Positions 1-64,000 of a DNA stretch of 64,000 bases are shown here, in pieces (position 1 is the first letter of the stretch; the number at the start of each line of letters is the position of its first letter). The notes under the pieces are model-generated. The model ran no database searches. It had not been told where the DNA came from and saw only the letters and a program-made list of their open reading frames with translations. Position numbers and translations under genes: made by a program. The stretch comes from Acetobacter aceti NBRC 14818 (GTDB taxonomy: Bacteria > Pseudomonadota > Alphaproteobacteria > Acetobacterales > Acetobacteraceae): contig NZ_AP023410.1 of the NCBI RefSeq assembly GCF_000193495.2, positions 1,550,001 to 1,614,000 of the forward strand, written 5' to 3'.

Positions 1-291
1 CTGGATTGCGCCGACCGCAAGTGAATAAGCGGAACTTGCAGTTGACGTAGTGGATGCGAGAGAATTTGTATTTTTCTGTGTGGTGCTTGCAAGTTGTAAG
101 AGAGTCTGGCCTGTGCCAGTTACAACAGCACTGCCATTGATCTGCGTGACCTGCAGAGTACTGTCCGCGTAGGCGCTGGATGTGGCTGTTGTCAGGAGAA
201 AAACAAACCAGGGCAGCGGGAAAAGGCAGCGATGCAGGCGCGAGTGCCCGCCGCGCAAAGCGTTAAAAATATTCGGATATGGGAATGTCAT
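1..291 (-). CDS. Secreted Ser/Thr/Ala-rich protein, 5' end only
   Basis: Reading the minus strand from ATG at 289-291 gives 97 open codons running off the left edge. The first ~45 residues look like a long signal peptide: a basic stretch with several Arg, a hydrophobic run (LFPLPWFVFLL) and an AYA cleavage-like site. The mature part is rich in Ser, Thr, Ala and Gln (TLLQLASTTQKNTNSLAST) and could form a coiled coil or fibrous stalk, as in adhesins or phage-tail-like surface proteins. Transcription diverges from pheST. The function is not identifiable from the part visible; the export signal is the only firm statement. Confidence 0.5.
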   Translation of the reverse strand, partial: MTFPYPNIFNALRGGHSRLHRCLFPLPWFVFLLTTATSSAYADSTLQVTQINGSAVVTGTGQTLLQLASTTQKNTNSLASTTSTASSAYSLAVGAIQ

Positions 292-398
292 TTTATCTCG
301 GCAGGTGAAGACAGAGTGCAATGAATAAATCTTGAGCACATGAAAATGTGTGAGGCTCGAATGCTCAGATATTAACGTGTCCCTACTTGTCGCGCTTC

Positions 399-427
399 AC
401 CGGGACACGCCGCCATTCCCCGGTTTT
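399..427 (+). promoter_or_regulatory. Hairpin with T-run in the pheST leader
   Basis: ACCGGG (399-404) pairs with CCCGGT (419-424) across a 14-nt loop and runs into TTTT. It lies about 105 bp upstream of pheS. The open frame around it encodes several closely spaced Phe residues (PPFPGFLLFGLF), as in attenuator leaders, but that frame has no stop before pheS, so a classical leader-peptide attenuator is not demonstrated. Confidence 0.25.
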
Positions 428-529
428 CTGCTCTTCGGGCTTTTCTCCACCGGCCAAAGCGGCTATCCGCGCCCTGAGCAAACAGTTCCGCCCCGCAACA
501 AGAGGGGCATGAGACGCGGACGAGGTCAC

Positions 530-1597
530 ATGAGCGACGATGTTGATACACTCCGGCAGGACTGCCTCGCGGCCCTTGCGGAAGCCACCGACCAGCGTGC
601 CTGGGATGCCATCCGTGTCTCGTTTCTCGGAAAGTCGGGCCGTCTGACGGGACTGCTCAAGCAGCTCGGACGTATGGATGCCGAAGAACGCAAAGTGCGC
701 GGCGCCCAGCTTAACCGTCTCCGTGACGAACTGACCCGCGCCATCGAGGACCGTGGCCGCGAGATCGAGACGGCCGCACTCGACGCACGTCTCGCTGCCG
801 AGCGTGTCGATATCTCCGTGCCAGTCGTTGAAACCCCGCGCGGTGGCCTACACCCGGTCAGTCAGGCCGTTGAGGAAATCACCGCGATCTTCGGCGCCAT
901 GGGATTCACCGTCGCCGAAGGGCCGGACATCGAGACCGACTGGCACAATTTCTCCGCGCTCAACACGCCGGAACATCACGCCGCCCGCACCGACCACGAC
1001 ACGTTCTACCTGCCGCCAGAAGGCGATGGCCGGAACCGCGTCCTGCGCACCCAGACCTCAGGCGTGCAGATCCGCACGATGCTCGGTCAGAAGCCGCCGA
1101 TCCGCATCATCGCGCCGGGCCGCACCTACCGTGCCGACCACGACGCCACCCATTCACCGATGTTCCATCAGTGCGAAGGGCTGGTCATTGACCAGGGCAT
1201 CACCCTTGGCCACCTCAAGGGCACGCTGATCGAGTTCCTGCGCGTGTTCTTCGGCAAGCCCAATCTGCCCGTGCGGTTCCGCGCCTCCTATTTCCCCTTC
1301 ACCGAACCTTCGATGGAGGTCGATATCGGCTGGTCCCGCAAGACCGGCGAAATCGGGGGAGGAGAGGACTGGCTGGAAGTCCTCGGTTCCGGCATGGTCC
1401 ACCCGCGCGTGCTGGCCAACTGCGGTCTGAACCCTGAGGAGTGGCAGGGCTTCGCCTTTGGCATGGGCGTCGAGCGTCTCTCCATGCTCAAGAACGGCAT
1501 CCCCGATCTCCGCTCCTTCTATGAGAGCGATGTCCGCTGGCTCACCCATTACGGGACCGATCCGCTCGCGCCCGCCCTGCTGCACGAGGGAATCTGA
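530..1597 (+). CDS. pheS: Phenylalanine--tRNA ligase alpha subunit
   Basis: The catalytic alpha subunit of the (alpha-beta)2 phenylalanyl-tRNA synthetase, which charges tRNA-Phe in the cytoplasm. At 355 residues it is the usual length. An N-terminal coiled coil (about residues 1-85) precedes the class II catalytic core; motif 2 (FRASYFPFTEPS) and the C-terminal motif 3 (GMGVERLSML) are intact. The frame stays open upstream to 350, but similarity to the family begins at MSDDVDTLRQ, and the ATG at 530 has a GACGAGG ribosome-binding site just ahead, so 530 is chosen. pheT follows after 3 bp, so the two subunits are co-translated. Confidence 0.97.
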   Translation: MSDDVDTLRQDCLAALAEATDQRAWDAIRVSFLGKSGRLTGLLKQLGRMDAEERKVRGAQLNRLRDELTRAIEDRGREIETAALDARLAAERVDISVPVVETPRGGLHPVSQAVEEITAIFGAMGFTVAEGPDIETDWHNFSALNTPEHHAARTDHDTFYLPPEGDGRNRVLRTQTSGVQIRTMLGQKPPIRIIAPGRTYRADHDATHSPMFHQCEGLVIDQGITLGHLKGTLIEFLRVFFGKPNLPVRFRASYFPFTEPSMEVDIGWSRKTGEIGGGEDWLEVLGSGMVHPRVLANCGLNPEEWQGFAFGMGVERLSMLKNGIPDLRSFYESDVRWLTHYGTDPLAPALLHEGI

Positions 1598-1600
1598 TCC

Positions 1601-4063
1601 ATGAAGTTCACGCTATCCTGGCTTCACGACCATCTTGAAACCTCCGCCACACTGGAGGAAATCTGCGCCGCCCTGAACCGCATCGGCCTTGAGGTCGAAG
1701 GCGTCGAGCAGCGTGGGGCCGCTGTCGCGCCGTTCCTCACGGCCCGCATCCTCTCTGCCGTGCAGCATCCGAATGCCGACCGCCTGCGTGTCTGCCGCGT
1801 CGATGCCGGTCCGGGCTTCAACGATGTGCAGGTCGTGTGCGGCGCGCCAAACGCCCGTGAAGGTATCGCCGTCATCTTCGCGCCGCCGGGTACCTATGTT
1901 CCCGGTCTCGACATCACCATCAAGGCGGGCAAGATCCGTGGCGAGGCCAGCGGCGGCATGCTCTGCTCGCTCCGTGAACTCGGTCTTGGCGCGGAATCCG
2001 ACGGCATCGCCGAACTGCCCGAGGACACGTTCCCCGGCCAGTCCTATGCCGACTTCGCGGGCTTGGACGATACCGTCATCGAAATCGCCATTACCCCCAA
2101 CCGTGGCGACGCACTGGCCGTGTATGGCATCGCCCGCGATCTCGCCGCAGCAGGTCTAGGCAAGCTGAAACCGTTCCTCGCCGATACGGTCGATGGCACT
2201 TTCCCGTCACCGATCAAATGGGACGACACCTACACCGAAGCCTGCCCGTGGGTACTTGGACGCACCATCCGGGGCGTCAAGAACGGTCCCAGCCCGCAAT
2301 GGCTGCGTGACAAGCTGGAAGCCATCGGTCTGCGGTCGATTTCCACGCTGGTCGATATCACCAACCTGTTCACCATCGATCTCGGCCGTCCGCTGCACGT
2401 CTTCGATGCCGCCCGCATCAAGGGCGATACGCTCACCGTCTGCCGTGGCGGCAACGAGACGATCCGCGCCCTCGACGGCAAGGACTACATCGTCACATCC
2501 GATGACTGCGTGATCGCTGACGGCGCGGGCGTTCAGTCCATCGCCGGCATCATGGGCGGCGAGGCAACCGAGGTCACGGACGCCACCACCGACGTGTTCG
2601 TCGAATGCGCCCTGTTCGACCCGATCCGCATTGCCCTGACCGGCCGTCGTCTCGGCATCAATTCCGATGCCCGCTACCGTTTCGAACGCGGCGTCGATCA
2701 GGCTATGCCTGTTATGGCGCTCGAAGCTGCAACACGCATGATCATGGAACTGTGCGGCGGTGAAGCAAGTGAAGTCGTGTCAGCCGGTGCCCAACCACAC
2801 TGGCAGCGCACGGCGAAGCTGCGCTTCAAGCGTGTCGCGTCCTTCGGCGGCCTCGATGTGCCTGCCGATGAGTGCGTGACCATCCTCGGCCATCTCGGCT
2901 TCGAGACAACCTCCCGCGACGAGCATAGCGTCACCGTTGCGGTTCCCTCATGGCGCAACGATGTGGCTCAGCCGGTCGTGCTCGATCCGTCTTCCGATAT
3001 TCCGGCCGATCGCTGCATGGAGCTGGAAAACGCGGTCTCCCGTATCGAGCCGGAATGCGATCTGATCGAGGAAATCCTCCGCATCAAGGGGCTGGATCAG
3101 GTCAGGCCCGTGCCGCTTCCGACGCGTTCCGTCGTGCCCGGCACCGCGCTCACGCCGGGACGCGCCCGTCTGGCCCGCGCCCGTCGCGTCATGACGGCGC
3201 GCGGCCTGATGGAGACCATCGGCTTCTCCTTCATCGCTTACGATGAAGCCCGCAAGTTCGGTGATGCGCCGGAATCCCTGCGTCTGCTGAACCCCATCGC
3301 CGCTGACCTCGACCAGATGCGCCCGACGCCCGTGCCGAACCTGCTCGCCGCCGCCCGTCGCAATGCGGCCCGTGGCTGGCCCGATCTGGGGCTGTGCGAG
3401 ATTGGTGCGGCCTTCAGCGCTGAAGGCCAGACAACGATTGCCGCCGGTCTTCGTGCTGGCCGCACGCCGCGCCAGCCGGGTGTGACAGCTGCCCCCATGA
3501 CCTTCGCCGCCGCCAAGGCTGATGCGTTCGACGTGCTGACCTCACTTGGCGTGCCGACGGACGCTCTGACCGCCACACCTGACGCGCCTGGTTATTACCA
3601 TCCCGGCCGTTCCGGTGTGCTGCGTCAGGGACCGAAAAACGTGCTGGCGCATTTCGGCGAACTGCATCCGTCCATCCTGCAGGAAGCCGGGTTCGACTCA
3701 CCGGTCGTGGCGTTCGAGGTGTTCCTTGACCGTATCCCCGAGCCCAAGCGCCGCAAGAAGTCCGCGCCTGACCTGTCGCCGTTCCAGCCGGTGCGACGCG
3801 ATTTCGCGTTCCTCGCCGCGCATGATGTGCCGGTGGAGAGCATCCTCCGTGCCGCCAAAGGTGCCGAGCGCAACCTGATCACGGGCGTGTCGCTCTTTGA
3901 CATCTACGAGGGCGACAAGCTGCCGGAAGGTCAGAAATCGGTCGGTATCGAAATCGTCATCCAGCCGAAGGACGCCAGCCTGACGGACGCGCAGCTGGAA
4001 GCGGTGTCGGAGAAGGTGATCGCCGCCGTCGCCAAGGCCACTGGCGCTACTCTGCGATCGTAA
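1601..4063 (+). CDS. pheT: Phenylalanine--tRNA ligase beta subunit
   Basis: Beta subunit of phenylalanyl-tRNA synthetase, 820 residues, full length. Visible domains in order: N-terminal B1; the OB-fold tRNA-binding domain (about 40-150, with VVCGAPN and GEASGGMLCS); the B3/B4 editing region (from about 210, DGxD-like ALDGKDYIV region); B5; a degenerate class II core; and the C-terminal ferredoxin-fold anticodon-binding domain (about 720-818, starting near RRDFAFL). It hydrolyses mis-charged Tyr-tRNA-Phe and binds tRNA. It is the second gene of the pheST operon, 3 bp after pheS. Confidence 0.97.
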   Translation: MKFTLSWLHDHLETSATLEEICAALNRIGLEVEGVEQRGAAVAPFLTARILSAVQHPNADRLRVCRVDAGPGFNDVQVVCGAPNAREGIAVIFAPPGTYVPGLDITIKAGKIRGEASGGMLCSLRELGLGAESDGIAELPEDTFPGQSYADFAGLDDTVIEIAITPNRGDALAVYGIARDLAAAGLGKLKPFLADTVDGTFPSPIKWDDTYTEACPWVLGRTIRGVKNGPSPQWLRDKLEAIGLRSISTLVDITNLFTIDLGRPLHVFDAARIKGDTLTVCRGGNETIRALDGKDYIVTSDDCVIADGAGVQSIAGIMGGEATEVTDATTDVFVECALFDPIRIALTGRRLGINSDARYRFERGVDQAMPVMALEAATRMIMELCGGEASEVVSAGAQPHWQRTAKLRFKRVASFGGLDVPADECVTILGHLGFETTSRDEHSVTVAVPSWRNDVAQPVVLDPSSDIPADRCMELENAVSRIEPECDLIEEILRIKGLDQVRPVPLPTRSVVPGTALTPGRARLARARRVMTARGLMETIGFSFIAYDEARKFGDAPESLRLLNPIAADLDQMRPTPVPNLLAAARRNAARGWPDLGLCEIGAAFSAEGQTTIAAGLRAGRTPRQPGVTAAPMTFAAAKADAFDVLTSLGVPTDALTATPDAPGYYHPGRSGVLRQGPKNVLAHFGELHPSILQEAGFDSPVVAFEVFLDRIPEPKRRKKSAPDLSPFQPVRRDFAFLAAHDVPVESILRAAKGAERNLITGVSLFDIYEGDKLPEGQKSVGIEIVIQPKDASLTDAQLEAVSEKVIAAVAKATGATLRS

Positions 4064-4112
4064 GGGAGAAACTCCACATGACGTGGAACCGCCGTGGTGA
4101 TATGAGCGCAGC

Positions 4113-5261
4113 ATGACCTGCGATCAGCTCCCTTCTCCGGCTCTCCTGCCGCCGGGCTTCATCGACCTTCTCGCGGCGGATGCCCAGACGGAGGCCAATG
4201 GCACTCAGGCCCTTCTGTCCGTGTTTGCAAGCCACGGATATGAGCGGGTCGCACCGCCGTTGCTGGAGTTCGAGGACACGCTGCTTGGCGGGGCAGGGGC
4301 GGCGCTGGCCGATCAAGCTTTCCGCCTGATGGACCCCGATACACGCCGGATGATGGCGCTGCGTCCGGACATCACGCCGCAAATCGCCCGTATCGCGGCG
4401 ACCCGTCTGCATGATGCGCCACGTCCTCTCCGTCTTTCCTATGCAGGGCAGGCTGTTTTGGTCGGCAACGGCACTGCAGGACAGAATGAACGTCAGATCG
4501 GACAGGCCGGAATCGAGCTGATCGGTCCCGACAGCGCGCAGGCCGACGCCGAGGTGGTGGCTATCGCTGCCGAGGCGCTGGCCCGTGTCGGCATTACCGA
4601 TCTGTCCTTCGATCTCACCATGCCGCTTCTCGCGCCTTCGCTGATCGAGCAGGCTGGTCTACCCGCCGCCACAGTCACTGCGTTGATGCATGCGCTTGAT
4701 CGCAAGGACGCCGCCGCCGTCGCCGAGCATGGTGGCCCGATTGCCGATGTCCTGATCCGGCTGCTCAATGCTGCTGGTGAGGCGGATCAGGCGCTCGCCG
4801 CCCTGCAGGAAGTTGATCTGCCTGAAAAAACACGCGCTTTCAGTGACCGCCTGAGAGACTCGACAGCCGCCATCCGCGCTCGCGTGCCGGGCTGTCAGGT
4901 GACGGTCGATCCGGTCGAATTCCGTGGTTGGAAATATCACACAGGCGTTTGCGTCTCGGTTTACGCACTAGGTTCGTCGGAAGAACTCGGACGCGGTGGC
5001 CGTTATCTGTGCAATGATGACGAGCCAGCCTGCGGCCTGACCCTGCGTCCCAACGCTGTTTTTCGTGTGGCGCCTCGCAGGGCACAGCCACAGCGCGTCT
5101 ATCTGCCGTTCGGCACGGATGAAGCCGTTGGTCGTACGCTTCGTGACAAGGGGCATGTGACCGTTGCGGGTCTCGCTCCTGCCGGAAGTGAAGAAGAAGA
5201 GGCCCGTCGTCTCGCCTGTTCTTTCGTCAGCCGGGATGGCACGCTCGTTCCTGTCAACTGA
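4113..5261 (+). CDS. hisZ: ATP phosphoribosyltransferase regulatory subunit HisZ
   Basis: 382 residues with the class II aminoacyl-tRNA-synthetase-like fold of HisZ: an N-terminal LLPPGFIDLL start, motif-2-like MALRPDITPQIAR, and a truncated C-terminus without an anticodon-binding domain. In bacteria with short-form HisG, HisZ binds HisG and is needed for the first step of histidine synthesis and its feedback control. Position immediately upstream of purA is a common arrangement in Proteobacteria and supports the assignment over histidyl-tRNA synthetase itself. The ATG at 4113 is used; a nearby ATG at 4102 is out of frame. hisG is not in the window. Confidence 0.9.
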   Translation: MTCDQLPSPALLPPGFIDLLAADAQTEANGTQALLSVFASHGYERVAPPLLEFEDTLLGGAGAALADQAFRLMDPDTRRMMALRPDITPQIARIAATRLHDAPRPLRLSYAGQAVLVGNGTAGQNERQIGQAGIELIGPDSAQADAEVVAIAAEALARVGITDLSFDLTMPLLAPSLIEQAGLPAATVTALMHALDRKDAAAVAEHGGPIADVLIRLLNAAGEADQALAALQEVDLPEKTRAFSDRLRDSTAAIRARVPGCQVTVDPVEFRGWKYHTGVCVSVYALGSSEELGRGGRYLCNDDEPACGLTLRPNAVFRVAPRRAQPQRVYLPFGTDEAVGRTLRDKGHVTVAGLAPAGSEEEEARRLACSFVSRDGTLVPVN

Positions 5262-5327
5262 CAGTTCCTTTTCACGGGGGCTGTAGCCTCCTGCATACCT
5301 ATCATTCACCATCGGAGAAGCTGCGTC

Positions 5328-6617
5328 ATGTCGAATGTCACCGTGATCGGGACCCAGTGGGGCGACGAGGGCAAAGGCAAGATCGTTGACTGGCTGGCCA
5401 GCCGCGCCGACGTCGTCGTTCGCTTTCAGGGCGGACACAATGCAGGCCACACGCTGGTCGTCGGCGATCAGGTCTACAAGCTGTCCCTGCTGCCGTCCGG
5501 TCTGGTGCGCGGCAAGATCGGCATCATTGGTAATGGCGTGGTCGTCGATCCGCAGGCGCTGCTGTCGGAAATTGCCCGGGTCGTGGCGCAGGGCCTGCCT
5601 GTTTCTCCGAAGACCCTGAAAATCGCCGAAAACGTGCCGCTGATCCTGCCTGTGCATGGCGCTCTGGACCGCGCTCGTGAAGCGGCACGCGGTGACCGCA
5701 AGATCGGCACGACCGGTCGTGGTATCGGTCCGGCTTATGAGGACAAGGTCGCCCGTCGTGCCATTCGTCTGTGCGATCTCGCCGAGCCTGAAACGCTCGA
5801 CTGGAAGCTCGACGAGCTGCTGCTGCACCATAACACCCTGCTCGCTGGTCTCGGAGCCGAGACCTTCGAGAAGGCCGATCTGCTGGCATTCCTGAATGAC
5901 ATCGCTCCCAAGGTTCTGCCTTACATGGCGCCTGTTGCGGACCTGCTGGAAGCCGAGCGCAAGAACGGCAGCAAGATCCTGTTCGAGGGCGCGCAGGCCG
6001 TCATGCTGGACGTGGATCACGGCACCTATCCGTTCGTGACCAGCTCCAACACGGTAGCGTCCAACGCAGGCACAGGTTCCGGCATGGGGCCGAACGCTGC
6101 TGGCTTCGTACTCGGTATCGCCAAGGCCTACACCACCCGTGTCGGCGAAGGGCCGTTCCCGAGCGAACTGTTTGACGAGACCGGTCGTGTGCTCGGTGAA
6201 CGCGGCCATGAATTCGGAACGGTCACGGGGCGTCCGCGTCGCTGTGGCTGGTTCGACGCCGTGCTGGTGCGTCACGCAGCACAGGTCGGCGGCGTCAATG
6301 GTCTGGCTTTGACCAAACTGGACGTGCTCGACGGCCTGGATGAAATCCGGGTCTGCGTTGGCTACGATCTGGACGGCGAAACGATCAAACGCTTCCCCGC
6401 AGGTCCGGCCGCCCAGAGCCGCGTCAAGCCGGTTTACGAGACCCTTGAGGGTTGGAAAGAATCCACGAAGGGCGCTCGTAGCTGGGCCGATCTGCCAGCG
6501 CAGGCTGTCAAATATGTCCGCCGCATCGAGGAGCTGGTCGAAGCTCCTGTGACGCTGCTGTCCACCAGTCCGGAGCGTGACGACACCATCCTGGTGCGTG
6601 ATCCGTTCGATTCCTGA
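5328..6617 (+). CDS. purA: Adenylosuccinate synthetase
   Basis: Converts IMP, aspartate and GTP to adenylosuccinate, the first committed step to AMP. It has 429 residues, normal length. The P-loop GDEGKGK (about 11-17, with the catalytic Asp) and the GGHNAGHT segment (catalytic His) are intact, and the C-terminal GTP-binding part ([13 protein letters not shown]) is present. A GGAGAAG ribosome-binding site lies ahead of the ATG. It follows hisZ by 66 bp; both consume or respond to purine and ATP pools. Confidence 0.97.
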
Positions 6618-6697
6618 GAGAATCACTCCCTTTTATAAGAGTCCGTTAAGAGCTGCCCGCTACCCTTTGCGTATTGTGAAATGCGTAAAGGGCGAGC

Positions 6698-8671
6698 ATG
6701 GCCGGGACGGACGAATTCGGGCAGTCTGAGACAGGCGATAGTCGGAGCCTTACGATCGACGGTCGCTATGTCATTGATCTCGACCAGAAGCTCCCTGATT
6801 TCGTCAACTGCCCTGCCTATCATGTCAAGGATACGGTCTCCCCGACAGCCGAACTCCTTGCCCTGGCGCCAGCACCTCTCCTGCCACCGCACGCCGGCGC
6901 TGCCGTCATCGCCAAGATACGTGCGCCCAATTTGCTGCCGGTCAGGTCATTCAGCGATGCGACCGGTTCGCTCTGGATCCTGTGCGATGCGCCCTCCGGC
7001 AATCCGCTGAGTGACGGCGGCACCTGGACAGAAACCTCTGTTCTTGAACGCGTCATCGTGCCGATTGCGAGCATCCTGCACGCCTATAACGAGGCTGGCG
7101 TCACGCATCGCTCCATCCGTCCCGACAATGTGTTCGATTCAGGCGGCCGCAGCGCTGTATGCCTTGGCCCGGCCATCACAGCCCCACCAGCCTATTTCCA
7201 GCCGGACCGGTTTGAACCGCTGACATCAGCCCTGTGTGAGCCCGCCGGGCGTGGCAGTGGCAGCATAGTGGACGATATTTTTGCTCTTGGAGCCCTTGCC
7301 GCATGGCTGCTGGGCGGCTGTACGCCCTATCGGGATGACGTGCCGGGCGCCCTGCTGGAAGAACGTTTTCAGAAGGGCAGTTTTGCCGTACTGGCCGGGC
7401 ACCTGCCGCTTTCTCTGGATGTGGCTCCTCTGCTCGCGGCCATGCTGTCGGATGACCCGGCTGCCAGACCATCGCCCAGAGATCTGCTGCATGCGGCAGA
7501 CCACAAGGGATATGTTGTACGGCGTAGCGCTGTTGCCACGGCTCCGATCATGCTGGCAACCGTCCGGATCAAGACAGCCCGGGCGCTCGCATGGTACGCT
7601 GCACGGTACAGGAAGGAATTCGCCAGTCTTCTGGTCAGGGGGATTATCGAGCGATGGATGTCCTACGAGCTGGGGATGCCTCAGGCGGCGGCCAGGCTGG
7701 CTCTACTGTCCCGGGACGCTTCTCTGGCTGAAGACGGTACACTCGCTTCTTCCGCGACACTTATGGAAATCATCTCCGTTATCGATCCGGCCATGCCTTT
7801 ATGCTGGGGTGACATATGGTTCTGGCCGGATGCTATCGGTCAACTGCTGACAACCGCGCTGGCAGGGAAAAGTACGACTTCCATTGATCCCTCAATGGCT
7901 GTTTTCGAACTGATCCGTACCGGTCGTCTGGAGAAGTTTGCGCTCGTCACAACTGTGCCCGCACAGGCCGCGGCCTGCGCTGTGGTCCAGAAGGCAGCCG
8001 GACAGGTTTCCATCGAAACCCTGTCAGACATCGATAGACTGCCTTACGTCCTCAACCCTTATCTCCCCTGCCTGTCGCCCCGCTGCCAGAACGATCGTCT
8101 GACGGCGACATGGGCCCTTTTGCAATGGCTTAATGCCGGAGAGGACACGGAGGTCCCCGGGGCGACTGCATTACTTGACAGGCAGATGACCATATTCATG
8201 GTAGTTGCCGCTTTGAGAAGCCGTCTTGTAGAAACATTCAGCGATCTGACTATATCGAAGAACAGCTGGTCTCTGGATCTAGCGCTTCTGGCAAAGGTCC
8301 AGCATCTTTACATGACCGGTCCGCTGAAAGGGATCGGTCGCAAGTTGTTGCCTCATCTGACACCAGACCTGAAGCGGTGGCGTAGTCGCAGCACCAGAAC
8401 ATCCCGCGGAGAGCAGCTTGCTGTTGCTGCTGGTGAAGGCGATCTGGGCCTCATGCAGAAAATTCTAGCTGATCCGCAGGCCCTGCGACGTGATCAGGCT
8501 GCCTATAACGCTGCGCGCAAGCTGGAGAGTAAGCTCAAAGCAGAGAGCGAGCGTCTCGAACATCAGGATACAGACGTGCCCTTGTCCATGAGAAACGAAA
8601 TGATTCGTCTGGCTACGGCCGTTGGTGTCGTGTGCGCCATAGGCTCTCTTTGTGCGGAGATTGTGTTGTGA
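6698..8671 (+). CDS. Tail-anchored protein-kinase-like protein (probable pseudokinase)
   Basis: 657 residues. The N-terminal ~270 residues follow an eukaryotic-type Ser/Thr kinase plan. A catalytic-loop-like THRSIRPDNVF (about 136-146) replaces HRD-LKPxN, so the catalytic Asp is Ser. The DFG position reads CLGP. The helix-F region is recognisable (VDDIFALGALAAWLLGG, about 191-207) and is followed by an ARPSPRDLL motif. No VAIK lysine or glycine loop is clear. The rest is helical and of unknown role. A hydrophobic C-terminal helix (about 634-655) predicts a tail anchor with the bulk in the cytoplasm. The stop overlaps the next gene start (GTGA). The fold is inferred from motifs; lack of catalysis is inferred from the missing residues. 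Partner and pathway are unknown. Confidence 0.7.
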   Translation: MAGTDEFGQSETGDSRSLTIDGRYVIDLDQKLPDFVNCPAYHVKDTVSPTAELLALAPAPLLPPHAGAAVIAKIRAPNLLPVRSFSDATGSLWILCDAPSGNPLSDGGTWTETSVLERVIVPIASILHAYNEAGVTHRSIRPDNVFDSGGRSAVCLGPAITAPPAYFQPDRFEPLTSALCEPAGRGSGSIVDDIFALGALAAWLLGGCTPYRDDVPGALLEERFQKGSFAVLAGHLPLSLDVAPLLAAMLSDDPAARPSPRDLLHAADHKGYVVRRSAVATAPIMLATVRIKTARALAWYAARYRKEFASLLVRGIIERWMSYELGMPQAAARLALLSRDASLAEDGTLASSATLMEIISVIDPAMPLCWGDIWFWPDAIGQLLTTALAGKSTTSIDPSMAVFELIRTGRLEKFALVTTVPAQAAACAVVQKAAGQVSIETLSDIDRLPYVLNPYLPCLSPRCQNDRLTATWALLQWLNAGEDTEVPGATALLDRQMTIFMVVAALRSRLVETFSDLTISKNSWSLDLALLAKVQHLYMTGPLKGIGRKLLPHLTPDLKRWRSRSTRTSRGEQLAVAAGEGDLGLMQKILADPQALRRDQAAYNAARKLESKLKAESERLEHQDTDVPLSMRNEMIRLATAVGVVCAIGSLCAEIVL

Positions 8672-9123
8672 CGGCCTCTGTAGCCAAGGGACAGCGTGGC
8701 TCCCTGACGAAATGGGTCAATGGTCTAGCCTGCGGTGCCGCTCTGGCATGGCTTCCCGGATATTCCCTGCTGATCGGGGTCCTGTTGATCCCGTTGATTG
8801 CTGTCTGCCTTCTGGACAGCAATCGGGGAGAGGTGATGGCCAGAATGATGATGCCTTACGCCTTTGCTGCTCTCGTGCATCCGTTTCATATGTTGTGGAA
8901 CGCGGACGGATCGATGGACGCCGCCGTCATGCTGCTGATGAATCCCATGACCAGTGTTGTCGGCTGGTGTGCAGCTGGAGGCGGCTGGTTTGTGTTTGAA
9001 GTGGCCATTCTGGGGGTGAAACTTACCCGTCAGTTTCAGGTTCGTCAGCGTAAGGCCACCATCGCGAAAGATCTGGCGACGCTGGCGGAAGAATGGGATG
9101 AACAAGTGGCTGAGAGGCCGTAA
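8668..9123 (+). CDS. Small multi-pass membrane protein paired with the pseudokinase
   Basis: 151 residues from the GTG at 8668, which overlaps the pseudokinase stop by 4 bp and has GGAGA at 8656-8660. This is better supported than the in-frame GTG at 8632, which has no ribosome-binding site. Three hydrophobic stretches are visible: about 10-45 (NGLACGAALAWLPGYSLL...), about 58-75, and about 95-120. A basic, helical cytoplasmic tail follows (VRQRKATIAKDLATLAEEW). No family is recognised. Translational coupling suggests a membrane complex with the tail-anchored kinase-like protein. Confidence 0.65.
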   Translation: MTASVAKGQRGSLTKWVNGLACGAALAWLPGYSLLIGVLLIPLIAVCLLDSNRGEVMARMMMPYAFAALVHPFHMLWNADGSMDAAVMLLMNPMTSVVGWCAAGGGWFVFEVAILGVKLTRQFQVRQRKATIAKDLATLAEEWDEQVAERP

Positions 9124-9304
9124 ACTGTATCATCAGGATCGTAGGTCGGTGAAATCATCGCATGCACCCGGCAAGCTGTCTCTGTGCAATCATTTCAGCT
9201 GGTAACGCGGTCATCCAACTCGGTTGCAATAAGACTATACTCTGTGGTTCAGAGAGTAATTCCAGACCCAGACCCTGTTAATTCATTGAGCTGAGCATGT
9301 TGTT

Positions 9305-10072
9305 GTGATTCACAGGCTTACCGCTGGGGAGAAGTCTGCGAGTGACGTGTTTTTGCTTTCTGAGTGCCAGATGGATCTGATCAGGCCGTATTTTCCTCTG
9401 GCTCACGGGGTTCCACGTGTGGATGACTGTTGTGTTCTGAGCAGGATTGTTTACGTCATCCGTCACGGCCTTCAGTGGAAAGACGCACCGAAAGCCTCTG
9501 GTCCGCAAAAGACTTTATGCAACCGCTTCATCTCTTCGTCGCGCTGACGGAACAGTCAGGACAGTCGAAGAGCCTGATGATTGATGCGACACACCTCAAA
9601 GCGCACAGAACGGTAGCGTCTTTGCTCAAAAAGAGGCTTTTCCCCGCCATATCGGACGAACCAAAGACGGACTGAACTCAAAGCTCATGCTGTATGTGAC
9701 GGTGAGGACCGGCCTGTCCGGCTTCATCTGACTACGGGTCAGGTCAGTGATTTCAAAGAGGCTGATGTTCTGCTGGAGAAGCTTCCCAATGAAACAGAAG
9801 AAGTTCTCGGAGACAAGGGATACGACAGTAACCGGATCAGGCAATTACTCGCAGGACGGAATATCACGGCCTGTATCCCGTCGAAGAAGAACTGGAAATC
9901 AAGGCCGCCTTACAACTGGCATCTGTATAAAAAGCGCCACCTCATCGAAAACATGTTCGCAAAGCTCAAGGACTGGCAACGGGGGCAACCCGATACGATC
10001 GGAGCGCTCATTACCTTCATGTCCACTATCCAAATCGCAGCAACCGTCTTCTGGCTAAAGAAAAGAGGTTGA
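9305..10072 (+). mobile_element. Degenerate IS5-family element (IS1031/IS12528-like), transposase broken by frameshifts
   Basis: Pieces of one IS5-type DDE transposase are read in successive frames: the N-terminus (LSECQMDLIRPYFP, VIRHGLQWKDAP) at 9305-9547; the first-Asp region (LMIDATHLKAHR) at about 9575-9640 in another frame; then the second-Asp region (LNSKLHAVCDG-like) and the C-terminal Glu region (DKGYDSNRIRQLL, HLIENMFAKLKDW, ATVFWLKKRG) ending at the TGA at 10070-10072. At least three frame changes and a short deletion are needed, so the enzyme is dead. The right side abuts a TonB-receptor remnant. Exact inverted repeats could not be fixed. Confidence 0.8.
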
Positions 10073-10100
10073 GCCTACGGAGTTCTGGGTGGCTATGTGA

Positions 10101-10268
10101 ATGCTCCTGACTTTCGCGGCACCCAAGCAGCACTGGTCCGTCACCGTTTGCGGCCAGAACCTTGTGGATCGCCGCTATTGGCTCTCGGGCGGAACACAGG
10201 CAACATTCTATGAGGTGATTCCGGGGCTTCCGCGCTTTGTCGGCGCTAAAATCAACGTCAGTTACTAA
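10101..10268 (+). pseudogene. C-terminal remnant of a TonB-dependent receptor
   Basis: A 55-codon frame carries the terminal beta-barrel strands typical of TonB-dependent receptors: WSVTVCGQNLVDRRYW, then the penultimate PGLPRFVGAKINVSY ending in an aromatic residue at the TAA (10266-10268). The reading frame is closed just upstream by TGA at 10098-10100, and the rest of the ~700-residue receptor is absent, replaced by the IS5-type relic. The simplest reading is IS-mediated deletion of an iron-siderophore or similar receptor gene. Confidence 0.6.
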
Positions 10269-10347
10269 AGGCCATGCGGATACGGCAACTTTTGACATGC
10301 GTCGTTTCCGCAATGACCCTACTCATCGAACATACGGAAAGGCGGCC

Positions 10348-11664
10348 ATGACGATATCCGAGACCGTTGCGTCGATGCCCGCACAGGGCAGGTCGAGGCG
10401 CATGCCGGGCATTTTCATTCAGGTGGTCGTCGCGACCTGTCTTGGCGTGCTGACAGGTCTTTTCCTGCCCCAGCTTGCCGGACAGTGCCGCTGGCTCGCC
10501 GATCTGTTTCTGCGCCTGATCCTCATGGCGGTCGGTCCGCTGCTGTTCTGCATTGTCGTCACCGGAATTACCGGCGCGGGCTCTCTCAGCGCCGTCGGCA
10601 GGCTTGGTTTGCGGGCCCTGATCTATTTCGAAGCCATGACGACCCTTGTGCTGCTTCTCTCGGTCGGGGCCGCTCTCCTGATCGAACCGGGGCGTGGTCT
10701 GCTTTTTGCTCCGACACCTGAAGACGCGCATCTGATCTCTTCCTATGCTGGCAATGCCCATCTTCTGCATGGACAGGGCGTGACCGGCTTTATCCTGAGC
10801 GTCATTCCGCGTTCTCCCGCCGCAGCCTTCGCGGAAGGCAATATTCTTCAGATCCTTTTCTTTGCGATCCTGATCGGCTGCTGTCTCTCGCATGTCGGAG
10901 AGGCCGGCGCGCCGGTGACACGGCTGATCGAAAGCCTGTCGGTCGTCTTTTCCCGCATGATGCGGCTCATTATCGCCACCGCACCGCTCGGTGTCTTCGG
11001 AGCCGTCTCCGCAACGATTGCCCGTTACGGTTTGGACGCAATCACGCATCTCGCCTCATTCGTTGTGCTGTACTTCATCGCCATCGCCGTCTTCATCGTG
11101 GTGATCCTTGGCGGCTGTCTGTTTCTCTGCGGGGTCAATCCTCTCCGCTTCGCACGCTATTTCCGGGAAGAACTGCTGATCGTAACGGCGACGACCAGTT
11201 CCGATTCAGTGCTGCCGGGGATCATGGCCAAGCTGGAAGCCATGGGCGTGTCCCGACAGGTCGTCGGGCTGGTCGTGTCCGCGGGCTACTCCCTCAACCT
11301 CGACGCCCTGTCCATCTATCTCGGTCTTGCGGTTGTTTTTCTTGCCAACGTAACGGGGACACATCTCACCGCAATGCAGATGCTGTCGATGCTTGCCACA
11401 GCGCTCATCACGTCCAAGGGCGCTCATGGCGTGCCGGGCATCGCCATCGTGGTGCTGGCCGCAACATTGGCCGCGGCCCCGTCCATCCCGGTTTCCAGTC
11501 TCGTCCTGCTGCTGGCGATCGACTGGTTTATCGGCATCGCCCGCGCCGTCGGCAATCTGGCGGGAAACTGCGTGGCGCCCGTCGTCATTGCAGCATGGAA
11601 TGGCTCCCTTGATCGTGAGCAGGTCCGTGTCGCTCTCGCTCCTTCATCGAAAGCAGGTCTCTGA
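10348..11664 (+). CDS. Dicarboxylate/amino acid:cation symporter (SDF/DAACS family)
   Basis: 438 residues, about eight transmembrane helices with two re-entrant loops, as in GltP/DctA. The first re-entrant loop carries TATTSSDSVLPG, a variant of the usual SSSxTLP signature, followed by the family motif MGVSRQVVGLVVSAGYSLNLDA. The inner membrane protein would import C4-dicarboxylates or acidic amino acids with Na+ or H+. The ATG at 10348 is used: the frame is open from 10237, but the extra residues are hydrophilic and overlap the receptor relic, and GGAAAGG precedes 10348. The stop touches the GTG of the next gene, so uptake and an Ldh2-type dehydrogenase are co-expressed. Confidence 0.85.
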   Translation: MTISETVASMPAQGRSRRMPGIFIQVVVATCLGVLTGLFLPQLAGQCRWLADLFLRLILMAVGPLLFCIVVTGITGAGSLSAVGRLGLRALIYFEAMTTLVLLLSVGAALLIEPGRGLLFAPTPEDAHLISSYAGNAHLLHGQGVTGFILSVIPRSPAAAFAEGNILQILFFAILIGCCLSHVGEAGAPVTRLIESLSVVFSRMMRLIIATAPLGVFGAVSATIARYGLDAITHLASFVVLYFIAIAVFIVVILGGCLFLCGVNPLRFARYFREELLIVTATTSSDSVLPGIMAKLEAMGVSRQVVGLVVSAGYSLNLDALSIYLGLAVVFLANVTGTHLTAMQMLSMLATALITSKGAHGVPGIAIVVLAATLAAAPSIPVSSLVLLLAIDWFIGIARAVGNLAGNCVAPVVIAAWNGSLDREQVRVALAPSSKAGL

Positions 11665-12708
11665 GTGACTAACGAAACACGCGTTCGGTATTATCCCGAA
11701 GAAATGCTCAAACACCGTGTGCAGACGCTGCTTGTTGAGACTGGCGCACGGGCTTCCGACGCTGCCGAGACGGCGCGGGCGCTGCTGCATGCCTCGAGGA
11801 TCGGCGTGGACAGTCATGGGGTCCGGCTGGCGGCCTATTATGCCTCACTGTTGCGGTCAGGCGGCCTCAACGCAGCGCCGTCTCCACTCTACACACGGAC
11901 GGCTTTCGCGACAGGACGGCTGGATGCCGACAGTGGCCTTGCTCATCCCGCCTGTTACCGCGCCATGTCCGAGGCCATGATACTGGCACGGGAAGCCGGT
12001 ATCGGCGCTGTCGGCGTTCACCGTTCCACACATTTCGGGGCGGCAGGCGCCTACGCGGTCGAAGCGGCGCGACAGGGCATGATCGGTCTGGTTGTGAGCA
12101 ACTCGGATTCGGCTGTCTCCCTGTTCTCGGGCGTCGCCCCGTTTCATGGCACCAACCCGATTGCCGCAGCCGCTCCGGTGCGTGATTCCGAACCCTGGCT
12201 GCTCGACATGGCGACCTCGTCCATTCCGTTCAACCGCGTGAAACTTTACGAGGCTCTCGGCATTGATCTGCCCGCAGACGTTGCGCTGGATGAGCATGGC
12301 CAGCCGACGCGGAACCCACGGCACGCCTCTTTCCTCCAGCCGCTCGGCGGAGAAACGTTCGGCTTCAAGGGGGCGGCTCTGGCCAGTCTCGTCACCATTC
12401 TTGCAGCCGTAATGACGGGAGCCGACACGGACCCTGTGATGGTCGGCACAGACGCCGCGCAAACGGCAGAAGCACGCCAGAATGTCGGTCACTTTGTCAT
12501 CGCCATCGACCCGGAACGCTTTATCGGACGAGCCAGCTATGATGCGGCGATGACGCGATACCTGAACCTGCTGCGTGCGGGGCCATCCATCGATTCCGGG
12601 CATCCTGTTCTGGCGCCGGGCGATCGGGAGTGGCAGGAGTCCCGACGTCGTCAGGAGACCGGCATTCCGGTCGATCCGGAAACCCGGACAAGTCTTGGTT
12701 TGCCCTGA
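11665..12708 (+). CDS. Ldh2-family NAD(P)-dependent oxidoreductase (malate/lactate/ureidoglycolate dehydrogenase type)
   Basis: 347 residues with the family layout: an N-terminal helical segment with SRIGVDSHGVRL, the catalytic-region STHFGAAGAYAVEAA with its conserved His, SNSDSAVSLFSG, and FHGTNPIAAAAPV. These enzymes oxidise 2-hydroxy acids such as malate, lactate, sulfolactate or ureidoglycolate with NAD(P). It starts with GTG directly after the symporter stop; the pair suggests uptake and oxidation of one hydroxy- or dicarboxylic acid. A rho-independent terminator follows at 12719. The substrate cannot be told from sequence alone. Confidence 0.85.
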   Translation: MTNETRVRYYPEEMLKHRVQTLLVETGARASDAAETARALLHASRIGVDSHGVRLAAYYASLLRSGGLNAAPSPLYTRTAFATGRLDADSGLAHPACYRAMSEAMILAREAGIGAVGVHRSTHFGAAGAYAVEAARQGMIGLVVSNSDSAVSLFSGVAPFHGTNPIAAAAPVRDSEPWLLDMATSSIPFNRVKLYEALGIDLPADVALDEHGQPTRNPRHASFLQPLGGETFGFKGAALASLVTILAAVMTGADTDPVMVGTDAAQTAEARQNVGHFVIAIDPERFIGRASYDAAMTRYLNLLRAGPSIDSGHPVLAPGDREWQESRRRQETGIPVDPETRTSLGLP

Positions 12709-12718
12709 ATTTTCTGAC

Positions 12719-12744
12719 AGCCGGATTTCTTCTCCGGCTTTTTT
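12719..12744 (+). terminator. Rho-independent terminator after the symporter/dehydrogenase pair
   Basis: AGCCGG (12719-12724) pairs with CCGGCT (12734-12739) around a 9-nt loop and is followed by a run of six T. It closes the operon that begins at 10348. Confidence 0.85.
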
Positions 12745-12797
12745 GTCAGGATCGCCATAATTTACCAGAAAATTACCTGCTGTTTGTAACTTCTCCT

Positions 12798-13643
12798 GTG
12801 ATCCGCCTTACCGGGAGAGCTTTTTTGCCTGTTATACCTGTTTCTGGTCCCCCGGAGACCACCCACCGCACCACGTCGCATCTGACAGGCACGCACACGA
12901 GACAAAAGACCGAGGCCAGCTTCAGTATCTTACCCCGTTTCTCTCTCTCGACATTAGCGGTTGCAGGCGGCGATCTCTGTCCTCCTCCGACCTTTTCGAC
13001 TGGACGCACGACACTCCGACGCCGCCACAAGGAGCCCGTCTGGCTGCCGCTCATATCGGAAGGATGCAGGATAGCGGCTAAATTTCCGCCAGATTGCCGT
13101 CTGGCCCTGCCTGTCGAGGCTGCCGACACGTTCCCGGATGATCTGCTGACCCATCTGGCCAGCCTCCTTTCCGACAATCAGCTAGAAACCTCGAGGCTGG
13201 ATTTTGAATTTACGGAAACGAGCCTCGCCATTGATAACGAGATTCTGATTTATTCACTCGCCGCGCTGCGGGATGCCGGGGCCGGACTTGTGCTTTCTGG
13301 TTTTGGAACGGGTCTGACCAGCCTGTCCCTTCTGCGGGACAGAAGCTTTTCCGGGCTGCTGACGGCCGTAAAGCTGGACCGGCATCTGTTCTGTCATGAT
13401 GACCCGGCGCACCTTCAGGCAGGCCAGAGCATTGCCCGCGCTGTGGTGCAGTTGGGTAGCGATTTTGGCCTGAACACACGCGCCGAAGGCGTGGACACGC
13501 CTGAGACACTTCATTTCCTGCAGAGCATCGGCTGTCAGGAAGGGCGGGGAAACTGTCTTGGAAAACCGCAGTCTCTGACGGACTTTCTGAAAGACCTCAA
13601 GCCAGCCCGGTCAGGTGTGAAGAAAAGAAAACGCACATCGTGA
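12798..13643 (+). CDS. Degenerate, N-terminally short EAL-domain protein
   Basis: The C-terminal ~190 residues match the second half of the EAL c-di-GMP phosphodiesterase fold: LDFEFTETSLAI (for LELEITES), SGFGTGLTSLSLL (for DDFGTGYSSL, both metal-binding Asp lost), VKLDR, and TRAEGVDTPETLHFL (for AEGVET). The EAL signature itself and the first barrel strands are missing, and residues 1-80 look random. Catalysis is not expected; the protein could bind c-di-GMP or be a decaying gene. The start is uncertain: the frame is open from 12630, but that would span the terminator at 12719-12744, so the GTG at 12798 is a guess. Confidence 0.5.
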   Translation: MIRLTGRAFLPVIPVSGPPETTHRTTSHLTGTHTRQKTEASFSILPRFSLSTLAVAGGDLCPPPTFSTGRTTLRRRHKEPVWLPLISEGCRIAAKFPPDCRLALPVEAADTFPDDLLTHLASLLSDNQLETSRLDFEFTETSLAIDNEILIYSLAALRDAGAGLVLSGFGTGLTSLSLLRDRSFSGLLTAVKLDRHLFCHDDPAHLQAGQSIARAVVQLGSDFGLNTRAEGVDTPETLHFLQSIGCQEGRGNCLGKPQSLTDFLKDLKPARSGVKKRKRTS

Positions 13644-13689
13644 CAGTCAGGCGTGGACAGGAGGAGTCGCAGCTTTTAAGTCCCCGCTC

Positions 13690-14988
13690 ATGAAAAACGG
13701 CTCCTCCTCTCCTTCTGTCCGGCTGGGCATCGATTTCGGCACAACGAACAGCGTCATCGTTCTACGAGACGAGGACGGCGACACGCGTACCGTGCGCTTT
13801 CCAACGCCGGGAGGAAACACGGCGGATACATGCCGCACGCTTCTGGCGCTGTGGCAGGAACTGACGGGCGGACGACGTCTGACCGAACGCGCCGTGGGAG
13901 AAGAGGCCGTTGAGGCGTATCTCGACGATCCGACCGAAACGCGGCTCATCATGTCGATGAAGTCCTATCTGGCGCAGGCCAGCTTCCGGGAGACCCAGCT
14001 TTTCGGTCAGCGGGTTCCGCTGGAAACGCTGGTCGCCTCCTTCCTGCAGGAACTGATGAAGCTGGCGAAACTGGCACCGCAGGATTGCGCCGTGACAGTC
14101 GGACGGCCGGTGCGTTTTGTCGGTGACAATGCCGATGACGATCTCGGCGAAGCCCGACTGCGCGCCAGTCTTGCCGAAGCCGGTTTCCCCGAGATTTCCA
14201 TCATGCTCGAACCGGAAGCCGCCGGATGGAAGTTCGCCCATCGCCTCAATCATCCGGCGACAGTGCTGGTGGGAGACTTCGGCGGCGGCACGAGCGACTT
14301 CTCGGTTCTGCGGTTCGAGCCGGGAACGGCCCAGCCCACACAGGCGCTGGGTTATGCAGGCGTGGGGCTGGCCGGGGATCAGTTCGACACACGGATCATC
14401 GACCATGTGGTCGCACCGTTTCTGGGTCGCGACTGCACCTTCCGCATCATGGGCGGTGAGCCGCTTCCCGTGCCGATCGAGTGGTACACTTCCCTTGCCC
14501 GCTGGCATCGTCTCTCACTGATGCGGACTCCGCGCATTCTGAACGAGATTGCCGAAGTCGCTCGTACGGCCTCCCAGCCTGAACGACTGATGAACTTGGT
14601 CGAACTGATCCGCGAGCAGAACGGGCAGCTTCTTTATAATGCCGTCTCCGCCGCGAAGCGGACCCTGTCTTCCGAAGACAGCGCCGTGCTGCGCTTCTCG
14701 CAAAAGGGTCTCACAATCGAGGAGACAATCCAGCGCGCTGATTTCGAACGCTGGATCGCGCCCGATCTGGCACAGTTCGGAGACGCCATTGACCTTGCCA
14801 TTGAGCGCTCGAACCTGACGCCGGATCAGATCGACCGTGTGTTCCTCACCGGCGGCACCTCGTTTGTGCCAGCCGTGCGGGAGCTGTTCATCCAGCGGTT
14901 TGGCGCGGACAAGGTTGAACTGGGTGGCGAATTCGTCTCCGTGGCGGAGGGGCTGGCGCTGGCCAACCCTCTCGCTCTGGCGGCCTGA
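13690..14988 (+). CDS. Hsp70-family ATPase without substrate-binding domain (YegD-like)
   Basis: 432 residues, about the length of an Hsp70 nucleotide-binding domain alone. The phosphate-1 motif LGIDFGTTNSVI (about 11-22), phosphate-2 motif VLVGDFGGGTSDFS and adenosine motif VFLTGGTSFVPAVRELF are intact, so ATP binding is likely. The peptide-binding beta-sandwich and lid of DnaK are absent, as in E. coli YegD. The cytoplasmic role is unknown; chaperone-like or signalling ATPase activity is possible. It stands alone, 46 bp after the EAL remnant. Confidence 0.85.
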   Translation: MKNGSSSPSVRLGIDFGTTNSVIVLRDEDGDTRTVRFPTPGGNTADTCRTLLALWQELTGGRRLTERAVGEEAVEAYLDDPTETRLIMSMKSYLAQASFRETQLFGQRVPLETLVASFLQELMKLAKLAPQDCAVTVGRPVRFVGDNADDDLGEARLRASLAEAGFPEISIMLEPEAAGWKFAHRLNHPATVLVGDFGGGTSDFSVLRFEPGTAQPTQALGYAGVGLAGDQFDTRIIDHVVAPFLGRDCTFRIMGGEPLPVPIEWYTSLARWHRLSLMRTPRILNEIAEVARTASQPERLMNLVELIREQNGQLLYNAVSAAKRTLSSEDSAVLRFSQKGLTIEETIQRADFERWIAPDLAQFGDAIDLAIERSNLTPDQIDRVFLTGGTSFVPAVRELFIQRFGADKVELGGEFVSVAEGLALANPLALAA

Positions 14989-15039
14989 CAGAAATATCTT
15001 GCGCGTCTGGATCGCACCCCGAGGTGTTGTCAGAGGGAT

Positions 15040-16206
15040 ATGAACGGGGTGAAACTCTCGCTTATGAAACGGCTGCTTCTCGTCACCTGTCTGTCCCTGC
15101 CACTTGCGCTGGCGACATTCTCCCCGTCCGCGCTGGCGGTTCCCATGCCGGAAAAGCCGGAAGCGACGGCGGCTGATCTGACACCCGCCGTGACGTCGTC
15201 CTCCCAGATCTGGGAGTCCGTGATTGCTCTCCCCGATGGCAGGCTGGTGCTGGAAGCGCCGCGCTGGCTGGGTAATCCGAACCCGCAACTCAGCATCGCA
15301 ACAGTCGGTGGCATGCCCGCGCCCTACCCTGATGCGGACTGGAATGCGACGGAAGGGGATCCGGCCAAACGGTTCGTGGCGCTGACCAGCATGACGCGGG
15401 CAGCTGATGGCACACTCTGGCTTGTCGATAGCGGCGTTCCGGATCGGGAGGCCAAGCCGGAAGCGCCTGCCAAGCTGATTCAGATCGATCCCGCCACAGG
15501 TCAGGTCAAACGCTCTTTCCCCGTTTCAGCCGATGCGCTGCGAGACGGCAGCATCTTGGCAGGCATCGCCGTGCATGAGCAGACGGCCTATGTCGCGGAT
15601 TCGGGTGTGCCGGGGATTCTGGTCATCGACCTTGAGAGTGGTGTCGCCCGACGTTTTCTCGATCACGTCGAAGGGCTGACCGCCAAGCGTCCGATCGTCA
15701 CCCCCTCGGGCGAGGTCAAGGCACGGGATGGGCGACCACTGGCCATTGACGCCACCCTTGTCGCCATCAGCCCGGATGGTCAGTGGCTGTATGTGCAGTC
15801 CTATTGTGGCCCGCTTTATCGCATCGCCACGCGCCTGTTCGACGATCCGGATTCGACGAACACCGCCTTACAGGAAAGCGCCACGCTCTGGTATAAAACC
15901 CGTGCGCTGGGCGGACTTACGGTCGGTCCGGATGGCACGCTGTACTGGTCGGACGTCACCACGGGCAGCATCGACAGCTACACGCCGGGACGGATTCCGC
16001 ATCACCTGATCACCGATCCCCGTCTGAAATGGCCGGGCGGTTTGTCCCTGTCCACGACCCCGTCTGGCAACACGCTTTTCGTGCCAGCCGCGCAACTCGA
16101 TCAGGCCGCACGCTTTCAGAATGGACAGACGACGGTGCAGTGGCCTGTGACCGTTTACAGCTTCCATGTTCCCGAAGACGCGACTTCTGACGTTCTTCGC
16201 AAATAG
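15040..16206 (+). CDS. Exported beta-propeller protein (major royal jelly / SMP-30-like family)
   Basis: 388 residues with a clear Sec signal peptide (MKRLLLVTCLSLPLALA...SALA, cleavage near residue 33). The mature part has repeated blades with motifs of the MRJP/yellow and gluconolactonase-like groups (DGTLWLVDSG, TAYVADSGVPGILVIDLESG, LAIDATLVAISPDG, GGLTVGPDGTLYWSD). Such periplasmic proteins may bind or hydrolyse sugar lactones; acetic acid bacteria make these by periplasmic oxidation, which fits but is inference. An in-frame ATG at 15064 would give a shorter, also plausible signal peptide. Confidence 0.75.
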   Translation: MNGVKLSLMKRLLLVTCLSLPLALATFSPSALAVPMPEKPEATAADLTPAVTSSSQIWESVIALPDGRLVLEAPRWLGNPNPQLSIATVGGMPAPYPDADWNATEGDPAKRFVALTSMTRAADGTLWLVDSGVPDREAKPEAPAKLIQIDPATGQVKRSFPVSADALRDGSILAGIAVHEQTAYVADSGVPGILVIDLESGVARRFLDHVEGLTAKRPIVTPSGEVKARDGRPLAIDATLVAISPDGQWLYVQSYCGPLYRIATRLFDDPDSTNTALQESATLWYKTRALGGLTVGPDGTLYWSDVTTGSIDSYTPGRIPHHLITDPRLKWPGGLSLSTTPSGNTLFVPAAQLDQAARFQNGQTTVQWPVTVYSFHVPEDATSDVLRK

Positions 16207-16246
16207 TCCCCTCCCCGCTTCGCTCCAGACCGGTTATAGAAAGCGC

Positions 16247-17647
16247 ATGAAATACGTCTCCACCCGTGGCAAGGCCCCGGTCCACTCCTTCTCCGATATC
16301 CTGCTAGCCGGGCTCGCCGAGGATGGCGGGCTTTACATGCCGGAATCATGGCCCCAGTTTTCCGCCGATGAGTGGCGCGCCATGCGGGCGCTCCCGTATC
16401 CTGAGCTGGCCGCGAAAATCATTGCGCCCTTCACCGCCGGGTCGATTGATCACGACACACTGCTGGGTTTCTGCAAGGACGCCTATTCGCAGTTCGATCA
16501 CGCCGCCATCGTGCCGCTGACCCAGATCGAGGACGGCCTGTATGTGCAGGAACTGTTCCACGGTCCGACGCTGGCCTTCAAGGACATGGCGCTTCAGCTT
16601 CTCGGACGCCTGTTCGACCATGTTCTGACCGAGCGCGACGAGCGCGTCACCATTGTCGGCGCGACCTCCGGCGACACCGGCTCCGCTGCGATCGAGGCCT
16701 GCCGTGGCCGTGACCGTCTGACGGTTGTGATCCTGCATCCGGAAGGCCGCACCTCCGACGTGCAGCGCCGCCAGATGACGACGGTGCTGGACAGCAACAT
16801 CACCAACCTCGCCCTCAAGGGCACGTTCGATGACTGTCAGGACATGGTGAAGGCGATGTTCGCCGATGCGCCGTTCCGTCAGGACATGAAGCTGTCTGCG
16901 GTCAACTCGATCAACTGGGCGCGTATCGCGGCGCAGATCCCCTACTATGTCTATTCCGCTCTCGCGCTTGGCGCACCGGATCGGGAGGTCTCGTTTGCCG
17001 TTCCCACAGGCAACTTCGGCAACGTGCTGGCGGCGTGGGTAGCGAAGCAGATGGGGCTCCCCATAAAGCATCTCTGCGTTGGCTCGAACCGCAACGATAT
17101 CCTGACCCGCTTCCTCAACAGCAATGACATGTCGGCGCGTCAGGTTGTGCCCAGCCTGTCGCCGTCGATGGACATTCAGGTGTCGTCGAACTTCGAGCGC
17201 CTTCTGTTCGAGTTCCTTGGCCGTGACGCCGAAGCCTGCGCCAGACTGATGACCGGTTTCCGCTCGACCGGAAAGATGGATGTGCCGGAGAAGGTGTGGG
17301 AGTCGATTCACACGCTTTTCTCGGGTCTCGCCCTTGATGATGAAGAGACGGAAGCCCAGATTCGTTCCGTGCATCAGAACAGCCAGTATCTTGCTGACCC
17401 CCACACCGTCATCGGCATCACTGCCGGACGCAAGTTCCGTGAACCTGGTGTCCCGATGGTGGCCATGGCGACCGCACATCCGGCGAAGTTCCCGGATGCG
17501 ATGCGGGCCGCCACAGGCATTACACCGGCGCTGCCTCCCGCACTTGCCGATCTGTTCGACCGCGAGGAGCGTTTCCGCGTGGTGGACAACGCCCTTGGAA
17601 CCGTTGAAGACGCCGTAAGGTCAGCCGTGCTGTCCAACAGCCACTGA
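16247..17647 (+). CDS. thrC: Threonine synthase
   Basis: A PLP enzyme converting O-phosphohomoserine to threonine. 466 residues from the ATG at 16247, where similarity begins (MKYVSTRGKAP); the open frame to 16166 overlaps the previous gene and is not used. The PLP lysine lies in GPTLAFKDMALQ (K112), and ATSGDTGSAA and AVPTGNFGN are the phosphate-binding loops. The length fits the class with the longer N-terminus. The gene is followed by a strong hairpin and then by an M16 peptidase and pmbA on the same strand. Confidence 0.96.
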   Translation: MKYVSTRGKAPVHSFSDILLAGLAEDGGLYMPESWPQFSADEWRAMRALPYPELAAKIIAPFTAGSIDHDTLLGFCKDAYSQFDHAAIVPLTQIEDGLYVQELFHGPTLAFKDMALQLLGRLFDHVLTERDERVTIVGATSGDTGSAAIEACRGRDRLTVVILHPEGRTSDVQRRQMTTVLDSNITNLALKGTFDDCQDMVKAMFADAPFRQDMKLSAVNSINWARIAAQIPYYVYSALALGAPDREVSFAVPTGNFGNVLAAWVAKQMGLPIKHLCVGSNRNDILTRFLNSNDMSARQVVPSLSPSMDIQVSSNFERLLFEFLGRDAEACARLMTGFRSTGKMDVPEKVWESIHTLFSGLALDDEETEAQIRSVHQNSQYLADPHTVIGITAGRKFREPGVPMVAMATAHPAKFPDAMRAATGITPALPPALADLFDREERFRVVDNALGTVEDAVRSAVLSNSH

Positions 17648-17658
17648 TTTCCATCTCA

Positions 17659-17682
17659 GGAGTGGCGACTTCCCGCCACTCC
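17659..17682 (+). terminator. Perfect 9-bp hairpin between thrC and the M16 peptidase gene
   Basis: GGAGTGGCG (17659-17667) pairs exactly with CGCCACTCC (17674-17682) around ACTTCC, then CCTTTC. The T-run is short, so it may be a weak terminator or an mRNA-stability element. It lies 16 bp ahead of the next start codon. Confidence 0.55.
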
Positions 17683-17697
17683 CCTTTCAGGACGCTC

Positions 17698-18963
17698 ATG
17701 ACCGATCCCATTCAGCAGACACGCCTTCCCTCCGGCCTGACGGTCGTCACAGAACGCATGGACCGCGTCGAAACCGTGTCATTTGGCGCTTATGTCGCCA
17801 CCGGCACGCGCAATGAGCGCCCCGAAGAGAACGGTGTTTCCCACTTTCTCGAACATATGGCGTTCAAGGGAACGGCCACCCGCTCGGCGGCCCGGATTGC
17901 CGAAGAGATCGAGAATGTCGGCGGCCACATCAACGCCTACACGGCCCGCGAGCAGACGGCGTATTACGTCAAGCTGCTCAAGGAAGACCTGCCGCTTGGC
18001 GTCGATATCATTGGCGACATCCTGACGCATTCGACCTTCCTGCCGGAAGAAGTCGAGCGTGAGCGTGGTGTGATCCTTCAGGAGATCGGTCAGGCGAACG
18101 ACACGCCGGACGACATCATCTTCGACCATTTTCAGGAAACGGCGTTCACCGGCCAGCCGATGGGCATGCCGACGCTTGGTCCGGAAGGGCTGATCCGTGA
18201 GATGAGTCGTGAGACGCTGATGTCCTACATGCGGACGCATTACACGACGCAGAACATGGTCGTCGCGGCAGCCGGCAACCTGCATCATGATGATGTGGTG
18301 GAGCGGGTCAGCCGTCACTTCGCCGATCTGCCGACGGAAACCGTCCCGGATCGTATACCCGGTCGTTATACAGGTGGTGAGTTCCGTCTCCCCAAGGAAC
18401 TGGATCAGGCGCACATCCTGCTCGGTTTCCCGAGCATCCGTTATGGTGGCCCGGATTATCATGCGGCGCTGCTACTCTCGACGCTGCTCGGCGGCGGTAT
18501 GTCATCGCGACTGTTTCAGGAAATCCGTGAGAAGCGCGGACTGGTCTATTCGGTCTACTCCTTCACCACGCCGTTCCTTGATGGTGGCCTGTTCGGGATT
18601 TACGCGGGAACGGGTGGCGAAGAAGCCCGTGAACTGATTCCGGTGACACTGGCTGAACTTCAGAAAGTGCAGCAGTCGGTCGGTATGGACGAACTGTCCC
18701 GCGCCCGAGCGCAGCTGAAATCCTCGCTGCTCATGTCACTGGAAAGCACCGGCAGCCGTTGCGAGCAGATCGCGCGTCAGCTTCAGATATTCGGCCGCCT
18801 GATCCCGATCGCCGAAACGGTCGCCAAGATTGATGCGGTGACACCTGCTGATATCTGCCGGGTGGCTGCAAAGATTTTCAGTGGTCAGCCGACACTGGCC
18901 TCCATCGGCCCGATTGATGGCGTGATGACGCTCGACACCCTGCAAGGACGACTGGCTGCATGA
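17698..18963 (+). CDS. M16-family zinc peptidase (mitochondrial-processing-peptidase-like)
   Basis: 421 residues. The inverted zinc motif HFLEH is at residues 49-53 (VSHFLEHMAFKGT) with the distal zinc ligand Glu about 76 residues later (VILQEIGQ), so the catalytic site is complete. The C-terminal M16 half with GMSSRLFQEIREKRGLVY is also present. Bacterial members are relatives of the mitochondrial presequence peptidase beta subunit and are often located next to thrC in alphaproteobacteria. The ATG at 17698 has AGGAC upstream; a longer frame from 17662 is rejected. Its last 4 bp overlap pmbA. Confidence 0.9.
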   Translation: MTDPIQQTRLPSGLTVVTERMDRVETVSFGAYVATGTRNERPEENGVSHFLEHMAFKGTATRSAARIAEEIENVGGHINAYTAREQTAYYVKLLKEDLPLGVDIIGDILTHSTFLPEEVERERGVILQEIGQANDTPDDIIFDHFQETAFTGQPMGMPTLGPEGLIREMSRETLMSYMRTHYTTQNMVVAAAGNLHHDDVVERVSRHFADLPTETVPDRIPGRYTGGEFRLPKELDQAHILLGFPSIRYGGPDYHAALLLSTLLGGGMSSRLFQEIREKRGLVYSVYSFTTPFLDGGLFGIYAGTGGEEARELIPVTLAELQKVQQSVGMDELSRARAQLKSSLLMSLESTGSRCEQIARQLQIFGRLIPIAETVAKIDAVTPADICRVAAKIFSGQPTLASIGPIDGVMTLDTLQGRLAA

Positions 18964-20318
18964 CAGACTCTACGCCTACTCAGGCTCCTCTCGATCTTGC
19001 CTGCGAGCTTGCCGAACTGGCCCGGAAGAAAGGGGCCGACGCGGCGGATGCAATCTGTGTCGGTAGCACGTCGCTCGGTGTCAGCGTCAGAAATGGCGTA
19101 ACGGACGAACTGGAACGCTCCGAGACGACCGATCTTGGCCTGCGGGTTTTTGTCGGCAAGCGTTCCGCCATTATCTCCACCTCAACGCTGGACAGAGGCC
19201 GTTTCGACGGACTGGTCGATCAGGCGCTGGCGATGGCGCATGTCCTGCCGGAAGATGGTTATGCCGGGCTGCCGGAAGGTATTCCGCTGATTGGTCGCCT
19301 GACCGAGAACAGTCTCGATCTCGTGGATACGACCGAGCCGACTGCTGAAGAACTTCTGGCTCGCGCGCGCACCACGGAGGAAGCGGGGCATGCCGTTAAA
19401 GGCGTGACGAATTCCGCAGGGGCCAGCGCCACATGGGGCCGCAGCCTTGTCGCACTGGCAAGCTCGGCGGGTGTTGCTGGCTACTATGAACGCACACGCA
19501 ACTCCGTATCCATGAGTGCGCTTGCCGGTCAGGGCACGGGCATGCAGCGGGACTGGGATTTCCATTCCACGGTTTATCTGTCGGATCTGGAAGATTCTGC
19601 GGTGATTGGCGAAAAAGCCGGTCGCAATGCGGTAGCGCGGCTCAATCCGACGCAGCCTCGTACCGGCACCATGCCGGTGGTCTATGCGCCGCGTGTGTCC
19701 AATGGACTGCTCGGTCATCTGACGGGGGCGATCAATGGTGCTGCGATTGCACGTGGCACCTCGTTCCTGAAAGAGAAAATGGGGCAGCGGGTTTTCGCGC
19801 CCGGCATTCGGGTGCTGGATGACCCACACAGAAAGCGTGGTCTGCGCTCCAAACCTTTCGATGGTGAGTGCGTGGCGTGCGAGCCTCTGGAACTTGTCGC
19901 GGACGGTGTGTTGCAGCATTGGCTGCTCGACTGCCGCAGTGCCCGTCAGCTTGGTCTCACCACCAATGGACGGGCAAGTCGGGGCACATCCTCGCCTCCG
20001 TCTCCCGGCGTTTCCAACCTGTATTTTGCGCCCGGATCGGTGTCGCCTGCCGAATTGATCGCGGATATTGCGGAAGGTGTGTATGTCACCGAGATGATGG
20101 GCTCGTCGATCAACGGTCTGACCGGCGATTACAGTCGCGGTGCATCCGGCTTCATGATCCGCAACGGACAACTGGCTGAACCGATTGCGGAATTCACAGT
20201 TGCCGGCAATCTTCTGGACATGTTTGGCCGTCTACAAGTGGCGGACGATCTCTCTTTCCGGTTTGGTTCCGACGCACCGACAATCCGTATCGACGCCATG
20301 AGCATCGCTGGAAACTGA
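18960..20318 (+). CDS. pmbA: TldE/PmbA-family metalloprotease subunit
   Basis: 452 residues, full length for PmbA (TldE), which acts with TldD in degrading unfolded peptides, CcdA antitoxin and microcin precursors. Family hallmarks: SVRNGVTDELERSETTDLGLRVFVG near the N-terminus, GTSFLKEKMGQRVF, and the C-terminal VTEMMGSSINGLTGDYSRGASGF region given here in part (MMGSSINGLTGDYSRG). It starts at an ATGA overlap with the M16 peptidase gene, implying coupled expression of two proteolytic functions. tldD is not in the window. Confidence 0.92.
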   Translation: MTDSTPTQAPLDLACELAELARKKGADAADAICVGSTSLGVSVRNGVTDELERSETTDLGLRVFVGKRSAIISTSTLDRGRFDGLVDQALAMAHVLPEDGYAGLPEGIPLIGRLTENSLDLVDTTEPTAEELLARARTTEEAGHAVKGVTNSAGASATWGRSLVALASSAGVAGYYERTRNSVSMSALAGQGTGMQRDWDFHSTVYLSDLEDSAVIGEKAGRNAVARLNPTQPRTGTMPVVYAPRVSNGLLGHLTGAINGAAIARGTSFLKEKMGQRVFAPGIRVLDDPHRKRGLRSKPFDGECVACEPLELVADGVLQHWLLDCRSARQLGLTTNGRASRGTSSPPSPGVSNLYFAPGSVSPAELIADIAEGVYVTEMMGSSINGLTGDYSRGASGFMIRNGQLAEPIAEFTVAGNLLDMFGRLQVADDLSFRFGSDAPTIRIDAMSIAGN

Positions 20319-20406
20319 GACAGATCTCAATCGTTTATACCAGGTATCGCGGACTTTCTCATGCGTTACCCACCCCTGACTTACCGGAGACTGACCCCTG
20401 ACCCTC

Positions 20407-21345
20407 ATGAAGACTCGCCCCGTTCTGACGACAGCGGTAGTTCTTGCGCTTTCCCTCGCGTCATTCGCAGGCATTGCGGATGCACGGCCGGGCAATGGCG
20501 GCTCCATGGGAAGCCGCGGTAGCCGGACGTGGTCCGCACCGGCACCAACCCGGACTTCGCCCTACGGTGCAGCACCGATGGAACGGTCTATCGCCCCACA
20601 GCAGCAAGCTCCAGCCTACGAACGCAACACATACGGTGCGCCTGCCTACAATAACGGCATGATGCGTCCTCCGTCGCGCCATCCGTTTCTGACCGGGTTT
20701 GCTGGCGGTCTGCTGGGCGCCGGACTGTTTGGTCTGATGTCAGGCCATGGCCTGATGGGCGGTGTTCACGGATTCTTCGGGTTTATCGGACTGCTGATCC
20801 AGATTGCTCTGGGCATTTTCCTCGTGCGCTGGCTGTTTGGTCTCTTCATGCGCAGACAGGGTGGCAGCACATCCGGTGGTAACGGCGGGTTTGTCCCCAC
20901 GGGCACTGCCCGACAGCCTGCTCAGGGCAATCAGCGCACTGTTCAGATCGGACCACAGGATTACCAGGCTTTCCAGCAGCTTCTTCTGAATGTGCAGGCC
21001 GCATGGAGCCAGCAGAACATTCCGGCTCTGCAGGGCATGGCGACTCCCGAAATGGTCAGCTACTTCAATCAGGAACTGGCGGGACTGGCGAGCCGTGGCG
21101 AACGGAATGTCGTGTCCGACGTCCGTTTTCTTCAGGGCGATCTGTCTGAGGCCTGGTCGGAAAACGGCTATGACTATGCCACAGTGGCGCTGCGTTACAG
21201 TCTGATTGATCTGACAACGGACATGATGGGGCGTGTGGTCAGCGGCAGTTCCGCCGATCCGGTGACGGTGACGGAACTCTGGACATTTGTGCGTCCGTCT
21301 TCAGGCGGGGGTTGGCTGCTCTCGGCTATCCAGCAGACCCGTTGA
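20407..21345 (+). CDS. Tim44-like domain membrane protein
   Basis: 312 residues: a signal peptide (MKTRPVLTTAVVLALSLASFAGIADA), a Gly/Ser/Pro/Tyr-rich linker (about 27-95), a glycine-rich transmembrane segment pair (about 97-150, FAGGLLGAGLFGLMSG and GFIGLLIQIALGIFLVRW), then a C-terminal Tim44-type domain (about 180-312; DYQAFQQLLLNVQAAWSQ, VTVTELWTFVR). Tim44-like proteins are membrane-associated adaptors; bacterial ones have no firm role. A strong hairpin follows at 21366. Confidence 0.85.
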   Translation: MKTRPVLTTAVVLALSLASFAGIADARPGNGGSMGSRGSRTWSAPAPTRTSPYGAAPMERSIAPQQQAPAYERNTYGAPAYNNGMMRPPSRHPFLTGFAGGLLGAGLFGLMSGHGLMGGVHGFFGFIGLLIQIALGIFLVRWLFGLFMRRQGGSTSGGNGGFVPTGTARQPAQGNQRTVQIGPQDYQAFQQLLLNVQAAWSQQNIPALQGMATPEMVSYFNQELAGLASRGERNVVSDVRFLQGDLSEAWSENGYDYATVALRYSLIDLTTDMMGRVVSGSSADPVTVTELWTFVRPSSGGGWLLSAIQQTR

Positions 21346-21365
21346 GACAGGCTAGTTTCTGCTAC

Positions 21366-21403
21366 AGGTATTTCCTCTCCTGAGAAATGGAGAGGAAATA
21401 CCT
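21366..21403. terminator. 15-bp perfect hairpin after the Tim44-like gene
   Basis: AGGTATTTCCTCTCC (21366-21380) pairs with GGAGAGGAAATACCT (21389-21403) over an 8-nt loop. There is no long T-run, but position between convergent genes suggests a bidirectional terminator. The 260 bp from here to the acyltransferase gene hold no convincing gene. Confidence 0.65.
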
Positions 21404-21665
21404 TATACAATCTCTACTGAAACGATTTTTTCGGAGAGTGCCAATGTCGGCGCATAGGCGCTGGAACGATGTCAGAATGTGCTACTGACATCCTGAAGGC
21501 AGAGGTCTCACGAGGCTTTAGTCGTGTATCCTTTACAGACACTCCAACCTCATTGATCCCGATGACCTGTTAACTCAAATATCTGCGCAGGCCTATCGAT
21601 GCGTTCCAGACGGTGAATTCTGCCTTCTGAAAGTATCCGGAGATTGCCACGATCTCATGTGGCAC

Positions 21666-22736
21666 CTACTTTGCTGGTGTGTCCTTGCCGAAGAGGCGGA
21701 CTTTCCGTCCCATGAGAATAAAGGGTTTTTCGACAAACTCGTACGTCAGGCACGACACCAGAAGCGTCATCAGAATGGAGAAGTGCACGATCCAGTTGCC
21801 TGCGTCATAGGACTGGTCGATGTGGAACAGGTACACCAGAAACATGCAGACCGGGAAATGCACCAGATAAATACTGTAGGACAGTTTTCCCAGCATGAAG
21901 AAGATCGGGTTTCCCATGACCTTGTCGACAAAGGCAGCTTTATCCATGAACGCTATGGCAACAGTGGTAAACAGCACCGAGACCAGATAGATCGGTACCG
22001 GATGAAATGGCGGCGGCAGACAGATCGTTGAGACAGCAATCGTGAAAATACCGAACGTACAGAGGGCTTCAGCAACATCCTCTCTGACCGGCAGGCGTTT
22101 TACGACGTCCATGACGAGAACCATAATGCCCATGCTCAGTAAAAGCCGAAACATTCCGGTGCTTATACCGTGAAATACCGGATCTTTATTCCCTGCAACA
22201 CGAAAGCCGTGCCACTCTGCGACAAAAAGAAAAAACACAAATACAGCATAGAATAATGGACGGCAGAACACCGCAAGAAGCACAACCAGTGACCCCAGAT
22301 AGAACTCCAGAGAGATAGACCAGGACGGCAGATTGATGGAAAAGGACTTGGATGTGACAAGAGACTGGATCATCAGATAATTGCTGATCAGGTCACGTTT
22401 TACATTATTACTGAAATAGGATGGGACGCCGTGTGCCATTCCGTAGAAAATACCTACCACCACAGACAACATGACAAAATGGAGAGGATATAGCCGGAGA
22501 AAACGGGACCAGTAAAAGTTGACGGCTTCCCGGATATTCACGCAGGAATATTTTTCATCATAGGATTTTATAAGAACATAGGCGGACAGGGCAAAAAACA
22601 CATCAACGGCAAAAGGGGCATTGGTAATCAGTGAGCGTCCGGATTGCCAGCCTATCATGAGACCGAATGTGTGCTGATAGGCGACAGCAAGAGCCAGTAG
22701 TCCCCGAATTCCTTCGAGACCTCGTATTCTTTTCAC
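21666..22736 (-). CDS. Membrane O-acyltransferase (acyltransferase-3 family)
   Basis: 356 residues, about ten transmembrane helices. The family start RIRGLEGIRGLLALAVAYQHTF with the proposed catalytic His, the FAVDVFFALSAYVLIKS segment and the late LSYSIYLVHFPV motif are present. OafA/NodX-type enzymes O-acetylate LPS, exopolysaccharide or peptidoglycan from the inner membrane. The GTG at 22736 is preferred because AAGGGTGGG lies ahead of it; a TTG at 22784 would add 16 polar residues. Base composition is lower in GC than neighbours, and a dead transposase lies just upstream, suggesting horizontal acquisition. Confidence 0.8.
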   Translation of the reverse strand: MKRIRGLEGIRGLLALAVAYQHTFGLMIGWQSGRSLITNAPFAVDVFFALSAYVLIKSYDEKYSCVNIREAVNFYWSRFLRLYPLHFVMLSVVVGIFYGMAHGVPSYFSNNVKRDLISNYLMIQSLVTSKSFSINLPSWSISLEFYLGSLVVLLAVFCRPLFYAVFVFFLFVAEWHGFRVAGNKDPVFHGISTGMFRLLLSMGIMVLVMDVVKRLPVREDVAEALCTFGIFTIAVSTICLPPPFHPVPIYLVSVLFTTVAIAFMDKAAFVDKVMGNPIFFMLGKLSYSIYLVHFPVCMFLVYLFHIDQSYDAGNWIVHFSILMTLLVSCLTYEFVEKPFILMGRKVRLFGKDTPAK

Positions 22737-22939
22737 ATTCCCACCCTTTGTTGACAGACCTGTTTCCTTTCTCGTTGCCTTCAAAAGGAAAGTTTCTGGC
22801 TTTCATGCTTTATGGCTGTGTTGATGGCAATAGTATTCCCGGAGATTGTCCGGGATCAGTCAGGCGACATTGCCGTTAATTACTGTTATCTGGTTGCTGG
22901 TGAAAACAGCGGCGAACAAGGGAAAACGCTATCATCCAG

Positions 22940-23230
22940 CGTCCTGAAGAACGTTATGCACTTTAGCATGAGAAGGTTCACTGCGTTTCCGGGCCTGAAG
23001 CCTGCGAAAGCGATCATGTGCATTGCAGCAAGTGCATTCCTAATCCTTGACCAGCCTTCTGCATCGCGTGGCCCATGCGAAAGACCGTTCCACAATCCAG
23101 CGAGAGGGTAGCAGCACGAAACCCCGTTTTATCCTGAGGCAGCCTGATGATTTCGATAGTCATATCATGCTTTTTTGCGACATTGGCTGCTTTTGTTCTG
23201 GTATAGCCCTGACTTCAACCCGAACGCGAT
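22940..23230 (-). pseudogene. Fragment of an IS5-type transposase
   Basis: On the minus strand, codons around 23200-23080 read YTRTKAANVAKKHDM and [13 protein letters not shown], and after frame changes VERSFAW-like and MHLLQCT / SLSQASGPE pieces. This matches the C-terminal block of IS5/IS427-group transposases (KRRxGFVLLPRRWVVERSFAW...). Several frameshifts and stops make it non-functional. No inverted repeats were found. The flanking DNA from 22785 to 23471 holds no intact gene. Confidence 0.5.
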
Positions 23231-23471
23231 GGTCCTCTCAAAATTCAAGGCCCATCTGCGCCGCTGGATATGAACCAGATTGAGAAGAAAACGCTCTATT
23301 TTTTCATAGATATTGAACCGCATTTCGACAATGCCGAGATCATAAATTCTACCAATGGGTACGTTATTGTCTGGTGAAAGAGTATGCCGTTTCAGGCAAC
23401 ATGTAGAGGAAAAATTTTCCAAGAAAATACTTCTTCTGAAATTTTTGTGTTTTTATTATTATAAACAGCTT

Positions 23472-24461
23472 TTAGTTTCTTATTGGATTTGCGTTTTGTG
23501 TTCTCGAATTATGTGTGTTTCTAAAAATAATATAAAAAGTGAGGCATTGAATGGTACACGCCGCACGATACAGCTTCAATGCCCTGCGAATATCCGCAGG
23601 CGTCGCTTCCTGACGCCCCTTTCCAATCCAGGGCACATTGGCAACTTCGCCATTGTAAAGACGTGGTCCACCAATCGACAGGCCGAGTGCTCCGGCCATC
23701 GCCGCTTCTGGCCAGCCTGCATTCGGTGAACGGTGATGGCGGGCATCGCGCCTGATGGTGTGGAGGGCTGCTTTCCAGTCCTGTCCGGTGAAAAACGCAG
23801 CAGAGACAATCCAGAATGCAGAAAGGCGGGATGCGGGCAGGTTGATGAGGTCATCCAGCCGGGCGGCTGTCTTGCCAAACGCTTCATAGCGCTCGTTGCG
23901 ATGGCCGATCATGCTGTCAGCCGTATTCACGGCTTTATAAAATACGGTGCCCGGCAGTCCACCGAGCGCACACCAAAAAGCAGGGGCGACAATGCCGTCG
24001 GAGAAGTTTTCCGCGAGCGTCTCAATGGTGGCGCGACAGATGGCGGCTTCATCGAGCGCGCTGGTGTCACGACCGACAATCATGGAAACGGCCTGACGTC
24101 CCGCCGACAAGCCCTTGTTTTCCAGCGCCTGTGCGACAGCTTCAACATGCTCATGCAGGGAGCGTTGCGCCAGACAGCAGCTTGCCAAAAGACCGCACGC
24201 TATAGGTGAGTGGCGAACATTCCTTGAAACCAGAGCCGCGAGGGCAACGGGTACCGCAGTGAAAAGGCCGGTAGCGAAGGCTCCGGCAGCAATTCTTTTT
24301 CGACGTGAAAAAGTTTGATGATTCAGGTGGCGTTCGAGCGTCGAGATCAGCGCTCCTTGCCACATGACGGGATGCCGGATGGCGGAATAGAGCCATTTGG
24401 GATAGCCGAACAGCCCTTCAGTCAGGGTGGCTATGAATGCAGTGCGAGGAAAAAACGACAT
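23472..24461 (-). CDS. cobD: Adenosylcobinamide-phosphate synthase
   Basis: CobD/CbiB is an inner-membrane enzyme that attaches aminopropanol phosphate to adenosylcobyric acid in cobalamin synthesis. 329 residues with family motifs VSMIVGRDTSALDEA, TIETLAENFSDGIVAPAFW, NTADSMIGHRNERY and SPNAGWPEAAMAGALG. After DIRRALKLYRAAC the C-terminus becomes AT-rich and polar (TFYIIFRNTHNSRTQ), unlike the hydrophobic helix expected, so the last helix may have been replaced where the gene meets AT-rich, IS-scarred DNA. No other cobalamin genes and no B12 riboswitch are seen nearby. Confidence 0.88.
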   Translation of the reverse strand: MSFFPRTAFIATLTEGLFGYPKWLYSAIRHPVMWQGALISTLERHLNHQTFSRRKRIAAGAFATGLFTAVPVALAALVSRNVRHSPIACGLLASCCLAQRSLHEHVEAVAQALENKGLSAGRQAVSMIVGRDTSALDEAAICRATIETLAENFSDGIVAPAFWCALGGLPGTVFYKAVNTADSMIGHRNERYEAFGKTAARLDDLINLPASRLSAFWIVSAAFFTGQDWKAALHTIRRDARHHRSPNAGWPEAAMAGALGLSIGGPRLYNGEVANVPWIGKGRQEATPADIRRALKLYRAACTIQCLTFYIIFRNTHNSRTQNANPIRN

Positions 24462-24578
24462 AGCTGCATTCTATCCCAAGTAAAAACGCGGGTTTGGCGA
24501 AAATGGAAAGTGGGTTTTTACGGCATTTCGCCTGATTGCGAAACGCTGTCCTTGTGTAGCACTTCCGTCCCCATTGCC

Positions 24579-24643
24579 TGTGGAGATCTGTACCCGCTAT
24601 CCACAGGGTTGTTCACACAACCATCCTCAGAATCTGTGGATAA
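24579..24643. promoter_or_regulatory. Cluster of DnaA-box-like sites
   Basis: One exact DnaA box (TGTGGATAA, 24635-24643), one with a single mismatch (CTATCCACA, 24597-24605), and two weaker ones (TGTGGAGAT, 24579-24587; TTGTTCACA, about 24608-24616) lie in 65 bp between cobD and the alcohol dehydrogenase gene. They may titrate DnaA or regulate expression. There is no dnaA, parA or gidA beside them, so oriC is not claimed. Confidence 0.35.
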
Positions 24644-24755
24644 GGACGAAAGCGGCCCTTACCGGGTCCCATCATTCTTGAGGAGGTATGTTTCGTTCTC
24701 CTTGCCCTGCGTGTGACACGTCGGAGCGTCAGCACGCAGGACATTGAAACTGACT

Positions 24756-25955
24756 CTAGAAAGGCGTCACATCCTCCAGTCGCCCACGGACGGCGGCCCG
24801 ATAGATCGCAGCATACTGTTCGGCGTTCAGTGGCAGGGCATTGGTCTCGGAAGAGGAAATGTCGGCGACCGCCTGTTGCCCAACCCATTCAGCATCGTTT
24901 TCGGTCAGGCTGACAGCATGCAGGTTATGCGGCACATTCAGGTTGTTGCGGAGCGACAGGATCCAGCTTTCCACCGCATTAAAGCCTGTTCCATCCAGAT
25001 CAAGCATACGGGCCAGACGGTTCATCTGCGGTTCAATGGCGTTCCGGTTGGCGCGCATCACGTAGGGCAGGAGGATGGCGTTCAGGAGGCCGTGAAGGGT
25101 CCCGAAGCGCGCTCCAATCGGGTGCGCCAGAGCATGTACGCCGCCGAGTCCTTTCTGGAACGCGACCGCAGCCATGGCCGACGCTGTCAGCATGCCGGAT
25201 CGTGCAGACAGATCGCTTCCGTCCGCAAACGCTTTGGGTAGGTGTTGCGCAATAAGGCAGATGCCTTCCAGCGCAATGCCCTCCGACATGGGGTGGAAGA
25301 GAGGTGAACAGAGCGCTTCGATATGATGCACCAGTGCGTCCATGCCCGTCATGGCGGTCAGGCCGGGAGGAAGGCCGACGGTCAGATCAGGATCAAGCAG
25401 AACACAGAAGGCCAGCAGTTCGGCGTGGGTGATGACTTTCTTGATATGCAGGTCCGTGTCCACGAGCACGGCTTCACGGCTCAATTCCGAACCTGTGCCT
25501 GCGGTTGTGGGAATGACAATCAGGGGTGGCAGTTCGGATTTCGGATAATCGGCCAGTGTCGGATACTGAGCCATGGCCTGCGACCATTCGAACTGTTCAA
25601 GATAGGTGGGATTTTGGGAGGCAAGAGCAATGCCCTTGGCGGCGTCAATGGCGCTGCCGCCTCCGATGGCGATGATAGAATCGTGACTGCCTTTTTGGAA
25701 AAAATTTGCGCCATTTCTGGCTTCATCCAGTGAGGGATTGGCGCGAATGTCGCTGAAGATGACGAGGTCCGGGCAACGGGCGCGCAGTGTTGCTGTGAGC
25801 TTTTCAAACCAGGGAAGGGCCCGCACTCCCGGATCTGTCACGATAAGCGGGCGTTTCCGTCCGGCTTTGCCGCACCATGCCACAGCCTCAGCGGAACAGC
25901 CTGAAGCCAGAAGAATGTTGGTGGGATATCCCCAGTAAGCGATTTGCTCGGACAT
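24756..25955 (-). CDS. Iron-containing (group III) alcohol dehydrogenase
   Basis: 399 residues. The NAD-binding loop IIAIGGGSAIDAAKGIAL and TTAGTGSELSREAV identify the family; metal ligands are in the MTGMDALVHHIEA segment and in GVHALAHPIGARFGTLHG (His residues). It would oxidise short alcohols or reduce aldehydes in the cytoplasm with Fe2+ and NAD(P). It is preceded by a 415-bp leader containing an AT-rich inverted repeat, so it is probably transcribed on its own rather than with hldE. Confidence 0.9.
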   Translation of the reverse strand: MSEQIAYWGYPTNILLASGCSAEAVAWCGKAGRKRPLIVTDPGVRALPWFEKLTATLRARCPDLVIFSDIRANPSLDEARNGANFFQKGSHDSIIAIGGGSAIDAAKGIALASQNPTYLEQFEWSQAMAQYPTLADYPKSELPPLIVIPTTAGTGSELSREAVLVDTDLHIKKVITHAELLAFCVLLDPDLTVGLPPGLTAMTGMDALVHHIEALCSPLFHPMSEGIALEGICLIAQHLPKAFADGSDLSARSGMLTASAMAAVAFQKGLGGVHALAHPIGARFGTLHGLLNAILLPYVMRANRNAIEPQMNRLARMLDLDGTGFNAVESWILSLRNNLNVPHNLHAVSLTENDAEWVGQQAVADISSSETNALPLNAEQYAAIYRAAVRGRLEDVTPF

Positions 25956-26370
25956 TTGGGTGCTCTCCAGACTGTGCTGTTTGGACGAATTAATGCACCC
26001 GGTTTGCTGGTTGTAAAATCGTAATAATCGAACCTTACATTGATCGCTGGAGATTATTGGGACGGGTCTGAAAGTGCGTCTCCAGAGTTAAAACATGCAA
26101 ATTAGATATATGTTTTAAAGCGCGTTTATGGCGCATTTTTCTGATAAAAAATGGTTATTTTGCCCGATTTGGCGATTTCCCACAGGAAATGGGTTTGAAA
26201 TTCAGCCGTGGCCTTTGGGGGAATTTTCGGTGAAATAATCAGATGGCCGTATCAGGCCCACTTCACGCGCAATCAGAGCGACATATCATGATCGCACAGC
26301 GATTCAGTCACAGGGTGGGAAGCGCTCATCCGTGATTGGTCAGGAATGCTTTTACGGAAAAATAAAGAAA
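25956..26370. promoter_or_regulatory. Leader of the alcohol dehydrogenase gene with a 9-bp inverted repeat
   Basis: No gene is seen in this 415-bp gap. TTAAAACAT (26088-26096) is repeated in inverse at ATGTTTTAA (26110-26118), 13 nt apart, in AT-rich DNA. It could be an operator or upstream promoter element for the minus-strand dehydrogenase gene. No regulator is adjacent. Confidence 0.35.
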
Positions 26371-27807
26371 CTATTCCGCCGCCAGAATGCGCCCGATCGT
26401 GGCAGTGGTCGAATGGCCAGCCTGTAGGTCAGCAAGGAATAAACGGCCACCATTGTCGGTAATTTCTCTCGCTCCGACGACATCTTCAGGTTTGTAGTCG
26501 GAGCCTTTCACCAGCACATCCGGCATGAGGGCCAGAAGCGTTTCAAGCGGCGTATCCTCGGAAAACGACACAACGGCATCGACATAACGGACGGCCGCCA
26601 TCACGGCGGCACGGCTGGCAAGGGTGTTGACCGGTCGTGTTTCGCCCTTGAGGCGCCGAATGCTGTCATCGTCATTCAATGCGACGATCAGCCGGTCACA
26701 CTCCGCACGGGCCGCCGCCAGAAGGCTGATATGACCCGGATGCAGAATATCGAAGCAGCCATTGGTGAAACCGACCGTCAGGCCCTGTGCCTGCCATTCC
26801 TGAACCTGTCGTTTGGCTTCGTTTAGAGTCAGCAGATGTGGCGAATCAATGGACGAGTTCTGGGCCTGCAATTCGCGGGTCACTTCGCCGATGTCGGCGG
26901 TCGCCGTGCCCAGTTTGCCGACAACGACACCGGCGGCGGCGTTGGCGACGCGCATGGACTGGCCAAACGACATGCCGGACCCGACAGCAAGCGCCATTGT
27001 GGCGATCACGGTGTCACCAGCGCCGGAGACGTCAAAGACTTCTCGTGCGCGGGCGGGAACAGCTTCGGCTTCTCCGTGTGCCGGAACCAGCATCATGCCT
27101 TTTTCCGAACGGGTAGCGAGAATCACATCCGCCTCGGCTTCCGCCATCACCTTGCGGGCGGCGCGTTCGACGCTCGCATCATCCGTGCCGGAAATGCCGG
27201 AAGCGGCGACCAGTTCTTTCGCGTTGGGCGTAATGCAGGTTGCGCCGCGATAATGCCGGAAATCGGAGGTTTTCGGGTCAACGAAGACGGGAATGTTCCG
27301 CAGGCGTGCTTCCCCAATCAGATGCCGGACGACCATGCTGTCGCAAACACCCTTGCCGTAATCGGAAAGAATGACGACATCGGCCTCTTCCAGTCGTGCA
27401 TCGATAGCGCGGCAGAGCAGTTCGGCTTCCTCGGGTTGCAGCTTCTGCCGACTTTCCTCGTCAGCTCTCACGACCTGCTGGTGGGAGGCGATGAAGCGGG
27501 TCTTGCAGATGGTCGGGCGCTTGGGGCTGGTGACCAGCATTTCGGAAACACCGGTGCGGAGACGCAGCGCGTCGCGGAGAATGACAGCGGCCTCGTCTTC
27601 ACCGACCAGCCCGATCAGGATGGCCTGACCACCGAGAGAGATGATGTTGCTGGCGACGTTGCCCGCACCGCCCGGCATTTCCTTCCGTTCTTTCAGCAGC
27701 AGGACCGGGACCGGCGCTTCCGGTGAAATCCGTTCCATCTCGCCATAGACGAACCGGTCGAGCATGACGTCGCCGACACAGAGAACGGTGATGTTCGAGA
27801 AATCCAT
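26371..27807 (-). CDS. hldE: Bifunctional heptose-7-phosphate kinase / heptose-1-phosphate adenylyltransferase
   Basis: 478 residues, two domains. A ribokinase-like kinase (1 to about 320) carries EMPGGAGNVASNI and the catalytic FDVSGAGDTVIATMA. A nucleotidyltransferase (about 345-478) carries GFTNGCFDILHPGH (HxGH motif) and VLVKGSDYKPEDVVG. It makes ADP-glycero-manno-heptose for the LPS inner core. It lies 8 bp downstream of gmk on the same strand, so the two are probably co-transcribed. hldD and gmhA are not in the window. Confidence 0.95.
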   Translation of the reverse strand: MDFSNITVLCVGDVMLDRFVYGEMERISPEAPVPVLLLKERKEMPGGAGNVASNIISLGGQAILIGLVGEDEAAVILRDALRLRTGVSEMLVTSPKRPTICKTRFIASHQQVVRADEESRQKLQPEEAELLCRAIDARLEEADVVILSDYGKGVCDSMVVRHLIGEARLRNIPVFVDPKTSDFRHYRGATCITPNAKELVAASGISGTDDASVERAARKVMAEAEADVILATRSEKGMMLVPAHGEAEAVPARAREVFDVSGAGDTVIATMALAVGSGMSFGQSMRVANAAAGVVVGKLGTATADIGEVTRELQAQNSSIDSPHLLTLNEAKRQVQEWQAQGLTVGFTNGCFDILHPGHISLLAAARAECDRLIVALNDDDSIRRLKGETRPVNTLASRAAVMAAVRYVDAVVSFSEDTPLETLLALMPDVLVKGSDYKPEDVVGAREITDNGGRLFLADLQAGHSTTATIGRILAAE

Positions 27808-27815
27808 GATGCGCG

Positions 27816-28466
27816 TCAGCCCCAGAAGCTGGCGACAAAATCCGCCAGACCGGTCTGGCGTGTGGTGCGGAGACGGGCGGCGTTCAGCACGGCCTGTGTT
27901 TCCGCAATGGCGCGGTCGAGCTCCGCGTTGACGATCACATGGTCGAATTCTTCCCAGTGGGAAATTTCGTCGAGCGCCGCGTCCATGCGTTTTTTGATTT
28001 CTTCCGGCGCGTCCGATGCGCGACCTGTCAGGCGGCGTTCCAGTTCGGCGAGGGAAGGGGGCAGGACGAAAAGACTCACCACATCATCGGGCAGTGCAGC
28101 CCGGATCTGGCGATGCCCCTGCCAGTCGATGTCGAACACCATATCCTGTCCCGCGGCGAGAGCAGCTTCCACCGGAGCGCGTGGCGTGCCGTAACCGCGC
28201 CCGAACACGGAGGCCCATTCCAGCAGTTCTCCCTGATCGGCCATTTCCATGAACTTTTCCATGGTGCGGAAATGATAATGGATGCCGTCCGTCTCACCGG
28301 GACGCGGGGCGCGGGTGGTGATGGAGACGGAGTGTTTCAGACGGGGATCGGCGGCGCGCAAGGCGTTGGCGATGGTGGATTTTCCAGCGCCGGACGGGGC
28401 GGAAATGACAAGGCAGACGCCTCGCCGCGTGATGGGCGACGGGACGGTCGTTCCGGTGCGTGTCAT
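27816..28466 (-). CDS. gmk: Guanylate kinase
   Basis: 216 residues. The P-loop ISAPSGAGKST (about 21-31), the GMP-binding SITTRAPRPGETDGIHYHF and the DIDWQGHRQIR segment are intact. It phosphorylates GMP/dGMP. It starts with ATG at 28466 and is the first gene of a minus-strand pair with hldE. It diverges from the SDR gene at 28565, with promoters for both expected in the 98-bp gap. Confidence 0.95.
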   Translation of the reverse strand: MTRTGTTVPSPITRRGVCLVISAPSGAGKSTIANALRAADPRLKHSVSITTRAPRPGETDGIHYHFRTMEKFMEMADQGELLEWASVFGRGYGTPRAPVEAALAAGQDMVFDIDWQGHRQIRAALPDDVVSLFVLPPSLAELERRLTGRASDAPEEIKKRMDAALDEISHWEEFDHVIVNAELDRAIAETQAVLNAARLRTTRQTGLADFVASFWG

Positions 28467-28564
28467 ATCGGCGTTCGTGCCTCCCTGCCGTATCGAGCGT
28501 TTCTCCCGATTGTTTCGGGAGGACGGTTGCGACCTTTTAGCAGCAGGTTCTTAATGGGGCGACT

Positions 28565-29404
28565 ATGAAACAGGATTCTCTTCTCATCACGGGAGCCGCT
28601 TCGGGGCTTGGCCGTGGTTTCGCCCTGCGTGTCGCCCGTCCGGGCATTACGCTCCATCTCATTGATTGCAACGAAAATCGGCTGAAAGACACGGCTTCCC
28701 GCACGGAAGCATTGGGTGCGCGGGTCTTCATGCACGCGCTGGATGTTACGGATGCTCCGGCGATGCGAAGCGTAATTGAAGATATCGGCGCGTCAGGTGA
28801 ATCGCTTGATGTGGTTCTGGCCTGCGCGGGGATCACCGGCGGGGTCCATGATCAGCCCGGTGAAAAAGGAGCGCCGTCCGAATCTGAGTATCAGGTGCGC
28901 CGCATGGTGGACGTCAACGTAAACGGCGTTCTCAACACCATTTTTCCCGCTATTGACGTGATACGTCGTCAGCCTGTGGCATCCGATGGCTTCCGTGGCC
29001 GGATCGCGGCGATTTCCTCCATTGCCGGGCTGGTCTCCTTTCCCGGCACGCCGTCCTATTGCGCGACCAAGGCGGCGGTTGATCGCTTCATGGTGGCGAC
29101 GGGCGGCAATCTGAAGCAGGATGGTATTCTGCTCAGTTCGGTGGTCTGTGGTTTCATCAACACACCGATGGTGGCGACGAATGAATTTGCGATGCCGGGT
29201 CTCGTGCAGACGGCCGATGCTGTCGAGCGGATCATGGCGGGTCTGGAAAAGAACAAGCGCCGGATCACGTTCCCTCGCTGGATCGCTATGGGATCGCGCC
29301 TGATGGATCTGCTGCCGATTGGGCTCTCGGAACCGTATTATCTGAATCAGCCGACAGGCGCTGCGGGCAGTATGCCTGTGGTGGAAAAGCCTTCAGGCAG
29401 ATAG
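28565..29404 (+). CDS. Short-chain dehydrogenase/reductase
   Basis: 279 residues, classical SDR. The cofactor motif ITGAASGLGRG (about 8-18), CAGITGG, and the catalytic Ser-Tyr-Lys in ISSIAGLVSFPGTPSY followed by CATKAAV are all present. The substrate is unknown. A hydrophobic C-terminal segment (RWIAMGSRLMDLLPIGL) resembles that of membrane-near SDRs that act on lipophilic alcohols. The next gene, an NCS1 permease, is 46 bp downstream on the same strand, but no functional link is evident. Confidence 0.9.
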   Translation: MKQDSLLITGAASGLGRGFALRVARPGITLHLIDCNENRLKDTASRTEALGARVFMHALDVTDAPAMRSVIEDIGASGESLDVVLACAGITGGVHDQPGEKGAPSESEYQVRRMVDVNVNGVLNTIFPAIDVIRRQPVASDGFRGRIAAISSIAGLVSFPGTPSYCATKAAVDRFMVATGGNLKQDGILLSSVVCGFINTPMVATNEFAMPGLVQTADAVERIMAGLEKNKRRITFPRWIAMGSRLMDLLPIGLSEPYYLNQPTGAAGSMPVVEKPSGR

Positions 29405-29450
29405 CTGATTTCAACATCGTTCATGGTGTCATTGTGTTTGGAGTGTGAGG

Positions 29451-30800
29451 ATGGCGTCTGAACCGTCGGGCCTGATGGAAGACCTTTCGGCGGCATCTGT
29501 CTGTCAGCCCGTGCCCGCAGCCCGCAAGACGATGGCGATGGACCGGGTTTTCTGGAGTCATTTCTCACCGAATCTTGGTCCCGGCGGCTGGGTCACCGGC
29601 GCGTTGCTGGTCAGTCTTGGACTGGATTCCAGGATGGGTTTTCTGGCCATTCTGCTGGGGAATTTCGTCGGTGCCCTGCCTGTCGCGTTGGCGGCGGCGA
29701 TTGGTCCGGCGACGGGTCTGACGCAGATGGAGGCCTCCCGCATGGCGCTGGGCACGATTGGTGTCCGGCCGCCTTCCTTTCTGAACTGGATCTACTGCGT
29801 CGGCTGGGATGCCGTGAACAATGTGCCAGCTGCGGCGGCGCTGGTCAGTCTGTTGATGCTGGCTGGTGTGCCGACGCCGTTCTGGCTGGCGCTGGGTGTA
29901 CTGGCGTCCATCCAGATGGTGGCGTCCATCTATGGGCATCACGTTGTGCAGGCGTTGCAGAAATATCTCGGCGGCATGTTGCTGGTCGTGTTTGCGATCA
30001 TCGGCGTGACGTTTGCAGTGAGGGGCGGCGGCGTCGTGCAGGCGGCGCATCCGGTTGGTCTGGCGACGTTTCTGTTGGCGGTCGGGATTCTGGTCAGTTT
30101 CAATCTGTCCTGGGCCACCTATTCATCGGATTATACCCGCTATCTACCCGCGAATTCCGATCCGAAGCAGGTGGTTGTGCTGGCTCTGTTAGGGCTGCTG
30201 CTGTCGGCTGTGCCGTTCCAGATCCTTGGTCTACTCACTGCGGCGAGCATCGCCGAGCCATCCCCGACGGCAGTGATTGCCAGTTTGCAGCATGCCATGG
30301 GGCCGCTTGGACCACTGGCGCTGGCGGCGATTGCCCTGTCGTCAATTGCCGGGAACTCGTTCAACGATAATACGGCCAGTTACAGCCTGATTTCGGCTGG
30401 GATCCATGTGCCACGTGTCGCGGCAGCGATCATCACGGCCAGTCTGGGCTATGTGCTGGCAGTTGTCGGAGCTGGCCAGTATGCGACGCTCTATACGGAT
30501 TATCTGCTGGTCACGATGTACTGGATCGCACCATGGTGCGGTATCGTTCTGGCGGACTGGTATCTCACGGGCGGTCATTCGGCAGCGCGGGCTGTATACG
30601 GTCAGGTGTTGCGGCCGCCTGCCGGGTGGAAGCGTGGGGCGACGATCTTTGTTGTGACTTCGGTGCTGACGGTGCTGCTGTTTTCCACCAGTTCGCTCTA
30701 CACGGGACCGGTTGCGCGCTGGCTTGGAGGGGCAGATATCGGATACTATGTCGGATTTCTTGTCGCCGGCTGGTGGTATGCGGCGGGACGCGAAAAGTAG
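29451..30800 (+). CDS. NCS1-family nucleobase permease (CodB-like)
   Basis: 449 residues, about 12 transmembrane helices. Family hallmarks: FWSHFSPNLGPGGWVTGALL in the first helix, NWIYCVGWDAVNNVPAA, FNLSWATYSSDYTRYLP and the DNTASYSLI helix, as in cytosine/purine permeases of the CodB type. It would import a nucleobase or related compound with H+ or Na+. The ATG at 29451 has GGAG 7 nt upstream; the GTG at 29445 is less likely. No deaminase or allantoinase gene is adjacent. Confidence 0.85.
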   Translation: MASEPSGLMEDLSAASVCQPVPAARKTMAMDRVFWSHFSPNLGPGGWVTGALLVSLGLDSRMGFLAILLGNFVGALPVALAAAIGPATGLTQMEASRMALGTIGVRPPSFLNWIYCVGWDAVNNVPAAAALVSLLMLAGVPTPFWLALGVLASIQMVASIYGHHVVQALQKYLGGMLLVVFAIIGVTFAVRGGGVVQAAHPVGLATFLLAVGILVSFNLSWATYSSDYTRYLPANSDPKQVVVLALLGLLLSAVPFQILGLLTAASIAEPSPTAVIASLQHAMGPLGPLALAAIALSSIAGNSFNDNTASYSLISAGIHVPRVAAAIITASLGYVLAVVGAGQYATLYTDYLLVTMYWIAPWCGIVLADWYLTGGHSAARAVYGQVLRPPAGWKRGATIFVVTSVLTVLLFSTSSLYTGPVARWLGGADIGYYVGFLVAGWWYAAGREK

Positions 30801-30967
30801 GTCAGGCTACGTATTTGCGCTGGCGCGGGTTTTATCATCAGCGATTTTGACAATGACGCATCCGTGCCATGATCGCTCAATAAGGTTCTGTTATGTTGGT
30901 GCGGACGTCATGTCTCGAAGCATGGCTATCGCTGCAAGCTGAAGCTTACAGGAAGAGATGGAACGTG

Positions 30968-31531
30968 ATGAAACGACGCTATTCGCTCAAGACAATTGGG
31001 GCTGTTTTTCTGCTGTCGGCTGCGGTTGGACTCTCTGCCAGCACGGGGGCAAAGGCTCAACAGGTCTATTCAAGCCAGCCACAGGATAGCCAGCAATCAG
31101 GCAATTTTCAGCAGCCTCCAGCACCGGACGCGGCGCAACTGGCGGCAATGCGCAAGGATGTTCAGGTCGCTGCCTCATATCAGTTGCCGGATGATTTCCT
31201 GCCACGGATGACCACGACCTTGCAGGCGCTGCAGGATGCGGGTTTGCAGCCTCCTCCTCCGGAGGGTCATATCTCTCTGGATGACACGATCAAGCGCGTT
31301 GAATCAGTGCCGGGCATTGAGCCGGTCCTGAAGTCACAGGGGTTTACGGCCCGTCAGTTTGTCATGGGTCTTACATCCTTCGGCATTACCTATGCTGTGA
31401 CGTCGCATGCGGCTGATGCCAAGGATGCTCCCCGACTTAACCCGCATAACGTGTCCCTTCTGCAAAAGAATCCTGATGCTGTAAGGGCATTACTGCAGCA
31501 GATGGGGAACCAGCCTACCCAGCCGCAATGA
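30968..31531 (+). CDS. Exported protein of unknown function
   Basis: 187 residues from the ATG at 30968. There is a Sec signal peptide (MKRRYSLKTIGAVFLLSAAVGLSASTGAKA), a Gln/Ser/Pro linker, and a helical domain (about 60-187) with YQLPDDFLPRMTTTLQAL and VKSQGFTARQFVMGL-like helices (seen as LKSQGFTARQFVMG). It is probably periplasmic. No family was recognised. It is the last chromosomal gene before the tRNA-Ser and its integrase. The upstream open frame to 30893 has no signal and is not used. Confidence 0.7.
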   Translation: MKRRYSLKTIGAVFLLSAAVGLSASTGAKAQQVYSSQPQDSQQSGNFQQPPAPDAAQLAAMRKDVQVAASYQLPDDFLPRMTTTLQALQDAGLQPPPPEGHISLDDTIKRVESVPGIEPVLKSQGFTARQFVMGLTSFGITYAVTSHAADAKDAPRLNPHNVSLLQKNPDAVRALLQQMGNQPTQPQ

Positions 31532-31634
31532 CGACAGGGCTAAGGATGTTTTTATGACATCCCCCGGGCCATCCAGAATTGACTGCCGATAGAGAACAAG
31601 GTAGTTTCCGCCGCAACGCACTGTCTCAGTGCCT

Positions 31635-31726
31635 GGAGGGGTGGCCGAGAGGCTGAAGGCGGCGGTTTGCTAAACCGTTATACGCTTAACAGCGTATCGT
31701 GGGTTCGAATCCCATCCCCTCCGCCA
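31635..31726 (+). tRNA. tRNA-Ser (anticodon GCU)
   Basis: The acceptor stem GGAGGGG (31635-31641) pairs with CCCCTCC before G-CCA (CCA encoded, ending 31726). The anticodon arm reads CGGTT-TGCTAAA-CCG with anticodon GCT, reading AGC/AGU Ser codons. The long variable arm TACGCTTAACAGCGTA is typical of tRNA-Ser, and the T-arm GGGTTCGAATCCC is standard. An integrase starts 156 bp downstream, so the 3' end is the likely attachment site of a genomic island. Confidence 0.97.
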
Positions 31727-31881
31727 GTTGATATATCCCATAGCAGTCTATAGCGTTTCAAGCACAGAAAGGCTGGCAGTTTTCTGCCACTTATGTGCTC
31801 TATGACGCGCTGTGATGTTCCTTCAAGCTCATGCATTGTGGGGGTAGATATGGGGGTATCATTTCTGGTGTTGGGGTATCA

Positions 31882-33090
31882 ATGCTGACAGACGTTCAGC
31901 TGCGTCGCCTCGCACCCCGAGAAAAGCCATACAAGCTCGCCGATACAGGCGGACTGTTCATTCTGGTCCAGAAAAATGGCTCGCGTCTGTGGCGCATGAA
32001 GTATCGCTTTGGTGGTCGGGAAAAGCTGCTCGCTTTTGGCGCTTACCCTGAGGTGACGCTTGCAGCGGCCCGTGACGCCCGTGATCAGGCACGCGCGGAG
32101 CTGCGGGCGGGCCGTGATCCATCTCTGACCCGTCGTCAGAGACAAGCGCAAGCCAGGCGCACTGATAGACAGCTGCAGCATGTCGGCGAAATGTGGATTC
32201 AGACTCAATCTGCCCGGTGGACACCCCGACACAGTGAAGACGTTCGAACGAGTCTTCAGCGTCTGATCTGGCCGCATCTGGGGCACATCGACTTGGACGA
32301 TATCACTGCTCCGATGGTCCTTGAGGCAATCAGGAAAATTGAAGCTGGGCGTGCGAAGGAAACGGCGCGCCGGATCAGACAGAGATTAAGTGCAATTTTT
32401 CTGTTCGGTATCGCGCATGGGCTGGGTTCTCATGATCCCGCCGCCGTTATCAAAGGCGCTCTGGCTCCTCTGAAGAAAGGACGGCAACCTGCCCTCATTG
32501 ATCTTGATGCGCTAAGACAGCTCTTCCAGGACGTCGAAGCCATCCCGGCCCATCCGGTTACACTTCTGGCGATGCGTTTTCTGGCTTTGACTGCTGTGCG
32601 TCCCGGTGAAGTACATGCAATGGCCTGGCATGAGGTGTCTGCGGACAGAACCACCTGGGTCATTCCAGCAGAGCGCATGAAGATGCGGCGTGAGCACGTT
32701 GTTCCCTTATCGCGTCAGGCACGGGACATTCTTGATGCGGTCTCTACGCTGACGGGCAGAGGCCCTCTTGTTTTTCCTAATGCGCGGTGGGCCCATCGCC
32801 CGATGAGCGAAAACGCTCTCGGTTATCTTCTGCAGCGGGCAGGCTACGCTGGCAGACAGGTGCCACATGGTTTTCGTGCTTCGTTTTCGTCCATCATGAA
32901 CGAGCATTATCCGCAGGACAGAGCTGTCATTGATCTTATGCTGGCACACTCAAATCAAAACAGAGTTGAAGCCGCGTATAACCGGGCTCTGCATATGGAA
33001 CGTCGGCAGGAGCTGGCTCAGATATGGGCCGATCTTCTGATGTCAGACGCAGCCGACGCCGTGACACTTCTACAACACAGAAAACGGTGA
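31882..33090 (+). CDS. P4-type tyrosine recombinase (island integrase)
   Basis: 402 residues. The N-terminal arm-binding domain (MLTDVQLRRLAPREKPYKLAD, about 1-85) is of the DUF4102 type found in P4-like integrases. It is followed by a SAM-like core-binding domain and the catalytic domain with Arg in TAVRPGE, the HGFR box, a His in LAHSNQ and the nucleophile Tyr in VEAAYNRA. It integrates and excises islands at tRNA genes. The ATG at 31882 starts the recognised domain; an in-frame ATG lies at 31831. It appears intact. Confidence 0.93.
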   Translation: MLTDVQLRRLAPREKPYKLADTGGLFILVQKNGSRLWRMKYRFGGREKLLAFGAYPEVTLAAARDARDQARAELRAGRDPSLTRRQRQAQARRTDRQLQHVGEMWIQTQSARWTPRHSEDVRTSLQRLIWPHLGHIDLDDITAPMVLEAIRKIEAGRAKETARRIRQRLSAIFLFGIAHGLGSHDPAAVIKGALAPLKKGRQPALIDLDALRQLFQDVEAIPAHPVTLLAMRFLALTAVRPGEVHAMAWHEVSADRTTWVIPAERMKMRREHVVPLSRQARDILDAVSTLTGRGPLVFPNARWAHRPMSENALGYLLQRAGYAGRQVPHGFRASFSSIMNEHYPQDRAVIDLMLAHSNQNRVEAAYNRALHMERRQELAQIWADLLMSDAADAVTLLQHRKR

Positions 33091-33177
33091 GGTCGGTGAT
33101 CGTCGTATCGAGTAAATTCTTCCATTCATTTCACTCTACACATGAGTCATGAGTTATTCTGTTTTATATTCAACAGT

Positions 33178-33369
33178 TTAGTGTTTTTTCTGCTCGTGCG
33201 TCTTTTCAATCCATTCATTAATGCTGCTTTCGCTCCATCTCACCATACGTGTGCTCAACCTGTGCGTCGCCGCGGGAAATTTTCCCAGCTTAATCCTTTT
33301 GCGTATGTGAGACGCCGACATAGACACGCGTTCGCACACCTGAGCAATTGTCAGAAGATTTTCTGCCAT
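33178..33369 (-). CDS. AlpA-family DNA-binding protein (probable excisionase/regulator)
   Basis: 63 residues. A MerR/AlpA-type helix-turn-helix is visible: LLTIAQVCERVSMSASHIRKRI followed by GKFPAATHRLSTRMVRW and SSINEWIE. AlpA-like proteins act as recombination directionality factors or activators of P4-type integrases. The ATG at 33369 has GGAGG 5 nt upstream; a second ATG at 33372 is too close to it. It converges on the integrase gene, as expected for an island control module. Confidence 0.8.
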   Translation of the reverse strand: MAENLLTIAQVCERVSMSASHIRKRIKLGKFPAATHRLSTRMVRWSESSINEWIEKTHEQKKH

Positions 33370-33432
33370 CATTACCTCCGAGAAAACATATACTCCAATA
33401 ATTACTTTAAAAATTAGAGTATATCGAGGCAT

Positions 33433-33911
33433 ATCGCCTCTGATGCGAATGGTATATCTCGAAAAAACGTGACTTAAAACAATAAAATATTTTTATCTGT
33501 ACAAATATAGAAAAAACTCCTGATAATCAGCAAAAAATAGTGCCTAATTCTTCGGTTTGTTGCCAAAATTGTGTATTAATATGTATATTTTCATATATTA
33601 TCGACTTGAAACGTGAATATATGCGGCTTAGCAATTTCCAACCCTTGAACTTAAAAATAACATTCGCTCATATTTTTAATATAAATATGAAAAGGAGAAA
33701 AAATTACTCAATATGTTCAAATAAACAATAAAATAAATTGAATTTATCCGATATTACTCTAATGCGATAATGAATATTCTAATTTTATTTCAATTATTTA
33801 TTTACTTCAAATAAAAAGGCATAAATTCAAATGATGTAAAAATAATCACTTTCTGCGCGAATCGGATTCGAATCGAGAGGACGCGTCTTCTCCACAAACA
33901 TGATCATCGCC
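33433..33911. other. AT-rich stretch without genes
   Basis: About 480 bp of very AT-rich DNA with many A/T runs, upstream of the AlpA-like gene. No coding sequence is supported; the short open frames here lack ribosome-binding sites. The composition differs sharply from the core genome on the left and suits foreign island DNA silenced by a nucleoid protein; promoter elements for the alpA-like gene must lie at its left edge. Confidence 0.5.
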
Positions 33912-34712
33912 CGTATCTGTCGATGTCAGGCCAGATTCTGGCTGCAACATTGGTAGCAGCCCCAAAGTAGCGCAATACTAACGATGAAAAGGCGGATCTG
34001 CGGGAAGGATGGATCCGACGGATCCCACAGGGACAGGCAGGACAAGCCTCCAAGCTGTCCCACAAGGACCGTCATGCGCGCTGGACGTTGAAGTTCACGA
34101 AAGCGAAACGAAAGGAGGACGGGAGTATGCCCGCAACAGACTTGGCCATCCCGTTCTTTGGCTACAAATCTCATATTTCCATCGACCGGAAGTTTCGTCT
34201 GCTCCGCAAATGGAAGACGACAGATGCCGCCGCCAGTGATGGTGCGCGATTGAGAGAAGGCTTGCTTGATAAAACCAATACAGCCTCAATACTCTGGGCA
34301 AACACAGTCTCCCGTTCAAAAGCCAATGAGGACTTCATGGAAAAGCAAAGCTTTGTCTAAAAAATCCATCGCAAGAAGCTGCATCTCAAGCCTATGCCCT
34401 GGCACACCCAACGCTCCAATGCCGGAAAGTTCATCATCCGGCCGCATGTCGAGAATGTCTTTGCCGATCAGAAATCACAGACGGGGCTGTTCGTCCGGAC
34501 TGTAGGCATCGCTCGAGCCACCATCGTCTATAATATGCGCCGCTTTCTCCTCTTGGAGCGGATTAACGCCGCCGCGTAGCAATCCAGAGCATGAAACCCT
34601 CTCTCTGTTTAAAACGCAGAGTAAAAATCACCATGCAGAGCCTTCAATACCAGACTATAAGCCCAAAATCAGGCAGAAAGGTCTTCAATCAACGATTCTT
34701 CGAACCCGCCAC
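33912..34712 (+). mobile_element. Decayed 5'-truncated copy of the IS5-family element at 34881
   Basis: The DNA follows the transposase and right end of the intact copy at 34881-36159, starting near the equivalent of 35350 and ending at an AACGATTCTTCGAACCC right end. Shared protein pieces include SHKDRHARWTLKFTKAKR, LAIPFFGYKSH and SRSKANEDFMEK. It carries frameshifts near 34000, a TAA at about 34358, and lacks the MRIGLAN segment of the intact copy. It is non-functional. Confidence 0.85.
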
Positions 34713-34775
34713 TTGTAATGGTTTTGTGCCGGTCATCTGAGCGTTTTAAGTTCGTATCAGGAGACCGACGAGACC

Positions 34776-34880
34776 ATGAAGCATACTGAAGATTTCAAGC
34801 GTTATTTTAAAACTACCGCACTGAAACGTCCGCATCTTCTTTCGGTTAATTCTCTATGCGTCGGAGAGAACCAGAACCAC
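34776..34880 (+). pseudogene. Possible first codons of an IS3-type OrfA
   Basis: After AGGAGACCGACGAG, the ATG at 34776 begins MKHTEDFKR, the usual start of OrfA in one IS3 subgroup. Similarity stops at once and the sequence runs into the left end of the IS5-family element. If real, it is a ~100-bp relic. Confidence 0.35.
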
Positions 34881-36159
34881 CTGGAGGGTTCGAAAAACCC
34901 GTTGGCTGTGATTCCCTACCTTGTGTGATGATTGGGGGGATGGCTCATGAAGCAGCCGGGCTTCTTTGATGTTGAAGAGCGGCTTGCTCGATTGAGCGGG
35001 CTTGGTGATCAGCTCGAAGCGTTTTCCCGGACTGTGGATTTTGAAGTGTTCCGCCCTGATCTTGAGAAGGCTCTGGCCTATTCAGACGGCAGCAAAGGCG
35101 GACGTCCGCCGTTTGATGCCGTGTTGATGTTCAAAATTCTGGTGATCCAGACGCTGAACAATTTGTCTGATGAGCGGACAGAGTATCTGATCAACGATCG
35201 CCTATCCTTCATGCGTTTCCTTGGTCTGGGGCTGTCGGATCGTGTGCCTGACGCCAAAACGGTCTGGCTGTTCCGCGAACGTCTGACACAGGCGGGTGCG
35301 ATTGAAAGACTGTTTGACCGCTTTGACGCGACCCTGCGCAACGCCGGGTATTTGCCGATGTCGGGCCAGATCCTGGACGCAACGCTGGTGGCTGCTCCAA
35401 AGCAGCGCAATACGAATGCCGAGAAGGCAGATCTCCGGGCAGGGCGTATTCCTGAAGATTGGCAGGACAAGCCGTCCAAACTGTCCCACAAGGATCGCCA
35501 TGCGCGCTGGACGCTGAAGTTCACCAAAGCAAAGCGGCAGGACGATGGAACCATGCCATCGAGTGATCTCGCCATCCCGTTCTTTGGCTACAAATCCCAC
35601 GTCTCCATCGACCGGAAGTTTCGGTTCATCCGAAAATGGAAAACGACGGATGCCGCCGCCGGTGATGGCGCGCGATTAAGAGAGGGCTTGCTTGATAAAA
35701 CCAATACAGCCTCAAGCGTCTGGGCGGATACCGCCTATCGCTCAAAAGCCAATGAGGACTTCATGGAAAAGGAAGGCTTTGTCTCGAAGGTTCATAGGAA
35801 AAAACCACATCTCAAGCCCATGCCACGGCATATCCAGAAGTCGAATGCTGGAAAGTCGGTGATCCGATCACGCGTCGAGCATGTCTTTGCCGACCAGAAA
35901 TCACAAACGGGACTGTTCATCCGAACTGTCGGCATCACCCGGGCCACCATGAGGATCGGGCTGGCCAATATCGTCTACAACATGCGCCGCTTCCTCTTCC
36001 TGGAGCGGATCAGCGCGAATGCATAGCTATCCAGCGGGTGGCAGCCTTCGATCTGCTCAAAACGCAGATCGAAAGCGACCAAAGAACCGTCAATCAACAC
36101 GCCAAAAGCCCAAAATCAGAACCAAGGCACATCAATTAACGGTTCTTCGATCCCTCCAG
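34881..36159 (+). mobile_element. Intact IS5-family insertion sequence
   Basis: About 1.28 kb, bounded by imperfect inverted repeats: CTGGAGGGTTCGAAAAACC at 34881-34899 and the complement of CTGGAGGGATCGAAGAACC ending at 36159. One intact transposase gene (34947-36026) fills it. A decayed copy lies immediately to the left and an IS110-type transposase fragment begins at the right edge, so this copy landed in, or recombined within, an older IS cluster. A clear target duplication was not found. Confidence 0.85.
34947..36026 (+). CDS. IS5-family DDE transposase
   Basis: 359 residues. The N-terminus MKQPGFFDVEERLARLS and the DUF772-like helix-turn-helix region (GRPPFDAVLMFKILVIQTL) precede the DDE catalytic domain: Asp in SGQILDATLVAAP, Asp in the TAYRSK/ALWADTAY-equivalent segment (SVWADTAYRSK), Glu in the SRVEHVFADQK block. 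No internal stops. The ATG at 34947 has GGGGGGA upstream; a TTG at 34932 is in frame but unlikely. Confidence 0.92.
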   Translation: MKQPGFFDVEERLARLSGLGDQLEAFSRTVDFEVFRPDLEKALAYSDGSKGGRPPFDAVLMFKILVIQTLNNLSDERTEYLINDRLSFMRFLGLGLSDRVPDAKTVWLFRERLTQAGAIERLFDRFDATLRNAGYLPMSGQILDATLVAAPKQRNTNAEKADLRAGRIPEDWQDKPSKLSHKDRHARWTLKFTKAKRQDDGTMPSSDLAIPFFGYKSHVSIDRKFRFIRKWKTTDAAAGDGARLREGLLDKTNTASSVWADTAYRSKANEDFMEKEGFVSKVHRKKPHLKPMPRHIQKSNAGKSVIRSRVEHVFADQKSQTGLFIRTVGITRATMRIGLANIVYNMRRFLFLERISANA

Positions 36160-36609
36160 ATTGCGGCCCAGCTCGTTTCCATCGATGCCGTCATAGAGGC
36201 ATTGATCGCTGATGACGCCGTATTGTCCCGCCGACGGCAGGTGCTGATGAGTATTCCCGACCTGGCCGCCATTACGATCTATGCCCTTCTCGCCGACATA
36301 CCGGAACTGGGCTCGATGGAGGAAGGGCAAGCAGCGGCGCTCGCCGGTCTTGCCCCGATGACACAGCAATCGGGTAAGTGGTCCGGTAGAAGCGCTACCC
36401 GTGGTGGTCGTGCCATGCTCCGGCAGGCTCTCTACATGCCAGCCCTCGTCGCCATGCGGTTCAACCCCGATCTCAAGCGCGTCTACGACCGACTCACCGC
36501 CAGCGGCAAACATGCCAAAATCGCTATCACCGCCGTTATGCGAAAGCTCGTCATCATCGCCAACGCGCTGCTCCGCGACGATCGGCTCTGGCCCTCAAAA
36601 GCCGCTTGA
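36160..36609 (+). pseudogene. C-terminal part of an IS110-family transposase
   Basis: About 150 codons of the transposase_20 domain: VLMSIPDLAAITIYALLADI, ALAGLAPMTQQSGKWSGR with the SATRGGRAMLRQALYM block, and FNPDLKRVYDRL ending in a short basic tail. The N-terminal DEDD catalytic half is missing; the frame starts inside the neighbouring IS5 right end. It cannot act alone. Its 3' end lies 15 bp from the stop of the convergent CoA-transferase gene. Confidence 0.8.
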
Positions 36610-36623
36610 TCACAACGGATACT

Positions 36624-38063
36624 CTAGCTTCTCGGGAGCCACACTGGAGAATCCTCACCCAACCGAGGGGTTACACGGGACCAGCGACAAGGTGTTTCGG
36701 ACATTTTCAAAACGGGGCCGAGACAACGCAAGTCGCCATAACACGTGCCGGCCTCGTCAACTTCGTATTCACGGAATTCCGACACCGGCATCCCGCCTGG
36801 TGCATTATCGTACGCAGTCACAAAACCCTCTCGCTGAAAGAGCATGGCGGACTGGCACAGCGAAACTTGAACGCGATAGCTTCCTCCCTCACGAGCCCTT
36901 CGAGCCAACGCCAGCATCGCACCAAAACTGCCTAGTCGACCGGCCGCGTAATCGCACATATAGACCGGCGTCAGTTGCGGTTGACCGCAATTGGTTCCAA
37001 GCCCCTGTGTGTGGCACATTCCTGTAACCGCCTGTGCAACCTGATCCCACCCCGCGCGGTTGCCGAACGGACCACCAGATCCAAAACAATTGACCGAAAC
37101 GTGAATAAGTCCCGGCCTTATCCCAATAAGATCTTGCCAGCCAAAACCATGAGCCGAAAGTCGTCCGGGTCTGTAACCATCGATAACAATATCGGCTTCA
37201 CTGACTAGATCGCGAAGACGAGCAGCGTCATTATGCTTGGTAAAGTCCAGGAAGCAACTGCGCTTACCGTGACTTGTATCTCTGACGAATTCTGGAACCT
37301 GCGGAAGCTGTGCAGCCGTCACCATAAGATCGTCAGCACCGAACTCGGTCAGGCTCAGACCACATGTCGGTCCAGCCAGAATGCGTGTGAGATCAAGGAC
37401 GCGGACACCGGATAAAGGCATATCGCCCGGCCTCAACTTTTCCTTTACGCTCTCCCCTGCTTTCGTGATCTCGACCACGGGTCTGTCCGCCAAGTAAGCT
37501 CCCTGAGGGTGGGCAAGCCACTCTTCGGCTGTCCGAACCATACCTCCGCAAGCCCCTGCCGCCGCGATAGCGTCCTCCAAATCCTGTGCGTTCCAGTTCC
37601 TGATCGCCGCACTGATTGATTCTGGCGTGCTTTCACACTTCAGCAGATCGAGAACGCGGCGTTCAAGGTGTGGCAAGTTTGTATGTGGCAGAAACCACTT
37701 CCTATCCGTCGTCGGCCACGGTTGCGTCAGCGATACCATATGCTTCATGGAGTCGGAGCCGGGGAGAACGTTGTAAACGCCGCTTTCTTCACGCCGGAAA
37801 GTACATCCACTGCTCTTCACGGTCGAGGCAGCGGCGCTCACAGATATGCCGACCGATTGACGACGACCCGTCTTCAACTCCCATAGATCATTAGCAGCAA
37901 CACCACAGGCTGCGAAAATCTGCGCCATGGTCTCCCCAACTCGGTAAGGAGTCTCGAACAGTGGGTCCTGCCCTTTAATCGTCACCTCTTCCGGACTCAA
38001 AGTGGAGCCGTCGCGAATTGCCATCAACTCGGAAAACGCTCTGTATGCTTTTTTCTGCATCAT
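36624..38063 (-). CDS. Family III CoA-transferase (CaiB/BaiF type)
   Basis: 479 residues. A degenerate N-terminal half is followed by the family start PLSGVRVLDLTRILAGPTCG, FLDFTKHNDAARLRDLV, ADIVIDGYRPGRLSAHGF and TPVYMCDYAAGRLGSFGAML with the Asp expected to form the CoA-linked anhydride. Such enzymes move CoA between carboxylic acids. The C-terminus changes after MSETPCRWSRVTPRLGE, close to the IS110 fragment, so a few terminal residues may have been replaced. It is the last gene of a minus-strand unit with a porin, a symporter and a DUF485 protein, which suggests activation of an imported organic acid. Confidence 0.88.
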   Translation of the reverse strand: MMQKKAYRAFSELMAIRDGSTLSPEEVTIKGQDPLFETPYRVGETMAQIFAACGVAANDLWELKTGRRQSVGISVSAAASTVKSSGCTFRREESGVYNVLPGSDSMKHMVSLTQPWPTTDRKWFLPHTNLPHLERRVLDLLKCESTPESISAAIRNWNAQDLEDAIAAAGACGGMVRTAEEWLAHPQGAYLADRPVVEITKAGESVKEKLRPGDMPLSGVRVLDLTRILAGPTCGLSLTEFGADDLMVTAAQLPQVPEFVRDTSHGKRSCFLDFTKHNDAARLRDLVSEADIVIDGYRPGRLSAHGFGWQDLIGIRPGLIHVSVNCFGSGGPFGNRAGWDQVAQAVTGMCHTQGLGTNCGQPQLTPVYMCDYAAGRLGSFGAMLALARRAREGGSYRVQVSLCQSAMLFQREGFVTAYDNAPGGMPVSEFREYEVDEAGTCYGDLRCLGPVLKMSETPCRWSRVTPRLGEDSPVWLPRS

Positions 38064-38128
38064 TAGATCCTAATTATTCTTCGATGTGCGACCAGAAAGT
38101 TTCGTTCACGCACACCGTTTGATGTGAT

Positions 38129-39733
38129 TCAGTTTCGTACCCGGTGCAGAGCGGGAAGATCGAAAGCTGGCGCGAATTGCATCAGCAGCGATACCCCGGT
38201 CTGTAACGCAAACTCTGTATGGGACGGGAGGGTCGAGTAACTGAGGAGATCCGGGTGCCAGATATATTCGAAATACGGCGCGACAACGAAGCCCGGTGCG
38301 ATGTTAAAACCATAGTTTACCTCGAGCATTGTTTCGAAGTGAGCCCATTTCTGTCTACTATGTTGCTTACGGTACGTGTCATTCATGGCTCGGATCAGCC
38401 GATCATCCCACTGGAATGCCTGAACGGCGATTCCCAGATAATCTCGCGGTCGGGAGGCAAAAGGCCCCCAATCAACCAAGCCGCCAACAAATCCCCGCTT
38501 TACGGGAGGATTCCCCGATAACTGAAAATTAGCTGCACCAAAAAGAATCAGACCACGTGTGCCCTTTTCCTGAGGTTTCCATACCATTTGCTGGGCTTGA
38601 ACATACAGTTGCGTCCGGCCACGCCTGGGTTGGGCAGTTCCCCCATATGTGGCACGGGCCAGCCCCTTCGTATTGTAAAGTGGATCGCTATATACAGACG
38701 TATCGTAGGTAAAACCGAGGTCATAAGCCCTTGGATATAGATCATTTGAAAAATTTGTTCTGTAACCACCCTCGACTGGAAAATATTCACCCTGAGCCCT
38801 GTCGAATCCCCAATCCGGACCAGGCCAGGAATTATGATTCGACGCTTTAAGTGACGGCTCAACCTCCCATATTCCCCCTTTTAAATAAGAATGGGCTGTA
38901 GGTTTCACTAAAATCCGAAATTCCCACGTTGAAATTGTGGTGCTCGGCACAGCGCTATTTGCGGACATAGCTGCAGGTGCAGAACAAAGGATTGCAGAAA
39001 ACATACAATAGAGTTCGGATCCTTCGAATTCCCCGCCCTTTGGATTTCCTCGCCCCGCCAGAATATAAAGTCTGTCACGGAAGAGCGCCTGGTCCCATGA
39101 GAATTCCCTGACCTGAAATCCGTCGTGAGCACCCAGCCACGACAGATAGCCCCATGTCGAACCGGTAAATTCTCCGGCGTGAGCTTCTCCCGATGTATCG
39201 AGAGCAAAAAAATGAATCTGCGCTCCCGGAATTCCGATAATTTTCTTTAGGTCAAAGTCAGCTCCGATCCCCACGTTATTGTTGAAAAAAGAACCGGCAT
39301 TAGTTCCCCCCGAAGGAACCACGCCGACCTGTGAAACATTCCAGCCTGTGAAATAAATCCCCTGCCGCTCCATCCATTTACCTGCGGCGGTCATGGCTTG
39401 GTTGTGGAGTGAAAACAAATATGGCTGGGTGCCCAACGACTGAGACGACGAAGGTGTTGATGGAATACCGCCTACACCATTGATCGAGGGCACGAACGCT
39501 GGAACCGATGGTTCAGTCGGCGCATGTTTCACATCCAGCAATGCACCCTGACGATCCTTGAGTTTCCCGTGGACGACGATATCGATATTATCTCGTCTAC
39601 GCATATCATCAACTCGTTTTGCAATACTGTCAGTTGCCCAGCTATGCTGAATCGTGCCCAACAAAAGACACGTCAAAGCAGCTCCCTTACGCGTGGCATG
39701 CAGGCGCTTCCGGAGATAAGTTCGCATTTTCAC
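38129..39733 (-). CDS. OprB-family carbohydrate-selective porin
   Basis: 534 residues with a signal peptide (basic start, then AALTCLLLGTIQHSWA, cleaved near residue 33) and a porin barrel: NQAMTAAGKWMERQGIYFTG, DGFQVREFSWDQALFRDRLYILAGRGN, FEGSELYCMFSAILC, and the FEYIWHPDLL / LQTGVSLLMQF end. OprB-like porins admit sugars and related polyols through the outer membrane. In acetic acid bacteria they are numerous. Position between a CoA-transferase and a symporter suggests passage of the same substrate. Confidence 0.88.
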   Translation of the reverse strand: MKMRTYLRKRLHATRKGAALTCLLLGTIQHSWATDSIAKRVDDMRRRDNIDIVVHGKLKDRQGALLDVKHAPTEPSVPAFVPSINGVGGIPSTPSSSQSLGTQPYLFSLHNQAMTAAGKWMERQGIYFTGWNVSQVGVVPSGGTNAGSFFNNNVGIGADFDLKKIIGIPGAQIHFFALDTSGEAHAGEFTGSTWGYLSWLGAHDGFQVREFSWDQALFRDRLYILAGRGNPKGGEFEGSELYCMFSAILCSAPAAMSANSAVPSTTISTWEFRILVKPTAHSYLKGGIWEVEPSLKASNHNSWPGPDWGFDRAQGEYFPVEGGYRTNFSNDLYPRAYDLGFTYDTSVYSDPLYNTKGLARATYGGTAQPRRGRTQLYVQAQQMVWKPQEKGTRGLILFGAANFQLSGNPPVKRGFVGGLVDWGPFASRPRDYLGIAVQAFQWDDRLIRAMNDTYRKQHSRQKWAHFETMLEVNYGFNIAPGFVVAPYFEYIWHPDLLSYSTLPSHTEFALQTGVSLLMQFAPAFDLPALHRVRN

Positions 39734-39835
39734 CTCTCCGCATCGATTTACGTAGGATGACTGTATATTTTATATACAATCGTATTTTATTGCTTTCTCT
39801 GTGCGTATAGAAAAACAAACTACTTCTATTATTCT

Positions 39836-41359
39836 TCACATGACCTGTAGAACTGCGTTCTCGCTCGTTGCCTCTACTATCCTCGGTTTGAAGGCCAGGG
39901 AAACGAGAGTGGAAACAACGAAGGCCACTGTCATCGAGACCAGCGTTGGAGGATCCAGTGTGATGAGAGGCTCTTTATATCCAAAAACTGAGACCCAGAC
40001 TGAAGGACCCATGATGGTCATCGCCACGGCAGTCATAAGTCCACTCGAACCGCCCCACACTGCACCTGCGACGGTCAATTTCTTCCAGTAGATAGAGAGA
40101 AAAAGAACTGGAAACGTGGAAGAACACGCAATCGAAAATGCGAGGCTAATCATGTAAGCAACGTTCTGATTCCTGAACATAAAAGCTAAACACATCGCGA
40201 CCACGCCAATCACGATAGTCGCAATTCGAGAAAGAAGAAATTCAGAACGACCGTTACCGGTTCCAGCACGAACTGCACCATATAAATCATGGCTGACGGC
40301 GGCTGCGCCGGACAGTGTCAGACCTGAGACAACGGCGAGAACAGTTGCAAAGGCTACGGCCGACACGAACCCTAGTAAAATATCTCCACCCACGGCGTGA
40401 GCCAAGTGGAGAGCAACCATATTTCCGCCTCCCATTATTGTGCCATGAGCATCGAGATATCGGGGATTGTGTGACAGGATTGCCATCGCTCCAAAACCAA
40501 GGATACCAGTGATGACATAGAAGTAGCTCATCAAACCTGTAGCCCAGAAGACCGACCATCTTGCTTTTCTGACATCTGAAACCGTGAAGAACTTCATAAG
40601 AACATGTGGTAATCCCGCTGTCCCCGCCATCAAGGTGATGCCAAGTGAAATCGAGGAGGCGGGACTATTTGGCAACGTCAGCGGAGCCAAAAGAGCCGTT
40701 CCCGCCTCTCTTTGCGCCACGGCGGCATGTAGAAGCGACGATATTTTAAAGTCAAAGATATGGAAAACAAGAAATGTCATGAGTGAACCAGCAAATAGCA
40801 TAGTGCCAGCCTTAATGATCTGCACCCATGTTGTGGCTTGCATGCCTCCAAAATTCACATACACTACCATCAAAATAGTCATTATAATTACGCTATCGTA
40901 ATAATTTAAACCAAAGAACAAGCCTACCAATTGTCCAGCTCCCGCCAGTTGCGCAGTCAAGTAAAACAGAACGATCACTAGCGTGGCGAGGCCACCAAAT
41001 ATTCGTACTGCTGACCCACCGAGCTTGGCGTGAACAACATCAGAAAATGTATATTTACCAAGTCGTCTTATTTTCTCGGCAAAGAGAAAAAGAACCAAGG
41101 GCATCCCGGTCGCATAACCGATAGCGTATACAACACCGTCATACCCTTTGTTATAGACAAGACCCGTCAATCCCAAAAATGCCCCGGCAGACATCGCATC
41201 CCCGGCTATAGCCATTCCATTTTGGAAGGATGTAATGCGCTTCCCGCCCGTGTAGAAGGATTGAGTATCTTTTGTCTGACGAGCAGATACATATGTGATG
41301 ATACCTGTGATAAGCACAAACAGGATACAAAAACATAAGCTTTCAATGTTCATGATCAC
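39836..41359 (-). CDS. Sodium:solute symporter, acetate-permease-like
   Basis: 507 residues, about 13 transmembrane helices of the SSS family. It resembles ActP/YjcG by TQSFYTGGKRITSFQNGMAIAGDAMSA (given here in part: GGKRITSFQNGMAIAGD), TFSDVVHAKLGG, GTAGLPHVLMKFFTVSD and FATVLAVVSGLTLSGAAAVSHD-type segments. Members import acetate, pyruvate or other short monocarboxylates with Na+. The gene for a DUF485 protein lies just upstream, as in acs-yjcH-actP operons. GC content is lower than in the core genome. The exact substrate is not certain. Confidence 0.88.
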   Translation of the reverse strand: MIMNIESLCFCILFVLITGIITYVSARQTKDTQSFYTGGKRITSFQNGMAIAGDAMSAGAFLGLTGLVYNKGYDGVVYAIGYATGMPLVLFLFAEKIRRLGKYTFSDVVHAKLGGSAVRIFGGLATLVIVLFYLTAQLAGAGQLVGLFFGLNYYDSVIIMTILMVVYVNFGGMQATTWVQIIKAGTMLFAGSLMTFLVFHIFDFKISSLLHAAVAQREAGTALLAPLTLPNSPASSISLGITLMAGTAGLPHVLMKFFTVSDVRKARWSVFWATGLMSYFYVITGILGFGAMAILSHNPRYLDAHGTIMGGGNMVALHLAHAVGGDILLGFVSAVAFATVLAVVSGLTLSGAAAVSHDLYGAVRAGTGNGRSEFLLSRIATIVIGVVAMCLAFMFRNQNVAYMISLAFSIACSSTFPVLFLSIYWKKLTVAGAVWGGSSGLMTAVAMTIMGPSVWVSVFGYKEPLITLDPPTLVSMTVAFVVSTLVSLAFKPRIVEATSENAVLQVM

Positions 41360-41461
41360 CTACTCCCACGCAAACCATTGACTTGTTTTTCCATTAAAGA
41401 CTGATGAGCAGATATTTATTATCTATAGGCATGAAATATTTTGGTTTTTTCAGTATAGATT

Positions 41462-41725
41462 TCACTCGCGGTCAATGCGATCAGCCAGAAAGACGTAAAT
41501 TCCCGTCAGGATTATCCCGGTAACAGGAATAATTGCCGCCATTAGGAGGGCTCCGTTGAAAACGGATCCTTCAGCAAAACTGGTGGCGAGGACTCTCGGA
41601 AAAAACGAGTAAGCTCCGACATAAAATGAATAGAGAGCTAAAAACGTAACCGTGAACAACGCATCAACAATGCGCATTCTCTCGACCATTCCCGTAGTAT
41701 CAAGCCGGTTAATCGTTTCCTTCAT
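41462..41725 (-). CDS. DUF485 small membrane protein (YjcH-like)
   Basis: 87 residues from the ATG at 41725, with GGAAGGGA upstream. Two hydrophobic helices, FTVTFLALYSFYVGAYSF and LLMAAIIPVTGIILTGIYVFL, fit the DUF485 family, whose members are encoded beside ActP-like symporters and probably help them. It is the first gene of the minus-strand unit. The longer frame to 41782 is not needed. Confidence 0.8.
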   Translation of the reverse strand: MKETINRLDTTGMVERMRIVDALFTVTFLALYSFYVGAYSFFPRVLATSFAEGSVFNGALLMAAIIPVTGIILTGIYVFLADRIDRE

Positions 41726-41791
41726 CCGACGACATCCCTTCCTTATCAAAGATCCGATGGCTCGGATTAAACAAACCGCCATCTATTTTTA

Positions 41792-41815
41792 TTTCGGAAT
41801 AACCCGTTACCGAAA
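41792..41815. promoter_or_regulatory. LysR-type operator in the divergent promoter region
   Basis: TTTCGG (41792-41797) and CCGAAA (41810-41815) form an inverted repeat with 12 nt between arms, containing T-N11-A spacing. It lies between the divergent DUF485/actP unit and the LysR gene, where a LysR regulator normally binds. Confidence 0.5.
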
Positions 41816-41926
41816 CGACAATGTGGGCACTACCTAGTCACCTCCCACGTTAATATCGTTATATGTGATAGCTTGACACGCAAAAAGCCTGATGTTCAGA
41901 TGTTAGCCATCTTAAGGAGAGATGGC

Positions 41927-42832
41927 GTGAATAGCGGCGATTTGTAGTTTTTTTTGGCTGTTTTTGAGGCGGGAGGAATCGGAAAAGGTGCGGAACGCCT
42001 CAATACTGTGCAGTCGAACGTAACATCACGCATTCAACGCCTAGAAGCCAATTTAGGCGTTCAACTATTCAAACGACACACGCGCGGCGTCGAACTGACG
42101 CCTGCCGGGAAAAGACTTCTTCCCGTAGCCGAGCAGATCAGCAGTCTGCTTGGGAGCGTTCGTGCAATCGCACGCGACGACAGCACACCGCAGGGTCAGC
42201 TGACCATCGGAGCTCTAGAGACTACCAGCGCAATTCATCTCCCCAAGCTACTCAGTGGTTATGCAAAGACTTTTCCGCAGGTGGATCTGACACTGCGCAC
42301 CGGCACTACAATGGAATTGACGCAGCAGGTTCTTAATCAGACATTGGATGGTGCGTTCGTCTGTGGTCCTGTGGTCCATCCCCGCTTGCGCGTCGAACGG
42401 GTTTATGAAGAAGAACTGGTTCTTCTTGCAGAACAGCGTTTCAGCGACTTGTCCCAAATTGTCGCCTTGGGAGAGGTGTCTGTTCTGGTGTTGCGTATAG
42501 GATGTTCCTATCGACGAAAGCTCGAAGAGATCCTGGCAAATAAAGGGGTTTCCGTGTCAAAGACATGCGAATTCGGCACTTTCGATGCAATTTTTGGTTG
42601 TGTATCCGCCGGGTTGGGCATCACCGTCGTCCCCCGGTCAATGCTGCCCGCGGTTGCCGCACGATGGACAGTCTCCACACACGATCTTCCGCTAAGCACA
42701 GCGGTCGTGGAGACCCTTTTTATTCGGCGTGCCAGCGCTCACGTTCAAACCGCTCTCTCCAAGTTCGTCGATCATGTCCGGGAAGCAAGCAATCTGCAAT
42801 CAGGTGATCGAGAATGCGACCAAGTCGCCTGA
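41927..42832 (+). pseudogene. LysR-family regulator interrupted by an amber codon
   Basis: The protein from 41954 to 42832 is a normal LysR regulator: helix-turn-helix (LNTVQSNVTSRIQRLEANLG then LFKRHTRGVELTPAG) and a substrate-binding domain (about 90-290). It lacks the first residues of the family (usually MxxxDLRxFLxV). They are encoded just upstream from the GTG at 41927, with AAGGAGAG ahead, but codon 7 is TAG (41945-41947), directly before TTTTTTTTG. Unless translation restarts at a TTG with no ribosome-binding site, the regulator is not made. It diverges from the CoA-transferase/porin/symporter unit it presumably controlled. Confidence 0.7.
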
Positions 42833-43264
42833 TTTTCGAGGGTGCTGGCAAGGCAAATCGAGGCGGTACCAGCTTCCCTCATTCCCCCCACACAAGGACA
42901 CCTGTAGCAACGGTGCCGTCCATGCTTATGGCATTCAGCTCTGGGAGATAGCAGGTTATCTTTACTATCAAACTTTTATTATACAGCGTAAAAAGAAAAG
43001 ACTTAATGCACAAAGAGGACGCTATCTACATGACCTCGCGTCCTCAAGTAAGCCTATCATTGTACGAGATGTTAGGTATCTCTAGGTCAGACTTCGATCT
43101 GAAGCCGCAATAGATTATGGTTCATATCAGCGAACAATTTTTCGCGGAAGATTTGATTCGCGATCCGATGCTTATGGTATGTCCCCGATCCCGTGCGTTC
43201 CAGAGCCTTATGCGAAGTTTGGCGGTTATACCGTCTATCCTATGAACAGTGAGGCCATGTGGTC
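42833..43264. other. Gap before nirBD without a recognised gene
   Basis: 432 bp. No coding sequence is supported. Short frames near 43115-43250 (MVHISEQFFAEDLI...) lack a ribosome-binding site and resemble nothing known. The promoter of nirBD must lie in its right part. Confidence 0.4.
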
Positions 43265-46171
43265 ATGTCGGTTATGAACAATAAGAGTTCAATCATCATC
43301 ATCGGCAACGGCATGGTTGGTCATTACTGTGCCGAGCAGCTTGTGATGCACGGACTGCACGAAACCCATGCGATCCACATCTTCGGCGACGAACTGCATG
43401 ACGCCTATGACCGCGTGCATCTCACCGAATATATGAGCGGCAGGGACGCTCTGGCGCTGCGGCTTCACGTCGAGGATTTTCATGCCGCGCATGAACTTAC
43501 CCTGCATCGTGGCGTGCGGATCACAGGCATCGACCGTGCGGCGCAGACCGTGGAAAGCGCTGAAGGATCCCTGCCCTACGACACCCTGATTCTCGCCACC
43601 GGCTCCACGCCTTTCGTGCCACCGGTTCCCGGCAATACCGGCACGGCAGGACTGGTCTATCGCACACTGGATGACCTCGACATGATCCGCGCTGCCGCTG
43701 AAGGCGCCACACATGGCGTGGTTATCGGCGGAGGCCTTCTGGGGCTGGAAGCGGCAAATGCCCTTGCTGGCCTTGGCCTTTCAACAGCCGTGGTCGAATT
43801 CGCGCCCCGTCTCATGCCGGTGCAGCTTGATGATGAGGGTGGAGCGGCCCTCAAACAGCGGATCGAGGCGCTCGGCATTCAGGTTCTGACTGCGCACGCC
43901 ACGCAGGAAATTGTGGCTGGTGAAACCCATAGGCACCGTCTCATCTTTGCAGACGGCACTTCGCTGGAAACCGATCTGGTGGTGTTTTCAGCCGGTATCC
44001 GCCCACAGGACCGGTTGGCCCGTGACTGCGGTCTGGCCATTGGCGCTCGTGGGGGCGTTGTCATTGATGACACATGCCGCACTTCCGATCCGGCCATTTT
44101 CGCCATTGGAGAATGTGCCTGCTGGAATGGACAGGTATTCGGCCTTGTTGCGCCGGGCTACACCATGGCGCGCACCGTCGCCTCCTCGCTGGCGGGTGAA
44201 GAAGCAGCCTTCTCCGGCGCAGACATGTCCACCAAGCTCAAGCTGCTTGGCGTCGATGTCGGCTCCATTGGCGATGCACATGGCGCGACACCGGGCAGTC
44301 GCAGCTATCGCTTCATCGGGGAAGTGGACGGCTCCTATCGTCGTCTTGTTCTTTCGGAAGATGGCAGTCAGGTGCTCGGAGCCGTTCTGGTGGGCGACAA
44401 TGCCTATTATGACACGATCCTTCAGTATGTGCAGAACAGCATCAAGCCGCCCGCAGACCCTGCGGCGCTGATCCTGCCGCGTGGTGAAGGCGCGGAACTG
44501 CTGGGGGCCGATGCCCTGCCGGATACGGCCATGATCTGCTCATGCCACAACGTCACCAAGGGCGCGATCTGTACCGCCATTGATGACGGCTGCGCAGACT
44601 TTTCCTCCCTGAAACAGTGCACCAAAGCCAGCACGGGCTGCGGCGGTTGCGCGGGCCTTCTCAAAAGCGTGTTCGAGACCGAACTGGAAGCTCGCGGCAT
44701 TACCGTAGACCGCAGCCTGTGTGAGCATTTCTCCTACACACGACAGGAACTTTACTCTCTGGTCCGCGTGCACGGCATCCAGACATTTGAAGACCTCATG
44801 GCGCAGTACGGTAATGGTGGAATCGGCTGCGATATCTGCAAGCCTGCCGTCGGCTCCATTCTGGCTTCCGCATGGAACAAGCCCATTACGGACCCGCTCT
44901 ACATTCCGCTTCAGGACACGAACGACACGTTCATGGCCAACATGCAGAAGAACGGCACCTACTCCATCGTTCCCCGCATCGCGGGTGGCGAGATCACGCC
45001 TGAAAAGCTGATCGTTCTTGGTCAAGTCGCAAAGAAATATGACCTCTACACCAAGATCACCGGCGGACAGCGTATCGACCTTTTCGGCGCGCGGCTTGAG
45101 CAGTTGCCCGATATCTGGCTCGAACTGCTCGACGCCGGTTTCGAGACCGGACACGCTTACGGAAAATCCACCCGGACAGTGAAATCCTGTGTCGGCAGCA
45201 CATGGTGTCGCTACGGTGTGCAGGACAGCGTGAGCAAGGCGCTGGATCTGGAAAACCGCTACAAGGGCCTGCGTTCTCCTCACAAGCTCAAATTCGCCGT
45301 GTCCGGCTGTACCCGCGAATGTGCGGAAGCGCAGAGCAAGGATGTGGGTGTGATCGCCACGGAAAACGGCTGGAACCTGTATGTCTGCGGCAATGGTGGC
45401 ATGCGGCCCCGCCACGCGGAGCTGTTCGCAACGGACCTGGATGCGGACACTCTGGTAAAATATATAGACCGTTTCCTGATGTTCTATATCCGCACAGCCG
45501 ACAAGCTTCAGCGCACCTCCGTCTGGAGGGAGAACCTCGAAGGTGGACTGGATTACCTCAAGGACGTCATCATCAACGACAGTCTCGGCATCTGCGAGGA
45601 ACTGGAACGCCAGATGCAACTGGTCGTTGACCGATATCATTGCGAATGGCGGGATGCCCTGACGGATCGTGAAAAGCTCAAGAGATTCCGCACATTCGTC
45701 AATGACAGCCGTCCCGACCCGAATATTCGCACAGTGCCGGAGCGTGACCAGATCCGCCCGGCTGACAATCTGCCGGAAACCGTTGCCTCGGCAGGTCCGT
45801 CGCATTGGACGGCGCTGTGCGGACAGGATGATCTCGTGGAAAACTCGGGTGTCGTCGCCTGGCATGATGGCAGCCAGATTGCACTGTTCTACCTACCCGC
45901 TACGGAAAACACTTCCGCCCGCGTTTATGCCATCGACAATCATGATCCATTTTCCAACGCCAATGTGATCGGTCGCGGCATCATGGGGGATCTGAAAGGG
46001 CAGCTTGTGGTGGCCTCGCCTCTCTACAAACAGCATTTCCGCCTGGAAGATGGGCAATGTCTGGAAGACCCTGCTGTCCAGCTGCGGACATGGGATGCCC
46101 GACTGGAGAACGGAAAGGTCGAGATCAAGGCAAAAGTCGAGACGAACGCGCTGGATCTCGTAACGGCCTGA
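43265..46171 (+). CDS. nirB: Fused assimilatory nitrite reductase NirB-NirD
   Basis: 968 residues, one polypeptide carrying both subunits. Order: FAD/NAD(P) oxidoreductase (1 to about 300; IIIIGNGMVGHYCAE, GVVIGGGLLGLEAA), BFD-like [2Fe-2S] domain (about 420-475; CSCHNVTKG and CTKASTGCGGC), siroheme/[4Fe-4S] reductase halves (about 540-830; CVGSTWC and GCTREC cluster Cys), and a C-terminal NirD domain (about 860-968; WTALCGQDDL ... ASPLYKQHFRLEDG) without Rieske Cys/His pairs, as in E. coli NirD. It reduces nitrite to ammonia with NAD(P)H in the cytoplasm. Starts at 43259 and 43274 are also in frame. No nitrate reductase, nitrate transporter or siroheme synthase is nearby. Confidence 0.93.
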   Translation: MSVMNNKSSIIIIGNGMVGHYCAEQLVMHGLHETHAIHIFGDELHDAYDRVHLTEYMSGRDALALRLHVEDFHAAHELTLHRGVRITGIDRAAQTVESAEGSLPYDTLILATGSTPFVPPVPGNTGTAGLVYRTLDDLDMIRAAAEGATHGVVIGGGLLGLEAANALAGLGLSTAVVEFAPRLMPVQLDDEGGAALKQRIEALGIQVLTAHATQEIVAGETHRHRLIFADGTSLETDLVVFSAGIRPQDRLARDCGLAIGARGGVVIDDTCRTSDPAIFAIGECACWNGQVFGLVAPGYTMARTVASSLAGEEAAFSGADMSTKLKLLGVDVGSIGDAHGATPGSRSYRFIGEVDGSYRRLVLSEDGSQVLGAVLVGDNAYYDTILQYVQNSIKPPADPAALILPRGEGAELLGADALPDTAMICSCHNVTKGAICTAIDDGCADFSSLKQCTKASTGCGGCAGLLKSVFETELEARGITVDRSLCEHFSYTRQELYSLVRVHGIQTFEDLMAQYGNGGIGCDICKPAVGSILASAWNKPITDPLYIPLQDTNDTFMANMQKNGTYSIVPRIAGGEITPEKLIVLGQVAKKYDLYTKITGGQRIDLFGARLEQLPDIWLELLDAGFETGHAYGKSTRTVKSCVGSTWCRYGVQDSVSKALDLENRYKGLRSPHKLKFAVSGCTRECAEAQSKDVGVIATENGWNLYVCGNGGMRPRHAELFATDLDADTLVKYIDRFLMFYIRTADKLQRTSVWRENLEGGLDYLKDVIINDSLGICEELERQMQLVVDRYHCEWRDALTDREKLKRFRTFVNDSRPDPNIRTVPERDQIRPADNLPETVASAGPSHWTALCGQDDLVENSGVVAWHDGSQIALFYLPATENTSARVYAIDNHDPFSNANVIGRGIMGDLKGQLVVASPLYKQHFRLEDGQCLEDPAVQLRTWDARLENGKVEIKAKVETNALDLVTA

Positions 46172-46368
46172 TCCGCATAACTGTATTACTCCAAAAAGCT
46201 TGCTCTAGGCTTAGGACTCGCAGTCGGAAGATGACGGTTGCAACAGGCTGATGGTTCAGAAGGGGCAGTTCTGCACGCCAAGCTCGAACGCAACATCACC
46301 CTACTTAGAACATTCGGAAAGGGATTTCTTGCGATGGTCCGCACATGATCTCCTTTTTTCGGCAACGC

Positions 46369-46383
46369 TAGACGATCGGTCTA
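46369..46383. promoter_or_regulatory. Palindrome TAGAC-GATCG-GTCTA upstream of acuI/yhdH-like gene
   Basis: TAGAC (46369-46373) and GTCTA (46379-46383) flank GATCG, 22 bp before the ATG at 46406 and just ahead of the AAAGGAG ribosome-binding site. The form matches operators of TetR/NemR-type regulators found before such reductase genes. No TetR gene occurs in the window. Confidence 0.5.
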
Positions 46384-46405
46384 ATTATAAAGGAGTTACG
46401 GCATT

Positions 46406-47398
46406 ATGTGCACATTTCGGGCGATCGTGATCGAGAAGAACGACACGAGTCAGATCGTTGGACTGAAAGATTTCAGCGAGGCGGATTTGATGGACGGAGA
46501 CGTCACGTTTCGAGTGACGCATTCCACGGTCAACTATAAGGATGGCCTGGCTCTGACAGGTAAGGCTCCGGTCGTCCGGCGCTTTCCCATGATCCCGGGC
46601 ATTGATGGTGCTGGCGTAGTTGAAGCATCAGGTCATCCAGATTTCCGCGTCGGCGACCAAGTCATCCTGAACGGCTGGGGAACGGGTGAAACACACCTCG
46701 GTTCTTATGCCGAGAAAAGCCGTGTCAAAGGGGATTGGCTCGTACCCTTGCCTGCCGGGCTGACGCCAGCCGAGGCTATGGCGATTGGCACTGCGGGCTA
46801 CACTGCAATGCTCAGCGTTCTGGCGCTGGAAAAGCATGGATTGCAGCCATCTGATGGGCCGGTAATCGTCACAGGTGCTGCCGGCGGCGTGGGTTCAGTC
46901 GCGATTGCCCTATTGGCGAAGGCTGGCTGGCACGTCATCGCTTCGACCGGGCGGGCAGAGGAAGCAGATTATCTCAGGAGCCTCGGAGCGGCCGAAATCA
47001 TTGATCGTAACGAACTTTCCGGCCCCATGCGTCCGCTCGGCAAGGAACGGTGGATCGCGGGCATCGATGCTGTGGGCTCACATACGCTCGCTAATGTGCT
47101 GTCGATGACCCGATACGGCGGTGCAGTTACGGCTTGTGGCTTGGCGCAGGGAATGGACCTGCCTGCATCGGTAGCACCGTTCATCCTGCGCGGCGTCTCG
47201 CTGCTTGGTATTGATTCGGTAATGTGTCCGAAGCCGCGTCGCCTTGAAGCCTGGGCGCGTCTTGCAACGGATCTCGATCGCGAGAAATTAGGTCAGATTA
47301 CCACGACAATCCATCTTGAGAATGTCATTACGGCCGGTCATGATATTATTGTGGGGAAAGTGCAAGGTCGTCTTGTCGTTGACATTGAGCAAAGTTGA
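46406..47398 (+). CDS. acuI: AcuI/YhdH-family acrylyl-CoA-reductase-like quinone oxidoreductase
   Basis: 330 residues of the medium-chain dehydrogenase superfamily without zinc. The N-terminus fits AcuI/YhdH ([34 protein letters not shown]), the NADPH-binding [21 protein letters not shown] is intact, and the C-terminal [18 protein letters not shown] is family-specific. AcuI reduces acrylyl-CoA to propionyl-CoA, detoxifying a reactive enoyl-CoA. AAAGGAG lies 9 nt before the ATG. The palindrome at 46369 suggests control by an aldehyde/electrophile-sensing TetR protein. Confidence 0.88.
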
Positions 47399-48000
47399 GT
47401 AGACGGGATAGCGCGGCGATTCCAATCGGTGCCCAGATCAGATTTTGCAACTGTTTTATGTCGCTGCAAAGGCGTACGCCCTGCGACGTAACGAGCTTAG
47501 CGCTCGAACCGCCCCAAGGACGGCAGCTTGCCAGCTGTTGCGGCTCCATAGTGGACATTCCGTCGCTCCCCTAGCGGTCAAAGCGCACTATTTTTGCAGC
47601 GCCATTTCCGCTTTATTCAAGGGGGGCTGAAACAAACTCGTGTTCTCAAAGTAATGTATGCTGACTCTGAAGACACACTGCCCTATCCGTCACAAAGCAA
47701 CTGTTCCATACCAAAAGTAAACACTCCGACGAAAAGCGGCTGACCAAAAGTATCACATATATTAAGTATAAATTATAATAACCAAACAGAATGTGCTTAG
47801 AAAAATCGTAATAACTAAATTTGAAATATCAATCAATCATATACACAATAAGTATAATAGAATTTATAAATATTCTATATTAATTTGTTCTGTTTTTAGA
47901 GTGATTCAGATCATAGTCACGCCCCTTGGCAGCATGAATATCATCTCTCTACGGATCACAGACCTGTGACAGGTCGATCCGGAAAAGGAGTTATCAAGTC
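47399..48000. other. Gene-free stretch, AT-rich in its right half
   Basis: 602 bp without a supported gene. The left 240 bp is GC-rich and may be a gene relic (a minus-strand frame with [16 protein letters not shown]), not identifiable. From 47640 to 47900 the DNA is very AT-rich. The last 50 bp carry GGAAAAGGAG just before the esterase ATG and should contain its promoter. Confidence 0.4.
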
Positions 48001-48957
48001 ATGCCAAAGAATGTCGTAAATCCGGAATTTCTGCCCGTTCTGGCGAAAATGCCGTCTTTCGACGGTCTTTCGGATCGTTCACTGCCGGAAGTGCGCGAAA
48101 TCTTCCTTACCTCTGTCCGGCTCATGGAAGGCAGACCTTCGCCGGATGTCGATACACGGGAAGAATACGTCCCCGGCCTCAACAAGGCGCCCGACGTGCG
48201 CGTCCTCGTCTACAGCCCCCGCAAAGCTGCCCCCAATGCTCCCGCCATGGTCTATATTCACGGCGGCGGCCTTATCTCGGGCCACCCGGAAGTGGACGAT
48301 CCGAAATGCCAGATCCTAGCCAACCGTCTCGGTATGCACATCTTCTCGGTCGATTATCGTCTTGCCCCGGAAGTGAAGTATCCCGGCGCCATCGAGGACT
48401 GTTACGCCGTCCTCAAATGGGTGAACGAAAACGCAGCCCGCTTAGGTATCAACCGAGATAAAGTCGTTGTTGCCGGAGAAAGCGCGGGCGGCGGCCTCAG
48501 CGCGGCTCTCGCCCTCATGGCCCGTGATCGCGGCGAATACAAACTCGCCTGCCAGATCCTTATTTACCCGATGCTCGATGATCGCACGGCAATAAAACGC
48601 GATCCTGCCCCGGCATTCGGTGAATATGTCTGGACCCGTTCAGCCAACAAATACGCCTGGCAGTGCTACCTTGGAGACGCGGTCGGCGACGACAAAACCC
48701 CGGACTACGCAGCTGCCGGACGCGCAACGAACCTCGCCGGACTGCCGCCCACCTTCATCGGGGTCGGTTCCATGGACCTGTTTCTCTGCGAAGACCTCGA
48801 TTACGCCACCCGCCTGATGGCCGCCGGCGTTCCTGTCGAAGTCTTCGTTGTGCCCGGCGCCTACCACGTCTTCGATATGTTCGTCCCCGACGCCGCCCTC
48901 TCAAAACGCTTCATGGACGCCTATTGCGACGTCATCAAACGTACGCTCGCAATCTGA
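48001..48957 (+). CDS. HSL-type alpha/beta hydrolase (lipase/esterase)
   Basis: 318 residues. The oxyanion-hole motif YIHGGGLISGH, the nucleophile elbow GESAGGGLSAALAL (Ser), an acidic residue near VGSMDLFLCEDLDY and the catalytic His in VPGAYHVFDMF make a complete hormone-sensitive-lipase-type site. There is no signal peptide, so it is cytoplasmic; a short-chain ester hydrolase is likely. GGAAAAGGAG precedes the ATG. A long hairpin follows the stop. Confidence 0.9.
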   Translation: MPKNVVNPEFLPVLAKMPSFDGLSDRSLPEVREIFLTSVRLMEGRPSPDVDTREEYVPGLNKAPDVRVLVYSPRKAAPNAPAMVYIHGGGLISGHPEVDDPKCQILANRLGMHIFSVDYRLAPEVKYPGAIEDCYAVLKWVNENAARLGINRDKVVVAGESAGGGLSAALALMARDRGEYKLACQILIYPMLDDRTAIKRDPAPAFGEYVWTRSANKYAWQCYLGDAVGDDKTPDYAAAGRATNLAGLPPTFIGVGSMDLFLCEDLDYATRLMAAGVPVEVFVVPGAYHVFDMFVPDAALSKRFMDAYCDVIKRTLAI

Positions 48958-48982
48958 AGATACACCTGTAAAAACCTAGATA

Positions 48983-49033
48983 CTCTTTCAGAATAAGGGG
49001 GAGTCCGTCTCTCCCCCCTTTATTCTGAAAGAG
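48983..49033. terminator. Long bidirectional terminator hairpin
   Basis: CTCTTTCAGAATAAGGGGGAG (48983-49003) pairs almost perfectly with the complement strand segment 49011-49033 over a 7-nt loop, with one or two bulged bases. It lies between the convergent esterase and SRAP genes and overlaps the last codons of the latter, and T/A runs on both sides suit termination in both directions. Confidence 0.75.
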
Positions 49034-49667
49034 GCTGGGATTCGACACGAGCAAGCACGCCATTCGGCAGAGGTCGCTGAAGCCGCAGAGCCTCTGCCAC
49101 CGGAGCGTTCATCCACGCATCCAAGTCGGTTGGTTGCGTCAGAATGACGGGCATGGCCTTCGGATGGATCGCGCCCACTTCCTGATTGGCCTCTGTGGTC
49201 AGAAACCCGAACAGATCATCCGTCGTTTCGCCATCTGCCAGTTTTCGCACGGACGTCCACCGGCACCAGATCCCGGCGAAGAAAGCGAGCGGCTCTCCAT
49301 CATTCCGTGCAAACCACACAGGCCGTGATTTCCCGTCGGGCAGGCGCTCCGGTTCCGAGAACGCGGTCAGCGGCACCAGACAGCGATGTGCCACGCCTTC
49401 CCAACGCTTCCACCATGTCGAGGTCGGATTGCGGATATTGGTCACACCGCGATCCACCTTATGGCCTTTCAAGTAACCAGGCGGCGTCGGCATGCCCCAG
49501 CGCGCCATGACCAGTTCACGGCCGTTCGCAGCGTTCCGCACGATCGGCGCCATCGTGTTCGGCCAGATCTCGGGAAGCGGCTGGAGATTGCCTGTGCGAT
49601 CCTCAAGAGCTTTCGCGATCTCGCGGATCGCCTGCGGGTTCGACGTCATGGAATAAAGATTACACAT
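49020..49667 (-). CDS. SRAP-family protein (YedK/HMCES-like abasic-site DNA-crosslinking protein)
   Basis: 215 residues from the ATG at 49667 (GGGAG 8 nt upstream), giving MCNLYSMT with the essential Cys2 that forms a thiazolidine link to abasic sites in ssDNA. Conserved WPNTMAPIVR (Asn), FSEPERLPDG (Glu) and HPKAMPVILTQPTDLDAWM (His) are present. The family protects ssDNA abasic sites. It overlaps the 3' end of the truncated RepA gene by 22 bp, on the same strand. Plasmid-borne SRAP copies are common, which fits this context. Confidence 0.92.
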   Translation of the reverse strand: MCNLYSMTSNPQAIREIAKALEDRTGNLQPLPEIWPNTMAPIVRNAANGRELVMARWGMPTPPGYLKGHKVDRGVTNIRNPTSTWWKRWEGVAHRCLVPLTAFSEPERLPDGKSRPVWFARNDGEPLAFFAGIWCRWTSVRKLADGETTDDLFGFLTTEANQEVGAIHPKAMPVILTQPTDLDAWMNAPVAEALRLQRPLPNGVLARVESQPLSE

Positions 49668-50230
49668 CGGCGTTGCTCCCTTACAACCACATGCCACGCA
49701 GACAAACGGGCCGCCATTTTTACGACAGGCCACACCACAGCCTGAAACAGGGGCAGCATGTCCCGGTCGATGAAACGGGTGCGCGAGGCATAAACATGCC
49801 GGTCGCCCCGGCTGTGCTGGCTATACACATAGAAGCGCTGCGGCACCATGATATCGAGACGCGCGAGGGCGCCATGAAGCCGGCGATACTGGTGGGTGCC
49901 GTCAGCCCATCCCAGATCCTGGAACAGACGCCACGGGGTGAAGCGCACGTGGCACGACACCCACAGATCGTGGTTGAGGGCATCGACGATCTGACCAGTC
50001 AGCCAGAGCAGGACATCGGCGTCCCGGATCGTCGCCATACCCAGAGGAGCCGCGGCTTCGACAACGATCTCCATCTGACGCGAACGGTAGCGAAGTGGCT
50101 CAAGGCGCGCCATGTGCCCCAGCGAGAAGAACGGGCGACCCATCAGATCGCGGATGTCGCGGGGCCGCGCCGACCCCGTGATCACAAAGCGCCGGTCGGG
50201 CTGACGCCAGCTATCGGCGACCGGCATCAT
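49646..50230 (-). CDS. Truncated plasmid replication initiator (RPA/RepA family)
   Basis: 194 residues. The first ~160 fit the alphaproteobacterial replication initiator protein A family: RPFFSLGHMARLEPLRY, EIVVEAAAPLGMATIRDADVLLWLTGQ, HVRFTPWRLFQDLG, YRRLHGALARLD. The family normally runs to about 300 residues with a second winged-helix part; here it ends after FRAVVW-like LPLFQAVVWP in an unrelated tail, where the SRAP gene begins. Replication function is therefore unlikely. It marks a former plasmid or integrative element. Confidence 0.7.
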   Translation of the reverse strand: MMPVADSWRQPDRRFVITGSARPRDIRDLMGRPFFSLGHMARLEPLRYRSRQMEIVVEAAAPLGMATIRDADVLLWLTGQIVDALNHDLWVSCHVRFTPWRLFQDLGWADGTHQYRRLHGALARLDIMVPQRFYVYSQHSRGDRHVYASRTRFIDRDMLPLFQAVVWPVVKMAARLSAWHVVVREQRRCVIFIP

Positions 50231-50450
50231 CGTCCGGCACTCCGCTGCTTGGGGGCTTAGAAACGCAAAAAGCCGCCCTTGAGGCGCCCCAAAGCGTTTG
50301 TTTTCAAACGGAATTCATGGTTGCGGGGAAAGGCAACCAACGATACTTGCGATTGGTGGACCGTGAGATACCCCGTCTCGCTGCATGACAGAGTGACCAT
50401 GCCAAAGCGCATGGGCATATCCAATTGAAATCCTTGCCACAGGTAATCCG

Positions 50451-50488
50451 CCTCATATATGATCCCACATCATGGTCAATATATGAGG
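50451..50488. promoter_or_regulatory. Palindromic operator of the Xre-RES module
   Basis: CCTCATATAT (50451-50460) and ATATATGAGG (50479-50488) are exact inverted repeats 18 nt apart, ending 9 bp before the antitoxin ATG at 50498. Position and symmetry fit autorepression by the toxin-antitoxin complex. The right arm also supplies the GAGG ribosome-binding site. Confidence 0.7.
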
Positions 50489-50497
50489 CGCTCCGTC

Positions 50498-50863
50498 ATG
50501 TCTGAGACCACATTCCTCTCTGACGCCTTTGATCCGTCCGGGCTGATCGCGGCGGAACGGCTGAGCAATATGCTGCACATCACCCGAGGCGAACTGGCCG
50601 TAACACTGGGCCTGTCGCGCGACGCCGTCTCGAAAAGCGCACGCCTCGGCCGCCCCGCCACCCAGGCGAGGCTGCGCGACATGGTCGAGATCCTCAATCG
50701 CGTCAGGCCATGGGCAGGTTCAGCCCAACAGGCTTTTGCATGGTACCGGTCACAACCCCTGCCCTCCTTCGGTGACCAGACTGCCGAGGCGCTCGTCCGA
50801 GAGGGGCGCGCCGACGCCGTCCGGCGCTACCTGGATCGAATTGCAACCGGCGGTTACGCGTGA
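50498..50863 (+). CDS. Xre/MbcA/ParS-type antitoxin (DUF2384)
   Basis: 121 residues. An Xre-like helix-turn-helix (AERLSNMLHITRGELAVTLG then LSRDAVSK) is followed by the toxin-binding DUF2384 segment (MVEILNRVRPWAGSAQQAFAWY, LPSFGDQTAEALVREGRADAVRRYL). It neutralises the RES toxin encoded next and represses its own promoter. Its stop overlaps the toxin GTG by 4 bp. The frame is open to 50459, but that start lies in the operator. Confidence 0.9.
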   Translation: MSETTFLSDAFDPSGLIAAERLSNMLHITRGELAVTLGLSRDAVSKSARLGRPATQARLRDMVEILNRVRPWAGSAQQAFAWYRSQPLPSFGDQTAEALVREGRADAVRRYLDRIATGGYA

Positions 50864-51378
50864 GGTTTACCGGACGGGTATTCAGGGCTCACAATCCCCG
50901 CTGGTCTTTCACCCCATTATCAGGCGATGGTGCGGCGCTTCACGGAGGTCGGTTCAACCCGGTCGGCACACCTGCCCTTTACACATCACTTCGGATGGAG
51001 ACGGCCTGGCTCGAAGCCCAGCAGGGCTTTCCATTCAAGCCGCAACCTTTGACGATCTGTGCCTATGACGTCGATAGCGAGCCCATCGTCGATCTGACCA
51101 ATCTCTCCAGTCTTAACGATCGGGGTTTCTCCCCCGCCACCTTGGCCTGTCCGTGGGAAGACCTTGCTGACCAGGGCAAAACACCGCCTTCATGGGAACT
51201 GGCAAAGGCGCTCATGGCCGACGGAGCAGCAGGCATCATCGTCCCGAGCTTTGCCCCTGGAGCGACAGAACACGACAGAAACCTCGTCTTCTGGGCATGG
51301 TCAGACAGTCTGCCCTCCCGCGTAACCGTCATTGATGATGAGAGGCGACTGCCCACAACCGCAGCGTCGTGGCCATAA
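50860..51378 (+). CDS. RES-domain toxin (NAD+-degrading)
   Basis: 172 residues with the Arg-Glu-Ser residues of the family: HGGRFNPVGTPALYTS (Arg, Tyr), METAWLEA (Glu) and the late Ser in IIVPSFA. RES toxins such as MbcT cleave NAD+ (phosphorolysis in MbcT) and stop growth. It starts with GTG overlapping the antitoxin stop, so the antitoxin is translated first. No frameshift or lost key residue is seen, so the module is probably active. Confidence 0.9.
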   Translation: MRFTGRVFRAHNPRWSFTPLSGDGAALHGGRFNPVGTPALYTSLRMETAWLEAQQGFPFKPQPLTICAYDVDSEPIVDLTNLSSLNDRGFSPATLACPWEDLADQGKTPPSWELAKALMADGAAGIIVPSFAPGATEHDRNLVFWAWSDSLPSRVTVIDDERRLPTTAASWP

Positions 51379-51704
51379 GCTGACTGGAAAGTGAGATTAC
51401 CGAATGTCAACTATCCAGCGCCCAAGCTTAACGATAGCAATGGGGAAAAGCGGTATGGCGGCTTATTGCGGAAGGTAGTTCTTCCTCGGAAATTATAATC
51501 TCCATAAAGGCTACTTCCTTCAGCGGCACAGTCTCCCAGCAAGGCTGTCGAATTATCGGTCATAGCCATGGAGTTGGAGTTCGCTCAGAACATGGTCGAT
51601 GGGCGAAGATGCGTGGTGCGGTTCATGGTCGTCGTGCTCGCTAATCGGAATGCTCCGCCAGTTCGACCGCCACCCTCTCGGTCCAGTTTCCCTCCGGCAC
51701 CAAT
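51379..51704. other. Spacer after the RES toxin without a gene
   Basis: About 330 bp. No coding frame with a ribosome-binding site is seen; a 65-codon minus-strand frame here is a shadow of the operator region. A second copy of TCGGTCC at about 51679 may be an additional half-site of the operator described next. Confidence 0.4.
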
Positions 51705-51760
51705 TCGGTCCCATTGACACCGGTTTTTAGTATCTCTATATTCGGTGCCAATGAGACCGA
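51705..51760 (+). promoter_or_regulatory. Consensus sigma70 promoter embedded in an 18-bp inverted repeat
   Basis: -35 TTGACA (51714-51719), 17-bp spacer, -10 TATATT (51737-51742). The promoter is framed by TCGGTCCCATTGACACCG (51705-51722) and CGGTGCCAATGAGACCGA (51743-51760), inverted copies matching at 16 of 18 positions, one covering the -35 and one the start site. This is the classic layout of an autorepressed promoter for the regulator gene 13 bp downstream. Confidence 0.7.
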
Positions 51761-51773
51761 TTTTGGAGCCACT

Positions 51774-52286
51774 ATGTCCCATCGTACCGTAACAACAGCG
51801 CGAGCGGCCGAGATTGTCGGTGTCGGATACGAGGGATTGCGCTCTTATCTGAAGCGGGGATTGGGCGGCCGTGCAGGAATGTTACCCGGCTTTTATAAGC
51901 CGGGCACCGACATCCACGACGATCCCAACCCGCGTGCGAAGTGGAAGCGTTTCAGTGTTCCTGACCTTTGCCTGTTTCGGATGGCGAAGCTGCTGATCGA
52001 CGCGGGCTTCACCTTTGAAGCCGCGAATTCCGTCGTATCTCAACAGGACCTCTGGTCCGCCTTCGCCCACGACAGGAAGCCTGTTCCTCGGTTGATGGCG
52101 ATCTGGCCGCCTTACGGCGACCACATCATCTACGAACCCGACCAGATGGAACGCCTGAAGAAGGCGCTTGAGGAAGCACCCGAAATCGTGACGCTGATCA
52201 ATCTTGGCGAAGTGCATGCTCATGTCCTGGCTGCACTCGGGAGCGAAGGCAGCCCGCAGGCCGACGCCGAGCAATCGGCGGCATGA
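51774..52286 (+). CDS. MerR-like DNA-binding protein
   Basis: 170 residues. The N-terminus (TTARAAEIVGVGYEGLRSYLKRG) has a MerR-type helix-turn-helix, and FSVPDLCLFRMAKLLIDAGFTFEAA corresponds to the MerR wing-adjacent region. The C-terminal ~80 residues (LMAIWPPYGDHIIYEPDQ, IVTLINLGEVHAHVLAAL) are not a known ligand domain. The ATG at 51774 follows GGAG; the open frame from 51714 includes the promoter. It is probably a repressor of its own promoter. The protein downstream at 52370 may be part of the unit. Confidence 0.65.
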   Translation: MSHRTVTTARAAEIVGVGYEGLRSYLKRGLGGRAGMLPGFYKPGTDIHDDPNPRAKWKRFSVPDLCLFRMAKLLIDAGFTFEAANSVVSQQDLWSAFAHDRKPVPRLMAIWPPYGDHIIYEPDQMERLKKALEEAPEIVTLINLGEVHAHVLAALGSEGSPQADAEQSAA

Positions 52287-52369
52287 GCGGCGTGACACAA
52301 AGCCCGAGTACTGTTCGCCGCCACACCCATTTTGGACTGGGAAGGCGAGCATAACCGATTATCGTAACG

Positions 52370-52657
52370 ATGTCCGGCGATCTGGCGCGCGCCAGAGACG
52401 AACTCACTTCCGTGGCCGATGAACGTCTGAAATATGCGGCGCTCGAACTTCACATGGCGATGGAGTCGCTAACCTATGATCACGCCTTGACCTACAAGGA
52501 CGAGTTTCCGCCCACCGGATACGAGACCTGGCAGCCACGCAAGGTGATGGCGATTGTCAGCGTGGTCGCTGGCGCTGTGCCGTCCGCCCCGGTGGCTCCG
52601 GGGTACCCTGCAGCGCCGCGTTATCCCATGGCACCGGCTTATCCTCCACCCTATTGA
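52370..52657 (+). CDS. Small helical protein with Pro-rich tail
   Basis: 95 residues. The first ~60 are helical and acidic (LARARDELTSVADERLKYAALELHMAMESL), and the end is a Pro/Ala/Tyr repeat (APGYPAAPRYPMAPAYPPPY). It begins 83 bp after the MerR-like gene on the same strand. No family is recognised. Its last 7 bp overlap the last 7 bp of the convergent MFS gene. Confidence 0.5.
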   Translation: MSGDLARARDELTSVADERLKYAALELHMAMESLTYDHALTYKDEFPPTGYETWQPRKVMAIVSVVAGAVPSAPVAPGYPAAPRYPMAPAYPPPY

Positions 52658-53913
52658 GTGGGCCGTTCATGGTCCGTTGAGAGCGGCTGACACATTTCAG
52701 GTGAACGGGACGCTGATATACACAATCCGTTTCCTGTCCCCCGTGGAAGCAATACCAGCAGCCCGATGATACCGACGACCGCAAAGAGCGCGCCGTCGTA
52801 AAATACAGCTGCGTGACCGATATGGTCCCATAATTCTCCGGCGACAATGCTGGCCACCAGTTGGAACAGGCCAACGGTCGCACTATACCAGCCAATCCCG
52901 GTGGCTCGCAGTTCTGGCGGCACGAGATCGGCTGCCAGCGTCTTGCCGATACTGCGTGATATGCCCTGATACAGGCCATAAACGACAAAAAGTACCGGAA
53001 GCAGAATACCATTCCTGGACAGAGCAAAGCCGAGAGACGCGATCAGGAAGATGACGAACGAAAGCAGCAGCATGCTTCTTCGCCCCCATTGATCGGACAG
53101 ATATCCGGCCGGATAGGACACCAGGGCCGCCACCAGGTTGAAGACCGAGTAGAGCAGGATGGTAGCCTGCAAGGACATACCGGCTTCCTGGAGCCGCAAA
53201 ATCAGGAAAGCGTTGCTCGAACAGCCCAGACCGAACAATGCGGTCACCAACAGATATTTCCAATACATGACCGGAAATCGTCCAAGCCCGGCGCCAAGCC
53301 TGGATTGGGCTACCACCGCTTCGGGATTGTCCGTCACGAACAGAACCATGCAAACCGCCAGCAGCCCGGGAATAAGGGCCAGATAGAAAATTGACCGTAT
53401 CCCGACCTGCGGCAGGGAGAGCAGCAATGCCGCCAGCAGCGGACCAAGAAAGGCGCCCGCATTGTCCCCCGCCCCTTCGAGGCCGAACGCCCTGCCCCGT
53501 TTTTTTTCCTCCACCGAAGACGCGATGAGCGCATCGCGCGGTGCCGAGCGCGCGCCCGTCCCCAGCCGGTCCAGCATGCGTGCCCCGAACAGGCCTGTCC
53601 AACTGGTGGAAAGCCCCATCAGGGGCTTGGAAAGTGCTGCCAGAAAATAGCCGATCAGCGCGATCGATTTTCGCTTGCGCAGCCTGTCGGACAGCGCGCC
53701 GGAAATGCCCTGTGCGATATTCTGTGCCGCTTGCGCGCAGCCGTCTATCAACCCGACAATACTGCCCGATGCACCCAGCGTCTGCGTCAGAAAGACTGGC
53801 AGGACCGGATAGAGCATCTCCGTCGAAATATCGGTAAACAGGCTTGCGATGGCCAAAAGGACAACGTTTCGTGAAAGTCCGGTGAAGCAGGCTCGGGGCA
53901 TCCATCGATCCAC
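52651..53913 (-). CDS. MFS transporter
   Basis: 420 residues, 12 predicted transmembrane helices. The motif-A-like loop GALSDRLRKRKSIALIGY and DRLGTGARSAPRDALIA are typical of a group of MFS proteins often found with heavy-metal or stress islands. The start ISTEMLYPVLPVFL is conserved in that group. The substrate is unknown. It lies beside a multicopper oxidase on the same strand, 132 bp away, so a metal-related role is possible but not shown. Confidence 0.85.
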   Translation of the reverse strand: MDRWMPRACFTGLSRNVVLLAIASLFTDISTEMLYPVLPVFLTQTLGASGSIVGLIDGCAQAAQNIAQGISGALSDRLRKRKSIALIGYFLAALSKPLMGLSTSWTGLFGARMLDRLGTGARSAPRDALIASSVEEKKRGRAFGLEGAGDNAGAFLGPLLAALLLSLPQVGIRSIFYLALIPGLLAVCMVLFVTDNPEAVVAQSRLGAGLGRFPVMYWKYLLVTALFGLGCSSNAFLILRLQEAGMSLQATILLYSVFNLVAALVSYPAGYLSDQWGRRSMLLLSFVIFLIASLGFALSRNGILLPVLFVVYGLYQGISRSIGKTLAADLVPPELRATGIGWYSATVGLFQLVASIVAGELWDHIGHAAVFYDGALFAVVGIIGLLVLLPRGTGNGLCISASRSPEMCQPLSTDHERPTQ

Positions 53914-54045
53914 CCATGAAGATTTATCGTCATGAGAGGGAGAAAGCCCTGCTCACCCCACGGTTCCGAGGCCGCGCTCCTTTGTGGTGGGGAGGGGCGG
54001 CCCGCCTATGCTGGCATCACGCTTGGCTCACCGGTGTGAGCGATG

Positions 54046-55497
54046 TCACGCGTAATCGAAGAGCGCCATGAGGCCGAAATCCATGTGAAGCTGCTGATGA
54101 CAATGAAAGAGCGTCGGCCCCGGGTTGTCGGCAACGAAATCGCATTCGAGTTCCTGGAATCCGCCCAGCATCACGACATCCTTGATCACGCCACCGGTTG
54201 GCCTGCCGCCGATCCGGACCAGTTCGAAACTATGCCGGTGCAGGTGCAGCGGGTGGATGTCATCGCTGGCGTTACGGACCCTGAGCCGGTAACGCCGCCC
54301 CTCATGCAGCCTATAGCGCGGCCGCATCGTCTCCATCGAGAAGGCTTCGCCATTGAGGGTCCATTCGTTGAAGCCACCGCGCGCGGCGTTGCGCTTGACG
54401 ATCGTCATCTCGATCGTCTCGTCGGGTGCAATCGTGGCCTGCCCGCTGCCGAAATGCGTGTAATCCCAACGCACTGGTTTGGGCGTAATCCAGACCGGCT
54501 TACCTCTTTGCCCGTCATAGGCAATGACGATGCCCATGCCGCGCCGGCGGTCCTCGTCTGCCAGATCCCCCATGACCCAGATACCCGGTCGATCCATCCG
54601 GACAAGAGCCGAAACACGCTCTGCCGTGCCCAGCCAGAGTACGGGAACCTCGGCCTGCACCGGCACCGGATTGCCATCGAGCGCTATAACCCTGAAGACA
54701 TGTCCGGGCAGGGCAAGGCTACGGATTTCACCCGCACTGCCGTTGAGGACGTGGAACAGCACGCGCTCGCCCTGCTTCACGTGGATAGGCTCTCCATGTC
54801 CCAGGATCTTTCCGTTGATCGTGAAGGCGTCATAACCGACCTCGAAGCCCTTTGCCTTCTCCCTGGCGGCCGCGTCGGCGGTCTTTCCCATCTGCACCAG
54901 TTCAGCGATGGGCGCGCCGGCCAGCGCATCCATCGCCATATCGCCGCCCCGGCTGAAGAACGGTGAGAATTCCTTCAGCACCAGGAAGACCTCGCGATCA
55001 TAGTTACCGGGATTCTCCTTTGGCTCGATATAGAGCGGCCCGACCAGACCGGTATATGTGCCACGATTGAGATCACTGCTCGCCGCGACATGCGTATGAT
55101 AGAAGCGAAAGCCCGACGGCTTCGGCACAAAGTCGATCCGGCGCATGCCGTGCGGCAGTATCGTGGGCGTGCCCTCCTCCGCTGCGCCATCGACATCGCT
55201 GGGGATCGTCTGCCCGTGCCAATGCACAAGTTCCGGCGTGTCGGTATCATTGAAAATATCGACGACGACCCGGCGACCTTCCGTGAGGCGCAGCAGGGGA
55301 CCTGGAAACTGGCCGTTATAAAGCCTGGTTGAAATGATACGATCGGGTGCAAGTTCCACAAGGCCCGTGGCAATCCGCAGCGTATGGTCAGCTTTTCCAC
55401 CTGCGACGGAGCCTGTGCCTCTGGCCCAGCCCGGCACCGTGGCGGCCAACATTGTTGGCCCGGCCAGCATAAGAAATGAGCGGCGATTCAGCGTCAC
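54046..55497 (-). CDS. Periplasmic multicopper oxidase
   Basis: 483 residues. A Tat signal (NRRSFLMLAGPTMLAATVPGW) precedes three cupredoxin domains. The four copper motifs are complete: ELVHWHGQ, FYHTHVA, HPLHLHRHSFE and TLFHCHQQLHMDFGLM; the axial ligand position is Met or Leu in the last. Enzymes of the CopA/CueO/laccase group oxidise Cu(I) or phenols in the periplasm. It diverges from a copper P-type ATPase, 266 bp apart, supporting copper detoxification. No Met-rich CueO insert is seen. Confidence 0.9.
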   Translation of the reverse strand: MTLNRRSFLMLAGPTMLAATVPGWARGTGSVAGGKADHTLRIATGLVELAPDRIISTRLYNGQFPGPLLRLTEGRRVVVDIFNDTDTPELVHWHGQTIPSDVDGAAEEGTPTILPHGMRRIDFVPKPSGFRFYHTHVAASSDLNRGTYTGLVGPLYIEPKENPGNYDREVFLVLKEFSPFFSRGGDMAMDALAGAPIAELVQMGKTADAAAREKAKGFEVGYDAFTINGKILGHGEPIHVKQGERVLFHVLNGSAGEIRSLALPGHVFRVIALDGNPVPVQAEVPVLWLGTAERVSALVRMDRPGIWVMGDLADEDRRRGMGIVIAYDGQRGKPVWITPKPVRWDYTHFGSGQATIAPDETIEMTIVKRNAARGGFNEWTLNGEAFSMETMRPRYRLHEGRRYRLRVRNASDDIHPLHLHRHSFELVRIGGRPTGGVIKDVVMLGGFQELECDFVADNPGPTLFHCHQQLHMDFGLMALFDYA

Positions 55498-55763
55498 AAT
55501 GCTGTCCGATCATGAAGAAACGGCTGCCTTTCTAACGCTCGTAACCATTGGAGGGTTTCAGGGGGAAAACCGAAGGGCCTCAGTACATGCCTTCACCGTA
55601 ATACTGGAAGCCACTTGAAGAGAATCCATTATATTTCGCAGGCGGTTCCAGAGTTGGCCGCCCCATTCTGAGCCTGGCAGAATAATTCGGTGATTTTTTC
55701 TCCTCGTATCCGATCTGGCAAGCGAGTAAGAGAAGATCAGGTGAGTCTATCGGCCTGCATCTC

Positions 55764-57698
55764 GTGCCACCTGCCCTTTCACCGTGGATCCAGTTGGCGC
55801 TCACGCTGCCTATCGTCTGCTGGGCGGGACTGCCGTTCTTCCAGCGTGGCCTCGCCTCACTGCGCACCGGCCATTTCGAAATGTTCACCCTGATCATGTT
55901 CGGTACCGGCGCGGCGTTCGGCTACAGCCTCGCGGCCACGTTCGCACCAGCGGCCTTTCCTGCAACCTTCCGGCAGATGGACGGCACGCTGCCGGTCTAT
56001 TACGAAGCAGCAGGCGTTGTGGTGGCGCTCGTGCTGCTGGGCCAGGTCCTGGAACTGCGCGCCCGCGCCGCAACCGGCAACGCCATCCGTGCCCTGCTCG
56101 ATCTCACGCCGAAGCAGGCGCACCGCGTCGGTCCAGACGGCCACGAGAATGACGTGGCGGTCAAGGGCGTCGTGAAGGGCGACCGGCTGCGCATCAGGCC
56201 AGGCGAGTCCGTTCCGGTTGATTGGTTGGTGATCTCCGGCGCATCCAGCGTGGATGAGTCGATGATCACTGGCGAGCCTGCGCCAGTAACGAAAAAACCC
56301 GGCGACCCGGTTACGGGGGGCACCATCAATGGCACTGGCAGCCTGGAAATCGAGGCACAGGCCGTAGGCAGCGACACCATGCTGGCCCGCATTGTAAAGA
56401 TGGTCGCGGCCGCGCAGCGCTCGCGCGCGCCGATCCAGACCGTGGCCGACCGAATATCGGGCTGGTTTGTGCCGCTGGTGCTGGCCATCTCCGTGCTGAC
56501 CTTCATTGTCTGGTACGCTATGGGCCCTGCGCCGCGCTTCGGCCATGCGCTGCTCAACGCCATATCGGTCCTGATCATCGCCTGCCCCTGCGCGCTGGGT
56601 CTGGCCACGCCGATGTCCATCATGGTCGGCACCGGACGCGGAGCGCGCGAGGGCGTTCTGGTCCGCAATGCCGAAGCGTTGCAGGCGCTGGACACGGTGG
56701 ACACGCTGGTGGTGGACAAGACAGGCACGCTGACGGAAGGGCACCCGCGACTGATCGGCCTTGACGTGACAGAAGGCTGGCAGGACACCGACGTGCTGCG
56801 CCTGGCCGCTTCGGTCGAGGCACAATCGCAGCACCCGCTGGCGCAGGCAGTGGTACGGGCACTGAAGGATCGTCACGGCGATCCCGCGCCGGTCAGTGAT
56901 TTCGCCTCGCAACCCGGTCTTGGTATCAGCGGTACCGTTGACGGCCATCAGGTGGTGATCGGCAATGCCGAGCGCCTGAAGCAGGCCGGTGCTGACACAA
57001 CACGGTTGGAGGCAACAGCCACGGCACGGCGGCAGGGTGGCGCGGGTGTGATGTTCGTGGCGATCGACGGAAAACTGGCAGGGCTGATAGCCGTGGCCGA
57101 TCCCCTGCGGGCGGATACGCAGGCGGCCCTTGCGGCGTTGCACGCGGACGGTCTGCGCATTGTCATGCTCACCGGCGATAACGAGACGACTGCGAAAGCG
57201 GTGGCGAAGGCAGCAGGCCATATCGCGGAAATCCATGCCGGGCTGAAGCCGCAGGACAAGGCGGACATCATCCGGCGTCTGGAGGCGTCCGGCGCGCGTG
57301 TAGCCATGACGGGCGACGGCGTGAACGACGCACCCGCCTTGGCGGCGGCCTCCGTCGGCATCGCCATGGGCACCGGAACGGATGTCGCCATCGAGAGTGC
57401 GGGGATCACGCTGGCGCACGGAAGCCTTGGCGCCCTGGTCCGCGCCCGGATGCTGGCGCATGCCACCATGCGCAATATCCGGCAGAACCTCGCCTTCTCA
57501 TTCCTGTTCAACGGGATCGGCATCCCGGTCGCGGCAGGCGCCCTCTACCCGGTTTTCGGCATGCTGCTCTCGCCCATGATCGCGGGCGCCGCCATGGCCC
57601 TGTCATCCGTCACGGTCGTCACCAATGCGCTCAGGCTCGGAAAAGAGCCGGTGGTGGCAATGCACCCTACGGCCCCACACCATGCTGGTTCCATATAG
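55764..57698 (+). CDS. Copper-type P1B ATPase lacking its N-terminus
   Basis: 644 residues. From the second helix on it is a normal Cu+-exporting ATPase: TGE in [16 protein letters not shown] in [19 protein letters not shown] in [14 protein letters not shown] in [10 protein letters not shown] and GDGVND in [13 protein letters not shown]. The metal-binding N-terminal domain and the first transmembrane helix are absent: family similarity begins at [12 protein letters not shown], a few codons after the GTG. The GTG at 55764 lacks a clear ribosome-binding site. An odd number of helices would disturb topology, so activity is doubtful. It diverges from the multicopper oxidase gene. Confidence 0.8.
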
Positions 57699-57978
57699 TT
57701 GGTCCGCTATCGCCTTTTTCTACGATCCATCTTGAAAACGACTGATTATGGCTTGGAAGCCGACCTTCAGCTTTCCTCCCGTTCCAACGTAAGCACTGAA
57801 CGCAACAAATTGCTGATCTTCGTCCCCTGGTAGCCCCTTGATAGGCATCACAGCAGCCGAGAAACTCAAAATTATCGTGAGGAGTCCTCCTCAGCCAGAA
57901 TCCAGAGTGCCAGTCAAATTGTCCAATCAGCCTAATCTCGACGCTCTTAATAAAAGCTGCGAACGCAGCATTACAAAA

Positions 57979-59508
57979 ATGAGTGACGACGAGGCACTCG
58001 AACATATCGGTCGGCTGATAGACGATTCCTGTGATGCTGCATTTGAACGTGGTGCGAAGCGTGCATTGTACTTGCTTGATGAGCTTACAAAGAGACCACT
58101 CCCCGAAGAAACGGCCGTGCTGGCAGAATATTTCCGGGCTAATGCTTGGGCTACGCGATCGCAGATTGCTAATATTCGGCAATCCTGGTCTTGGGAGAGT
58201 GTGGAACTTCAGGAAGAGATGTTGGCGCTCACGCGCGCAGCCAGCCATCCCGGGTTCATGAGGCTCGATAATGGACGGCGCTGCCAGATCCTGACCAATC
58301 GTGCCAATCTGCTCAACGGGGTCGGCCGCTCGATCGATGCTATCGCCGGTTGGGACGAGGCGCTCCGCATCGACCCGCACTTCGCAATGGCTCTCGGTAA
58401 TCGCGGTGCCGGACTTAGGTATTATGCTGGTATGGTCGACGACAATCGAGAGCGAGCTATTCTGGCGCTCCATGCCTATGACAGCCTTTGCAAAGCGGTG
58501 GCGCCGGATGCGATGCATGAGTCTCCTAACTTTCTGCCCGTCGTTGCGCAATTCAAGGAGACGGCCGAGGCTCTTGGAAGAGCGGTCAATGTCGATGCTG
58601 TACGAGCAATGCAGAATCTCGATCAGGGTAAACAGGGCCGATCGAAAGTGGAACGCGCTTATCGTCAGTGGTGCCTCGATAAACGGCTGTTTCTTTGCTC
58701 ATTGAACGATCTCGGATCGTATCTCGCCGCAGCGACCGATGAGCTGATGTTGCCCGGCATTAGGGAGAGGTTCGACGAGCGCCCCGGTGACTATTCACCT
58801 CCTCCGATCATCGGCTTTTTTAGTCAAATGAAACAGGAATACGTCTCGGCGCGCTACATGCTGTTCGAAGGAATGAGTAGCACACGGGTCCATTTCTCCG
58901 ACCGTGGGGTCATGCTCACTAATACGCTAGATTACCCGCTTTATTCACTCGCGAGCGAGAAGGTGCGCACAGCATTTCGTATCGCGTATTCCTTACTCGA
59001 CAAGATTGCATTTTTGATCGACCGCTATTGGAAATTGGGAAAGGTACCCGCGCATATCAGCTTTAAGAATGTCTGGATGGTCGAAAAGAAACAGAGACTG
59101 CTTCCGCAATTCGAAGAATCAAACAATTGGTCTCTACGAGGACTCTATTGGCTCTCAAAGGAACTGTTTGACGATCAACTCAAGCAGACAACGTCCGCAG
59201 ATGCCCGAGAACTCCATGCGATCCGCAACGCTCTTGAACATACCTATCTGCGTGTAAGCATGGGTTGGGCCAAGCCGTTCATGATCGGGCCATCCAGCAC
59301 CAGTAGTTTTGGGATTGCCATTGGGAGCGACGAACTGGAATCGAAGGCGATCCGGGTAATGCAGATTGCGCGGTCGGCTTTGTTTTATGTGTCATTCGCG
59401 ATTAGGCATGAAGAGCGCAAGAAGTTGCGTGATGATTCGGAAGATATGGTTGGATCAATGCCACTTTACTGGTTCGAAGATCGGTGGAAGCGCTATGATC
59501 CGAATTAA
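57979..59508 (+). CDS. TPR protein with C-terminal LA2681-like HEPN domain
   Basis: 509 residues. The middle has tetratricopeptide-like helices (about 85-150; NRANLLNGVGRSIDAIAGWDEAL then DPHFAMALGNRGAGLRYY). The C-terminal ~230 residues resemble the LA2681-like HEPN family, including VRTAFRIAYSLLDKIAFLID and the nuclease motif RNALEH (Arg416-x4-His421). HEPN proteins of this type are predicted ribonucleases in host-virus or intragenomic conflict. No partner nucleotidyltransferase is adjacent. The GC content is lower than in flanking genes, suggesting transfer. The start is uncertain: ATG 57979 is chosen; the frame is open to TTG 57838, and no strong ribosome-binding site is seen. Confidence 0.65.
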   Translation: MSDDEALEHIGRLIDDSCDAAFERGAKRALYLLDELTKRPLPEETAVLAEYFRANAWATRSQIANIRQSWSWESVELQEEMLALTRAASHPGFMRLDNGRRCQILTNRANLLNGVGRSIDAIAGWDEALRIDPHFAMALGNRGAGLRYYAGMVDDNRERAILALHAYDSLCKAVAPDAMHESPNFLPVVAQFKETAEALGRAVNVDAVRAMQNLDQGKQGRSKVERAYRQWCLDKRLFLCSLNDLGSYLAAATDELMLPGIRERFDERPGDYSPPPIIGFFSQMKQEYVSARYMLFEGMSSTRVHFSDRGVMLTNTLDYPLYSLASEKVRTAFRIAYSLLDKIAFLIDRYWKLGKVPAHISFKNVWMVEKKQRLLPQFEESNNWSLRGLYWLSKELFDDQLKQTTSADARELHAIRNALEHTYLRVSMGWAKPFMIGPSSTSSFGIAIGSDELESKAIRVMQIARSALFYVSFAIRHEERKKLRDDSEDMVGSMPLYWFEDRWKRYDPN

Positions 59509-59732
59509 GAAAGACTGCTCCAGCAGGACAATAGTATTATGGTCTGACTGAGTGTCAGGTAATTTAAATTGTGATCCGGAAGCTGACCTTCCGTTATCCC
59601 CCCAAATCTGCCTCTCGCACAGTATCACGGAGACACTTCGCGTCCGCCCATAACAGACCAGTAGATCACTGGCTCTCTACTCCGTTCGTCCGGTCCCCAT
59701 TCATCGCGCAGAGGGGAACCCCTCACCCTCAC

Positions 59733-59978
59733 TCACAGCCCCCCGATGTCCCGACAGATCTGCAGCAGCCCTGCCATCCTCTGCTGAAGCACAGCGCCGA
59801 GGACCATCACCCCTTCCAGCAGCCTCGCCCCCTCGCTGTCAGCCTTCAGGCTTTCCAGCCGCCCGCGCAGCAGGGCATGCTCGATCTCGATCAGACGCAG
59901 CACGTCGTGCAGTCCGGCATGGAGGTCCTCAAGACCGGGAGTATGTGCGGGCGGTGGCAGGAGCGGATCTTCAGGCAT
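59733..59978 (-). CDS. Small coiled-coil protein
   Basis: 81 residues from the ATG at 59978, with AAGGGA 7 nt upstream. A Pro-rich start is followed by heptad-like helices (LHDVLRLIEIEHALLRGRLESL and LEGVMVLGAVLQQRMAGLL). No family is recognised. It diverges from the S24-type repressor gene 142 bp away, and the two may share control from the intervening DNA. Confidence 0.55.
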   Translation of the reverse strand: MPEDPLLPPPAHTPGLEDLHAGLHDVLRLIEIEHALLRGRLESLKADSEGARLLEGVMVLGAVLQQRMAGLLQICRDIGGL

Positions 59979-60120
59979 GATAATCCCTTCGACAGAACGC
60001 CGTTTCTGTGCGAGGATCTGACCATGACGAGTGACGGGTCCCGCAACATTTCGATTCACAGAACTACGCTTTTCCGACTTACATATCAAGCGGGAATCCG
60101 TATAGCGTCCTCATTTTGTG

Positions 60121-60807
60121 ATGAGGACAGAAAGTGTGGCCCGCAAACGCAGACAGAAGCGCAAGCTCATGGATGAACAGATCCGCCTGATGCGCGAGCG
60201 TGGCGAGCGTCTCCGTGAAGCCGCCCAGAGCATCGGCATCACCCACGCCGCAAAAGCGGCCGGCGTCCCCTACACGACCCTGCGGGATTATATGAACGGT
60301 GGCGAGATGAAATTCTCCGCCATCGCTTCACTAGCCCGCGTCTGTGGAGTCTCCCTGGACTGGCTGGCCTTTGGCAGCGGCACAGGCCCCGGAACCGACA
60401 GTCCGGACGGAACAGCCACCGCCACCCGGCAGATTGTCATTCCCTGGCACGACAATCACGAGGACGGCCTGCGGATCGGACGCGACTGGCTGCAGAGCGC
60501 CATCCCCCGGGATCTCTCTGCCCTCTGCCTGATGACCAGCGAGGGCGATGCGATGGAGCCCACGCTGGCCTCAGGCGACCTGGTGATCGTCGACCGTAGC
60601 GTGACGACTGTCACGGCCAGCGCCCTCTATGCGCTGGAAAGCAGCGGTACGCTGATGATCCGCCGCCTCGATCCTCGTCTGGGCGGCGGCGTGCGGGTCA
60701 TAGCCGACAACCACCGCTACCCGCCGCAGGATGTCGAAGAAAACCAGCTGGGCTGCTTCCGGCTGCTGGGTGAAGTTGTGTGGACCGGCGGCGTGCCCCG
60801 GCCGTAA
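60121..60807 (+). CDS. CI-like repressor with inactive S24 peptidase domain
   Basis: 228 residues. The N-terminal helix-turn-helix (ITHAAKAAGVPYTTLRDYMNG, about 40-60) and ASLARVCGVSLDWLAFG are typical of phage-type XRE repressors. The C-terminal half is an S24/LexA-like domain: LMTSEGDAMEPTLASGDLVIVD. The catalytic Ser of GDSMxPT is Ala, and the Lys of the usual VKRL is Arg (LMIRRL), so RecA-stimulated self-cleavage should be impossible. GTG 60118 and GTG 60136 are other possible starts. It precedes a promoter with matching palindromes at 60850 and a run of small genes. Confidence 0.85.
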   Translation: MRTESVARKRRQKRKLMDEQIRLMRERGERLREAAQSIGITHAAKAAGVPYTTLRDYMNGGEMKFSAIASLARVCGVSLDWLAFGSGTGPGTDSPDGTATATRQIVIPWHDNHEDGLRIGRDWLQSAIPRDLSALCLMTSEGDAMEPTLASGDLVIVDRSVTTVTASALYALESSGTLMIRRLDPRLGGGVRVIADNHRYPPQDVEENQLGCFRLLGEVVWTGGVPRP

Positions 60808-60849
60808 CGACCCGGCCGGAAACGACCGGCGAAGAGCTGACTGTCACAA

Positions 60850-60894
60850 AATACGATATTTCGTATTGACGGCAGGCGATATCTCGTAAATTAT
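60850..60894 (+). promoter_or_regulatory. Promoter with two repressor-type operators
   Basis: AATACGA-TATT-TCGTATT (60850-60867) is a perfect 7-bp-arm palindrome; a second copy of its core, CGATATCTCGTA, lies at 60877-60888. Between and under them sit a -35-like TTGACG (60866-60871) and, 17 bp on, AATTAT (60889-60894). Binding at both sites would block the promoter. They lie 43 bp after the repressor stop. Confidence 0.6.
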
Positions 60895-61023
60895 CCCTCC
60901 CATCAGGCATGTAGGGCCAGCGCTTTTCGCCCTTCTGCCATCGGGAGGTCATGATGGTGTCTCTGTCAGTTTTCGATCGCACACCCTGTCGGATCGCGTC
61001 GTTCAGCGTGTTTTCTGTCCGTT

Positions 61024-61215
61024 ATGGCGCAGGAGCACCCTGACATGCTGCTTCTGACAGCCCTTGTCTTCGGGGTCGTGGTGGGCGGGATCATCCTGCT
61101 GGTATACCTGAATAAATTCGGCGACTGGCTCGTCACGAGTGATGTCCTCTCTCCGAGCCTCATCATGATCTGCTCCTATCTGGCGTGCATGTTTCTGTTC
61201 CACCGTCATGACTGA
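61024..61215 (+). CDS. Small two-helix membrane protein
   Basis: 63 residues. Two hydrophobic helices (about 9-28, LLLTALVFGVVVGGIILLVY; about 43-60, LIMICSYLACMFLF) are joined by a short polar loop. No family is recognised. It overlaps the next gene by 8 bp, implying coupled translation, and is the first gene after the operator-bearing promoter at 60850. Confidence 0.5.
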   Translation: MAQEHPDMLLLTALVFGVVVGGIILLVYLNKFGDWLVTSDVLSPSLIMICSYLACMFLFHRHD

Positions 61216-61528
61216 CCGAGAGAGCACGATGCCCCTCAATGACACCATTCTGCAGGCCGGTGAGAGCAGCGTCGATAAAAAGGCTGCCCGCCTTGCCGCC
61301 TATGAAGAAGAATATGGCGCGGAAGAAGCCGCAAACCGCAAGGAACTTCGTGACATGACGTTGTTCTGTGCCTGCGTCTGCGTCATCTGCGGGGTTGTCA
61401 TATCGATCCCCTTTCATCCGGTCATCGTGTTCTGTTTCGGGCTTGCCGCGTGGGTCTATCCCCGCAGGCCGATGCTGGAAAAATGCAGGACCGCAGAAGA
61501 ACGACGGAAGTTCTACGGGCTCGACTGA
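61208..61528 (+). CDS. Small membrane protein with acidic helical N-terminus
   Basis: 106 residues. A charged helix (AARLAAYEEEYGAEEAANRKEL, about 26-47, shown in part) precedes a pair of hydrophobic segments (about 50-82, MTLFCACVCVICGVVISI and VIVFCFGLAAWVYP) and a basic tail. It overlaps the preceding small membrane gene. A second ATG at 61229 is in frame. No family is recognised. Confidence 0.6.
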   Translation: MTDRESTMPLNDTILQAGESSVDKKAARLAAYEEEYGAEEAANRKELRDMTLFCACVCVICGVVISIPFHPVIVFCFGLAAWVYPRRPMLEKCRTAEERRKFYGLD

Positions 61529-61665
61529 ACAGGTCCGATTCAGAAACCACTTTTACTGACGAAATCAAATAAATCCGCCTGAATACAGTCGGCGAGACAG
61601 ACACACATCCAACTGCCTCCAATATCCGATCTTTCCATCATCTCACAAAAAAGGAAAATGCCTCC

Positions 61666-62064
61666 ATGTCCTCACGCTCGCTCAAAATGCTCGGCGGTGC
61701 TGTTTCTCTGACAGCCATGATCCTGCTGTCCGGCTGCGCCACGGAAGGCAACGAAAGCCTCAAGAACGAAACAGTGACCTCCATCGACCAGAAGATTCAG
61801 GATGGTGTCACGACAAAGGCCCAGATCCGGGCTCAGTTCGGTGATCCCCGTGAAAGCTCGTTTACCGACAGCGGCCATGAACAGTGGCGCTATTCCTTCA
61901 CCAATGCCTCATCGGACGCGGCGAACTTCATTCCGCTGTATGGCGATCTCCATCAGGGCACACACGGCACCGAGAAAACCCTGACCGTTCTCTTTAACGG
62001 TGACGTCGTCTGGCATCACACGATGAATGCCTCGGCGGTCAAAACCGGAAGCGGCGTCTTCTGA
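61666..62064 (+). CDS. Lipoprotein with SmpA/OmlA (BamE-like) fold
   Basis: 132 residues. A lipoprotein signal with lipobox LLSGC (Cys about 24) is followed by a short domain with DGVTTKAQIRAQFGDPRESSF and EQWRYSFTNA, the hallmarks of the SmpA/OmlA/BamE-like superfamily. It is anchored in the envelope, probably the outer membrane. It lies 137 bp after the membrane-protein pair on the same strand. It is not the housekeeping BamE by context. Confidence 0.8.
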   Translation: MSSRSLKMLGGAVSLTAMILLSGCATEGNESLKNETVTSIDQKIQDGVTTKAQIRAQFGDPRESSFTDSGHEQWRYSFTNASSDAANFIPLYGDLHQGTHGTEKTLTVLFNGDVVWHHTMNASAVKTGSGVF

Positions 62065-62109
62065 GCCCGCATCCGGCATCCCGGATGACGGGTGACATCT
62101 GCTTCCTCC

Positions 62110-62643
62110 ATGAAACGGACTCCCTTCATGAAACCTTTCCTGTCTTTACCCCTGTCGGCCATGTTGTCGCTGCTCACTGTTTCTGCTCACGCTCAGGCGG
62201 CCAGTCAGAGCGACAGACAGATGATTGCGCACGCCCACTGGCTCAGCGCAGAGCAGGCCCGACCGGCCACATCCTCGGATACCGCCACCCTGAAGGCCGT
62301 CCCCGACCTCACGAAAACAGCCGGACAGTATCACGATCTGTGCGGGACACGCGTGACACCCAAAATCCTGCCTCTTGATGTCGGCGGTACTCCCGGCATC
62401 CTCACGGCGGTCATCGAAGAAGATCCAGCCTGCTTCGGGGGTGATGGCGCCCGCTACACCCTTCTCGACAGAACGCATCATGTCGTGTGGCAGAACTCTG
62501 CTGCCGCCATTGCCATTCTGGAAAGCCGTCATGACGGTGTTCACGATCTGAGTTTCGGAGGACCGGGTCCAAAGACGCCTGTCTGGAGCTGGTCGGCAGC
62601 CAGACACGCCTATCAGTTACGCGCCGTCATCGACACAGAATAA
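62110..62643 (+). CDS. Exported protein of unknown function
   Basis: 177 residues with a signal peptide (MKPFLSLPLSAMLSLLTVSAHAQA) cleaved near residue 30. The mature part is compact with one Cys pair (CGTRV and ACFGG), giving a possible disulfide, and ends with VWSWSAARHAYQLRAVID. It is probably periplasmic. No family is recognised. Starts at 62092 (GTG) and 62128 (ATG) are also possible. A small hairpin (62070-62087) separates it from the lipoprotein gene. Confidence 0.6.
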   Translation: MKRTPFMKPFLSLPLSAMLSLLTVSAHAQAASQSDRQMIAHAHWLSAEQARPATSSDTATLKAVPDLTKTAGQYHDLCGTRVTPKILPLDVGGTPGILTAVIEEDPACFGGDGARYTLLDRTHHVVWQNSAAAIAILESRHDGVHDLSFGGPGPKTPVWSWSAARHAYQLRAVIDTE

Positions 62644-62655
62644 AAAGAACCCGCC

Positions 62656-63204
62656 ATGAACAGGAATGACATCGATTTTGAAGGGATCAGGGCCCGGTTG
62701 GGTGTGTTCTGGAACACGCCGGATGAACTGACTCTGGCTGCGCTGGGCAGCACCGTTCTGGCGGGGTTTCTGTCCTGTGCGTACCGCCATGTCGAACGCG
62801 GCATGAATTCGGTTCAGCACGCCGGCTTCAGCGGGTTTCATATTCTGGGCATCATACTCTGCCTGACCATCGCCTGTTTTGGTGCATCGTGGTTGAGCCG
62901 GAAGCGCGCCTCCTTCAATATCCCTCGTCTTTACTGTGATCGCGCGTCATGGAGCATGGCGCTGTTCTGTCTCGTCAGGATCTACGTTTTTCTGCAATCA
63001 TCGCAGACAGAGACAAGCCGCTTTCTTTTTGCGTTCTCGAGCTTCCATCTCTATTTCACACCCGGTTCCGGCATTCTGTTTCTCCTTGCTGCTCCCGTCC
63101 TGCTGTGGCGAGCAGCCCGGATCGAGAAGGCACTGGAGGTGGACAGACAGCAGGACGGGAGAGAGCCTGAACTGCTGCCGCCACATGATGACAAAAACGA
63201 CTGA
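62656..63204 (+). CDS. Membrane protein of unknown function
   Basis: 182 residues with about four hydrophobic segments: LTLAALGSTVLAGFLSCAY, FHILGIILCLTIACFGASW, MALFCLVRIYVFLQ and GILFLLAAPVLLW, and a charged C-terminus. It begins 12 bp after the exported protein and ends the plus-strand run that starts at 61024. No family is recognised. Confidence 0.6.
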   Translation: MNRNDIDFEGIRARLGVFWNTPDELTLAALGSTVLAGFLSCAYRHVERGMNSVQHAGFSGFHILGIILCLTIACFGASWLSRKRASFNIPRLYCDRASWSMALFCLVRIYVFLQSSQTETSRFLFAFSSFHLYFTPGSGILFLLAAPVLLWRAARIEKALEVDRQQDGREPELLPPHDDKND

Positions 63205-63260
63205 ACGGCAACCGGCCTTCCATGTGGAAAGCTGGCGCGGTTCATTCCGTCACGCACACA

Positions 63261-64000
63261 TTACTCACGCACACGTCTGTATGGAGAAGAGAGAGAACGT
63301 CGCTTCCCATATCGTGCATTACGATCCGGCACCAATGTGCGACGTTCCTCCCCGTTGCAGACAAGCTGAGCGACAGCCGCTTCGATGGCTTCTGAACAGA
63401 TGGCCTCCAGCCAGTCCGGGTGCGCCATCATGTCGAGCCAGATCACGCGGAGCAGCGGTCGGCCCGGCTGACTGAACCAGTCCTGCTTGTCCTCCAGACG
63501 GTCCAGAGAGGCTTCCTCGACATCCGCCCGGCAGATCCGGTCGGAGCCCAGCATGCCCATCACCTCGATGCAGACCAGCGGGGTCTCCTCATCCGGTGCG
63601 CAGAGACCGAAATCGCTGCGCAGATAACGCCCTTCTTCCAGCCAGGGATGGCAGCACACGTCCAGTTCATCGGGAACCAGCTGCACGAGGGTTTCCCAGA
63701 CAATCCGCTCGGGTGCGGAGTCCAGTGTCGTACCGTCGGACGCCTGCTGTCCCGATCGTGGCAGATCCGGATAACGCCGGGCGAGCGCCTCCAGCACCCG
63801 CCGCCAGTCACCGAGGCTTTCGCCCAGCTGGTCCAGATGCCGGGCCTCGGGGCCGCAATAGCGCATCATGGTCGAGACCGGCGGTGCGCCCAGCCGTTCG
63901 GTGAGTGCTGCCATGAACTGCAGGTCCTCGTCTGTCGCATCCCACGGCGAGAGGCGACGGGTCTGGCGAAGACGGCGACTGGTGCGGGATACGCCATGTG
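63261..64000 (-). CDS. Protein of unknown function with nuclease-like motifs, 5' end outside the window
   Basis: The frame is open from 64000 (first visible residues HGVSRTSRRLRQ) to the stop at 63261, 246 codons. An ATG at 63914 is internal to a conserved-looking stretch (LSPWDATDEDLQFM). The spacing SDFGL - 10 residues - LVCIEVMG - 20 residues - LEDKQDWFSQPGRPLLRVIWLD resembles the D...ExX...K layout of VSR/DUF559-type restriction-endonuclease folds, although the Lys/Asp after the Glu is Met. This is an inference from pattern only. It converges on the membrane-protein run. Confidence 0.45.
   Translation of the reverse strand, partial: HGVSRTSRRLRQTRRLSPWDATDEDLQFMAALTERLGAPPVSTMMRYCGPEARHLDQLGESLGDWRRVLEALARRYPDLPRSGQQASDGTTLDSAPERIVWETLVQLVPDELDVCCHPWLEEGRYLRSDFGLCAPDEETPLVCIEVMGMLGSDRICRADVEEASLDRLEDKQDWFSQPGRPLLRVIWLDMMAHPDWLEAICSEAIEAAVAQLVCNGEERRTLVPDRNARYGKRRSLSSPYRRVRE

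Follow-up and report, generated by a model that had tools for sequence, protein, structure and literature searches.

According to the sections of a 2025 review on which we draw here (PMC12599244), a bacterial pseudokinase is one in which at least one of the three catalytic residues is replaced and for which no activity is known, and few such proteins have any known function. The same sections describe EssB/YukC of the type VII secretion b system as a non-catalytic recruiting hub within a membrane complex (PMC12599244). The pseudokinase considered here, K, is encoded together with a small membrane protein, M, in Acetobacter aceti NBRC 14818, within what we call the window, i.e., the whole stretch of 64,000 nucleotides that was analysed (contig NZ_AP023410.1, positions 1,550,001 to 1,614,000). 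Its features, in window coordinates, are as follows:

4113..5261, + strand: hisZ, conserved upstream neighbour (context)
5328..6617, + strand: purA, conserved upstream neighbour of K (context)
6687..6692, + strand: AAAGGG, likely ribosome site of K, 5 nt 5′ of the ATG
6698..8671, + strand: K, predicted tail-anchored pseudokinase of 657 aa, open frame from ATG 6698 to TGA 8671
6752..7522, + strand: kinase-like domain of K, ~residues 19-275, from the profile and alignment to kinases, boundaries approximate
7106..7129, + strand: catalytic loop HRSIRPDN of K, residues 137-144, with Ser instead of the HRD-Asp and Asn144 kept
7163..7174, + strand: LGPA at the DFG place of K, residues 156-159, with Pro158 at the DFG-Asp position
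7523..8557, + strand: helical middle region of K, ~residues 276-620, boundaries approximate
8609..8665, + strand: C-terminal hydrophobic helix of K, residues 638-656, predicted tail anchor (hydropathy)
8656..8659, + strand: GGAG, likely ribosome site of M within the 3′ end of K, 8 nt 5′ of the GTG
8668..8671, + strand: GTGA overlap of the K stop and the M start
8668..9123, + strand: M, small multi-pass membrane protein of 151 aa with a basic start and a charged helical end with EEW

The mechanical list of open reading frames starts M at 8632 (163 aa); on the family alignment and the ribosome site, we favour the GTG at 8668 as its true start, and the overlap by GTGA noticed in the initial annotation is borne out at that point. 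Further same-strand frames upstream of K include some that we take to be pheS- and pheT-like, and a promoter and terminator scan gave nothing exceeding shuffles. On its 3′ side M adjoins an IS4/5-type transposase broken across several frames (9305-10058, + strand; PF13340 match on 9305-9544, E 2e-10), and the gene order beyond M is unlike that of the near relatives L031-L033. Farther along, also on the + strand, are found: an EAL domain protein (12630-13643, matched part from residue 145), whose true start probably lies later, since its frame as listed shares bases with the Ldh_2 gene before it; an Hsp70/actin-fold protein of 432 aa (13690-14988) resembling NCBIfam PRK11678 (E 4e-43), which at 148 bits against a cut-off of 331 is a divergent member; and a Major-royal-jelly-protein-like protein (15040-16206; PF03022, E 2e-10).

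Like K, EssB/YukC is a cytosolic pseudokinase that has lost all three motifs and bears a transmembrane segment, and within the cited sections of the review it is the best functional parallel for K (PMC12599244). The two differ in that EssB/YukC belongs to a Firmicutes secretion system (PMC12599244), whereas K is alphaproteobacterial, lies beside purA and rpoH, and has a helical region of ~340 aa before its tail and one small partner. K is thus set apart by context, its neighbours being hisZ, purA and rpoH rather than a type VII secretion b locus, and EssB/YukC is not named among the best 60 of the 633 solved-structure matches of the K profile.

By the key features tested, K also fits none of the ActPs1-3, GLW, CP1, DYD and DLHK groups, as these are characterized in the sections of the 2025 review drawn on here (PMC12599244). 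The residue counts refer to 90 K proteins, 47 of Acetobacteraceae and 43 other, which were picked by match score and size of contig and are not a random sample; L031-L033, included among them, are near relatives of the window K, and the 47 leave out L029 (whose contig stops inside K, with no M found) as well as shorter first versions of L002-L015, L017-L024, L027 and L030. The GLW pseudokinases resemble K in being proteobacterial, in the hydrophobic β3-Lys place of many members and in the transmembrane region after the kinase domain; however, GLW there replaces HRD (PMC12599244), whereas in K the His and Arg are mostly kept and the Asp is replaced, and the GLW motif occurs in 0/90 K proteins. 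The DLHK proteins, with kinase, helicase and nuclease domains, share an Arg after HRDL with L146 and L147, two loci found by the K profile, but keep the HRD-Asp and have no membrane regions (PMC12599244), unlike K, which has this Asp in 1/90 proteins and a tail. CP1 is marked by a COG3899 domain and the lack of a transmembrane region; the hydrophobic tail is found in all 47 Acetobacteraceae K proteins, and a search for a second Pfam domain in 40 K members yielded nothing beyond weak single matches. DYD and ActPs1-3 belong to Actinobacteria or Firmicutes, with a β3 Arg in DYD and ActPs2, and the alphaproteobacterial K, with Arg at the VAIK place in 8/90 proteins, is separated from them by clade and, as regards DYD and ActPs2, by this residue. 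Fused to a flippase, the pseudokinase of MviN binds FhaA. It is described as a C-terminal, membrane-linked bacterial pseudokinase (ActPs3), in these respects like K, and as without ATP binding; unlike K it is actinobacterial and has deletions in the activation loop (PMC12599244). An unnamed branch of the published bacterial kinase atlas may already hold the K family; a literature search on the K–M family found no paper on it among the matches listed.

The head, helical region and tail of K

Pfam Pkinase matches the window K alone weakly (E 0.007, below the cut-off), and it matches 40 of the 40 scanned family members at E<=0.1, the best at 1.5e-9. The family profile in turn significantly matches kinases among the solved structures (best E 4.7e-12), which places the family in the protein kinase superfamily by descent. 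It is on these sequence profiles that the kinase fold of K rests, because a structure prediction from three sequences reached a pLDDT of just 33.9, too poor for a fold search.

The HRD-Asp survives in a single protein (L072); in the others its place is mostly taken by A, S, G or N. The DFG-Asp is present in 16/90 proteins, and D or E stands there in 37/90; outside Acetobacteraceae the position is acidic in 33/43 (D in 15, E in 18), and within Acetobacteraceae it is D or E in 4/47. Lys occurs at the VAIK place in 3/90 proteins (L066, L117 and L120, all without the HRD-Asp) in the register A55-x-57, which is the better fit to VAIK, and in 0/90 in the β3 column set by the active relative L143, other references aligning poorly there. 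The set typical of a canonical Hanks-type Ser/Thr kinase (β3 Lys, HRD-Asp and DFG-Asp) is complete in 0/90 proteins in either Lys register, and the window K has none of the three residues; with at least one of them replaced and no activity known, K falls within the bacterial pseudokinases as defined above. The catalytic-loop Asn is kept in 85/90 proteins. The initial annotation had read the window protein as retaining the kinase plan with Ser for the catalytic Asp (HRS) and no DFG, a reading that stands and that, as to the catalytic loss, extends to the family; its suggestion that K would not be a phosphorylating enzyme gains support from this loss and from the pairing with M. We infer an early loss of the HRD-Asp and the Lys, followed in Acetobacteraceae by that of the acidic residue at the DFG position. 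Library matches to MAD6, LanL, PD-T4-6 and MkoA, covering parts of residues 68-271 of the window K, are all kinase-type, and a defence or lantibiotic role for K is unsupported.

In the family alignment, Q168, E173, G186, D193 and G198 are near-invariant between the activation segment and helix F, as are W320, P367, R447, Y450, C458, S460, D494 and Q535 in the helical region. These residues point to a putative binding surface. Within the helical region are two weakly similar modules of ~95 aa (285-375 and 372-468), of which the second closes with LNPYLPCLSP. They align in register (hhalign E 4e-4, probability 34%), unlike the remaining internal pairs tested. Residues 638-656 are hydrophobic (mean 2.09), and a hydrophobic tail recurs in the 47 Acetobacteraceae proteins at a threshold of 1.3 and in 40 of the 43 others at 1.6; the C-terminal helix that the initial annotation took for an anchor is thus supported as a predicted tail anchor.

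Outside the class, kinases with intact HRD and DFG (L143-L145) are built like K, with a similar helical region behind the kinase domain, and part of that region is common to both; the alignment falls within positions 15-461 of the 682 of the K profile. Unlike at K, the M profile finds no match at the loci of these three kinases. The shared architecture suggests an active kinase of this type as the origin of K. The active relative at L145 adjoins proteins that by eye are PP2C phosphatase-, FHA- and formylglycine-type-like. The proteins of L146 and L147 exceed 2000 aa and combine a kinase-like domain (Pkinase) and a portion of the helical region of K with DUF4011, AAA_11/AAA_12 and MTES_1575; from motif resemblance alone, they are perhaps of the DLHK type.

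M and its pairing with K

In keeping with the initial annotation, which had called the product of the next gene a multi-pass membrane protein, M is hydrophobic over a long stretch (~17-46) and more weakly so near 61-73 and 93-119, and it carries positive charge at its start, near 51-60 and at 121-140. From this pattern of hydropathy and charge, M probably has four helices, its two ends both lying inside; a model of low confidence (pLDDT 57.5) has helices at 4-27, 32-49, 54-80, 83-90, 93-102 and 105-149. A search for a named family returned no match above a curated cut-off common to the M family: no Pfam family matched more than 6/41 or more than 1/52 members, and no NCBIfam family more than 1/52, all weakly, and there was no match in PDB.

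M follows K in 47/47 chosen Acetobacteraceae loci. The gap lies between -10 and +10 in 46 of them and is +49 in the remaining one, the M start being taken as the start codon closest to the K stop, which favours small gaps. Across the K genes examined overall, a wider M profile, A5, finds M adjacent in 84/86, a count that, like the co-occurrence counts for the class given below, includes 38 non-Acetobacteraceae M sequences; these were chosen partly as a hydrophobic frame after K and therefore match A5 by construction. The profile built from Acetobacteraceae M sequences alone recovers M in 37/40 loci outside the family, missing L105 (whose M sequence is contained in A5), L121 and L122, and finds M immediately after K in three Azospirillum records that contributed to no profile (E ~1e-21). 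Staying together in related genomes was the test that the initial annotation had set for the two genes, and they pass it. Two K genes are exceptions: that of L121 (genome G599) has its M on a different contig, and that of L122, which is a second copy, has no M. Genomes G599 and G515 carry K and M on separate contigs, both intact and far from the ends; the two are also on separate contigs in G467, G328 and G448, but there the contigs are short (6-39 kb).

The usual order is hisZ-purA-K-M facing rpoH, with purA <=600 bp upstream in at least 55/86 K genes and a converging rpoH downstream in at least 43/86. Azospirillum thermophilum illustrates it with a row of genes named ATP phosphoribosyltransferase regulatory subunit, adenylosuccinate synthase, serine/threonine protein kinase, hypothetical protein and RpoH, the hypothetical protein after the kinase-named gene being M by the Acetobacteraceae profile. 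On a replicon of Azospirillum ramasamyi the K–M unit lies away from purA, and since the pair also occurs in this way, there is no support for linking its role to purA or hisZ. At L087, L090 and L101 the whole unit is duplicated in tandem as K-M-K-M, and some genomes (e.g., G432, G532 and G613) have two K matches and one M. G312 has three extra copies of M (L131, 6983-7426; L133, 6932-7540; L132, 6962-7522 in its minus-strand coordinates), whose neighbours are unrelated genes and around which 14 kb contain no match to the K profile; M may have partners besides K. Judged by eye, the neighbours of M genes without an adjoining K have no common function.

Distribution and selection

The window genome has one K, with close relatives in Acetobacter sicerae (90%) and an Acetobacter MAG (94%). 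In the genus of the window, K is found in 15/49 genomes and M in those very 15; one of them, G1040, has K split over two frames next to an intact M, and the weak K-profile matches of G1044 and G1077 are taken as other kinases. G117, a 2.6 Mb genome of this genus, has only K fragments, one with a stop: the stretch C46:38386-38753 is a relic with an in-frame TAG, which is a loss in progress, and its weak M-profile match on another contig (E 7.8e-4) is taken as chance. In Acetobacteraceae at large, K matches occur in 125/299 genomes and 57/102 genera; nine of the 125 have weak matches only (E above 1e-6), which are probably other kinases or, in G117, the relic.

The initial annotation had pointed to Acetobacteraceae as the place to look for conservation of the pair; it is indeed kept there, but the family is much wider, as the K profile matches 134/385 alphaproteobacterial genomes in 99/277 genera, most over nearly the whole length. 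The frames of the class-wide matches listed are without stops, genomes under 2 Mb included. A draw of 398 genomes from the phylum contains 24 matches, of which 16 are alphaproteobacterial and whole-length (one in two pieces), one is alphaproteobacterial and partial, and seven are partial and outside the class. Seven records of a plasmid collection match K, five of them over >=80%, all Azospirillum; two of these name K a serine/threonine protein kinase, a label that is very likely wrong as to activity.

Both genes are found in 131 of the 385 alphaproteobacterial genomes, K only in three, M only in two and neither in 249, which gives a phi of 0.97; this value is inflated by shared descent, the genomes being non-independent and ~36 of them having supplied M profile sequences. 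The three genomes with K only (G302, G305 and G361) have weak matches, E 1e-10 to 1e-13, with scores that suggest other kinases, and those with M only are G329, with a fragment at a contig edge, and G343, which is 75% complete. Copy numbers of K and M are lower bounds, the best few candidates having been scored per genome.

Against three near relatives, K has a dN of 0.031-0.058 and a dS of 0.40-0.81 (dN/dS ~0.07-0.08), and M a dN of 0.018-0.078 and a dS of 0.21-0.65 (dN/dS ~0.09-0.12). The K–M pair is old and under purifying selection, and its arrangement, conserved in length and order as well, is more than chance. The distances of K and M remain correlated given those of purA and hisZ (partial rank r 0.61, 56 loci, p 0.001), both in Acetobacteraceae (0.47, n=35, p 0.001) and in the others (0.30, n=21, p 0.006). 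However, K also correlates with hisZ given purA and M (0.57 in Acetobacteraceae, 0.30 overall), so that this test is supportive rather than decisive, and part of the K–M signal may be shared history.

Possible roles of the K–M module

We consider it rather probable that K and M constitute a membrane-bound, non-catalytic adaptor or sensor module; the initial annotation had suggested a membrane scaffold or sensor, and its interpretation as a whole is partly supported. The kinase-like head and the helical region of K would lie on the cytoplasmic side, and the C-terminal helix would hold the protein in the inner membrane, where it would touch the helix bundle of M. The head would no longer transfer phosphate; instead, the stretch from the activation segment to helix F, along with the helical region and its LNPxLPCLSP motif, would bind a cytosolic client or ligand, and M would anchor the complex and pass its state along or across the membrane.

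A narrower sensor, in which the pocket of K binds a nucleotide or metal without phosphate transfer and such binding alters the K–M complex, would accord with the loop Asn of 85/90 proteins and with the acidic DFG-Asp position in 33/43 K proteins outside Acetobacteraceae; we regard it as unlikely in view of the Lys at the VAIK place in just 3/90, the Pro of the window K at the DFG-Asp position, and D or E there in 4/47 Acetobacteraceae proteins. It is less likely still that K performs other chemistry in the kinase fold, after the precedents of SelO (AMPylation) and SidJ (glutamylation) among bacterial pseudokinases: both keep the Lys and the DFG-type Asp, as given in Table 1 of the review, among the parts drawn on here (PMC12599244), as against 0/90 K proteins with all three residues and a window K with none.

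Comparably improbable is that K, as a dead relative of active kinases of the same architecture, regulates an active Ser/Thr kinase in trans. The kinase domain and the part of the helical region shared with L143-L145 would suit such a role, as would the PP2C- and FHA-like proteins, so judged by eye, beside L145; yet across 83 clustered loci the neighbours that recur are M, hisZ, purA, rpoH and some further clusters, and no second kinase cluster appears among the 45 clusters listed, most of them without a name. That the pair is a decaying remnant without function is hardly credible: its absence from 33/49 genomes of the genus, the relic of G117 and the split K of G1040 could be read in this way, but it is contradicted by the dN/dS of ~0.07-0.08 and by the stop-free frames of the listed class-wide matches, genomes under 2 Mb included.

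Extending the adaptor or sensor module to the history of the class, we tentatively offer as a possibility an old membrane hub of the Alphaproteobacteria. Its pseudokinase would have arisen early in the class from an active kinase with the architecture that K still shows, would have acquired a tail anchor and M as its dedicated small partner, and would persist even in 1-2 Mb genomes, where the hub would organise an envelope process in the way that EssB does for secretion. K and M are not always partnered one to one, as indicated by the extra M copies of G312, the genomes with two K and one M, and the K without M at L122; a further point against the module is the split K beside the intact M of G1040. 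K–M is a two-gene unit with a clear partner, kept in small genomes and patchy in one genus (15/49), and for these reasons it is amenable to deletion, complementation and purification.
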